From assembly GCA_026390445.1 (NCBI GenBank), contig JAPLFX010000204.1:1-36978 (forward strand): a stretch of DNA of 36,978 bases. Direction: 5' to 3'. The notes beneath the pieces were generated by a model. The model had not been told where the DNA came from. It did not search any database and worked only from the letters and a program-made list of their open reading frames with translations. How positions within the stretch are numbered: position 1 is the first letter of the stretch; every line of letters starts with the position of its first letter. Positions 1 to 36,978 of this stretch are shown one piece after another. The stretch is from Pseudomonadota bacterium. GTDB lineage: Bacteria > Bdellovibrionota_B > Oligoflexia > Oligoflexales > CAIYRB01. The translations under genes and the position numbers were made by a program.

Positions 1-2039
1 GCCAACCGATAATAACTCGCCGAGGTTTTGACGGCACTGAACCATTCCGCCTCGTCGACCGTCCGCCCTTCCACGGTAAAATAAGGCCGCGCCTCAAAGC
101 GCAGTCCAGCACCAAATTCTGCGAGTAGGTCGCCGAAGGCAGCCTCGCCTGCACCAGCGGCTTGGGCCTTGGCGAATGATTCGACGAGGTGCTTGACGCT
201 GGCCACCCCGGCCAACTCGTCGCCACCGCCAACGGCGACAAAGCGCACTGCCAACCGCACCTCGGCAGCGGCGATGCCGCCGTCGACAAAGGTCAATGGC
301 CATGCACTCGAGGTGGGGTCATCGTAAATGGTCGGTCTCTTTAGCTGGAGGGGCCGGCAGGACCAAGCCGTCGCACCGTGAAACCAGCGGGAGACCCGGC
401 TCCACTGCAGCACCTCATGAGCGGACGCCGCAGCCGTGCGGGCCTTGATATCGTGCTGCTCCCAGCGACTATGTGGCAAGCGCAAAGACCCGTGGACCAA
501 AACCTCAGGACACAGCATCAGTCCGGGCTGAGCAGCCATGGTGCGGGCTAAATCGACAGCTTGCCAAACGCGGCCATGCGGCCACAGGATCTGCCTCGCT
601 TCGTCGCTATAGAGACTGGCGACGGTGCGTTCGCCGCCGTCTTGGAGGTCGCTGATGGCTGCCGCGAAGGTCTGGTAGCGCTCGGCCACCCGAGGAAATT
701 TTTTGCCTCGCGACGCCGTGCGCGTGACTGCCACGTGCGGCCAAAGTTGCGCTGGCTCAATGCGAAGGTAGCCCGCACCGACCGGTGCACCAGTCTCAGC
801 ACCGAGGTCGTATGCAGGCGCATCGGTGCGCACGATTAAGGCGCCGCCCTCAGCGATCGGCCGAGACGCCAGTCCAGCGCTCAGCGTTCCCCACACGGAA
901 TCCGCCTGAAAGCGACGGGCCCAGGCCGCTGCGATCTCGGCCAAGGACAGTGGTTGGGATGCATAGAACGCCTGCTGCATCGCCCGCTGAATGAGCACGC
1001 GCCAGGCCCCATTGAGTGCTGTGACCAGGTCCATCCGCTGGTGCCCGGTGTTGCGACGCAACAGTCCGCGCACATAGTCAACATTCCCGCCTTCAGATGT
1101 CGTGGGCCATTCATCCCGCCAAATATTCCCCCGTCCCTGCGCCGCGACCGCAGCTCGCGCAAAACGCAGCATGGCGTCGGCCCCCACGTCCGCGACCACG
1201 CCCCAGCGCTGGCCCGTGCCGCGCAGCTGCGTGTCCAGGGTGTCAGCATCAAACTCCCTACCAATGCTACTAAGGCGCGCGCCGCTCGCCGCGAGCAGAT
1301 GGCGCACGGCGGCGGTTCGCTCTTCGAGCACCTGAAAGTAGCTGCTCCACTTCTCCTTGATGTCAAGATGCAGCGTTTGCTGCATGGCGACGATTTTGAG
1401 ATCCCTTGCCATCGCCAATTCATGATCGCCCAAAATGATCATGCGCTGTCGCGACTCAGCCGCGTCGATCGCCTGATGAAACTCATGGAGTGCTTGCAGC
1501 AACAGGCGAAAGGAATCCGTCAACAATCCGGGCTGTCGCTCCTCCGTTGCCAGTAGGAGCGCCGCCGCGTCGCTTCTAGCCGACACCTCACCGCCGACAA
1601 AGCGAAACCGCCGCCAACGCGGAAAGTCGGCGCACCTCTGCAGCTGAGCCCTTGCGATGGCCTGCGAGGCAGCGTCACCGCCATCGCCGGAGGTGACCCG
1701 GTCGATGACCGTGGCGCTAGGCAGCGGCAAGGCCGAGGTCAAGGCAGGGTAGAGGGCCTGATAGAGTTCCATCGTGCCAAGCGTGTAACCGACGTCTTCA
1801 AGCACTGTCTGCAGTCTGCCGGACTGCCAATAGGCTTTTGACTGCGCCAGGTAGAGAGTCGGTGTCAGGCCTTTAGTCCCAAGCCCGCTCAGGACGGCCA
1901 ACATGGTTGCATGCCCCGTCTCATCGATCCCACCATGCAGCGTTAGATCCCGGCAGTCGCGTAGGTAAAGCTCACTAGGAACACTAGGTGGCGGCTTTTT
2001 CGCTGTCGTAGTTCGTGCTGCAGTGGGCCGGGTCGGCAT
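1..2039 (-). CDS. Unrecognised large protein, C-terminus beyond window
   Basis: Reading the minus strand from the ATG at 2039 I find no stop in 679 codons to the window edge, so this is one long gene whose 3' end is missing; the shorter ORFs in other frames here are shadows. The N-terminus begins MPTRPTAARTTTAKKPP, a basic Pro/Thr-rich stretch without an export signal, so a cytoplasmic location is likely. The rest is soluble, Ala/Arg/Leu-rich, with a helical middle (roughly residues 190-290) and no transmembrane segment. I recognise no family or catalytic motif and assign no function. The Shine-Dalgarno is weak (GAGACG a few bases upstream). It is divergent from the lipoprotein operon starting at 2477. 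Confidence is high that it is coding; function is open. Confidence 0.75.
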   Translation of the reverse strand, partial: MPTRPTAARTTTAKKPPPSVPSELYLRDCRDLTLHGGIDETGHATMLAVLSGLGTKGLTPTLYLAQSKAYWQSGRLQTVLEDVGYTLGTMELYQALYPALTSALPLPSATVIDRVTSGDGGDAASQAIARAQLQRCADFPRWRRFRFVGGEVSARSDAAALLLATEERQPGLLTDSFRLLLQALHEFHQAIDAAESRQRMIILGDHELAMARDLKIVAMQQTLHLDIKEKWSSYFQVLEERTAAVRHLLAASGARLSSIGREFDADTLDTQLRGTGQRWGVVADVGADAMLRFARAAVAAQGRGNIWRDEWPTTSEGGNVDYVRGLLRRNTGHQRMDLVTALNGAWRVLIQRAMQQAFYASQPLSLAEIAAAWARRFQADSVWGTLSAGLASRPIAEGGALIVRTDAPAYDLGAETGAPVGAGYLRIEPAQLWPHVAVTRTASRGKKFPRVAERYQTFAAAISDLQDGGERTVASLYSDEARQILWPHGRVWQAVDLARTMAAQPGLMLCPEVLVHGSLRLPHSRWEQHDIKARTAAASAHEVLQWSRVSRWFHGATAWSCRPLQLKRPTIYDDPTSSAWPLTFVDGGIAAAEVRLAVRFVAVGGGDELAGVASVKHLVESFAKAQAAGAGEAAFGDLLAEFGAGLRFEARPYFTVEGRTVDEAEWFSAVKTSASYYRL

Positions 2040-2476
2040 GGCGCGTCTCGATGATAAATTAGGCCTACCCTGAAACAGCGGGCCTCTGGTAGTTGCCGCT
2101 TAAGCAGCGCGCTGTTACCCGTCGAACGCGGCCCAAAAAAAAGAAAAATGGCTTTTTTTCAACAAGTTAGCAAGACCCAAGGTTCGCGGAATGAAGATAT
2201 TCGAGCGTACTTTCCTCGATTATGGCCAATATAGCAGGATAGTAAACCGAATTGCGGGCTCTTTCTTGGTCCAAAGCCTAAAGACCATCGTTGAATCTAA
2301 CAATCTCACACCCACGAACAGCCCAAATCATCCCCCGAAGGACCTGGTAATCTCCCAAAGATCCAAGCTTTTTGCGGTCCCCACCGCAGGCGCTAAAGTT
2401 TTGCCCCGTCCGTACCGATACAACCACAGCGCTTTTGCTCCGACCTTTCACCGACCCACGCGAGGACAACACCCGC
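2040..2476. other. Divergent intergenic region
   Basis: Between the long minus-strand gene and the lipoprotein at 2477. It contains a run of A and T (about 2135-2159) with short self-complementarity, and the sigma-28-like promoter at 2394-2421. An ORF from ATG 2191 runs through it but overlaps the lipoprotein start and looks non-coding after about 40 residues. Nothing else is recognisable. Confidence 0.5.
2394..2421 (+). promoter_or_regulatory. Sigma-28 (FliA)-like promoter
   Basis: TAAAGTTT, a 12-base spacer, then ACCGATAC. The known FliA consensus is TAAAGTTT-N11-GCCGATAA, so both boxes match closely and the spacer is one base longer. It lies about 50 bases before the lipoprotein ATG at 2477. 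The same architecture with the same 12-base spacer occurs before the genes at 10832 and 9351, which argues against chance. Confidence 0.7.
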
Positions 2477-3232
2477 ATGAACAGACGAAGCCAAATAAAC
2501 ACCATCGCCGCCAGCCTTTGGTTCGGTCTAGCTGCGCTGTCTGTCATTGGATGCGAAGATAGCAAAAAGCCAGACCCACCACCTAAGGCAGCAACATCGG
2601 GAGTACCGGCCACCTTTCCTCCGGCCTCGACGACGCCCCTAGTCGCAGCGCCGCAGGCGCAGCAGCAGACGACCTGCCCGCCTAACACGCCCATGTTTGG
2701 CCAACCCGGGGGAACGGTGGCGAACGGCGGCAGTAACATCAACGGCGGCAGTAACATCAACGGCCTCGGTAACACCAACGGCCTCAGTAACACCAACGGC
2801 CTCAGTAACACCAACGGCCTCAGTAACACCAACGGCCTCGGTAACACCAACGGCCTCAGTAGCACCAACGGCGGCAATATCAACAACGGAACCGGCATCG
2901 GCTCGCTTCAGTCCACTAATTCCACCTGCATTCCCACTTCAATCCCCCCTCCGAACTACACGAGTGGCAACAACACAGGCAGTGTCCTCACCGCAGGTCT
3001 TGGCGTCCTTAGTCCGTTGATCAGCATGATCCCCGGTATGGGTGCCGGCTCTACAGGCAGCACCATTCTGAATGCCATCACCGGCCTCATCCCGCTCCTG
3101 ACCGGCGGAAGCACGGTCATTCCCCAATCCGGCGGCGGTTTAAGCTCGACCAATCAATTCGGAACGGCGACAGCTCAAGGTGGCACTCCAGTGACGCCAC
3201 TACAGCAGCTTACACCGACTCCCTTGCGTTAG
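2477..3232 (+). CDS. Predicted lipoprotein with NG-x-x-N-x hexapeptide repeats
   Basis: Predicted 251-residue surface lipoprotein of unknown function. The ATG at 2477 is chosen over the upstream in-frame start at 2372 because it follows a GAGGAC Shine-Dalgarno and gives a clean type II signal peptide: Arg-rich start, hydrophobic core, then LSVIGC with Cys26 as lipidation site. After a Pro/Ala-rich linker comes a block of about nine hexapeptides of the form N-G-(L/G)-(S/G)-N-(T/I), encoded by 18-bp DNA repeats. The C-terminal half is Gly/Ile/Leu-rich and hydrophobic without charged catalytic motifs. Such Asn/Gly repeats are usually extended or fibrous surface segments; this is inference. It is transcribed from the sigma-28-like promoter and is followed after 38 bases by another lipoprotein gene, probably in one operon. 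Confidence 0.75.
   Translation: MNRRSQINTIAASLWFGLAALSVIGCEDSKKPDPPPKAATSGVPATFPPASTTPLVAAPQAQQQTTCPPNTPMFGQPGGTVANGGSNINGGSNINGLGNTNGLSNTNGLSNTNGLSNTNGLGNTNGLSSTNGGNINNGTGIGSLQSTNSTCIPTSIPPPNYTSGNNTGSVLTAGLGVLSPLISMIPGMGAGSTGSTILNAITGLIPLLTGGSTVIPQSGGGLSSTNQFGTATAQGGTPVTPLQQLTPTPLR
2723..2884 (+). repeat. 18-bp tandem repeat inside lipoprotein gene
   Basis: Eight clean units and one degenerate unit of an 18-bp repeat, type unit AACGGCCTCAGTAACACC, in frame. The first two units carry GGC instead of CTC, and the last (2867-2884) has diverged. Several adjacent units are identical, which suggests recent expansion by slippage and possible length variation between strains. Confidence 0.9.
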
Positions 3233-3270
3233 TGTCTTTGGGTCCCATGGTCGCAACAGGAGAATTCATA

Positions 3271-4188
3271 GTGATCCAGACGATGAAAGTCACCAGTAAA
3301 GGAAAGCCGCCGATGAAAAGCCGCACAGCACTGATGATCAACCTCGCCTGTCTCACCGTGGGCAGCACGCTGCTATGGCAATGCAAACCGCACACCGAGT
3401 CAAGCATCCAAACCCTCGACGATGCGGCCACTGGCAGCACGGACATCAACACCGCCAATCTTTGTGGTGCAGACCAACTGAGTCAGACGAAGCTTCCAGA
3501 CTACATCACCGCGCTTTCGACCAGTAATGCCATCGTCAATACGACCAACAACACCGCCGCACGCGACGCCGTATTGACCACCCTCGCAGTGGTGCCGAAG
3601 GGCCTGCTGCAGCTGTTTTTCGTCGTCGGGAACGGTCAGATCATCATCGGTGGCGGCAGCGAAGCCTGCGCCAGCACACCGTTCACCAAGACCGAACGAG
3701 CGATCTTTGGGGCCAATGCAAAGGTACCTTCGTGCTGGATCGGTCCGACGAGCAGCTTACCGCTGCGCCTAGTGCTAGACGCGGATCCGAAACTTATTCG
3801 ATTTAGTTTGCTGCGTCTTTTGGCCTACGTCCAAGCCGAGTACTTTATCACACGACTGCAGTCACCGGACCTACCACCGCCACTGAACACTCCAGAGTGG
3901 AAGACCTTTGCGACCAGCTTTGCGGCGTCCCGCGATCGCCTCGCCAACGGCTTCCTTGCGGACATGAAGGCGGCTGGAAACACCAAGGTCGTAGAGATGG
4001 CGCAACACTTCGCCACCGACCCGGTGCGCTTTGGCAATATGGTCTACGCCAATGCCGTCGATAGCTTCTACTGCTCGGCCGCGACCCATCGCACGTTCCA
4101 GTCGTCGTTTGCCAACACCTGGAAGGTCTATACCGATCCTGCAGATGCGCAGTCGCCGCTGGCTTATCTAGGACCAGCGGCCAACTAG
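3271..4188 (+). CDS. Predicted lipoprotein of unknown function
   Basis: About 305 residues. I choose the GTG at 3271 because AGGAGA lies seven bases upstream; ATG starts at 3283 and 3313 are in frame and the last gives a more ordinary signal peptide. The hydrophobic stretch ends in LLWQC, an atypical lipobox with Gln at -1, so lipidation is likely but not certain. The mature part begins with an acidic/Ser-Thr linker, has a few cysteines (LCGADQL, ACASTP, SCWIGP, FYCSAA) that could form disulfides, and a mostly helical C-terminal half. I recognise no family. It follows the repeat lipoprotein closely and no promoter is visible between them, so the two are probably co-transcribed from the sigma-28-like promoter. 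Confidence 0.7.
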   Translation: MIQTMKVTSKGKPPMKSRTALMINLACLTVGSTLLWQCKPHTESSIQTLDDAATGSTDINTANLCGADQLSQTKLPDYITALSTSNAIVNTTNNTAARDAVLTTLAVVPKGLLQLFFVVGNGQIIIGGGSEACASTPFTKTERAIFGANAKVPSCWIGPTSSLPLRLVLDADPKLIRFSLLRLLAYVQAEYFITRLQSPDLPPPLNTPEWKTFATSFAASRDRLANGFLADMKAAGNTKVVEMAQHFATDPVRFGNMVYANAVDSFYCSAATHRTFQSSFANTWKVYTDPADAQSPLAYLGPAAN

Positions 4189-4190
4189 CC

Positions 4191-4775
4191 TCAATGCGCC
4201 ATCAGCGTGCCAGCGCGTCTAATGATCACGACAGCCTTGCCCGGCCCACCTTTATCGCGCAGGATCTTACCGATCTCTGCCGTGACCTGATCATTGGCAT
4301 CACCCAGGCGGCCCTCGCCTTTGACCTTGGCGTCGTCGGTATTAAACAGCCGACCCATCCAGCTGACACTTTCCGCCATAGTGTAGGTCTCGAAGGACGA
4401 CACACCTAGATTGATCAACAGGTCTTTGACCGCTGCGACCCGTTCATCGGCCAGGCGTCGTTCGGAGGTGCTCAGCTGCTGGCCTTTGTTGCCCGGAAAA
4501 TCCTTATCGGACCACGCGCCCACAACCGCCGAAGAGATGGTGGCATCTGCCCTAACCGCAGAAACCATTGCTGCCAGATTACGCCGCTCCTCCTCGCTGA
4601 TATTGGCCCTTCCAGACTCAAACGACACCGTCGCGGTGTCCTTGCCAAAGAGTTCATACACCTTGGTCCGTACGTCTTGAACGGCAGCGGACATGGAGGG
4701 CTCGGCCATGGCAGGACCCGGAGTCCATGAGCCGAAGCTCGCAGCTACGAACAGTAAATAAGTTGACAATTTCAT
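4191..4775 (-). CDS. Periplasmic OmpA-like protein (divergent)
   Basis: 194 residues with a cleavable signal peptide ending AMA-EP (about residue 24). The mature part resembles an OmpA C-terminal peptidoglycan-binding fold: FESGRANISEEE matches the start of the domain, a GAWSDKD segment stands where the usual G-H-T-D is, and LSTSERRLADERVAAVKDLL matches the long helix. The terminal NRRV signature is absent, so peptidoglycan binding is uncertain. GGAGGT lies eight bases before the ATG. It is the last gene of a three-gene minus-strand set behind DUF1328 and CsbD, 27 bases downstream of the latter, which suggests a role in envelope stress; that is inference from context. Confidence 0.65.
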   Translation of the reverse strand: MKLSTYLLFVAASFGSWTPGPAMAEPSMSAAVQDVRTKVYELFGKDTATVSFESGRANISEEERRNLAAMVSAVRADATISSAVVGAWSDKDFPGNKGQQLSTSERRLADERVAAVKDLLINLGVSSFETYTMAESVSWMGRLFNTDDAKVKGEGRLGDANDQVTAEIGKILRDKGGPGKAVVIIRRAGTLMAH

Positions 4776-4802
4776 GACCGAGCACCTCCGAAAAAATCTA
4801 GA

Positions 4803-5012
4803 TCAATTTTTGAGTTTCACATTCGCGATAAACTTATCCAGCTCCGCCTCAGCGGCTTCCTTTTTATGGCCGTAGCGAGTCTGTATTTTGCCGAGCAGTC
4901 GGTCCTTTTTACCAGCGATAACCGTCAAGTCATCGTCGGTGATCTTACCCCATTTCTCACGAACCAATCCTTTAACTTCTTTCCACTGCCCTTCAATTTG
5001 TTCCCAATTCAT
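4803..5012 (-). CDS. CsbD family stress-response protein
   Basis: Small (69 residues), highly charged helical protein beginning MNWEQIEGQWKEVKG, the hallmark of the CsbD/YjbJ family, followed by a Lys/Asp-rich region. Family members are abundant general-stress proteins of unclear biochemical role. The start at 5012 is chosen because GGAGGG lies just upstream and the family begins with this Met; an upstream in-frame start at 5045 would add residues not typical of the family. It sits between DUF1328 and the OmpA-like gene in one probable operon. CsbD and DUF1328 proteins are often found together in stress-induced gene sets. Confidence 0.9.
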   Translation of the reverse strand: MNWEQIEGQWKEVKGLVREKWGKITDDDLTVIAGKKDRLLGKIQTRYGHKKEAAEAELDKFIANVKLKN

Positions 5013-5065
5013 AAAGCACCCTCCGCTAGTGGTAACGTAACCCAACCCATTGCAAAACCAGCGAC

Positions 5066-5239
5066 TTAAATCGGCCGCTTGCCGCGCAAAGCATTAGCTA
5101 AAACCGACACGATCAAGGCGACCAGGAACACGGCAAAGAGAACTTGAGCTATCCACGCTGAAGCCCCAGCGATCCCGCCAAAGCCAAACACGCCAGCCAC
5201 GATGGCGAGCACAAGAAACACCATTGCGTAATAAAGCAT
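5066..5239 (-). CDS. DUF1328 (YtjA-like) small membrane protein
   Basis: 57 residues, [22 protein letters not shown] followed by a second hydrophobic stretch and a basic tail (LRGKRPI). Two transmembrane helices and the FGFGGIAG turn are typical of DUF1328. The function of the family is unknown; it is usually an inner-membrane protein next to stress genes. The start at 5239 has GGAGGATAAC upstream; the in-frame start at 5254 would overlap that ribosome site. It is the first gene of the DUF1328-CsbD-OmpA-like set. Confidence 0.9.
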
Positions 5240-5431
5240 GTTGTTATCCTCCAAGATGATGCATGCGGCACGGTCGACACCGTTGCAAATCCTTAAGCAA
5301 GCTTCGTGCCAGATACGATGCGCGGCTTAGAGTTCGGCAATCGTTGGGTATCGACGCGGCCGTCGCTTGCTGAGCGCTGTCGCAGATAAGCTACAGTCGG
5401 TCGAGCAGTTGTGTGAAAGTTGAGAATGGTC

Positions 5432-5959
5432 CTACGTGACGCGAGACGGTAAATCGTCCCATCCGTATGCAAGCTCCTTAAGGGACTTGCCGCCGATCTC
5501 CTCCATCTTTTCGCCGATGAGCTGTCCACCCATCCGCTCATAAAAACGGCAGGCCGAGTTGTCAGCAAGGACCCATACCAGCATCTGCTTGAATCCATCT
5601 GCAGCGAGTCGATGGATAGAGGCATGGAATAAGCGGCGTCCTATGCCACAACCTTGGTATTCCTGAAGCAAGTAGATAGCGACGACTTCACCGTCGGGAC
5701 CATATTCAACGGAACGGTTGTTGCCAGCATTTGCGAAGGCAATAACCTTCCCATCATCATCAACCGCGACAAGCACATGCTGCCTTGATGGCATGGCCCC
5801 GAGAAAATTACCCCACGAGATGAGCCGCTTTTCGTAGGACAGGCTGGCCAAGTACTCGTCTGGAACGATACCCTTGTAAGCGGAGCGCCAGGTGTCAATA
5901 TGGACCCTGGCGATTCCTGCCGCATCGGCGACTGATGCATGGCGGATATCGATCTTCAT
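5432..5959 (-). CDS. GNAT-family N-acetyltransferase
   Basis: About 175 residues. It begins MKIDIRHASVADAAGIARVHIDTW, the typical GNAT start, and carries the acetyl-CoA-binding motif A as VVAIYLLQEYQGCGIGRRL (Q-x-x-G-x-G), followed by ADNSACRFYERMGG, the usual motif B helix. It transfers an acetyl group from acetyl-CoA to an unidentified amine. The start at 5959 has AAGGG upstream and removes a non-family extension from the in-frame start at 6004. It stands alone: 192 bases from the divergent amylase and about 190 from DUF1328. Confidence 0.9.
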   Translation of the reverse strand: MKIDIRHASVADAAGIARVHIDTWRSAYKGIVPDEYLASLSYEKRLISWGNFLGAMPSRQHVLVAVDDDGKVIAFANAGNNRSVEYGPDGEVVAIYLLQEYQGCGIGRRLFHASIHRLAADGFKQMLVWVLADNSACRFYERMGGQLIGEKMEEIGGKSLKELAYGWDDLPSRVT

Positions 5960-6120
5960 CGAGGCGGCCCTTAGGTCTAAGAGTAGCTGCCACGATACCT
6001 GCAACTATCGCGATTTTCATCGGAAATTATCAATATAGGCGGTGCTATGGTAAGCGTCTTTGAAATCAAATGACAAGGACAAGTCAGCCGGTTAGGCGCC
6101 AACTTTAGAATGGCATGGTA

Positions 6121-6151
6121 TGGTGACCCTCAAATCTTGTTGAGGTCACCA
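6121..6151 (+). promoter_or_regulatory. Hairpin/inverted repeat covering the amylase ribosome-binding site
   Basis: TGGTGACCCTCAA (6121-6133) pairs with TTGAGGTCACCA (6140-6151) with one bulged C and a six-base loop. The right arm contains the Shine-Dalgarno GAGG and ends on the A of the start codon. It could block translation as mRNA, or be a DNA operator for a dimeric regulator. Confidence 0.55.
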
Positions 6152-8079
6152 TGGTTGTGTCGAACGATGTTAAAATGTCCCTGCCGCGTTGGATGCCATG
6201 GTCCCTAGGGTGCCTACTGTCCCTTGTGTCCTTGCTACCCGTTTTCTGTCTTGCATCGTTGCCGTTTACGGCCATGGCGGATACGGCGATGCCGATCGAC
6301 TTTCGCAGGGAGACGATCTACTTCGTTTTGACCGCCCGATTTGCCGACGGGGATCCAAGCAACAACTTCTACAACCGCGACCGCATCAAGCTGGGTGATC
6401 CGCAGTGGCGCGGCGACTTCAAGGGACTCATGGACCACCTTGACTACATCAAGGACCTAGGCTTTACGGCGATCTGGATCTCGCCGCCGGTGGAAAACCG
6501 TAGTGGCCTTGACTACCACGGCTATCATGCCTATGACTGGACGCGCGTCGATCCTCGTTTAGAATCTCCCGGTGCGACCTACCAAGATTTGATTGATGCG
6601 GCGCATGCCAACGGTCTCAAGGTGATTCAAGACGTTGTCATCAACCACTCCAGCAACTACGGCATCCGCAATCAAGTGTGGATTGACCGCCTCCCGCACA
6701 AGTATTTCCGACCAGCCCACGCTGCCTTCACTGCACCTTACGCGCTGAATCTTGGCAATTACCTGGCCCCCTACCACGAGGATAACGACAACCCGGTGGC
6801 TCCAGCTTGGTTTCGCGAGCGCCAGCACCAGGACGACGCGGGTGACGTGCCATTCATCGATCCAACCTCGGGTCTAAGTTTGGCTCAATTTAAGCAGAAT
6901 CCAAACCGCTTCTTCAACACCGATGTCGCGCATCTACCGACCCAGTGGTACCACCCTGACGGCTATATGGCCGGCGGTGATTGGGAAAACCCGAACAGTC
7001 TCCAGCGCAAACACCTGAGTGGCGACTGCATGGACCTTGCCACCGAACGACCCATCGTTAAGGCCTATCTTAACTCTGCAATCCTTAGCTACCTCAACAT
7101 GGGTGTTGATGCCATCCGCCTTGACACCGCCAAGCACGTCGAGCGCGACGAACTCCTCACCTACGTGCACACCTGGCAAGAGCACCGCCCAGGATTGTTT
7201 GTCTTTGCTGAGGTCATGGTCAAGGGCTTGGGCTACGGTGATCTAGAGGGTAACGACAACGGCCCGTCTGCTATCCGTCCGTGGTGGTATACTCGCAACG
7301 GTCATGACGCAAAGGACCCGCATTCCGGCGGCGATTCGGGACTTTCGGTGATTGATTTCGCCCTTTTTTCGACCTTTCGCGACAACCTGACCAAAGGCAA
7401 TTTTGACGGCTTAGGCGGCGTCTTTGCCCATGACTGGATCTACGGCGATGCAACTAAGCTGGTGACGTTCTTTCAAAATCACGATGTCGGCCCCGACAAT
7501 GATTTCAAATATCGCTTCGGTGGCGAATCCTGGCGTGCCGCAGTGGCGTACAACCTGCTTTGGACCGCTCGCGGTATTCCAGCGCTTTACTACGGCGAAG
7601 AGATCGAATTCATGAAAGGAGCACCGCAGGATATCGCCGGCGAGCATGACACCCTGGATCAAACCGGACGCGCCTATTTTGGTGAGCACCTCACACCTGA
7701 AGGGCAGCGTGCGAGTAGGATGCACCCGATGTATCGCCATATCCAACGCCTAAACCTCATCCGTCAACGCATCCCGGCGTTGCAGACAGGGGCGATGAGT
7801 CAGGTCCATGAGTTTGGCTCGGGCATCTCTTACGTACGCGAAGATGCGGGCAGTGACAGCTATGTGGTCGTCGGTTTAGCGGCTGACAGGCGTAGCGGAT
7901 TTACCGTTGCGCCGGTACGCAACGGGACCTACGTCGACGCCGTGTCCGGATGTAGCCGAACGGTCCACGATGGTCGCCTGGTCTTTGGCGTTAAAGCTCA
8001 TTCGGCAGGGATTTGGGTGCTAGGTGGTACGAGTAAGATCGGGGACGATGGGGCTTTTTTACAGAGCGACGGCTGCTGA
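6151..8079 (+). CDS. Secreted alpha-amylase, GH13 family
   Basis: 642 residues. A signal peptide of about 43 residues ends TAMA-D, so the enzyme is exported. The catalytic (beta/alpha)8 domain shows all conserved GH13 regions: DVVINH (161-166), GVDAIRLDTAKH with nucleophile Asp325, FAEV with acid/base Glu354, and FQNHD with transition-state Asp445. The C-terminal ~90 residues look like the usual beta-sandwich. It hydrolyses internal alpha-1,4 bonds of starch, glycogen or maltodextrin outside the cytoplasm. The first ATG is chosen because GAGG precedes it; an internal ATG at 6175 also leaves a signal peptide. No other starch gene is nearby. Translation or transcription may be controlled by the hairpin over its start; a LysR remnant follows directly. 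Confidence 0.95.
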   Translation: MVVSNDVKMSLPRWMPWSLGCLLSLVSLLPVFCLASLPFTAMADTAMPIDFRRETIYFVLTARFADGDPSNNFYNRDRIKLGDPQWRGDFKGLMDHLDYIKDLGFTAIWISPPVENRSGLDYHGYHAYDWTRVDPRLESPGATYQDLIDAAHANGLKVIQDVVINHSSNYGIRNQVWIDRLPHKYFRPAHAAFTAPYALNLGNYLAPYHEDNDNPVAPAWFRERQHQDDAGDVPFIDPTSGLSLAQFKQNPNRFFNTDVAHLPTQWYHPDGYMAGGDWENPNSLQRKHLSGDCMDLATERPIVKAYLNSAILSYLNMGVDAIRLDTAKHVERDELLTYVHTWQEHRPGLFVFAEVMVKGLGYGDLEGNDNGPSAIRPWWYTRNGHDAKDPHSGGDSGLSVIDFALFSTFRDNLTKGNFDGLGGVFAHDWIYGDATKLVTFFQNHDVGPDNDFKYRFGGESWRAAVAYNLLWTARGIPALYYGEEIEFMKGAPQDIAGEHDTLDQTGRAYFGEHLTPEGQRASRMHPMYRHIQRLNLIRQRIPALQTGAMSQVHEFGSGISYVREDAGSDSYVVVGLAADRRSGFTVAPVRNGTYVDAVSGCSRTVHDGRLVFGVKAHSAGIWVLGGTSKIGDDGAFLQSDGC

Positions 8080-8095
8080 ATCGGCCTCAGCCGAT
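8080..8095 (+). terminator. Small hairpin after amylase stop
   Basis: ATCGGC-CTCA-GCCGAT, a perfect six-base-pair stem starting directly after the TGA. No T-run follows, so it is at best a weak or Rho-assisted terminator or an mRNA-stabilising stem. Confidence 0.3.
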
Positions 8096-8142
8096 GAACC
8101 GACGTCAGCACCCCCTCACCTGACACGACTTAAGGTTTCCCC

Positions 8143-8385
8143 CAACCCCAAACATCTCCATCCGGGTCGATGGCGGCTGGGCCGCAGTAGGGTGGAGGTA
8201 TCCTCGTCAGGTCGGCTTGGAGTGTTGAACGGGAACTGGTCAACGGTCACTTAGTAGCACTGCAGCTTGACGATGAGTTGATTTCAGAGACAGCGGTGTA
8301 TGCAGTCTATCCAGCCCAAAAATCATTACCACGTCGCGTCCGAAGGTGGACTGACCATATGGCCGAAAGCTTTACTAAGGTTTGA
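8143..8385 (+). pseudogene. LysR-type regulator C-terminal remnant, frameshifted
   Basis: From 8191 to the TGA at 8383-8385 one frame reads GGGILVRSAWSVERELVNGH, then LVALQLDDEL and, near the end, AVYAVYPAQKSLPRRVRRW. This is the pattern of the last ~60 residues of a LysR effector-binding domain (G-x-G-I, eL-x-x-G-x-Lv, vyavYP-x-x-x-lp-x-kvr). Just upstream, in a frame shifted by one base (about 8145-8189), ISIRVDGGWAAV fits the preceding strand of the same domain. There is no start, no HTH region and a stop at 8188 in the main frame. I read it as the decayed tail of a former regulator gene; it fills the whole gap between the amylase and the next gene. Confidence 0.65.
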
Positions 8386-9351
8386 TCACTCGCAGGCGGC
8401 AACGTCGCCGGTAAGGATTTCGCCGATCTTAGCCATTTGCTCCGTGGTTGCCACCCGGTGATAACGACCGACGTGTTTAGGATTGACGATCCCCGGGTTG
8501 GGTAAGGCCATGCCTTGAAGCACTTTCTCCCCATTGGCCGATACTCCCGTCCCGGTACCAAGCATGATCATGGCCGCACCCCGAGTCGTCGTCAACGCAG
8601 CCGTCGCGGCATTGATCTGATTGAGGGTCCCTGGGCCGTTTGGTTCGCCATCGGTCATGAAGATGACAAAGGTTCGCGTCGTCTTGTCGGTGGCACTGGC
8701 GTTTATCTTTGTCAAGAGTTGGTCAGTCGCAGTGAGTGCGGCGAGATAGTGTGTTCCGGCGGACTCTTTGGCGGTAACCTTGTCGATATCTAGAGTCATA
8801 TCCGCAAGAGTTGTTTTGTTTAGTGCCTCCCAGCCGTGCGCTCCAAAGGTTGCGTCCGACGCAAAGCCGGTGATAGAGACGTTAAACTTGCTGGCCGGGT
8901 TGGCATCCGCAAAGCTAGAGAGTTTGGTCAGAAAATCCTTGGCACCGCTTACGCGCAGTTTGGTCGGGTCTGTTTGCGCCTGTGAGCCGGAAACGTCAAA
9001 GACCATGACGACGTTGTAGAGGGCGGATTTACGCAGGCAGCTGGCCTCGGTTGCACCCAACAGTCCTGGGCCACCAGCGACATCGCCTGTCGTTCCATTG
9101 CCGTTGCCAGTTCCGCCGCCATGGTCTGGAGCTGCCATTTGGGCGGGGTCGGATGAGGCGTCGGAGGAGGTACCGGGCGCATTGGCGGTTGCAGGAGGAG
9201 TGTCGCCGCCGGTCTGAACTTTGCCGTTCACCTCGACCTTTCTGGCAGGCGAGGCACCAAAGTTACTTGAGCTGCAGCCTGTCACGGTCGCCGTGACGGT
9301 GGCAGCGAGCAAAAGCATGACGGCGGTCGACGGAACGCGTTGGTGTACCAT
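8386..9351 (-). CDS. VWA-domain lipoprotein
   Basis: 321 residues. Signal peptide with lipobox TVTGC, Cys26 lipidated. A long Gly/Pro/Ser/Thr linker (about 30-95) is followed by a von Willebrand factor A domain: VVMVFDVSGSQ holds the DxSxS metal-ion (MIDAS) motif, and FVIFMTDGEPN gives the later MIDAS Asp. VWA domains bind ligands or proteins through a divalent metal, so this is likely an outer-membrane-anchored adhesion or assembly factor; the ligand is unknown. GAGGAG stands just before the ATG. The sigma-28-like promoter at 9385-9412 is about 35 bases upstream, linking it to the lipoprotein genes at 2477 and 10832. Confidence 0.85.
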   Translation of the reverse strand: MVHQRVPSTAVMLLLAATVTATVTGCSSSNFGASPARKVEVNGKVQTGGDTPPATANAPGTSSDASSDPAQMAAPDHGGGTGNGNGTTGDVAGGPGLLGATEASCLRKSALYNVVMVFDVSGSQAQTDPTKLRVSGAKDFLTKLSSFADANPASKFNVSITGFASDATFGAHGWEALNKTTLADMTLDIDKVTAKESAGTHYLAALTATDQLLTKINASATDKTTRTFVIFMTDGEPNGPGTLNQINAATAALTTTRGAAMIMLGTGTGVSANGEKVLQGMALPNPGIVNPKHVGRYHRVATTEQMAKIGEILTGDVAACE

Positions 9352-9384
9352 GGAATCTCCTCACACATAAAAGGTCCAATAAAG

Positions 9385-9412
9385 GTATCGGACTAGTTGC
9401 TGTGGTTCTTTA
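9385..9412 (-). promoter_or_regulatory. Sigma-28 (FliA)-like promoter
   Basis: On the minus strand TAAAGAAC, 12 bases, TCCGATAC. The -35 core TAAAG and the -10 core CCGATAC are the same as in the elements at 2394 and 10719, with identical spacing. Expected start of transcription is close to 9378, leaving a short leader before the VWA gene. Confidence 0.65.
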
Positions 9413-9888
9413 GCAAAAACCAATGACTTAGAAAAATATTCGCTAAATCTGGCGGTTAAAGGACAGCGAGACCTTCTAAATCTTGGTATTTACGAATTTC
9501 CGCAATTTACGAGTGCCGCATGGGGTTGCCCCGTTGTCCGAGTAGGCCCGGCGCTTTAGAACGCACTACAGTCCCTTTTCTAAAATAAAAATGTGCGTAC
9601 GGCCTTATCCATTTAGCAAACTGACGCCTGGTTGCCAGATGCAACCGGACTGGCTCCGACTTGGACTGGCGCTGGATCTGGTATAGGCTTCGGAGACGGT
9701 CGCTCTCTTCGGAAGCAACAAAGGACTCCGCTTATGATGATTAGGCTTGCCATGGACACCCATCGTAGCTTTTTAACATCGTACATGGATGACCCACTTT
9801 AACTTGCTTGAGCAAAGATTGACTTTACGATTTTATAGACAGACCACTTCAGTTCGTCGATCACTCATTCCACTTGCGAGACTCCTCT
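9413..9888. other. Intergenic region without recognised gene
   Basis: About 475 bases between divergent lipoprotein genes. It contains one perfect short inverted repeat, GGTTGC-CAGAT-GCAACC (9630-9646), with no T-run. I see no ORF with a ribosome site and no tRNA. No sigma-28-like element faces the gene at 9889; its promoter is not identified. Confidence 0.5.
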
Positions 9889-10515
9889 ATGATTTTTGCC
9901 AATAGCCGTCGCCTCACTCTTCTAGCCGCGATTTCCCTATCGACCGTCACAGGTGCATGCCGTCGCGCCAACAGTGCCAGCGGCACGAGTAGTGATTCCT
10001 CCTCGGCAAATGCCTCTGGTAGCGCTAGCGCCGCTGGTGGTGTCCTGGTCGGCACGCATTGGATGCAGTGCAAGGCTGCGGCTGGATTAGGAACGAAAGT
10101 GCTCTATCTTCGCGATAAGGTCCGCTTTGGCGACGACGGCAGGATCGTGTTCGAGGGTGACACCTTTGCCACCGATGCTGATTGCCAAAACGCGATATCC
10201 GAGGCCACAGCCAAAAGCGAGTTCCCGACGAAGGTCTCTGCGACCCGTACGTTCAATGTCGGATACAAACTCGGTGCCGAGACCTCGCAGTCTGGTGTTT
10301 ACCCCATCGACGTCATTTACGGGGACGGCAGTAACGGTTCCACCGTCTACACGACTGCGGCTGTGAGCAAGGATCGCCTGACTATTTCGGCTGCTTGCGG
10401 CGTCGAGCAAGTCTACACGGGGGAATGCAAGACGGTCACCGGTCAGTCTGCTGATGCGCGTGCGAACCGGCTGAGTGAGGAAGCGTATCTGTTTGATCTT
10501 AGGGCTCGTCCCTAA
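9889..10515 (+). CDS. Predicted lipoprotein of unknown function
   Basis: About 208 residues. The ATG at 9889 gives a normal signal peptide (SRR, hydrophobic core, TVTGAC with Cys24); the TTG at 9874 is an alternative. A Ser/Ala/Gly-rich linker (28-50) tethers a folded domain that starts GTHWMQCK and contains several cysteines (MQCK, DADCQNA, AACGVEQ, GECKTV), probably paired in disulfides, and alternating beta-strand-like segments. I do not recognise the family. It lies between two other lipoprotein genes but lacks the sigma-28-like promoter they share. The ribosome site is weak. Confidence 0.7.
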   Translation: MIFANSRRLTLLAAISLSTVTGACRRANSASGTSSDSSSANASGSASAAGGVLVGTHWMQCKAAAGLGTKVLYLRDKVRFGDDGRIVFEGDTFATDADCQNAISEATAKSEFPTKVSATRTFNVGYKLGAETSQSGVYPIDVIYGDGSNGSTVYTTAAVSKDRLTISAACGVEQVYTGECKTVTGQSADARANRLSEEAYLFDLRARP

Positions 10516-10831
10516 AAACGTGAGTCACTTTGCTCCATTCGTCGGTGAGTGCCGCGGCGAACCAAAGGCTGAGCTGTATGGCCACCTAAATCCTTAAGCC
10601 ACTTCATTTCACTGCAAGCTTTCACCGCAAGCTTGCTTTCGCCCTGTTTAAACACCCTTTCCACGCAAGCACTACGCACTAATATTTTAGGCGCTTTTAC
10701 CCCCACTACAGATTTCTCTAAAGTTTTACCTCGCCCCAACCGATACGGCACTTATCACCCACTCAAGCGTGCTACTGAGATTGCAAGCGAACCGTCGCCT
10801 GGCACCAGCCACGCAACTAGAGGACGACTTC
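10516..10831. other. Intergenic region carrying a promoter
   Basis: 316 bases between two lipoprotein genes. The sigma-28-like promoter lies at 10719-10746. Near 10613-10634 GCAAGCTT occurs twice, the second as the palindrome GCAAGCTTGC. A minus-strand ORF through this stretch has no supporting features. Confidence 0.5.
10719..10746 (+). promoter_or_regulatory. Sigma-28 (FliA)-like promoter
   Basis: TAAAGTTT, 12-base spacer, ACCGATAC; both boxes are identical to those at 2394-2421, and even the spacers are similar (GC-rich, CC-x-CG-x-CC). It lies about 86 bases before the ATG at 10832. Confidence 0.7.
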
Positions 10832-11674
10832 ATGGCGAATCTCTTGACGACAAAAATATCTGCGTCCATTGCCGTCCAGGTTTTAGTCCTTCAGGTTGTT
10901 GCCTGCGGTAGCGTCAACAAGCTACCGAGTACCAACGGGACAACAGTAAACAACCGATCATCTTCCGGCGATCAGGATCCTAACGACTCCTCAGCAGCGC
11001 CGAGCGGTGATGCCCAGGTGAGCCGTGCTAGCGGCAATTCGACGACCCCGTCAACGTCCACGTCAACGTCCACTAGCGGCGATGGTAGCACTCAGCCCTC
11101 GACCGCTAGCAGCAACGGTACCAACCAGCCCGCGACGGCAAGCAGCAACGGTACCAACCAGCCCGCGACCTCAAGCGGCAGTCCCAGCGCCGGTAACGCA
11201 CCGGGACAAGCACCAGGCGCGGGAGGAACCAACATCCTGTCACTGTCGGGGGTGACGTCGCATCTCAACGCGGATGCAATCGCTCATTGCCTAGCTGGCT
11301 GGGGCGCGAATAATCCGTTTGGACCGAACAAAACCACCGCCGATGCGATATTGGATGTGTCCGTGAAAGTGGGTAACATTGGCGCGCCGATCAATGACAC
11401 CACCGTAACAGCCCAGCCCACACTCATTTTGATTCCAACCGTTGTCAGCGTCGGTGGCACAACGACCTACAATCTTTTAAATCCCAACGGCTGGTACTGC
11501 TTGATCGCAGACGTGCAGATTGGCGGTAACGCGAAGATCAATATCAAATCCGGCGCGCACTTGTCTAAAAATGGCGTCGATGTCTTGGTGGGCAGAGCCA
11601 CCCCCCCAGGAGGCGCTGGCGGTGTGGTCAACGTCAATGTCGCCGCCCATGAGTCCATTAACGTGGTCCCTTAA
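10832..11674 (+). CDS. Predicted lipoprotein with Ser/Thr-rich repeat linker
   Basis: 280 residues. The ATG at 10832 follows GAGGA by a normal distance and gives a signal peptide ending LQVVAC (Cys25). Residues about 30-130 are a low-complexity Ser/Thr/Asn/Pro linker with two copies of TASSNGTNQPA. The C-terminal ~150 residues form one domain, starting ILSLSGVTSHLNADAIAHCL and including NPNGWYCLIADVQIGG; it is beta-rich with two cysteines and is not a family I know. The layout (anchor, flexible spacer, folded head) suggests a surface-displayed binding domain. Promoter: the sigma-28-like element at 10719. Confidence 0.75.
   Translation: MANLLTTKISASIAVQVLVLQVVACGSVNKLPSTNGTTVNNRSSSGDQDPNDSSAAPSGDAQVSRASGNSTTPSTSTSTSTSGDGSTQPSTASSNGTNQPATASSNGTNQPATSSGSPSAGNAPGQAPGAGGTNILSLSGVTSHLNADAIAHCLAGWGANNPFGPNKTTADAILDVSVKVGNIGAPINDTTVTAQPTLILIPTVVSVGGTTTYNLLNPNGWYCLIADVQIGGNAKINIKSGAHLSKNGVDVLVGRATPPGGAGGVVNVNVAAHESINVVP
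11102..11167 (+). repeat. Two 33-bp tandem units in lipoprotein linker
   Basis: Units 11102-11134 and 11135-11167 encode TASSNGTNQPA twice and differ at only a few bases; a partial third unit follows. In frame, within the flexible linker. Confidence 0.8.
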
Positions 11675-11712
11675 TGCGCAAATCCTAAAGTCATTGCCGC
11701 AACATCACTCGA

Positions 11713-12594
11713 TCAGCTGTTAAAGCGGCGCACCAATTGGATCGCAGGTGCGCGTAAAAACCGCACCGTATCGCCATAAGCCAGCTCGATGCAGCCGTGT
11801 TGTCCATCGGTCGCTAGGATTGCCTGGGGGCAGCGATTCTCGATCTCCAGGGACTCGTGGTCAGGATCAAACAAGCCACCTTCAATGACCGGGATATCGA
11901 GACCGAGTTTGTACAATTCGCGAAAGCGAAACTGAAACGCGGCTTCGCCAGTGGGCCGACGCTCACCGCCAGCGGCCAGAATGGCTGCCGTGGACCCCGT
12001 GGCGGTGGCCACCCATAGCCCACTGGAACGGTGCGCTTCACGGCCGCCCTTAAAATCGACCTGGTAGCGCGTCGTCGCGGCGGGACTGGCGTTGGCATAG
12101 AGAAAATCATTGAGCACCGGCTCGGTCTCAAACGTGCCGCCGCCATCGCTGCGCGTCACCTGCGCCTTGACCCGGTGTGCCGCGGAGGCGTCGAGTTTAC
12201 CCGTGGCAATGGCCTTGACGAGAGCGCCGACCTCGGCCGGACTGGCACAGCACAAAAAGCCGACGCTGGACAGCGACGAGCGGATGCCGGCGACAAGACC
12301 GCCGGCGGGCATTTGATGCGTGGCGGCTAGCAAGGTGCCATCACCACCGACGGTGAGCACCAAATCGTAGGCCTTGCTCCATGGACGGGGAAAGTCCCGG
12401 CTGACCTCATCCCAAGCCACGCCATTGCTGGCAAGGGCCTTATGCAAGGAAGCTAGCGAGGCATAGTGGTCGTCATGCGCCACCTTTAGCCGCGTCAGGG
12501 CATCGGGGTGCACCCGCCCCTGCGCCACCTTGGCCTCAACCACCGCGCCGTGGAGTTCGTAATTGGTCGTCTTCGTAACGATCAGGACGACCAT
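11713..12594 (-). CDS. nadK: NAD kinase
   Basis: 293 residues. ATP-dependent phosphorylation of NAD to NADP in the cytoplasm. Signature TVGGDGTLLA (GGDGT at 83-87, catalytic Asp85), followed by the conserved LNDFLYANASPAATTRYQV and SSGLWVATATGSTAAILAAGG segments of the family, and the C-terminal EIENRCPQAILATDGQ strand with the second conserved D-G. Length is normal. It starts two bases after the stop of the PpiD-like gene (TGAACATG), so translation is probably coupled. The 3' end faces the lipoprotein gene at 10832 across 38 bases. A second NAD(P)-related gene, the hydrate repair enzyme, lies at the far end of the window. Confidence 0.9.
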   Translation of the reverse strand: MVVLIVTKTTNYELHGAVVEAKVAQGRVHPDALTRLKVAHDDHYASLASLHKALASNGVAWDEVSRDFPRPWSKAYDLVLTVGGDGTLLAATHQMPAGGLVAGIRSSLSSVGFLCCASPAEVGALVKAIATGKLDASAAHRVKAQVTRSDGGGTFETEPVLNDFLYANASPAATTRYQVDFKGGREAHRSSGLWVATATGSTAAILAAGGERRPTGEAAFQFRFRELYKLGLDIPVIEGGLFDPDHESLEIENRCPQAILATDGQHGCIELAYGDTVRFLRAPAIQLVRRFNS

Positions 12595-12596
12595 GT

Positions 12597-14207
12597 TCAG
12601 CCCCCGGCGCCGTCCTTTGTTTTTGGCTCATCGAGGGCCAACAGATCTGGGTTCAACCAGACCTTCTTCTGCAGATTCACATCAGCAAGGAATTGCTTTT
12701 GGTAAGTAGAGAACAGGCTTTGACCCTGTGCATACTGCTGGGTCTGCTCGGCCTCACGGCGCTTGTCCTGATCAAACTTCGCCATATCTGGCTCGCGGCG
12801 CGACTTCAGCCGCAAAATGTAGAGGTTGCCACGGACATCGACCACCTTTGGATAGAGCTGCCCCGGCTTGCTGAGGGCCACGAGCGCATCGCTGACGTCC
12901 TTGCTGGACCCGATACCGGGCAGATAGCGGGCGTCGGCCTGGATCTCGCCGGTGCTAGCCCAGGTCGTTTTAGCAGCTGCGAGAAGGGGCGCTGTCGGCT
13001 GGTTGGCCTGGAGCGCGGTCATGAGTTGCTGCGCTTGGGCCTGCAGCAGCTCGGGCCGCTTGTCCTTAGCCAGCAGCGTTTCGGCGATACTGCGCTGCAC
13101 CTGCTCCAAGGTCTGTTTCAACTCTGGCTTCTTGTCTTGGACCCGGATGATATGAAAGCCAAAAGGCGTCTCGACGATGCCGCTGATCTGCCCCTTGGTC
13201 AGGGCAAAGGCGGCGTCGCTAAAGGCTTTATCCATGGCTTCGCGGCTGAACCAGCCGAGTGCACCGGCCTTGGTCTTACCAGCAGGCTCGTCGGTGTTGG
13301 CCGTGGCGAGCGCCGAGAAGTCGGCGCCAGGCTTACTGACCTGAGCCAGGACCTCCTCCGCCTTTTTGCGCGCTGCGACCTTGTCGCGCTTTGCGGCGTC
13401 GGCGGTGGCGTTGCGCGCGCCTTTGAAGCTGATCAAGATATGCTGAGCATCGACCTGCTCCGGCCGGTTGTAATCCTTGCTGTTGGCGGTAAAGGCCTCT
13501 TTCACCCGGGCTTGGCCCTTGGCGTCGGCCAACAGTTTGTCGATGTCGGCGGCGGCCACGGCGACCGTGAGGGTCTGCGGGTCGAGTTTGAGGTATTCCA
13601 GATCTAGCTTAGTTTCCGCCATCTTATAGTCGAGCTCGGCAGCCTTATCAGAGACCACGGCGGTTTCTGCGACGAAGCGGCGAAACTTCTGCAAGGTCAC
13701 GCTGCGGCGGATCTCGTCCATGAACGAGGCCTCAGTGTAGGCATTGCTCTCGAGGTAGCGGTTAAAGATCTCCTCCGAGAACTTGCCGTTTTCACCCTTA
13801 AAGCTTTCCTCCTTGGTCAGGAGCTGAACGATCTCGGTGTCGGAAGCACGGAGGCCAAGCTCCACAGCTTTGTTGTATAAGACATGGTCCTCGACCAGCT
13901 GGCTCAGCACCGAGTGGGCCAGGCGCATCTGCGCTGGATCAAAGGCGTCTTGATACATCCGCTGGTACTGCTGATAGATCCGGCCATAGGCCCGCTGGAA
14001 CTCGTTGCGACTGATGCTATCGCCGCTGACCGTCGCGGCCGCCCCGCTGGATGAGCCTCCACGGCCGAACTTCTTGCCGGTGGGATCGCAGACGCCAAAA
14101 AAGGTCATCGCCCCGAGGGCCGACAATAGGACCGCGTAGGTCCAGAAATTCTTTGACAACTTATCGCCGTCGACACCGGCGCTGAGTTTTCTATTCAACC
14201 CGACCAT
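12597..14207 (-). CDS. PpiD-like membrane-anchored peptidyl-prolyl isomerase/chaperone
   Basis: 536 residues from the ATG at 14207, which follows GAGAGG; the longer in-frame ORF to 14543 would overlap mreC and is rejected. A short cytoplasmic N-terminus is followed by one transmembrane helix (about 21-39, FWTYAVLLSALGAMTFFGV). Then comes a SurA/PpiD-type N-terminal chaperone region (SGDSISRNEFQRAYGRIYQQ..., about 60-200). A parvulin domain begins near 252 (VDAQHILISFKG) and ends with GFHIIRVQDKKPE. Family members assist folding of secreted and outer-membrane proteins at the periplasmic face of the inner membrane. It precedes and is coupled to nadK, and is divergent from mreC. PpiD is the closest match; a SurA-like role is possible. 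Confidence 0.8.
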   Translation of the reverse strand: MVGLNRKLSAGVDGDKLSKNFWTYAVLLSALGAMTFFGVCDPTGKKFGRGGSSSGAAATVSGDSISRNEFQRAYGRIYQQYQRMYQDAFDPAQMRLAHSVLSQLVEDHVLYNKAVELGLRASDTEIVQLLTKEESFKGENGKFSEEIFNRYLESNAYTEASFMDEIRRSVTLQKFRRFVAETAVVSDKAAELDYKMAETKLDLEYLKLDPQTLTVAVAAADIDKLLADAKGQARVKEAFTANSKDYNRPEQVDAQHILISFKGARNATADAAKRDKVAARKKAEEVLAQVSKPGADFSALATANTDEPAGKTKAGALGWFSREAMDKAFSDAAFALTKGQISGIVETPFGFHIIRVQDKKPELKQTLEQVQRSIAETLLAKDKRPELLQAQAQQLMTALQANQPTAPLLAAAKTTWASTGEIQADARYLPGIGSSKDVSDALVALSKPGQLYPKVVDVRGNLYILRLKSRREPDMAKFDQDKRREAEQTQQYAQGQSLFSTYQKQFLADVNLQKKVWLNPDLLALDEPKTKDGAGG

Positions 14208-14358
14208 AGCTGCCGCCTCTCTTCCGTGAGAAAAACTTATGTCTTGCGGCCGCGACCAAGCCGGGCCCTTAAGGATGCTATGCTTATCCTGTAGCACAAT
14301 TGCTTGGTGGTGATAAAGTGAAAGGCCTAGGCCGATCATAAAGACCGTGAGGACCGCC

Positions 14359-15246
14359 GTGGGCGACCGCTCCAAAAAACTTTTGGGACTGGTGCTACTT
14401 GTTAGCGCATTGCTGGCGCCGTTCGTGTTTTTCTCGACCTCGCTGCGGGCTTGGCAGAACCCAAGACCCGTGCTGCTCCTGCTCCAGGATGCCCTGTATC
14501 CGGCTGAGCGCTTGTGGCATGGGCTGGCGAGTGGGCTGAACAAGACCTGGCGGCACTACATCAACCTCAGCACGGCAGCCGATGAGAACCACATGCTCCG
14601 GGGGCATCTGGCCAGCCTGCAGTCGCGCATCCTCGACTATGACGAGCAGGTCCAGGAGAACGATCGCCTGCGCCGCCTCCTCGGCTTCTCGGGTCGCTCC
14701 GAGAAGAAGCTGCTGGCGGCCGAGGTGATCGGACATGATGACCTGTCGCAATTCGAATCGATCCGCATCACCCGGGGTAAGGGGGACGGCGTTCGCGTCG
14801 GCATGCCCGTGGTCGCCGCCGATGGCGTCGTCGGCAAGATCATTCGCGTCGGGCAGCACTTCGCCGATGTGCAGCTGCTGGTAGACTCCGACTTTCACCT
14901 GGACGTGCTGCTGCAGCGCACCCGGGTGCGCGGCGTCTTGTCTGGATTTGCCCACAGCCAGTGCACGCTGCAGCTGCACAAACGCGTCGAAATTCGCATC
15001 GGCGACACGCTGATCACCTCGGGCATCGTCGGCGGCTTCCCTAAAGGCCTACCGGTCGGTCGGGTGATGCGCATCACCTACGAGACCGAAAACGTCGCAC
15101 AATCCGTCACCGTCGAGCCTTGGGTGGACCACCGCCGGCTCGAAGAGGTCATGGTCATCCTGAATCTTGATCCAGAGCTGGAGAAGATCGCCGCCATCGC
15201 CGGTCCTGAATGGACGGAGCGGGCGATCGACATGCAAACCCGATGA
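14359..15246 (+). CDS. mreC: Rod shape-determining protein MreC
   Basis: 295 residues. Scaffold of the elongasome in the periplasm, linking MreB/MreD to PBP2. N-terminal transmembrane helix (about 8-27), coiled coil near 75-110 (ENHMLRGHLASLQSRILDYD...), then the two beta-domains typical of MreC (GMPVVAADGVVGKIIRVG; VRGVLSG; GDTLITSGIVGGFPKGLPVG). I choose GTG 14359 because GAGGA ends five bases before it; GTG 14347 is an in-frame alternative. It is the first gene of mreC-mreD-mrdA: its stop overlaps the mreD start by four bases. mreB is not in the window. Confidence 0.93.
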   Translation: MGDRSKKLLGLVLLVSALLAPFVFFSTSLRAWQNPRPVLLLLQDALYPAERLWHGLASGLNKTWRHYINLSTAADENHMLRGHLASLQSRILDYDEQVQENDRLRRLLGFSGRSEKKLLAAEVIGHDDLSQFESIRITRGKGDGVRVGMPVVAADGVVGKIIRVGQHFADVQLLVDSDFHLDVLLQRTRVRGVLSGFAHSQCTLQLHKRVEIRIGDTLITSGIVGGFPKGLPVGRVMRITYETENVAQSVTVEPWVDHRRLEEVMVILNLDPELEKIAAIAGPEWTERAIDMQTR

Positions 15247-15809
15247 TCGACCTGTCCACGGATAGTTTGCGCTTGAATTGGGCCCAGGTGCGCAGCTATC
15301 TACGCTTTCGCCCGCACACCGGCCGGCTGTGGTGGGATGTCCTGCTGCTACTCTTTATCGGCGCCCTCCACGGCACGGTGCTACCGAGTATCACCGGCTC
15401 CCTGGTGGCGATCGATCTGATGACCCCGTGGCTGGTAACCATCCTGGTCGTCGAAAAGATGCCGCGGGCGATGATTTTCGTCGCTATCTCTGCGCTGATG
15501 CTAGAAACCCACACCACCGCCCCGGCCGGCCTTTACCTGTGCGTCTACTGGGTCATTGCCTGCGTCATCTACCTAACGCGGGGGACTCTGTCCTGGCGCC
15601 ACGGCCTGCCCTGGTTACTCACCTACACGGGTGCCCAACTCGGCGTCATCGGCTTTGAAACCTTTGTCTTGGCGATCAATGCTGGCAGCCGTCCATTCAA
15701 TTGGACCTACCTCTTTGTCCAATTGTGCCGACTGCCGCTAGCGGTGGCGATTGGCATGCTGCTATGCCGACGCTATATCGGCAGCGGCATTGACGCTGAG
15801 GACGATTAA
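15243..15809 (+). CDS. mreD: Rod shape-determining protein MreD
   Basis: 188 residues, about five transmembrane helices (WWDVLLLLFIGALHG; LVTILVVEK; AMIFVAISALML; LYLCVYWVIACVIYL; a C-terminal one near LPLAVAIGMLLC). The sequence is weakly conserved as in all MreD proteins; the call rests on size, topology and position between mreC and mrdA. The ATG at 15243 overlaps the mreC stop (ATGA), and the TAA overlaps the next ATG (TAATG), so the three genes are translationally coupled. Confidence 0.88.
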   Translation: MIDLSTDSLRLNWAQVRSYLRFRPHTGRLWWDVLLLLFIGALHGTVLPSITGSLVAIDLMTPWLVTILVVEKMPRAMIFVAISALMLETHTTAPAGLYLCVYWVIACVIYLTRGTLSWRHGLPWLLTYTGAQLGVIGFETFVLAINAGSRPFNWTYLFVQLCRLPLAVAIGMLLCRRYIGSGIDAEDD

Positions 15810-17743
15810 TGCGGCGCATCTTTCAAGCCGAGCGGCGCATCGTCGAAAGCCGTTTTCTCTGGGCCAATTGCGCTTTTCTCTTGGTCACCAGCTTGCTGAT
15901 GATCCGCCTTTGGTATGTCCAGATCTACAAAGGAGAACAATACAAGCAGATCGCCGAAAACAACCGCATCCAGCCGATCGAGATTCCCGCCCCGCGCGGC
16001 CTCATCTTTGACCGCAATGGTCAGGTGGTGCTCGGCAACCGCCCCTACTTCGACTTGGTCTACATCCCGCAGTACGTGCATGACACCGAGATGACGTTCA
16101 AGATCCTCGGTCGACTGCTGCACCTGCCGGCAGCCACCTTCGAACATCGCCTGTGGCTGAGCCGCGGCCAGCCGAAGTACCTACCGGTGAACCTCAAACG
16201 CAATCTCTCGCTGCACGAGGTCGCGACCATCCAATCAAATAAAATATTTTTACCGGGCATCGATATCGCCGTCGCACCCAGGCGCGACTACAAAGCCGAA
16301 ACGCCGTCGCATATGGTCGGCTACCTCGGTGAAATCAGCAAAAGCGAGTTGCTTGCCAGCGGCTATAATCCAGCCGCCAACGCCAAGGAGGTGCAAGATC
16401 ACCCCTACCGCCCTGGCGACTTAGTCGGCAAACAGGGCCTTGAAGCCCGGTGGGAAAAGTATCTTCGTGGCAAGCGCGGCAACCGACTCATTCAAGTCGA
16501 CGCCTTCGGCAGGCAGGTCGATCAAACCGAAAAAACCGCACTGGAATTGCCTCTGGTCCCAGCAACACCAGGCGACGACCTATTGTTGACGATCGATTTG
16601 GACCTGCAACGCGCCGCCAAGGAAGCCTTTCGCGGCAAGAACGGCGCCGTGGTCGTCTTGAACCCGCAAAATGGCGAAGTCCTGGCGATGGTCAGCGAAC
16701 CTGGCTATGACCCAAACGTCTATCAAGGTGGGCTCAGCGAAGAAAAGTACCGGTCACTGGTCGCCAATCCATTTAAGCCCTTTCTCGACAAGACCACCGG
16801 CGGCGTCTATATGCCCGGCTCGACCTATAAGGCGGTCGTCGCCATCGCCGGCCTTGAAGAGGGTCTGATCGATGCCAATACCACGTTCTTCTGCCCGGGC
16901 CACTACACCCTCGGCGGCCAAACCTTCCGCTGCTGGGAGCACCGCGGCCACGGCACGGTCAATCTGCGCCGAGCCCTGATGAAGTCATGCGATGTCTTCT
17001 TTTACAACCTCGGCGTCGACCTCGGTGTCGATCGCATCGCCAAGTATGCGCAGATGCTTGGCCTGGGCCAAAAGACCGGCTTCCAACTAAACTTCGAGCA
17101 AGCCGGACTCATCCCGACCACGGCCTGGAAGAAGCTCACCTACCGCGTGCCATGGAGTACGGGTGAAACTCCTAGCGTCGCCATCGGCCAGGGTTATGAT
17201 GGCATGACCCCGTTGCAGCTGGCCAATTTGTTTGCCACCATCGGCAACGAGGGCCATGTCTGGCGCCCCTTCCTCGTCAAACGGGTCATCAACCAAAATG
17301 GCGAAACGACGCTGATGCAGGAGCCCGACCTGCTGCGCAGCACGGCACATATTAGTCCCAAGACCTTCCAACTGGTCAAGGAGGGGCTCTTGGCCGTGGT
17401 CATGGACAAAGAAGGTACCGGCAAGAAAGCCGATGTTCCCGGTCACACCGTCGCCGGTAAAACCGGCTCGGCTCAGGCCGTCAGCCTAAGCAAAAACATG
17501 GGCAAAAATCAAAAGGACGTCAGCATTAGCTGGCGCGAGCACGCACTGTTTGGCGCCTTCTCGCCGGTCGATAAGCCAGAGATTGCGGTCGCCGTCGTCA
17601 GCGAGCACGACACCGTCGGTGGCGGCGGTAAACAAGCCGCGCCGATCGCCGGACAGATCATCAAGGCTTACTGGGAGCTTAAAGAAAAGCGGGCTCAGGC
17701 CTTGGGACTTTCAGGTAAGAAGGCCGACGCCGTCGCCCGTTGA
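15809..17743 (+). CDS. mrdA: Penicillin-binding protein 2 (peptidoglycan transpeptidase)
   Basis: 644 residues. Cross-links peptidoglycan during cell elongation. N-terminal membrane anchor (about 20-38), PBP dimerisation region with APRGLIFDRNG, and transpeptidase domain with all three active-site motifs: STYK (Ser338, Lys341), SCD (393-395) and KTG (551-553, KTGSAQ). Length and motif spacing are normal for class B PBP2. Its start overlaps the mreD stop. rodA, usually next to mrdA, is not found; the next gene is a lipase-like lipoprotein 77 bases on. Confidence 0.95.
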   Translation: MRRIFQAERRIVESRFLWANCAFLLVTSLLMIRLWYVQIYKGEQYKQIAENNRIQPIEIPAPRGLIFDRNGQVVLGNRPYFDLVYIPQYVHDTEMTFKILGRLLHLPAATFEHRLWLSRGQPKYLPVNLKRNLSLHEVATIQSNKIFLPGIDIAVAPRRDYKAETPSHMVGYLGEISKSELLASGYNPAANAKEVQDHPYRPGDLVGKQGLEARWEKYLRGKRGNRLIQVDAFGRQVDQTEKTALELPLVPATPGDDLLLTIDLDLQRAAKEAFRGKNGAVVVLNPQNGEVLAMVSEPGYDPNVYQGGLSEEKYRSLVANPFKPFLDKTTGGVYMPGSTYKAVVAIAGLEEGLIDANTTFFCPGHYTLGGQTFRCWEHRGHGTVNLRRALMKSCDVFFYNLGVDLGVDRIAKYAQMLGLGQKTGFQLNFEQAGLIPTTAWKKLTYRVPWSTGETPSVAIGQGYDGMTPLQLANLFATIGNEGHVWRPFLVKRVINQNGETTLMQEPDLLRSTAHISPKTFQLVKEGLLAVVMDKEGTGKKADVPGHTVAGKTGSAQAVSLSKNMGKNQKDVSISWREHALFGAFSPVDKPEIAVAVVSEHDTVGGGGKQAAPIAGQIIKAYWELKEKRAQALGLSGKKADAVAR

Positions 17744-17820
17744 CACCCGTGAGAGTTTCGATCGACCGCAATAACTTGTAATATGATGACAGCTAAACCT
17801 ATCGAGATTTGGAGTGTCCC

Positions 17821-19305
17821 GTGCACAAGCTGATCGCCTTTTGCTCGCTGCTGCTAGCCAACTCCGCCTGCAAAACCACCTTTAGTGGCACACAGGAGAG
17901 CGAGCCGCTTGCCGCTTCGTCAGCGTTCTTACCTAGTCATCCGTGCTCCGACGCCGCGCAGACATTATATGGCCCGCCAGGAACGCTTCCAGAGAGCAAG
18001 GGCGCGATCATCAAATGCACGTTTGACGAGGAGGTCAGCGCCACCGACCTCGACGCTAGAGCCCGCGCCGTCGGCTACGAAGGCGCTGCGTTTACCAGCG
18101 GCGCACGCATCTACCGCATCCTCTACCGCACCGAGCGCCCGACTCAACCGCAACCCATCCCGGGCTATTCCGTCGCAACCGTCTATATCCCGACCACACC
18201 CCGCGCCGCCAAACTACCGGTGATCGCCGTCGGGCGCGGCAGTCGTGGTCAAGCAGCGGCCTGCCCCCCGTCGCTTAACTCTCCTGAAGCGGCTTCGGTG
18301 CAACCGGACTTCCTGGCCATGGCCTTGCCTTTGGTCGGTGGTGGCTACGCCGCGATCGCCCCAGACTCCGCTGGCTTTGCCAATTTTGGCGCTCAAGACA
18401 ATCCGCCTAGCGGCTACGCCGTGGCGGCTGATGTTGGCCGCAGCTTACTCGATGGTGGCAGAGCCCTGCGCCGGCTCTTACCTAGCGCCTTCACCAACGA
18501 CGTCGTCTTGGTCGGACACTCCCAAGGCGGTCACAGCGTACTGTCCTCCCTGGCCCTCGCCAGTAGCTACGGGGTCGACGGCAACATCGCCGCCGTCGTC
18601 ACCTATGCTCCGTTGTGGATCAACCAAGAGGCATTTGGCGCCGTCTTTGCCATCGCCCATCAATTTCCGATTGCGACCTCGCCGAATATTCCGAACGGCG
18701 CGACCGTCTGGTACCACTACACTGCGGGTTATCTCTATGACGGCCCAGAGCACGCCCTGGACCCCTTTAAGCCGGAGCTTCGCGACCAAATCAAGACCTT
18801 CGTCAACACCGCCTGCTGGACGCCAAAGCAGCCCCAGCTAGAGGCCATGGGAACGACTGTACGGGACCTTTTTACCACGGACTTTCAGTGGGCTGTCACG
18901 CCAAAGGCGGTCGCCGACATCATCCCCTGCATGGGCAACCACACCTGTCAGAAATGGGTCGCTCGTTACAAGTCCGAACGCCCGCATCTTGATGCTGCGG
19001 CTGCCAAAGTGCCTCTGCTGCTAGCCTACGGCACCCAGGACAAAGCCTTGGTACCTGTCCGGATGGCCTGTGCCATCGATCGCCTACGGCAGGACAAAGC
19101 CAATTTGAGTCTGTGCATTCAGCCAGGTGCGAGCCACGGTGGGATCGTCCGTCAGCGGGCCGCCTATGTCAACGACTGGATCGCCAGCCTCACGCTCGGT
19201 AGCCCACCACCGGAGGCCTGCCCCGGAAGCGACAAAGGCTTGGTCGACGATAGCGGTGCCCCAGTCGCTTGCACGCGGCTGCCCTCGAATCACGGCGATG
19301 ACTAA
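17821..19305 (+). CDS. Alpha/beta-hydrolase lipoprotein (secretory lipase-like)
   Basis: 494 residues. The GTG at 17821 is preceded by GGAG with a six-base gap and gives a short type II signal peptide ending ANSAC (Cys17), so the enzyme is probably attached to the outer membrane. The alpha/beta-hydrolase fold shows the nucleophile elbow GHSQGG (Ser234), a likely acid in GTQDKALVP (Asp407) and a His in GASHGG (His439). The overall pattern (YIPTTP...LPVIAVGRG; GGYAAIAPDSAGF) resembles secretory lipases and related esterases. The substrate is unknown. It stands in the position rodA often occupies, but nothing links it to cell-wall synthesis. Confidence 0.85.
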   Translation: MHKLIAFCSLLLANSACKTTFSGTQESEPLAASSAFLPSHPCSDAAQTLYGPPGTLPESKGAIIKCTFDEEVSATDLDARARAVGYEGAAFTSGARIYRILYRTERPTQPQPIPGYSVATVYIPTTPRAAKLPVIAVGRGSRGQAAACPPSLNSPEAASVQPDFLAMALPLVGGGYAAIAPDSAGFANFGAQDNPPSGYAVAADVGRSLLDGGRALRRLLPSAFTNDVVLVGHSQGGHSVLSSLALASSYGVDGNIAAVVTYAPLWINQEAFGAVFAIAHQFPIATSPNIPNGATVWYHYTAGYLYDGPEHALDPFKPELRDQIKTFVNTACWTPKQPQLEAMGTTVRDLFTTDFQWAVTPKAVADIIPCMGNHTCQKWVARYKSERPHLDAAAAKVPLLLAYGTQDKALVPVRMACAIDRLRQDKANLSLCIQPGASHGGIVRQRAAYVNDWIASLTLGSPPPEACPGSDKGLVDDSGAPVACTRLPSNHGDD

Positions 19306-19384
19306 TGGGATCAAGCCGTTGAAAAATCCTCATCGCTAAGCTATGCCAAAGGTCCTCAAGCCACTGTCAACGCAGGACCAAAGC

Positions 19385-20377
19385 ATGCCCAAGATCAAAG
19401 ACCTTCTTCGTGAACTAGCGACGCATCCATCTCCCACCGCGACTTCCGAACAGTCCTACCAAGGCTTGACCAAGGACCAGATCAGCGCCTTGGCTAGCCG
19501 CGGCTGCTCGACTTATACCGGCAAAGTGCGCGATGTCGTCGCCGTCGGCGACGAACTATTGATCGTTCATTCCGACCGCTTGACCGCCTTCGACAAACTG
19601 ATCGGCATGGTCCCATACAAGGGAACCATCCTCACGGCGATCTCTGAATTTTGGTTGGAAGAAGCCAAAAAGGTGGTCCCCACCCACCTGCTGAGCCGCC
19701 CGCATGAGCGCGTGCTGCGGACGCAAAAAGCCGTGCCGTTTAAGGTCGAAGTGATCGTTCGCGGCTACTTGGCTGGCAGCATGCTCCGGGCCTACACGGC
19801 TGGCGAGCGGCTGTTTTGCGGCGAAAAGCTGCCCGAAGGCCTCAAAGCCCACGACCGCCTACCGCGGCCGATCATCACGCCAACGACCAAGGCCGCCGCC
19901 TTTGAACACGACGAAAACACCTCACCAGCCGAGCTCATCGCCGCTGGCGTCGTCACCCAGGCCGAATGGAGCGACATCAGCCACTTGGCGCTGCGGCTTT
20001 TTGCCCATGGCCAGCAGGTCTTTGCCCGTGTTGGCTGGTTGCTCGTCGATACCAAATATGAGTTTGGGCGGACGAAAGATGGAACGATTACGGTGATCGA
20101 TGAGATTCACACTCCAGACTCCAGCCGCCTTTGGACCGCCGCGACTTATGCAGCCCGGGTTGCCAGCGGGGAAGGGCCTGAGATGCTGGATAAAGAGATC
20201 GTCCGGCGCTATTTGCTCGCCCAAGGATTTAAGGGCGAAGGGCCGGTGCCAGTCGTACCGGCAAAGACCTTGGTGGAGCTAGCTGAGGTCTACCTGCGCG
20301 TGGCTGAAACCCTCACCGGTCGCCCACTGACCAGTGAGGCCGGTAGTCAAGAGATTCCGATTCTGGATTTATGCTAA
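19385..20377 (+). CDS. purC: SAICAR synthase (phosphoribosylaminoimidazole-succinocarboxamide synthase)
   Basis: 330 residues. Purine biosynthesis: joins CAIR and aspartate with ATP to give SAICAR. Motifs: YTGKVRDVVAVGDELLIVHSDRLTAFD (nucleotide site), RGYLAGSMLRAY, TPTTKAA and LVDTKYEFG, then VIDEIHTPDSSRLW. The length is that of the ~300-residue type rather than the ~240-residue enzyme of enterobacteria. I choose ATG 19385 because AGGA lies seven bases upstream; an in-frame ATG at 19343 would add a non-conserved 14 residues. Its stop overlaps the stop of the convergent receiver gene by four bases. Confidence 0.93.
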   Translation: MPKIKDLLRELATHPSPTATSEQSYQGLTKDQISALASRGCSTYTGKVRDVVAVGDELLIVHSDRLTAFDKLIGMVPYKGTILTAISEFWLEEAKKVVPTHLLSRPHERVLRTQKAVPFKVEVIVRGYLAGSMLRAYTAGERLFCGEKLPEGLKAHDRLPRPIITPTTKAAAFEHDENTSPAELIAAGVVTQAEWSDISHLALRLFAHGQQVFARVGWLLVDTKYEFGRTKDGTITVIDEIHTPDSSRLWTAATYAARVASGEGPEMLDKEIVRRYLLAQGFKGEGPVPVVPAKTLVELAEVYLRVAETLTGRPLTSEAGSQEIPILDLC

Positions 20378-20772
20378 CAGACGCCGCTGATCAGTCGACT
20401 GATGTGGTCGATCAGCCCAGCCCAATCGCCGTCCTTGGCCATAAATCCATCAAAACCCTGCGCCATCCCCGTGGCCTGGATGCTCGGCTCCGAGTGCCCG
20501 GTCAAGGCCAGCACCAGGCCACGATAGCCATCCTGGCGCAGCATAGCCACTCCAGCCAAGCCACCGATGTCAGGCATCTCTAAGTCCATCAAGACGGCAT
20601 CGTAGCTTTGCTGCCGCGTCAATTCCATGCCGGCGAGCACCCCGGATGCGGTGTCCACCTGGGCGCCCTCATGCTGCAGGACGCGAGCATAGATCACGCT
20701 GATATCCGGCGAATCGTCGACGACCAAGATGCGTTTACCGACCAAACACTGGCCACGACTAAGTTGACTCAT
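20374..20772 (-). CDS. CheY-like single-domain response regulator
   Basis: 132 residues, receiver domain only. All active-site residues are present: Asp19/Asp20 (VVDDS), phospho-acceptor Asp63 (VLMDLEMP), Thr91 (ALTGH) and Lys113 (MAKDG). It can therefore accept phosphate but has no output domain and must act by protein contact or within a phosphorelay. GAGGAG precedes the ATG. It ends against purC with overlapping stops and is divergent from the NtrC-type activator, with a long inverted repeat between them. Confidence 0.9.
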   Translation of the reverse strand: MSQLSRGQCLVGKRILVVDDSPDISVIYARVLQHEGAQVDTASGVLAGMELTRQQSYDAVLMDLEMPDIGGLAGVAMLRQDGYRGLVLALTGHSEPSIQATGMAQGFDGFMAKDGDWAGLIDHISRLISGVC

Positions 20773-20839
20773 GGCGGAAGCTCCTCATAGCACTAACCCA
20801 AAGGCAGCAAAATCTGCAGGATACATGCCAAATGGGGCT

Positions 20840-20952
20840 TTGCTGCATAAACCCTGCCCTCTTGCCTTCCCGTCCTCCCAGTTTTGGGGCAGCGGCTTTT
20901 TTCCGCGCAACTGGGAGGACGGGAAGGCAAGAGGGCAGGATTTATGCAACAA
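20840..20952. repeat. 113-bp near-perfect inverted repeat
   Basis: Left arm 20840-20883 and right arm 20909-20952: 44 base pairs with two mismatches (20843/20949 and 20852/20940). The 25-base loop can itself form a small stem (GCGG 20892-20895 with CCGC 20903-20906 around a T-rich loop). It lies in the 380-base gap between two divergently transcribed genes, so it is not a terminator for either. Possibilities: a miniature mobile element, a structured RNA, or a large operator. I see no second copy in the window. The small ORFs read on both strands here come from the repeat. The rest of the 20773-21152 gap shows nothing recognisable. Confidence 0.9.
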
Positions 20953-21152
20953 GTCCACCAAATGGTAGCACCATGACGCCATATCAAGCGCACCGAGGCA
21001 CCTAAACCTAAGGCCCTGGGTATCGCCTTTTGCCTAGAGTTCGTCAAATAACTTCGCAAGCTACCGATTTTTGCCGACATCGCCGCCCGACACGGTTAGG
21101 ATGCGGCACATAGATTTTGCTCCGGTCCGTTAGAAAAAAGGCTTTTGACGCT

Positions 21153-22538
21153 ATGGCGGGAAGTAAATACCTAGGCCGCATTCTTTTAGTCGATGACGAC
21201 GAGTCGATTACGCGCTTTTACGAGACTTTTCTGACAGCTGCGGGATTCATCGCCCATTCTTGCCACGATTTGAAAACCGCTAAAGATCTCCTGACTCAAT
21301 ACTACTTCGATGCGGTCCTGCTCGATCTGCATTTAGGCGACGAAGAGGGCATTGGTGGCCTGCCATTCGTGCTTAAAGTCACGCCCTCGACAAAGGTGTT
21401 CATCCTCACCTCGCATGGTTCGATTGAGAAGGCCGTCGAGTGCATGCGCCGCGGTGCGACGAGCTTCTTCACCAAAGGCACGGAGCCCGAAAAAATCCTT
21501 GCCGAGATCACCGCGCACTTAAAGCCCGCAGCGAAAGGCCCGCTTCTCGATCCCGAGACGCGCAAAACCATCGGCCTGGTTGGCGACAGCCCAGCGATCA
21601 AAGAGATGCTGGCGATGATCGATAAGATCCGCAATGTCGACTCGACAGTCTTGATCTTGGGCGAATCCGGGACAGGTAAAGAGGTCGTTGCGCGCGCCAT
21701 TCACCAGACCTCACCGCGCGCCGCGGAACCATTCAATGCGATCAACTGTGGCGCCATTCCCGAGCAGCTCTTAGAGTCCGAGCTGTTTGGCCACAAACGC
21801 GGCAGCTTTACCGATGCCAAGACCGACCGCAAAGGGATTTTTGAAGTCTGCACCAACGGCACCCTGTTGCTCGATGAGATCGGTGATATGCCGCTGGCCC
21901 TGCAGACTAAACTGCTGCGCGTACTCCAGGAGCGGCAGGTCACGCCGATCGGCTCGAGCATGCCGCTCACGATCAACACTCGAGTCATCGCCGCGACCCA
22001 CCGCGATATCCTCGACGAAGCAAAAAGTAAGCGCTTTCGCGAAGATCTCTATTATCGCCTGTCGGTGGTCGTCATCCGAATCCCGCCGCTGCGCCACCGC
22101 ACCGAGGATATCCCGGCTCTGACCACCCACTTCCTGCGCCAGTTCAATCAGCGCTTTGCCAAGAATGTGCGTCCGCCGAGTGCTTCGGTGATGGCGCGGA
22201 TGATGGCCTACGACTGGCCTGGGAACGTTCGTGAGCTACAAAATGCCTTGGAGCGAGCGGTCGTGCTGTCGAATGACGATGAGCTAAGCGTCAGCGACAT
22301 CTTCCAGCACCTGAATCTGCGCGCAGGTACGGCTACATCGGACGAAACGATCAGTCGCGCCGTGTTCGCGATGCCGCTCACGGAGGCCAAGCAGTGCTTC
22401 GAAAAGAGCTATCTCGAACACCTGCTCACCATTAGTGGCGGCAATATCTCCGAGGCCGCGCGGATCTCCGGGCGCTACCGTGCCGATATCTACCGCCTTA
22501 TGCATCGCTATGGCTTTGATAAAGGGAGCTTTCGGTGA
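21153..22538 (+). CDS. NtrC-type sigma-54-dependent response regulator
   Basis: 461 residues. Receiver domain (1-125) with acidic DDD near 14-16, phospho-Asp58, Thr86 and Lys108. The AAA+ domain has Walker A GESGTGKE (170-177), the sigma-54 contact loop as GSFTDA (217-222, instead of GAFTGA), Walker B LLLDE (238-242) and RFREDLYYRL with the arginine finger. A Fis-type HTH follows (GGNISEAARISGRYRADIYR). When phosphorylated it should open sigma-54 promoters from an upstream site. I choose ATG 21153; an upstream TTG at 21117 lacks a good ribosome site. Its stop overlaps the start of the HPt-like gene. Likely targets are the two sigma-54 promoters at 23223 and 24826 (inference from proximity). 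Confidence 0.93.
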   Translation: MAGSKYLGRILLVDDDESITRFYETFLTAAGFIAHSCHDLKTAKDLLTQYYFDAVLLDLHLGDEEGIGGLPFVLKVTPSTKVFILTSHGSIEKAVECMRRGATSFFTKGTEPEKILAEITAHLKPAAKGPLLDPETRKTIGLVGDSPAIKEMLAMIDKIRNVDSTVLILGESGTGKEVVARAIHQTSPRAAEPFNAINCGAIPEQLLESELFGHKRGSFTDAKTDRKGIFEVCTNGTLLLDEIGDMPLALQTKLLRVLQERQVTPIGSSMPLTINTRVIAATHRDILDEAKSKRFREDLYYRLSVVVIRIPPLRHRTEDIPALTTHFLRQFNQRFAKNVRPPSASVMARMMAYDWPGNVRELQNALERAVVLSNDDELSVSDIFQHLNLRAGTATSDETISRAVFAMPLTEAKQCFEKSYLEHLLTISGGNISEAARISGRYRADIYRLMHRYGFDKGSFR

Positions 22539-22846
22539 GCGGGGGAGCTGACTCGCTGGAGACGACAAGATCCAGGTATGCCTCACATGACCTGCTGGGG
22601 CCGCTCGTCGAGTCCTACATCCAAGGTTTACCGACGGCGTTGGGAGCCTTGGAACAAGCCGTACGGGCCGGCGAAGATCGCCAAATCTTGCGCCTGAGCC
22701 ACCGACTTAGCGGCGATGCGGCAACCTATGGCTTTGCTGCTTTGGCTGACTTGGCGCGCGAGGTGGAGCTGGCCAAGCCGCAGGATCGCGGCGACGCCAT
22801 GCGCCAGCTCAAGGACCTCAGCCGCAGGATTTGTCGCTCTCTGTAA
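22535..22846 (+). CDS. HPt-like protein lacking the conserved lysine
   Basis: 103 residues, all helical. LSHRLSGDAATYGF matches the HPt phosphotransfer motif (H-x-L-K-G-x-A-x-x-x-G), with His56 present but Ser59 in place of the conserved Lys. The Lys is important but not strictly required in all HPt proteins, so it may be active, weak or purely a binding partner. The GTG start overlaps the stop of the NtrC-type gene (GTGA), so the two are co-translated and probably work together. A canonical HPt is encoded nearby at 24207-24545. Confidence 0.75.
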   Translation: MSGGADSLETTRSRYASHDLLGPLVESYIQGLPTALGALEQAVRAGEDRQILRLSHRLSGDAATYGFAALADLAREVELAKPQDRGDAMRQLKDLSRRICRSL

Positions 22847-22990
22847 CCATCGCCGCGTTCCCTGCAGCAACCTCTGCATCTGCACCCACAGGATGGCACA
22901 AAGGAACGCAGCGACAGCTGCAGCGACGCTATAGCTGAGCCCTGTTACGACTCCTAAACCAAAGTCATGCCACACTGAGATTTCTTGCAT
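22628..22990 (-). CDS. Possible small membrane protein, antisense overlap with HPt-like gene
   Basis: About 120 residues. The N-terminal part lies outside the HPt gene and looks protein-like: MQEISVWHDFGLGVVTGLSY, a hydrophobic helix (AAAVAAFLCAILWV) and a basic segment (QRLLQGTRRWLQR). AGGAG stands eight bases before the ATG at 22990 (two more in-frame ATG codons directly precede it). The C-terminal 70 residues are antisense to the HPt-like gene, which is unusual for a real gene and lowers confidence. Confidence 0.35.
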   Translation of the reverse strand: MQEISVWHDFGLGVVTGLSYSVAAAVAAFLCAILWVQMQRLLQGTRRWLQRATNPAAEVLELAHGVAAILRLGQLHLARQVSQSSKAIGCRIAAKSVAQAQDLAIFAGPYGLFQGSQRRR

Positions 22991-23149
22991 CATCATGTCT
23001 CCTGCAGCAAAACAAACTGATACGGTCGCTGCTGCGTGGTTGATTTGGTGCGCCCACTAGATTGTGAGACTATGAGAAGCTTCTGCAATTCTTATGCCCG
23101 GCTCATATAGTCGTTTTTGGGTTGCTGCAGTGGACTTTAAACACGACAC

Positions 23150-23169
23150 CTGTAGCGCGCTCACTACAG
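23150..23169 (+). promoter_or_regulatory. Shared palindrome, candidate activator-binding site
   Basis: CTGTAG-N8-CTACAG with perfect six-base arms, about 65 bases upstream of the sigma-54 -24 box at 23223. The same arms and spacing recur at 24724-24743 before the second sigma-54 promoter; nine consecutive left-side bases (CCTGTAGCG) are identical in both. Confidence 0.55.
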
Positions 23170-23176
23170 TTTCTTT

Positions 23177-23194
23177 TTCGGCCGAACGGCCGAA
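23177..23194 (+). promoter_or_regulatory. 18-bp palindrome upstream of sigma-54 promoter
   Basis: TTCGGCCG-AA-CGGCCGAA, perfect eight-base arms, centred about 38 bases before the -24 box. It may be an operator or a second activator site. It is not found at the other sigma-54 promoter in the window. Confidence 0.45.
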
Positions 23195-23222
23195 TCACGA
23201 CCAGCTGGTTCGCCCAGGATCT

Positions 23223-23238
23223 TGGAACGATTCTTGCT
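23223..23238 (+). promoter_or_regulatory. Sigma-54 promoter (-24/-12)
   Basis: TGGAAC-GATTC-TTGCT; the invariant GG and GC are exactly ten bases apart. It fits the consensus TGGCAC-N5-TTGC(A/T). The expected transcription start is about 23249, 34 bases before the receiver gene. The remainder of the 22847-23282 gap holds the two palindromes listed and part of the possible minus-strand gene. Confidence 0.75.
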
Positions 23239-23282
23239 GATAGGATAGTTATACATGCATCACTACAGGCAGCGAGGCCACT

Positions 23283-23741
23283 ATGAACTACTTAGCAAGC
23301 AACGCTAATGACCACTCGGCAGTCCATGCACAAGCGGCCTTAAGCTGCAAAAAGGGTGTGCTTTTGATCGATGATGATGAGTGGTTTCGCTCGCTTTTTC
23401 GCGTCATCTGCGAGGCCAAAGGAGTGCCGGTGACAACCTTTGCTTCACTTGCCGACATGCCTTCCTTTGCCTCACTGCGCGACTACGACGTCGTCATTCT
23501 CGACTACTACTTGGAGTCATTCAAAGGCTCGGAGATCGCAGAATACGTCGACGTCTTTTTTTCTCACCTGCCGGTCATCGTCATCAGCAGCTCGGACATC
23601 GCTGAACGGGAGCAGAAAGCATGGCCAACCTGCATCCGGCGTTTTATGAACAAGACCTCAGGTCCCCATGCCATCCTCGACTGCGCGCTTGGGCTCGTCA
23701 GCCAGGAGTGGCCCGTCGCCAAGGCAGCGAACCTGAATTAG
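23283..23741 (+). CDS. Single-domain receiver protein (first of tandem pair)
   Basis: 152 residues. After a ~24-residue leader comes a receiver fold: LLIDDDEW (acidic pocket 30-32), phospho-acceptor Asp74 (VILDYYLESFKG), Ser102-104 in place of the usual Thr/Ser, and Lys124 (FMNKTSGP). There is no output domain. It is clearly paralogous to the next gene: both share DY/FD-x-x-I-x-D-x-Y, G-(S/D)-E-(I/L)-AE-x-x-D, PVI and K-(T/S)-(S/A)-GP-x-x-IL. The ATG follows GAGG. It is transcribed from the sigma-54 promoter at 23223. Probable role: phosphate carrier or sink in the local phosphorelay. Confidence 0.88.
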   Translation: MNYLASNANDHSAVHAQAALSCKKGVLLIDDDEWFRSLFRVICEAKGVPVTTFASLADMPSFASLRDYDVVILDYYLESFKGSEIAEYVDVFFSHLPVIVISSSDIAEREQKAWPTCIRRFMNKTSGPHAILDCALGLVSQEWPVAKAANLN

Positions 23742-23764
23742 ACGATTCGCCGCGGGAGGTTTTG

Positions 23765-24247
23765 ATGATGAGACCACAACTGGCTCCACCGCTACGGGCA
23801 CAGGATCGATTGCTCATATTGGATGATGATCCGTATTTTGGCGCGCTTTTATCGGCAACGGAGCGGCGCTTTGGCTTCCTGCCGACCTACTATGCCTCGA
23901 TCTTCGACCTCGGGCCGTTCGCCCGCATCAAGGACTTTGATCTGGCGATCATCGATGTCTACATGGGCTGCATCCGCGGTGACGAGCTGGCGGAGTGCAT
24001 CGATATGTTCTGCTCCGAGGTCCCGGTCATCCTGGTGAGCGGTCACGATCTGCACGAAACCAACTGGGAATCACGGTGCCCGGAGTCGGTGCGCTCGTTC
24101 ATGCCCAAGTCCGCTGGACCCTTCAAAATCTTGGAAGCGGCGCGGTCGACACTCCAGCGGGAGCGCCTCCTGCGCCGTTTAGCAGCAACGACCCCAGTCT
24201 GTTCGACTAGCGACCAAGACCTATTACTGCCCGGTGACATAGCGTAA
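23765..24247 (+). CDS. Single-domain receiver protein (second of tandem pair)
   Basis: About 160 residues. Start at ATG 23765 or the adjacent ATG 23768; GGGAGG lies just upstream. Receiver residues: DDD (20-22), Asp64 (AIIDVYMGCIRG), Ser92 (LVSGHD), Lys115 (FMPKSAGP). About 40 % identical by eye to the preceding gene over the receiver, from which it is separated by only 23 bases, so a tandem duplication is likely. A C-terminal extension (RLLRRLAATTPV...) is not part of the fold. Its 3' end overlaps the convergent HPt gene by 41 bases. Confidence 0.87.
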   Translation: MMRPQLAPPLRAQDRLLILDDDPYFGALLSATERRFGFLPTYYASIFDLGPFARIKDFDLAIIDVYMGCIRGDELAECIDMFCSEVPVILVSGHDLHETNWESRCPESVRSFMPKSAGPFKILEAARSTLQRERLLRRLAATTPVCSTSDQDLLLPGDIA

Positions 24248-24545
24248 TGGCATCGGCCAGATAGCTCTCGATCACCGGCAGCTGACAACCACCCTTGATC
24301 TCCTCTTCCAGCTTTTGCGCCACTTGACCGATCTGCGGATACCCGTAGCCGCCGGCGGTGCCTTTGAGGTCGTGGCAGATCTTGGCGCTTGCCACCCAAT
24401 CGCGACGCTCCACGGAGTCGCGCAAGGTGCTGACATAGCGTGGCATGTTCTGCACAAAGGCCGGCAGGATGTCGGCGATGATCTCATCGTCGGCGAACAG
24501 AGACTTGAGCGGACTGGCTGTGAGGCCACTGAGTTCACCTTGCAC
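24207..24545 (-). CDS. HPt phosphotransfer protein
   Basis: 112 residues. Single HPt domain with the canonical motif KICHDLKGTAGGYGYP, phospho-His58 and the conserved Lys61. It would shuttle phosphate between receiver proteins and a hybrid kinase that is not in the window. GTG start with GGGAGG five bases upstream. It is transcribed towards the receiver pair and overlaps the second one at the 3' ends. Together with the HPt-like gene at 22535 it gives this locus two HPt proteins and four receiver domains without a kinase. Confidence 0.9.
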   Translation of the reverse strand: MQGELSGLTASPLKSLFADDEIIADILPAFVQNMPRYVSTLRDSVERRDWVASAKICHDLKGTAGGYGYPQIGQVAQKLEEEIKGGCQLPVIESYLADAITLCHRAVIGLGR

Positions 24546-24723
24546 CTTAACCTCCCTTTTGAACTGCCGCGACAGGAACCCGGTAAGAAGCAGCTCCTGA
24601 TACCGACGGCAGGAACCTACCTTAAGGCTAAAATTAATTCAAGCAAGGGGGCGTTGACTGATATTTATAAATATTTTCTATTTAATAAAGTGCCGCGGGG
24701 TGTCGTCTCATAAATCCATCAAC

Positions 24724-24743
24724 CTGTAGCGGATCACCTACAT
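24724..24743 (+). promoter_or_regulatory. Shared palindrome, candidate activator-binding site
   Basis: CTGTAG-N8-CTACAT, 19 of 20 palindrome positions in the same arrangement as at 23150-23169 (only the last arm base differs). It is centred about 94 bases before the -24 GG, a normal distance for an enhancer-binding protein site. Confidence 0.55.
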
Positions 24744-24825
24744 GAGAAGCAGCGCCGGGCCCTCCGACACTTCAAATCAGCCATAATCACCCATAGTTTC
24801 CGGTCATTACACAAATCAGCAAAGA

Positions 24826-24842
24826 TGGCACCGGTATTGCAT
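24826..24842 (+). promoter_or_regulatory. Sigma-54 promoter, perfect consensus
   Basis: TGGCAC-CGGTA-TTGCAT matches the sigma-54 -24/-12 consensus at every position, with correct spacing. Expected start is about 24854, 30 bases before the ATG at 24884. Confidence 0.85.
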
Positions 24843-24883
24843 TGCCGTCAGTTGCTAAGCTAACAGCTCACCGAGGTTTTACT

Positions 24884-26236
24884 ATGGGACTGAATTTAAA
24901 ACTGGGATCAGTAGTTGTCGCTCTTTCCGCTTACTTCCAAGGCTGCCAGCACACGCCGGTTGATTCTTACCCTGCTGATGCAAATGCCTCCGCCGAGATC
25001 AGCAAAGTTGATGCCCAGCGCAACGCCTTGCTCGCTGAGCACGCCGATGTTTTGTCACCCAAACACTTTAAGGCCGGTAGCGAGGACCTAGTCAAGGCCA
25101 CCCAGCTACGCAGCGAAAACAAGCCCGATGAAAAGGTTCTCAAGGAATTGGCGAAGGCCCGCGGCGAGTTCGATCGCGCTGCCGACTTTACCAAGATCGG
25201 TCAAGAAGCACTTCCCGGCGTCCTGCAGGCTCGTGAAGACGCCATCAAAGCCAACGCGCCAAGCGTCGTTGGCACCGACTTTCGCAAAGCCGACGAGGGT
25301 CTACGCAGCGTCAGCGCAGACATCGAGGGCAACGATAAGGCTGCGGCGCTAAAACAGCGCGGCAAGCTCGAAGGTGAGTTCCGCGCTGCGGAATTCGCCG
25401 CACTCAAACGCACCTACCTCGGCCAAGCTATGACCGCCAAGGAGCTCGCCGAAAAAGAAGGCGCCGCCACCTATGCCCGCAGCACGCTCGGCGCGTTTAA
25501 CGATAAAGCGCGCGAAAGCAGCGACTATATCAACAGCCACCGGCAAGATCTTGCCGGGCTGGATCATTTGCGCAGCGTCATGACCGGCGACGCCAGTCAC
25601 CTGTTAAAAGTCACTCGTGAATCAAAAGCCACCGGTTCAAAAAATGGTGAAGCCATCGTGCTGCAGCGCGAAGCCGAAGAACAACGCATCGCCGCTACTC
25701 AAACTGCTCTGGACCAAACCCGTACCGAGCTACAAGCGACGGCCGCTGCACTAGCCGCCACCCGCAACGAAGCTAGCAGTTTGGAAGCACAAAAGGCCTT
25801 TCAAGACCGGATCAAAGGCGTCAAATCCGGGTTTACCACCAAAGAAGCCGACGTCATGCAACAAGGCAATAACATCATCCTTCGCCTTAAAGGCCTGGAC
25901 TTTGCCTCAGGATCGGCAAACATCAAGACGCATGACTACGCTCTGCTCAATAAAGTTCGCGATGTGATCGTCGGGTTCAGTCCAGCGAGCGTCAGCATCA
26001 TCGGTCACACCGATGGCAAAGGCAAAGCCAGCTTGAATAAAAAGCTGTCGTTGGAACGGGCCGAAGCGGTCAGAACCTACCTTGAGGCGAACCTTGGTCA
26101 AGCCGGCAGTGTGAGCTTTGCCCAGATCTCTGGAATGGGCGATGAGCAACCACTGGCTTCCAATAAGACCGCCGCGGGCCGCGCGAAGAATCGTCGCGTC
26201 GATGTCACGATCACGCCAACCGGCGTCGCGCACTAA
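24884..26236 (+). CDS. OmpA-family lipoprotein with long helical stalk
   Basis: 450 residues. The ATG at 24884 follows GAGG and gives a lipoprotein signal ending AYFQGC (Cys21). Residues ~30-310 are charged, Ala/Lys/Glu-rich and helical, in part coiled coil (AEEQRIAATQTALDQTRTELQ). The C-terminal ~125 residues are an OmpA peptidoglycan-binding domain: LDFASGSANI, IIGHTDGKGKASLNKKLSLERAEAV, GMGDEQPLASN and GRAKNRRVDVTI, with the Asp and Arg that bind diaminopimelate. It tethers the outer membrane to peptidoglycan. Expression should depend on sigma-54 and an activator. It ends with stops overlapping those of the convergent epimerase gene. Confidence 0.92.
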   Translation: MGLNLKLGSVVVALSAYFQGCQHTPVDSYPADANASAEISKVDAQRNALLAEHADVLSPKHFKAGSEDLVKATQLRSENKPDEKVLKELAKARGEFDRAADFTKIGQEALPGVLQAREDAIKANAPSVVGTDFRKADEGLRSVSADIEGNDKAAALKQRGKLEGEFRAAEFAALKRTYLGQAMTAKELAEKEGAATYARSTLGAFNDKARESSDYINSHRQDLAGLDHLRSVMTGDASHLLKVTRESKATGSKNGEAIVLQREAEEQRIAATQTALDQTRTELQATAAALAATRNEASSLEAQKAFQDRIKGVKSGFTTKEADVMQQGNNIILRLKGLDFASGSANIKTHDYALLNKVRDVIVGFSPASVSIIGHTDGKGKASLNKKLSLERAEAVRTYLEANLGQAGSVSFAQISGMGDEQPLASNKTAAGRAKNRRVDVTITPTGVAH

Positions 26237-27123
26237 ACCTTCTGACTAAGTGCTGAGGGCGGGACACTACTCCCGCCCCGCATTAAGGCGCTATAGCCGT
26301 CGCGGTAACTAGGATAGAGAAAGCGGTATCCAGAGGCCACAAGACGCTGATTCGAACAGCGCTTGTGGCCTCGTAGCGTGGACGAGGCCTCAGCCCCTGT
26401 GGTGAGGCGTAAGGTTGTGCCAAGTTGCTCCGCTAACCAGGACCCCACTTCAAAGCGCGTGGCGCTAACGGAGTCGACACCGTTGTAAATGGGGGATGGA
26501 GCCGCAAGAGCGGCGACGTGAGCAAGGATCCGCGCGGCATCAGCCTGGTGAATGCGATTGGTGTAGGCGCTACCTTGCGGGTTAAAAGTCATCGTGCCTT
26601 GACGCACACCCTCGATCAATGAGGTACGACCTGGTCCGTAAATCCCTGCTAGGCGAACGGCAATATCCTGCGGCCGAAGCAGGGCCTCACCAGCGAGGAT
26701 GAGCTTAGAGGTCGCCGACGTCGGCGCGGTCACCGCATCTTCATCGACCCATTCACCAGCGCTCTGACCGTAGACCGACGTGCTCGACGTCAACACCAGG
26801 CGCGCTCCAGGACGTCCCGTGCGTTCCAGGTGATTGAGGATGCGGCTGAGGCCGCGTTGATACACAGCAGCGTAGGCCTCGATGGTCGAGCCATCAGGTG
26901 CGGCCGTATAAAAGACTGCGTCCAAATCTCGCGGCAGTTCAGCGCCACCTTCATGCACGAGGTCCCCGACCAACCAGGAGATACCGGCAGAAGCCGCAGG
27001 CGCCACGGCTGAGCGCCGCAACGCATAAACCACCCCGGCATTAGTCTGCGACAGGACCTGCGCCAACTCCGACCCGACATAACCGCAACCGGCGATCAGA
27101 TAGCGTTGGTCTTGGGTGGTCAT
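26233..27123 (-). CDS. NAD-dependent epimerase/dehydratase family protein
   Basis: 296 residues. Extended SDR fold of the YeeZ-like kind: YLIAGCGYVGSELA carries the Rossmann GxGxxG near the N-terminus, LVLTSSTSVYGQSAGEWVDED the strand with the Ser/Tyr region, then AVRLAGIYGPGRT, NRIHQADAARIL and a C-terminal SNQRLVASGYRFLYPSYRDG. The usual YxxxK is not obvious (TSATSKL follows), so catalytic activity and substrate are uncertain. The ATG at 27123 has AAGG eight bases upstream. It starts four bases after the stop of the ketopantoate reductase-like gene and is probably co-transcribed. Confidence 0.8.
   Translation of the reverse strand: MTTQDQRYLIAGCGYVGSELAQVLSQTNAGVVYALRRSAVAPAASAGISWLVGDLVHEGGAELPRDLDAVFYTAAPDGSTIEAYAAVYQRGLSRILNHLERTGRPGARLVLTSSTSVYGQSAGEWVDEDAVTAPTSATSKLILAGEALLRPQDIAVRLAGIYGPGRTSLIEGVRQGTMTFNPQGSAYTNRIHQADAARILAHVAALAAPSPIYNGVDSVSATRFEVGSWLAEQLGTTLRLTTGAEASSTLRGHKRCSNQRLVASGYRFLYPSYRDGYSALMRGGSSVPPSALSQKV
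26257..26278 (+). terminator. Strong hairpin after OmpA-family gene
   Basis: GGGCGGGA-CACTAC-TCCCGCCC, eight perfect GC-rich pairs, 20 bases past the stop but inside the 3' end of the convergent gene. No T-run follows, so an intrinsic terminator is possible but not typical. Confidence 0.4.
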
Positions 27124-27127
27124 AGGC

Positions 27128-28024
27128 TCAACCTTTCTTGCTGGGTGCATGACCAGCCATAGCAGTAATCTGCCGGTGCAAACTAGTCAGCAACGGGTAG
27201 GCACGCTCGTCGGTAGCCAGCCCAGCGAGGAAGGACGATTCGGTCGGCCGCGCTAGTCGCATATCGCGCGCCATGGAATTTTCGTTATCAGCGGTCGCCT
27301 CGATCAGCTGCAGCAGCGCCGCATAGAGCTCGTCACGCGACAAGGGCCACGGCCCCCAAAGCTGCTGCCCCAGCCGCAGAGCTTCACTGAAGACCGCCGC
27401 GAGCATCGGCAGATCGCCAAGCAGCTCGCCGTTATGAGCTCGCCGTTGTGTCGCGGCAAGCGTATTGATCACGGTATTGAATAACCACTTACGTCGGTGC
27501 ATCCACAGGATGCGGGGATGCCAGCGAAATAGCGCCTCGCGGTCGAACCAATCCTGCTCCACCGGCAATGGTCCATCAACGCCGTTTAACGGGCCGATGC
27601 CTAGCTCGCCGCCTTGCGATCCGGCCTGGTACGAGGCCGGCCCCAGTGCCGTAACGCCAAACGTGCAGTAACCTAGACGCCAGTGTAAATCCGGACGCTT
27701 TGCCGCAGCCGCTTCGACCAGGGCGGCAACTGCACCGTTGCTAACGGGCCAGACGATGGTGCCGCTTTGCAGATGCGCGGTCCAAGTCAATGCCGCTTCA
27801 AGGTCGAAGGCCTTGACGGCGACCACGGCTAGCACCAGCCGCGGCGACCCAAGGTCGAGCCTCGGCGCATCTACCGGTGGAGCACCGGCAAATCTAGCTC
27901 GGTAGGACATCGGCCCCTGACGCCCGACAAAACCCACGGTCAGTCCGAGGCGGACCAGGCGTCCGTATAAGGCCACGCCAATCGCCCCGTTGCCGATCAT
28001 CAACGCCTGGTCACGCTCCAGCAT
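27128..28024 (-). CDS. Ketopantoate reductase-like protein (ApbA/PanE family)
   Basis: 298 residues. N-terminal NAD(P)-binding motif ALMIGNGAIGVALYGRL, then VKAFDLEAAL and SNGAVAAL as in 2-dehydropantoate 2-reductases, and the C-terminal helix RRKWLFNTVINTLAAT corresponding to the conserved K-x-x-x-N-x-x-x-N-x-L. Family members reduce ketopantoate with NADPH in pantothenate/CoA synthesis. The sequence is divergent, so another 2-oxo acid is possible. I use ATG 28024; a TTG at 28042 is in frame. First gene of a two-gene operon with the SDR protein. Confidence 0.78.
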   Translation of the reverse strand: MLERDQALMIGNGAIGVALYGRLVRLGLTVGFVGRQGPMSYRARFAGAPPVDAPRLDLGSPRLVLAVVAVKAFDLEAALTWTAHLQSGTIVWPVSNGAVAALVEAAAAKRPDLHWRLGYCTFGVTALGPASYQAGSQGGELGIGPLNGVDGPLPVEQDWFDREALFRWHPRILWMHRRKWLFNTVINTLAATQRRAHNGELLGDLPMLAAVFSEALRLGQQLWGPWPLSRDELYAALLQLIEATADNENSMARDMRLARPTESSFLAGLATDERAYPLLTSLHRQITAMAGHAPSKKG

Positions 28025-28126
28025 ATCGTCCCACTTTAGCAAATAAAGTCGTATTACCAGTCACCTAGACAAAAGCAGTCAACTTTAGCACCGGTTGCGA
28101 CGATAGAGAAGGCTGGAGGCAAGAGT

Positions 28127-29392
28127 ATGACGATAGATACCCCAACCGCGACCGCCACCCCTGCCACGACCGTCCAGGCGACCCAGAAATTCAACGAGGT
28201 CCTAGTCCTGATGGATGATCAGACGTGGACCTGGAGTCTGGTCACGACCCAGCTCAGTCATCTCAAAATGGAGCATGTGCGCCTACCTTCGACCGTTAAG
28301 ATCCGCCAGAGCTGGGAGCGGCTCAAGCATGCGGCGCGGATCATCGTTGCCTGGGAATCAAAAGGCCGAAGCGGCGGCGCGATGATCGAAGAAATCCTCA
28401 GCGTGCAGCCAAACTTTAACGTCGGCGAACGCATCATCGTCTTGACCACCAACCCGACGCACGAGGACGTCGTCTATTTTAGTGAACTAGGCGTGCGACG
28501 GATCGTTCGCCTGCGCAACCGCGACAAGGACCTCATCCAAGCTGGGCGCGAGTTGAGCCTCCACCTCACCCTCGAAGTCGGCAAGGATAAGATCGAAGAA
28601 GCCTGGCGCAAGCTGCATTTTATCCTCGATACCCTGCCCAAAGTAGTGCCTCCCGCAGTCCTAGCACGCGTCGAAGACAGCGTGCGCAAGCTCAAGCCGG
28701 AGGAGTTTACCGCCCGCTACCTCGATGCGATCGCCAAGGTCCAGATGTTCAAGGACAACGATCACGAGGCGCTCAAATGTTGGCATGCGGCGCTGGACAA
28801 GAATCCCAATTACTACCGCGCCTATCACAATCTGATCGAGTTTCACCGCTTGCGCGGCAGGCCGAACGAAGCGATTGCGCTGATGCAAAAGATGCATGAA
28901 CTCAATCGGCAAAATATCAGTCGGCTGATCGGCATGGGCGAGATCCAGATGGATCTCAAGGACCACCAACGCGCCGAGTTCTACTTCAAATCAGCACTCG
29001 ATCGCGATGCCTACGCCAGTGGAGCGCTCAACGGACTAGCCGAGATCCGCTTTCACCAAGGCGACCTCGAAGAATCGCGGCGCCTTCTGGCACGCTCGCA
29101 ACTGGCCTATAAAACCGCGGCAAATCTCAACCAAGCCGGCATCGACTTAGTCCGCAAAGAAAAATACGAAGCAGCACTCGATCACTACACCCGCGCCCAA
29201 TACGTGCTACCCCAGCAAGACAAGGGGCCTCTGCTGTTTTACAATATCGGTTTATGCTACACCCGCTGGGGTCGCTACCGAATGGCGAAAGAGTTCCTGC
29301 GCATCGCCCTGATCAAGGAGCCTAACTATAAAAAGGCGGCCAAGCTCCTCGAACAAGTCGAACTCAAAACGGGCGAACCACAGGCAGCGTAG
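28127..29392 (+). CDS. Pseudo-receiver/TPR fusion protein
   Basis: 421 residues, cytoplasmic. The N-terminal ~140 residues look like a receiver fold (NEVLVLMDDQ; RIIVAWESKGRSGGAMIEEIL; GERIIVLTTNPTHEDV; ELGVRRIVRL), but the phospho-Asp position reads AWE and the beta-5 Lys is Arg, so it is probably not phosphorylated. Residues ~185-410 form five or six TPRs (ALKCWHAALDKNPNYYRAYHNL; AEFYFKSALDRDAYASGALNGL; YEAALDHYTRAQ; AKEFLRIALIKEPNYKKA). It is likely a protein-binding scaffold for signalling. GGAGG stands seven bases before the ATG. Divergent from panE-like, convergent with the next gene. Confidence 0.8.
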   Translation: MTIDTPTATATPATTVQATQKFNEVLVLMDDQTWTWSLVTTQLSHLKMEHVRLPSTVKIRQSWERLKHAARIIVAWESKGRSGGAMIEEILSVQPNFNVGERIIVLTTNPTHEDVVYFSELGVRRIVRLRNRDKDLIQAGRELSLHLTLEVGKDKIEEAWRKLHFILDTLPKVVPPAVLARVEDSVRKLKPEEFTARYLDAIAKVQMFKDNDHEALKCWHAALDKNPNYYRAYHNLIEFHRLRGRPNEAIALMQKMHELNRQNISRLIGMGEIQMDLKDHQRAEFYFKSALDRDAYASGALNGLAEIRFHQGDLEESRRLLARSQLAYKTAANLNQAGIDLVRKEKYEAALDHYTRAQYVLPQQDKGPLLFYNIGLCYTRWGRYRMAKEFLRIALIKEPNYKKAAKLLEQVELKTGEPQAA

Positions 29393-29400
29393 AGGTGTGC

Positions 29401-29778
29401 TCACCGCTTCAAAGTCATCTCGTCGGTCTGGTAGACCTGCGGCAGCTTACGCGCATCGCGGATGAGAAACGACTGCTGGTTGCGCAGATACTGGACGATA
29501 TTGCGGCTTTTAGGATCCATCTTCAACCGATCGATCTCGGTTTGGATGTCATTGATCCGTTCGGTACCGTCTTGCTTGGTGTAGATCTGATCGAGGATCT
29601 TATTGAACTCGTTCTTCTCGGGTTCGCTTAGACCAGTGGTGTTGGTGTAGCGATGATATTTATTGACCTGGAGCGGCTCGGTATCGATGACGACATTGCC
29701 ATCTTCGCGTTTGTCGACGACGACTCCGGGCTGCGTATAGACGCCTGACTTGGGGACTAAATCGCCGATCTGAGCCAT
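29401..29778 (-). CDS. Unknown protein, paralogue of the adjacent upstream gene
   Basis: 125 residues, soluble, no signal peptide. A beta-rich first half (MAQIGDLVPKSGVYTQPGVVVDKREDG) is followed by GLSEPEKNEFNKILDQIYTK and RLKMDPKSRNIVQYLRNQQSFLI, mostly helical. It aligns along its whole length with the product of 29796-30173, which also has 125 residues. GGGAG lies eight bases before the ATG. The two genes are 17 bases apart and form an operon. I do not recognise the family. Confidence 0.75.
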   Translation of the reverse strand: MAQIGDLVPKSGVYTQPGVVVDKREDGNVVIDTEPLQVNKYHRYTNTTGLSEPEKNEFNKILDQIYTKQDGTERINDIQTEIDRLKMDPKSRNIVQYLRNQQSFLIRDARKLPQVYQTDEMTLKR

Positions 29779-29795
29779 AAACTGTACTCCCTTGG

Positions 29796-30173
29796 TTAGC
29801 GCGTTTTACTTTCGGACACCGCGTACTCGCGCGGTTTGATGGCATGGGTATTCATGATGTGCACCATTTCGGCCCTGACGTAGCGGCTGAGTTGATGGTT
29901 ACGCGGATCCTTGTCTAATTCTGTGAGTCGCCCGAGCAGGTCCTCAACCCGCCCAGCTGGGTCGTCGCTTGCTTCTTTAACGGCATCGAGCAGCTCATTG
30001 AAGCGGCCCCGGTTGTCTGGAGACAAGCCATTGATATAGCCATGCCGCGTCTCTTCTTGGACCTTATCCAAGTCGCTTTCCAGCTTCAGCTGCCCGCTGT
30101 TTGAGTCACGCTCCTTAACGGTCGCCGGAAGCCCGGACCGAATAAAGACGGAATCACCGACCCGCACGCTCAA
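29796..30173 (-). CDS. Unknown protein, paralogue of the adjacent downstream gene
   Basis: 125 residues from the TTG at 30173, chosen because GAGG lies six bases upstream and because it gives the same length and N-terminal pattern (VGDSVFIRSGLP) as the neighbour (IGDLVPKSGVY). A longer TTG-started ORF to 30251 lacks a ribosome site. Matching segments: YINGLSPDNRGRFNELLDAV against GLSEPEKNEFNKILDQI, and ELDKDPRNHQLSRYVRAEMVHIM against RLKMDPKSRNIVQYLRNQQSFLI. Soluble, charged, mixed beta then helix. Function unknown. Confidence 0.72.
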   Translation of the reverse strand: MSVRVGDSVFIRSGLPATVKERDSNSGQLKLESDLDKVQEETRHGYINGLSPDNRGRFNELLDAVKEASDDPAGRVEDLLGRLTELDKDPRNHQLSRYVRAEMVHIMNTHAIKPREYAVSESKTR

Positions 30174-30408
30174 TGACCACCTCGCCGGCAAATGGGCTCT
30201 GCTACGACTGTTCTCCTCCACTAGCTTAGCAAGCCGGAAATTCAATCGCAACCCGCCGATATAAGGAAGTATTTTCCTATTTCACCAGGCAGAAAATGCC
30301 GCCCTTTAGGCAGCATGGTGCGATAAATAACTCAAGGTTTGCCGAAAAAAAGCCGATTGGGTTAAGGTATCAAGTAGCTTGGTTAGTCAGCCAAGGAGGA
30401 TAGCGGCC

Positions 30409-30444
30409 ATGATGAGGATTTTATGGGACAGGTTTTACAGCTAG
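30409..30444 (+). other. Possible leader ORF overlapping the next start
   Basis: A strong AAGGAGGA ribosome site is followed by ATG 30409 and an 11-codon ORF (MMRILWDRFYS) that ends inside the next gene, which begins at 30423 in another frame. It may deliver ribosomes to the downstream start by coupling, or the strong site may serve the downstream gene directly. Confidence 0.35.
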
Positions 30445-30785
30445 ATGTGTATCGAAGGAAGGCGCGACAAGCCTACCTTGCCAAATATGCCGCGCGCATC
30501 GATCGCTTGATCGAGAGCTTCGTCAAGCTGCATGTGGATGTCGACTTCCGCCAACTCGCCGATGATTTCCAGTCGGGACGGTATGGCCAACAGCAAGCGT
30601 CGTGGGATTATGTTGAATTTCGCGAAGTCCTCGCCGAGGCACTCGACGAAGTCTTCGGTAAAGCCATGTATGAAATGCTGCGCTCACAGCATTGGTTTGA
30701 CGGTAGCGTGATCAGCAAAGAAGAGATCGTCGATCGCTGCCTTAGCACCTTCGTCCTCGCTGGCTGCTCACAAGGACGTTCGTGA
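30423..30785 (+). CDS. Unknown small protein
   Basis: 120 residues, soluble and helical, beginning MGQVLQLDVYRRKARQAYLAKY, with DFQSGRYGQQQASWDYVEFREVL and EALDEVFGKAMYEMLR. It is rich in Arg, Asp and Glu; no signal peptide, membrane segment or known motif. GAGG lies five bases before the ATG. It stands alone between the paralogue pair and rpoZ, with its stop 20 bases from the end of rpoZ. Not recognised. Confidence 0.7.
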   Translation: MGQVLQLDVYRRKARQAYLAKYAARIDRLIESFVKLHVDVDFRQLADDFQSGRYGQQQASWDYVEFREVLAEALDEVFGKAMYEMLRSQHWFDGSVISKEEIVDRCLSTFVLAGCSQGRS

Positions 30786-30805
30786 AGGCCTAACAGCGGC
30801 CTAGA

Positions 30806-31069
30806 TCAATCGTCGCTCGACTCAATCGTCAACTTTTTCGCTTCGGGCTTCAGCTTCGCCCGCGTCACTTCGCCAAGCTCCGATGGAATCTGCGCCAGAA
30901 TCAAGCCCTCGGCGATTTCACGCAGAGCTGTCACGGCGAACTTGTTTTTCGTCTTCAGGAGCGGCTCTTCGCCGCCCATCAATTGGCGCGTCCTCGTCGC
31001 AGCAATCGTCACCAGTGCGAAGCGATTATCGAGCACGTCCAAACAATCATCGATCGAAACCCTTGCCAT
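30806..31069 (-). CDS. rpoZ: RNA polymerase omega subunit
   Basis: 87 residues. MARVSIDDCLDVLDNRFALVTIAATRTRQL is the typical omega N-terminus (A-R-V-T-V-E-D-C, N-R-F-x-L-V-x-x-A-x-x-R-x-R-Q), followed by NKFAVTALREIAEG. It binds the beta-prime subunit and aids polymerase assembly. GAGGAATT precedes the ATG. Monocistronic as far as visible; gmk and spoT, frequent partners, are absent here. Confidence 0.92.
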   Translation of the reverse strand: MARVSIDDCLDVLDNRFALVTIAATRTRQLMGGEEPLLKTKNKFAVTALREIAEGLILAQIPSELGEVTRAKLKPEAKKLTIESSDD

Positions 31070-31221
31070 AATTCCTCGCCCATGTGGTTGGTCAGCTAAA
31101 GGTTGGCCTTTTGCCTAGAAGCAGGTAGCATCGTGGCTAACATTGCTTTGATAAAAACCCTTGGACTGCCGACTCTAACTCCAATGGGGCCAAGGTTTCA
31201 AGTGCTTTGCGGAGATATGAC

Positions 31222-32763
31222 ATGCGGAGGCGAAGCGCAGTGCCAGAAAGCAGGAAGCAAAGCGGGCGAAGTTGGGTGCTTGGAGCTCGAAGCCTCACCT
31301 TAGCGCTGCTGACGAGCCACGGACTTGGGGCTTGCGGTAGAAAGCAAGCCCCGCCAGATGCGGCCCCTCGGGTCGCACCGCCGCTGATGACGCCCCGTCC
31401 GCCCGCAACCTACGCCTTTGACGATGGCGATTGTCAGCTGAGCCTCAACCCGACCTCCCTGCCGATCACTAAGGCGCAGATTTATAGCTGGCAAGGCAGC
31501 CATGTCGTGCCCCTCGACGTCGACTACCACGGCACCGCATCGGCCGACAGCTTGAGCAGCGATGCCATCGCCACGACCGTCGCAGGAGCCACCTACCAAC
31601 GCAGCTGTCAGGGTGGACCAGCCACAGGCTTTGTCTGCAACGGCGGCGACAAGGGTTGGGCACCAGTGCGCACCGGAGCTCCCCTGCGCCTGTGCCGTGA
31701 CCAGGCCGCCTACCAGCGACAGTCGGTTGAGTCGATCAGCTTGACCAGCCTGTATTTTATTCAGGCGGCCCGCGACCGCTACTTGGCGGTCACTGCGGCT
31801 GATGCCACACAGGCCCCAGCACCGGCCCCGATCGCGTTGTCGATTATGCCAGCCTTCGTCACCGACTTTATCCACCCCGGCAAGGACGGCAAGGAGCAGG
31901 TGACGCGGACTTTTATCGTCGATAACCTCGCCTACTTCCCCGATGCCCAAATGATTGCGGTATTTCCCGTCCAGGCCGCAGAGAAGGATCACAACGAGGG
32001 CTTTTACTGGGAGTCTAGCTTCGTCCTCGGCCATGAGTACGGCCACCATATCGACTTCGCCAGGCACGGTCGGGTCCTGACCAATGTCGGCCTGACCTGG
32101 AACCCACTGCTCCACGGCTTTAGCGACGAGTCCGCCTTGGCCAGCGGCGGCGACGGCAGCAGCGCCAGAGCGCAAATGGCCGGGGCCGAGGCCGAGGGCT
32201 TCGCCGACCTGCTCGGCTACTATGTTGGCAATGCCGACGGTCAAGCCATCATCGGCCTGCCGCGGATCGGTCGTGACCGCGATCCCGGCTCGGCCACCTT
32301 TGGCCAAAGCGACCCGAAAATCTTGACCACGGCCCGACTCAATAAGCTCCTTGGCCTAGCTTCTTTAGGCGTTGATGCCGATATCGATCCGGCCTTCGCC
32401 GACATCCACCAAACCGGCGCCGTCATCGCCTACACGGCCAATCAGGTGTTCGCCACCTTGATGGCCGCGACCAGCCAGCTAGCGCCTGGCAGCAGAGACG
32501 AGATCGACGGCCGCTACCGCTTGACCCTGACGTTCATGGATGCGCTGGTTGCAGAGGTCGCCCAGCTGCGGCCTGACGAGGGCGGCACTGCGGTGAGCCA
32601 ACCGATCGGCCGCGCCTTTGAGCAGGTGACGCTCGCAGCCATCGCCAAGAGCACGCCTCAGACCACCAGCAACGAGCTGAAAAATGCCGTCTGCAAGATC
32701 ATCAGCCGACAGATGCCGGGGCTTACCTATCTCCCCTTTAGCTCCGGTGGCCACTGCGGATGA
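31222..32763 (+). CDS. Zinc-metalloprotease-like lipoprotein (HExxH)
   Basis: 513 residues. The ATG at 31222 (GGAG upstream) gives a long basic N-region, hydrophobic core and lipobox HGLGAC (Cys38). The active site is HEYGHHID (His271, Glu272, His275) with a likely third ligand in AEAEGFADLLGYY (Glu323 or Glu325), the arrangement of gluzincin peptidases. The preceding region has several Cys residues (DGDCQLS, QRSCQGG, GFVCNGG, LRLCRDQ), probably disulfides. It would cleave proteins or peptides at the cell surface or in the periplasm. The downstream TPR/barrel gene overlaps its stop (ATGA), so the two are translated together and probably function together. Confidence 0.82.
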   Translation: MRRRSAVPESRKQSGRSWVLGARSLTLALLTSHGLGACGRKQAPPDAAPRVAPPLMTPRPPATYAFDDGDCQLSLNPTSLPITKAQIYSWQGSHVVPLDVDYHGTASADSLSSDAIATTVAGATYQRSCQGGPATGFVCNGGDKGWAPVRTGAPLRLCRDQAAYQRQSVESISLTSLYFIQAARDRYLAVTAADATQAPAPAPIALSIMPAFVTDFIHPGKDGKEQVTRTFIVDNLAYFPDAQMIAVFPVQAAEKDHNEGFYWESSFVLGHEYGHHIDFARHGRVLTNVGLTWNPLLHGFSDESALASGGDGSSARAQMAGAEAEGFADLLGYYVGNADGQAIIGLPRIGRDRDPGSATFGQSDPKILTTARLNKLLGLASLGVDADIDPAFADIHQTGAVIAYTANQVFATLMAATSQLAPGSRDEIDGRYRLTLTFMDALVAEVAQLRPDEGGTAVSQPIGRAFEQVTLAAIAKSTPQTTSNELKNAVCKIISRQMPGLTYLPFSSGGHCG

Positions 32764-34481
32764 GGCAAGCGACGGCGATCATCGGCCGGCTGCTGCTCGG
32801 CTTCATCCTGGCAGCACCGACGCTGCGCGCCGCCGCGCCGGCCCAGCCGCGCCTCGCAAAGAGCAAAGCCCATCCGCAACCGGGGGTGCGGGCGATGTTC
32901 GATCAGGGCCAGGCGCTCTTTGATGCGGGCAAATTCGCCGACGCTCTGGGCGTCTACGAATCCCTCCTACGCCGTTACCCGGGCCACATGCCAGCGCAGA
33001 TCCAGATGGCCAAGTCCCTGTACCGGCTGGAGCGCATCAAGGACGCCCAGGCGGTCTTTGCCAAGATCAACCCAAAGGAACAGGATCTCGACGCCGAGAC
33101 CAGCTATGAGTACGGTTGGTCGTATTACACCATCAAAGCTTGGGACGGCGCTCTGGTCGGCATGCAGCGGGTCCCGCCCGGCCATTCGCTATACGACTTA
33201 GCCAACTACTACGGCGCCATCTGCGCCATCAAGCTCAAGCGCTTTGACCTCGCCGAGGACATGCTCGACAAGGCGGTGGTACTGCCCGATAAGCTGGCCA
33301 AGAGCCGCACCATGTACATCAAGCACGTTCAAGCCCTGCGCTTGATGCACGAGCGCGCCGCGCTGTCGCAGGAACGCGTCCAGGAAAAGGATGCACTGAA
33401 TGCAACGGTCGTTAAAAAGCCAAAACCACACAAGGACAAGGACGTCCCGACGATCATTTTGACTGAGGGGCCGCCTAAGCATCAGGGATTTCAAAACGTC
33501 GACCACAGTGCTCTGCTTAAATTCGAGGTCGATCATCAAAATGTCACCGCCAGCGGCGTGACGCAAAAGAGCTACGACGCCACCGTCGCGAGCTTTGATT
33601 TCACCAACGGTGTGTTGTTGCCGCTGCCGCTAGCGGCCGGAAAAGACCCGCAAGGCGTCCTCCGCCAGTCGGCTGTCGGCATGCAGTTCACGCTGGGCGC
33701 GGAAAACCGCAGCAGCAAAGGGACGGAACAACGCCTCCTCGCCGACGAGACCTGGCAGAGCCTGGCGCGTCAGCTCAACAGCGATCTGGGCTCGAAGCAG
33801 CCAAGGTCGGGCCGGGCGGACGTCCAGCTATGGGGCGAAGTGCCTCTACCTTCTTCCCTTTGGGTAGCGATGGGCGGCGAATACAGCCTCACCTACTACG
33901 ACTTCGTGCGCGGTCAGCGCATCGGCTACCGCCAGGCCTACGCCGCTCTGCGCGGCAAATACCCGTGGGGCAATGCCGGCATCGAGGGACATTTAGGCGC
34001 GATCCTTGGCACTAGCGGCCAGGTCATCACCGAGATCAACAACGTCAGTATCAGCGGCGATATGGAAATCATGCCTAAGCTCGTGCTGGGGGCCAAACTA
34101 GCCATGGACATCTATGATTACTCCGGCCGCGGCCAAGACCTCGACGGTCCCGATCGCACCGCGACCGGAGAGCTAAGCGCCACCCAGCGTTTACCCTTGG
34201 GACTCAAGGTCCAATTGACCGGCTCCTACCAGCAGCAGAGCAACTACATCTTTCGCCATGTCCCGTCTTTTCTTGCCGTAAGCGCTGACGGCCGCGTCCT
34301 GACTGGCAAAGGCAGCGTCGAGATCGCTCCCATTCCCTATGTCTCCGCCGGACTTAGCGAGCTGCTGACCACCACCAAGTGGTCGGAGAAAAACCCTAAC
34401 GCCGCCGATTCCTTTGCTGTGTCGGTCCCGGACTACGTCGAATCGTTTAGTGTCTGGGCCGCGGTAAACCTCGCATTTTAA
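32760..34481 (+). CDS. TPR protein with C-terminal beta-barrel-like domain
   Basis: 573 residues. Signal peptide (LLLGFILAAPTLRA-A), then TPR-like helices (about 42-220: MFDQGQALFDAGKFADALGVYESLLRRYPGHMPA; SYEYGWSYYTIKAWDGALVGM). A charged linker (KKPKPHKDKD) leads to ~330 residues of alternating strands typical of an outer-membrane barrel (WVAMGGEYSLTYYDFVRGQRIGYRQAYAALRG; ELSATQRLPLGLKVQLTGSY), ending with a terminal Phe (VWAAVNLAF) as expected for BAM substrates. I infer an outer-membrane protein with a periplasmic TPR arm that may bind the co-translated metalloprotease. Confidence 0.75.
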   Translation: MRQATAIIGRLLLGFILAAPTLRAAAPAQPRLAKSKAHPQPGVRAMFDQGQALFDAGKFADALGVYESLLRRYPGHMPAQIQMAKSLYRLERIKDAQAVFAKINPKEQDLDAETSYEYGWSYYTIKAWDGALVGMQRVPPGHSLYDLANYYGAICAIKLKRFDLAEDMLDKAVVLPDKLAKSRTMYIKHVQALRLMHERAALSQERVQEKDALNATVVKKPKPHKDKDVPTIILTEGPPKHQGFQNVDHSALLKFEVDHQNVTASGVTQKSYDATVASFDFTNGVLLPLPLAAGKDPQGVLRQSAVGMQFTLGAENRSSKGTEQRLLADETWQSLARQLNSDLGSKQPRSGRADVQLWGEVPLPSSLWVAMGGEYSLTYYDFVRGQRIGYRQAYAALRGKYPWGNAGIEGHLGAILGTSGQVITEINNVSISGDMEIMPKLVLGAKLAMDIYDYSGRGQDLDGPDRTATGELSATQRLPLGLKVQLTGSYQQQSNYIFRHVPSFLAVSADGRVLTGKGSVEIAPIPYVSAGLSELLTTTKWSEKNPNAADSFAVSVPDYVESFSVWAAVNLAF

Positions 34482-34546
34482 AAAAACAGCTCTTTCCAAG
34501 GCTTTCTAACCCATTCTAACGCCTAAACGCAGGGAGATGAGCAGCG

Positions 34547-35047
34547 ATGGCCGATCATGAATGGTTGATGCATCTAGCAGCGGCACGGTGGCAGGATGGC
34601 CACTGGATCGTCAACGACCAGGCTGCGGTGGCGGCCCAGTTGGAGCGGCGTCTGGCTGATTCGCTCGGCGAACTGATGGAGGCGGCTGAAGAGTCGAGCC
34701 AAGTCCTCGCCGAGCTGTCCAATCAGCGCCTGCGCATCAGCGTCGTACCCTTGCAGCACCAGGCCAGCGGCAAAGGCGAGGCCGGGTTCCTGCTCCTGCT
34801 CGGTCGCTGCCAGATCACCGTCGCCTTCTCCGCCCCTTACCTGCAAACGACCTTGGTCACAGTCACTGGATTCGAGCGCAAAGCCCGTCCGCTGTATCGC
34901 TTCACACCAGAGGCCGATTCTTTTGGCACCTTGAGCTGGCGCCTGGATAACGCCTTGCTTCTAGGCGGTGAGCTGATTATTAAAAGGCTATTCGAGGCAC
35001 TGACACGCGCCGCCCATGAAGCCGGCGATATTACCTATAAAGGCTAA
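34547..35047 (+). CDS. Unknown soluble protein upstream of nnr
   Basis: 166 residues, no signal peptide. Helical N-terminal third (AAQLERRLADSLGELMEAAEESSQVLAEL), then strands (LRISVVPLQ; FLLLLGRCQITVAF; LVTVTGFERKARPLYRF) and a C-terminal helix. Not recognised. GGGAG lies upstream of the ATG. Only a few bases separate it from the next gene, which overlaps nnr, so the three are probably one operon. Confidence 0.7.
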   Translation: MADHEWLMHLAAARWQDGHWIVNDQAAVAAQLERRLADSLGELMEAAEESSQVLAELSNQRLRISVVPLQHQASGKGEAGFLLLLGRCQITVAFSAPYLQTTLVTVTGFERKARPLYRFTPEADSFGTLSWRLDNALLLGGELIIKRLFEALTRAAHEAGDITYKG

Positions 35048-35050
35048 TTG

Positions 35051-35353
35051 ATGCGGATCCATTTTCCCGAAACCGATCGCGACAAAGTCATCGCCAGCAT
35101 CACCTCCGCCCTCGGCGGTCGGGCACTCGCCGAGATCCTGGAATTCAAGGTCGTCCCTGGCACCCTCAGCGTGACCATCAGCAAGCTCGGAACTTCGGTC
35201 CTCAGCTTTGCCGAGAAGTCCCATTCAGGCGGGCTCGAGTACACCTTGAGCAGCGAGAAGATCGCCTTCACGCACAAGGCTTTCAAAGGCGAAGTCACCG
35301 AAAAAATCGTCAAAATCGTCGAAAAAGCCGGCGGCAAGGTCACCCGCACATGA
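35051..35353 (+). CDS. Unknown small protein coupled to nnr
   Basis: 100 residues from ATG 35051 (a TTG directly before it is in frame). Alternating strand/helix pattern: MRIHFPETDRDKVIASITSA, EFKVVPGTLSVTISKLGTSVLSF, and a Lys-rich end (EKIVKIVEKAGGKVTRT). Soluble, not recognised. Its TGA overlaps the nnr ATG, indicating translational coupling and perhaps a shared role. Confidence 0.7.
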   Translation: MRIHFPETDRDKVIASITSALGGRALAEILEFKVVPGTLSVTISKLGTSVLSFAEKSHSGGLEYTLSSEKIAFTHKAFKGEVTEKIVKIVEKAGGKVTRT

Positions 35354-36978
35354 GCGCTGAAAGCTCACTGGCCATCGTCGGCGACTATCTCTGGGACCGG
35401 GCCTTAGCGCGCCGGATCGACCAAGCCACCAGTGCTGACTTCGGAATCGCTGCCGCGACTTTGATGGAGGTCGCCGGTAAATCCGTCGCTGATTGGCTGA
35501 TGAACGCGGACCTTGTCGACGAGTCACCGATCTTAGTTCTCGCTGGTTATGGTAACAACGGGGGTGACGCCCTGGTTGCGGCACGCTGGCTGGCGGAAGC
35601 CGGCGCCGAGGTGCACGTCTTCCTCATCCCCAGCGGCCGTGACGACACCCCAAGCCCACTCTGTGCGGCCCAGTTAAAGACCCTGCGAGCCTCGGGGTTC
35701 ACCGCCGATATCTATAAAAAAGGCGCATTAAACCACTATCGCCGCGCCGAGCCGGTGATCTTGGACGGTGTCTATGGCATTGGCTTTGGCGGCGTCCTCG
35801 ACCAGCAAGCACCGGCTTTTCAGGCCCTGAGCGAAGCCCAAGCGATCCCAGGCGCCACCGTCGTGGCCCTCGACGTGCCGAGTGGGCTCGATATCGACCT
35901 TGGTGAATCGCAGCGCGTGCCACTTCAAGCGACCGTGACCTTGACCTTTGGCGGCAATAAACCAGCTCTCGTGTTGGCACCAGCGCGTGATGTCTGCGGC
36001 GAGGTTATCTGCCTGTCCGTCGGATTCCCAGGCAAGGCCTTAGAGCAGTGTTTGGAAGGCGGCGAGGGCGCGCCACCGCGCCCGGCCTTTATGCTGCCAG
36101 ACGGCGGCGTGCTGATCGAGACAAATCCATGGCAAGAGCTGCCGCGCAGCGCCCACAAATACGACCGCGGCCACGTCTTGATCATCGGCGGCAGCGCCGG
36201 CAAAACCGGGGCGCCAATCCTTGCTGGCCTGAGTGCCTTGCGCTGCGGCGCCGGCTGGGTCAGCCTGGCCATGCCGCAGTCGGCCTTGGCGACGCTACGC
36301 GGCGATGTTCCACGCGAGTTGGTCTTTGAGGACTTATTTCAAGGTGGCGATCAACTAAACAGCCTTTCTTTGGCGAAGTTTCTTCAAGAGCGTAAAGTCC
36401 GCGCCGTGGTCATCGGCCCGGGCATGATGGAGAATCCGCTCACACCCGAGGTCATGGAGGAGCTAGCAGAGTTCACCAGCAACACCAAGGGTCTCGTCGT
36501 TCTCGATGCAGCCGCCACCAGCGGCAGCTTCGCCTTACTTAAAGCGTTAGAAATCGATCCTGAGCGCTGGCTGCTGACACCGCACCCAGGTGAATGGACG
36601 AAACTAGGACCGACGTCCTTGCCAGCTCCGCTGAGCGCAAAGGCGGCGGCACACGTGAAAGACATTGCCGCCTCACTCGGCGTCACCTTGATGTACAAAG
36701 GCGCGACGCCGGTTGTAGTTTCGGGACCGCCGGAGATGCCGTCGTTCATCTGTGATGCTGGTAGTATCGCGCTAGCTCGCGCCGGCTCCGGCGATTTATT
36801 TGCTGGTGCGGCAGGAGCGCACGGGGCGATTGGCGTCAGTGCGGTGACGAGTGCGCTGCGGGCGCAAGCGCTGATCGGCTGGGCGGCGAAGATCGCGGCC
36901 GAGAAGGTTGGCGAGCATGGTGTTTTGGCGAAGGATATCTTGGCGCATTTAGGTAAGGTGGCGGAGTATGTGGCGAGT
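35350..36978 (+). CDS. nnr: Bifunctional NAD(P)H-hydrate epimerase/dehydratase, 3' end outside window
   Basis: 543 codons without stop to the window edge. Repairs hydrated NADH/NADPH: the N-terminal YjeF_N domain (about 1-225) epimerises R-hydrate to S-hydrate, with LVLAGYGNNGGDALVAARWL, ILDGVYGIGFGG and VVALDVPSGLDID. The C-terminal carbohydrate-kinase-like domain (about 255 onward) dehydrates S-hydrate using ADP: HKYDRGHVLIIGGSAGKTGAPILAG, VVIGPGM, LTPHPGEW and the catalytic AGSGDLFAG. The bacterial fusion is usually a little over 500 residues, so only the last few codons should be missing. Overlaps the preceding small gene by four bases. Confidence 0.93.
   Translation, partial: MSAESSLAIVGDYLWDRALARRIDQATSADFGIAAATLMEVAGKSVADWLMNADLVDESPILVLAGYGNNGGDALVAARWLAEAGAEVHVFLIPSGRDDTPSPLCAAQLKTLRASGFTADIYKKGALNHYRRAEPVILDGVYGIGFGGVLDQQAPAFQALSEAQAIPGATVVALDVPSGLDIDLGESQRVPLQATVTLTFGGNKPALVLAPARDVCGEVICLSVGFPGKALEQCLEGGEGAPPRPAFMLPDGGVLIETNPWQELPRSAHKYDRGHVLIIGGSAGKTGAPILAGLSALRCGAGWVSLAMPQSALATLRGDVPRELVFEDLFQGGDQLNSLSLAKFLQERKVRAVVIGPGMMENPLTPEVMEELAEFTSNTKGLVVLDAAATSGSFALLKALEIDPERWLLTPHPGEWTKLGPTSLPAPLSAKAAAHVKDIAASLGVTLMYKGATPVVVSGPPEMPSFICDAGSIALARAGSGDLFAGAAGAHGAIGVSAVTSALRAQALIGWAAKIAAEKVGEHGVLAKDILAHLGKVAEYVAS

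Follow-up and report, generated by a model that had tools for sequence, protein, structure and literature searches.

Three palindromic sites in a stretch of 36,978 nucleotides from a bacterium of the order Oligoflexales (the whole stretch is called the window below) are probably the activating sites (UASs) of a GlrR-like activator, encoded at 21153-22538 of the same window, which would drive three sigma-54 promoters through them. The sequences of the sites, their rarity and conservation, their association with sigma-54 promoters in genomes carrying the activator, and the family of the activator were established directly.

Two of the palindromes, together with their -24/-12 elements, had been described in a first-pass annotation of this DNA, and re-reading of the sequence found all four elements where they had been placed:

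23150..23169, + strand: candidate operator/UAS 1, CTGTAG-CGCGCTCA-CTACAG (CTGTAG-N8-CTACAG)
23223..23238, + strand: -24/-12 sigma-54 promoter of the receiver pair, TGGAAC-GATTC-TTGCT
24724..24743, + strand: candidate operator/UAS 2, CTGTAG-CGGATCAC-CTACAT (CTGTAG-N8-CTACAT)
24826..24841, + strand: -24/-12 sigma-54 promoter of the OmpA-family gene, TGGCAC-CGGTA-TTGCA

The arms, the 8-base spacing and the preceding C are common to both palindromes, as the annotation had it. The promoters are of the TGGCAC-N5-TTGC type, with GG and GC at the right spacing. Gaps of 54 bases (UAS 1) and 83 bases (UAS 2) separate the palindromes from the -24 element; counted from the palindrome centre the distances are 63 and 92 bases, so that the "about 65 and 94" given earlier was right.

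A third site, overlooked in the first-pass annotation, was found before a promoter 18 kb from the two already reported:

5377..5396, - strand: candidate operator/UAS 3, CTGTAG-N8-CGACAG, with its 18-base core at 5378-5395
5296..5311, - strand: -24/-12 sigma-54 promoter TGGCACGAAGCTTGCT, among the 47 strong matches of the genome
5066..5239, - strand: DUF1328 small membrane protein (Pfam PF07043, 2.5e-14)
4803..5012, - strand: CsbD-family protein (Pfam PF05532, 1.2e-17)
4191..4775, - strand: 194-aa protein with a signal-like N-terminus, which looks secreted and is OmpA-like by eye only; no Pfam match

UAS 3 carries one mismatch and lies 66 bases upstream of promoter TGGCACGAAGCTTGCT, which serves the DUF1328, CsbD and 194-aa proteins in a unit spanning 5311-4191 on the minus strand. 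One of its arms is of the TGTAG kind and the other of the TGTCG kind; its counterpart in the congener G002, TGTCGCATATCTGCGACA, is a perfect palindrome of the GlrR form, TGTCG-N8-CGACA. The centres of the three candidate UASs fall at about -88, -100 and -117 relative to the expected start. The candidate regulon put forward earlier, receivers plus an OmpA-family protein, was supported by comparison across relatives (see below), but its gene list was incomplete, the DUF1328-CsbD operon having been missed.

The genome to which the window belongs (4,171,209 bases searched, 93% complete) contains two exact copies of TGTAG-N8-CTACA, both in the window and each upstream of a good -24/-12 site; the palindrome is thus not common genome-wide, contrary to one of the two outcomes that the annotation had named as refuting the regulon. 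It is rare and not enriched as such: a reversed control pattern was found three times, and with one mismatch allowed the palindrome occurred at 49 places versus 114 for the control. Since the one-mismatch form is not enriched, what carries the finding is that the arms are exact and that sigma-54 promoters stand nearby. The search for palindromes near -24/-12 elements that had been suggested in the annotation was carried out on the 220 bases upstream of the 47 strong matches in the genome: the palindrome was exact at two sites, had one mismatch at one and two mismatches at three. In the 220 bases downstream of the same matches the best result was two mismatches, at two sites.

That the two promoters resemble each other by chance is unlikely. 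The frequency of the one-mismatch palindrome speaks for this reading, to which we give next to no credence: when the two 150-base upstream regions were put through 20,000 mononucleotide shuffles, a shared palindrome with 5-bp arms and equal arm and spacing (4-14) arose in only 4 of them, and the sites are both conserved in relatives and accompanied by a third copy at a third sigma-54 promoter.

The degenerate form TGTMG-N8-CKACA, which covers all three sites, occurs at 16 places in the genome versus 20 for its reversed control, and no added members of a wider regulon are claimed. Three of 15 places (the C258 place left out) adjoin a strong sigma-54 site, all three in the window, and the next best score was 11.7. 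No IHF-like site was found between UAS and promoter that differed from the consensus at fewer than two positions, and the position of the UAS on the helix face relative to the promoter was not consistent across sites.

The activator lies in a block of genes that also holds the targets of the first two promoters:

20374..20772, - strand: receiver-only protein, divergent from the activator (Pfam Response_reg, 7.3e-21)
20815..20830, - strand: a further sigma-54-like site, TGGCATGTATCCTGCA, without operator, read from the sequence
21153..22538, + strand: GlrR-like sigma-54 activator with receiver, AAA+ and C-terminal HTH (Pfam Response_reg, Sigma54_activat, AAA_lid_14)
22535..22846, + strand: Hpt protein 1, whose GTG start overlaps the activator stop (Pfam Hpt, 4.7e-12; motif SHRLSGDAATYG)
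23283..23741, + strand: RECa, receiver-only protein (Pfam Response_reg, 3.2e-12; receiver Asp, Ser and Lys present by eye)
23765..24247, + strand: RECb, receiver-only protein (Pfam Response_reg, 2e-05 and 25.1 bits, under the 30.2 cut-off; matched to RECa by phmmer)
24207..24545, - strand: Hpt protein 2, with a GTG start and a 3' end that overlaps RECb (Pfam Hpt, 1.8e-09; motif CHDLKGTAGGYG)
24884..26236, + strand: OmpA-family protein, probable lipoprotein (Pfam OmpA, 4.4e-17; lipobox by eye)

A longer OmpA-family frame, starting at 24842, was rejected because its start adjoins the -12 element. Pfam gave no HTH match in the activator, and the HTH was seen through alignment with GlrR. Among the 23 window proteins scanned with Pfam, which are a part of all frames, no histidine kinase was detected, but there are two Hpt proteins and three lone receivers, for which reason the activator is probably fed through a phosphorelay. 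No GlrK/QseE-type kinase adjoins the activator among these 23 proteins, its neighbours being Hpt and receiver proteins, and no QseG was noticed beside it. Rfam returned no match at the gathering score in the window and six loci examined, and no glmY was seen beside the activator.

The first-pass annotation had called the activator "NtrC-type". It does belong to the sigma-54 activator class, and the assignment could be sharpened to GlrR-like: the best-scoring of 77 NCBIfam models was that of GlrR (NF011695), with 402 bits, far under its cut-off of 763. NtrC (TIGR01818) scored 361 bits, under a cut-off of 558.6; with NtrC the window activator shares its class and the -24/-12 promoters, and no nitrogen genes were seen among the three target units of the window. 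PrsR, the PEP-CTERM response regulator (TIGR02915), is likewise a sigma-54 activator, to which the window protein scored 355 bits, under a cut-off of 502.6. PrsR controls envelope genes.

In a quick maximum-likelihood tree of 105 proteins (midpoint root; the G004 activator, with its internal stop, left out), the clade of the window activator (SH-aLRT 98) and the GlrR clade (100) are sisters, joined at 88. To the GlrR clade belong the proteins from six enteric loci in which Rfam finds GlmY; the window activator lies outside this clade and shares 43-44% identity with the six GlmY-linked proteins. The domain order of GlrR was recovered in full, receiver and AAA+ by Pfam and a Fis-type HTH by the alignment with GlrR only, so that both are receiver-AAA+-HTH activators. 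The HTH regions are otherwise alike, but the recognition helix reads RYRADIYRL in the window activator and RNRTEFYKL in GlrR.

The operators compare in a similar way. According to excerpts of PMC6075780, the UASs to which QseF (that is, GlrR) binds with the aid of IHF, ahead of the sigma-54 promoter of glmY, have the consensus TGTN12ACA, and a table in PMC4987338 gives the GlrR UAS as TGTC(N)10GACA. TGTAG-N8-CTACA has the same geometry, TGT-N12-ACA, and each of the three window sites shows this form ahead of a sigma-54 promoter. When the six enteric loci were scanned with TGTN-N10-NACA, 15 sites turned up before GlmY, 12 of them TGTC-N10-GACA, with at least one per locus; in the window the fourth base is A, not C, in five of the six half-sites. 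A cell-envelope theme (PMC6075780) is common to both systems; the enterobacterial GlrR/QseF has the GlmY and rpoE promoters as its targets, those of the window differ, and so does the neighbourhood of the activator. From its sequence, the window activator very probably acts in the manner of GlrR, on an operator of the same shape. It was not filed as GlrR because of the family score, the gene neighbourhood and its place outside the GlrR clade.

Orthologues of the activator were found in the congeners G002 (98% identity), G001 (82%) and G005 (81%). The matches in G003 and G004 start at residue 140-141, and the receiver part is therefore missing; the G004 copy also has an internal stop. G001, G002 and G005 share the order activator, Hpt, receiver, receiver, Hpt (minus strand), OmpA, TPR gene, which G003 and G004 also have but for the first Hpt. 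At the receiver promoter the arms TGTAG/CTACA are retained in G002, G001 and G005 while the 8-base centre has changed. At the OmpA promoter the sigma-54 site is present in all five congeners (G001-G005), and the palindrome was retained in G002 only; it was absent there from G001, G003, G004 and G005. In G003 and G004 the palindrome is missing from both promoters. Its absence is a real limit on the regulon claim.

A sigma-54 site kept at the OmpA gene of four congeners without its palindrome speaks for another reading, in which an unrelated repressor or activator, such as a small HTH dimer, binds the palindromes and overlays sigma-54 control, and an 18-base dyad is a common operator form. This reading is nevertheless very improbable, since the palindrome centres lie about 88-117 bases upstream of the expected start, a distance typical of sigma-54 UASs rather than of repressor sites, and no other DNA-binding regulator was found among the 23 window proteins scanned (a part of all frames).

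The association between palindromes and sigma-54 promoters was analyzed across 56 genomes, which together hold 83 exact palindromes versus 144 copies of the reversed control, again no enrichment as such. Genomes with a match at E <=1e-125 were taken as activator-bearing (18 of the 43 of the order), members of the class being judged from their activator matches. Palindromes were scored, with a sigma-54 weight matrix written by hand, by the best sigma-54 site 20-170 bases away on either side, a score of at least 14 counting as strong; 75 of the 83 were scored, the eight left out lying in G043, G044, G045, G047 and G049, where the best activator matches are weak. Where the activator is present, 9 of 37 palindromes have a strong site nearby; where it is absent, 0 of 38 do (Fisher p 0.001). 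We chose 14 as the cut-off after the scores had been seen; at 12 the counts are 9/37 versus 1/38 (p 0.006). When three near-duplicate rows (two from G002, one from G005) were dropped, they became 6/34 versus 0/38 (p 0.009). Random places in the fetched loci reached 14 in 1.2% of 3000 draws. Of the 37 palindromes in activator-bearing genomes, the remaining 28 have no site scoring 14 in their vicinity. These p-values, like those for co-occurrence given below, overstate independence because the genomes are related.

An exact palindrome near a strong sigma-54 site occurs in 6 of the 18 activator genomes of the order (G000, G001, G002, G005, G022 and G027); G053, which has a close activator homologue, holds no exact palindrome. 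G022 is a more distant genome of the same order, with an activator 56% identical. In it, one non-syntenic palindrome with a sigma-54 promoter precedes a gene read by eye as PRC-barrel, and a second such site precedes a coiled-coil gene followed by a ferritin-like gene; the non-syntenic site of G027 stands before a small gene of no assigned kind. Next to the activator gene of G022, on its downstream side, comes a gene of 751 aa that matches receiver and Hpt; after it, TGTATGAATCTCAATACA (TGTA-N10-TACA) lies 82 bases ahead of a sigma-54-like site and of a gene of 121 aa, receiver-like by eye only.

These distributions bear on whether the palindromes are instead UASs of some other sigma-54 activator of the genome. 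The genome has at least 22 matches to the window activator, the DUF1328 site lies about 16 kb from the activator, and the other 12 of the 18 activator genomes are without an exact palindrome near a strong sigma-54 site. We nonetheless regard such an assignment as improbable: every scored site near a sigma-54 promoter comes from a genome that has the window activator, two of the three window sites belong to the gene block that remains linked to it in G001-G005, and the geometry of the sites is that of GlrR, its best-scoring family. The tree took the best five listed activators of the window genome, and the other four fell outside the group formed by GlrR and the window activator.

A set of 24 related sigma-54 promoters, hand-picked with one per divergent pair, was compared with TGTMG-N8-CKACA; G002 and three promoters found through their palindrome were left out, and the set keeps some near-duplicates (G004, G005) and G035, a genome without a close activator. 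Three of the 24 have at most one mismatch to the pattern (shuffle mean 0.38; 2 of 500 shuffles reach three), which even with one mismatch is absent from the other 21. TGTAG-N8-CTACA as a requirement at every promoter of the group was rejected because these 21 of 24 are without it. Among the 43 genomes of the order, a combined pattern of palindrome, 50-80 bases and -24/-12 element was found in four members of the same genus, and its reversed control in none; it misses other gap lengths and adds nothing outside the genus.

Genes of the third unit were followed in the same relatives. CsbD occurs in 15 of the 43 genomes of the order, 11 of which have the activator, versus 18 of 43 overall (hypergeometric p 0.003), and 8 of the 11 genomes of the order with DUF1328 have it (p 0.02). 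Sigma-54 sites were found upstream of DUF1328 and/or CsbD in G000, G001, G002, G005, G022, G027, G033, G036 and G039; two genomes without a close activator, G040 and G035, likewise have them. The search gave no such site upstream of DUF1328 in G001, G013, G031, G053 and the second G022 copy, at the second CsbD copies of G027, G033, G036 and G039, or at the CsbD genes of G006, G022, G026, G031, G040 and G041. On the same contig, DUF1328 lies 1.2 kb from the activator in G036, 1.6 kb in G033, 4.0 kb in G053, 9.8 kb in G002 and 14.3 kb in G001.

The following scheme would account for these results; binding, the direction of regulation, phosphotransfer, transcription and the role in stress are deduced in it. 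The signal of a kinase would pass through Hpt to the receiver of the activator. The phosphorylated activator would bind TGT(A/C)G-N8-C(T/G)ACA as a dimer about 88-117 bases upstream of the expected start and, by looping, drive open-complex formation by sigma-54 polymerase at three promoters, those of the receiver pair, the OmpA-family protein and the DUF1328-CsbD operon. The induced receivers would probably act as phosphate sinks or feedback elements that drain phosphate from the Hpt proteins. The OmpA-family probable lipoprotein and the products of the DUF1328-CsbD operon point to a role in envelope or osmotic stress.

That sigma-54 governs the bacterial exterior is a long-standing theme, as excerpts of PMC3162934 indicate, and GlrR UASs are already known. 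What looks new is a sister branch that combines an operator variant of its own with Hpt/receiver wiring and with CsbD and DUF1328 as targets. Our literature search found no work linking PRC-barrel, CsbD and RpoN and none on sigma-54 in Oligoflexales; PMC13101641 names CsbD, RpoN and an enhancer-binding protein, and the parts of it available to us report no sigma-54 control of csbD.

A broader proposal can be advanced only tentatively. The GlrR sister branch of this order, wired via a multi-step Hpt/receiver phosphorelay, might have become a stress master regulator that brings genes such as those for CsbD, DUF1328, PRC-barrel, Dps-type ferritin and OmpA-family proteins under the control of sigma-54; some congeners might also have a small RNA driven by it, in a position like that of GlmY beside GlrR. 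A changed recognition helix might have moved the operator specificity from TGTC to TGTA, mixed sites being surviving intermediates.

The finding gives this bacterial order a concrete, testable regulon of one activator, one operator and three promoters. Sites of the TGTC and TGTA types, together with the differing recognition helices, form a natural pair for the study of how the specificity of a sigma-54 activator changes. If true, the CsbD and DUF1328 stress proteins would be linked to a GlrR-like regulator.

A fourth good sigma-54-like site was identified in the window upstream of the lone receiver gene that is divergent from the gene of the GlrR-like activator:

20815-20830, minus strand: sigma-54-like site, TGGCATGTATCCTGCA
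20374-20772, minus strand: lone receiver gene

The two are separated by 42 bases; the site, which was also found in the congener G002, is not accompanied by the palindrome TGTAG-N8-CTACA. A long inverted repeat (20839-20953), with pairing at 42 of 45 positions, lies between this receiver gene and the divergently oriented gene of the activator. At the receiver pair, a second, GC-rich palindrome (TTCGGCCG-AA-CGGCCGAA, 23177-23194) was observed between operator and promoter.

At three loci of related genomes, divergent sigma-54 promoters surround a single imperfect palindrome, which in G039 is located 71 bases from the promoter on either side:

L289, 2564-2725
L290, 2018-2246
L294, 12691-12915

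The gene of the receiver-only protein RECb and the second Hpt gene, on opposite strands, overlap by 41 bases at their 3' ends (24207-24247), and a similar tail-to-tail overlap occurs in G001. Opposite the first Hpt gene, and extending beyond its end, is a small open frame (22628-22996, minus strand), membrane-protein-like as judged by eye, whose start region is present in G002 too.

In congeners, a sigma-54 promoter was found immediately 3' of the activator gene (G003, G004) or of the first Hpt gene (G001, G005). Approximately 90-150 bases follow these promoters, with strong hairpins in the folded stretches of G001, G003 and G004. The loci in these congeners are:

L052, about 7390-7530, minus strand
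L053, about 7740-7876, minus strand
L047, from 6934 onward, minus strand
L048, from 3878 onward, plus strand

Four stretches folded from G001, G003 and G004 gave hairpin z values of -3.3 to -5.4, and the second stem carries a matched change between G003 and G004, a C-G pair corresponding to a T-A pair. The congener stretches had no match in Rfam, and the equivalent place of the window contained no sigma-54 site scoring 13.5. The stretches are a candidate sigma-54-driven small RNA, which would be positioned near the activator gene of the congeners as GlmY is near GlrR in enterobacteria.
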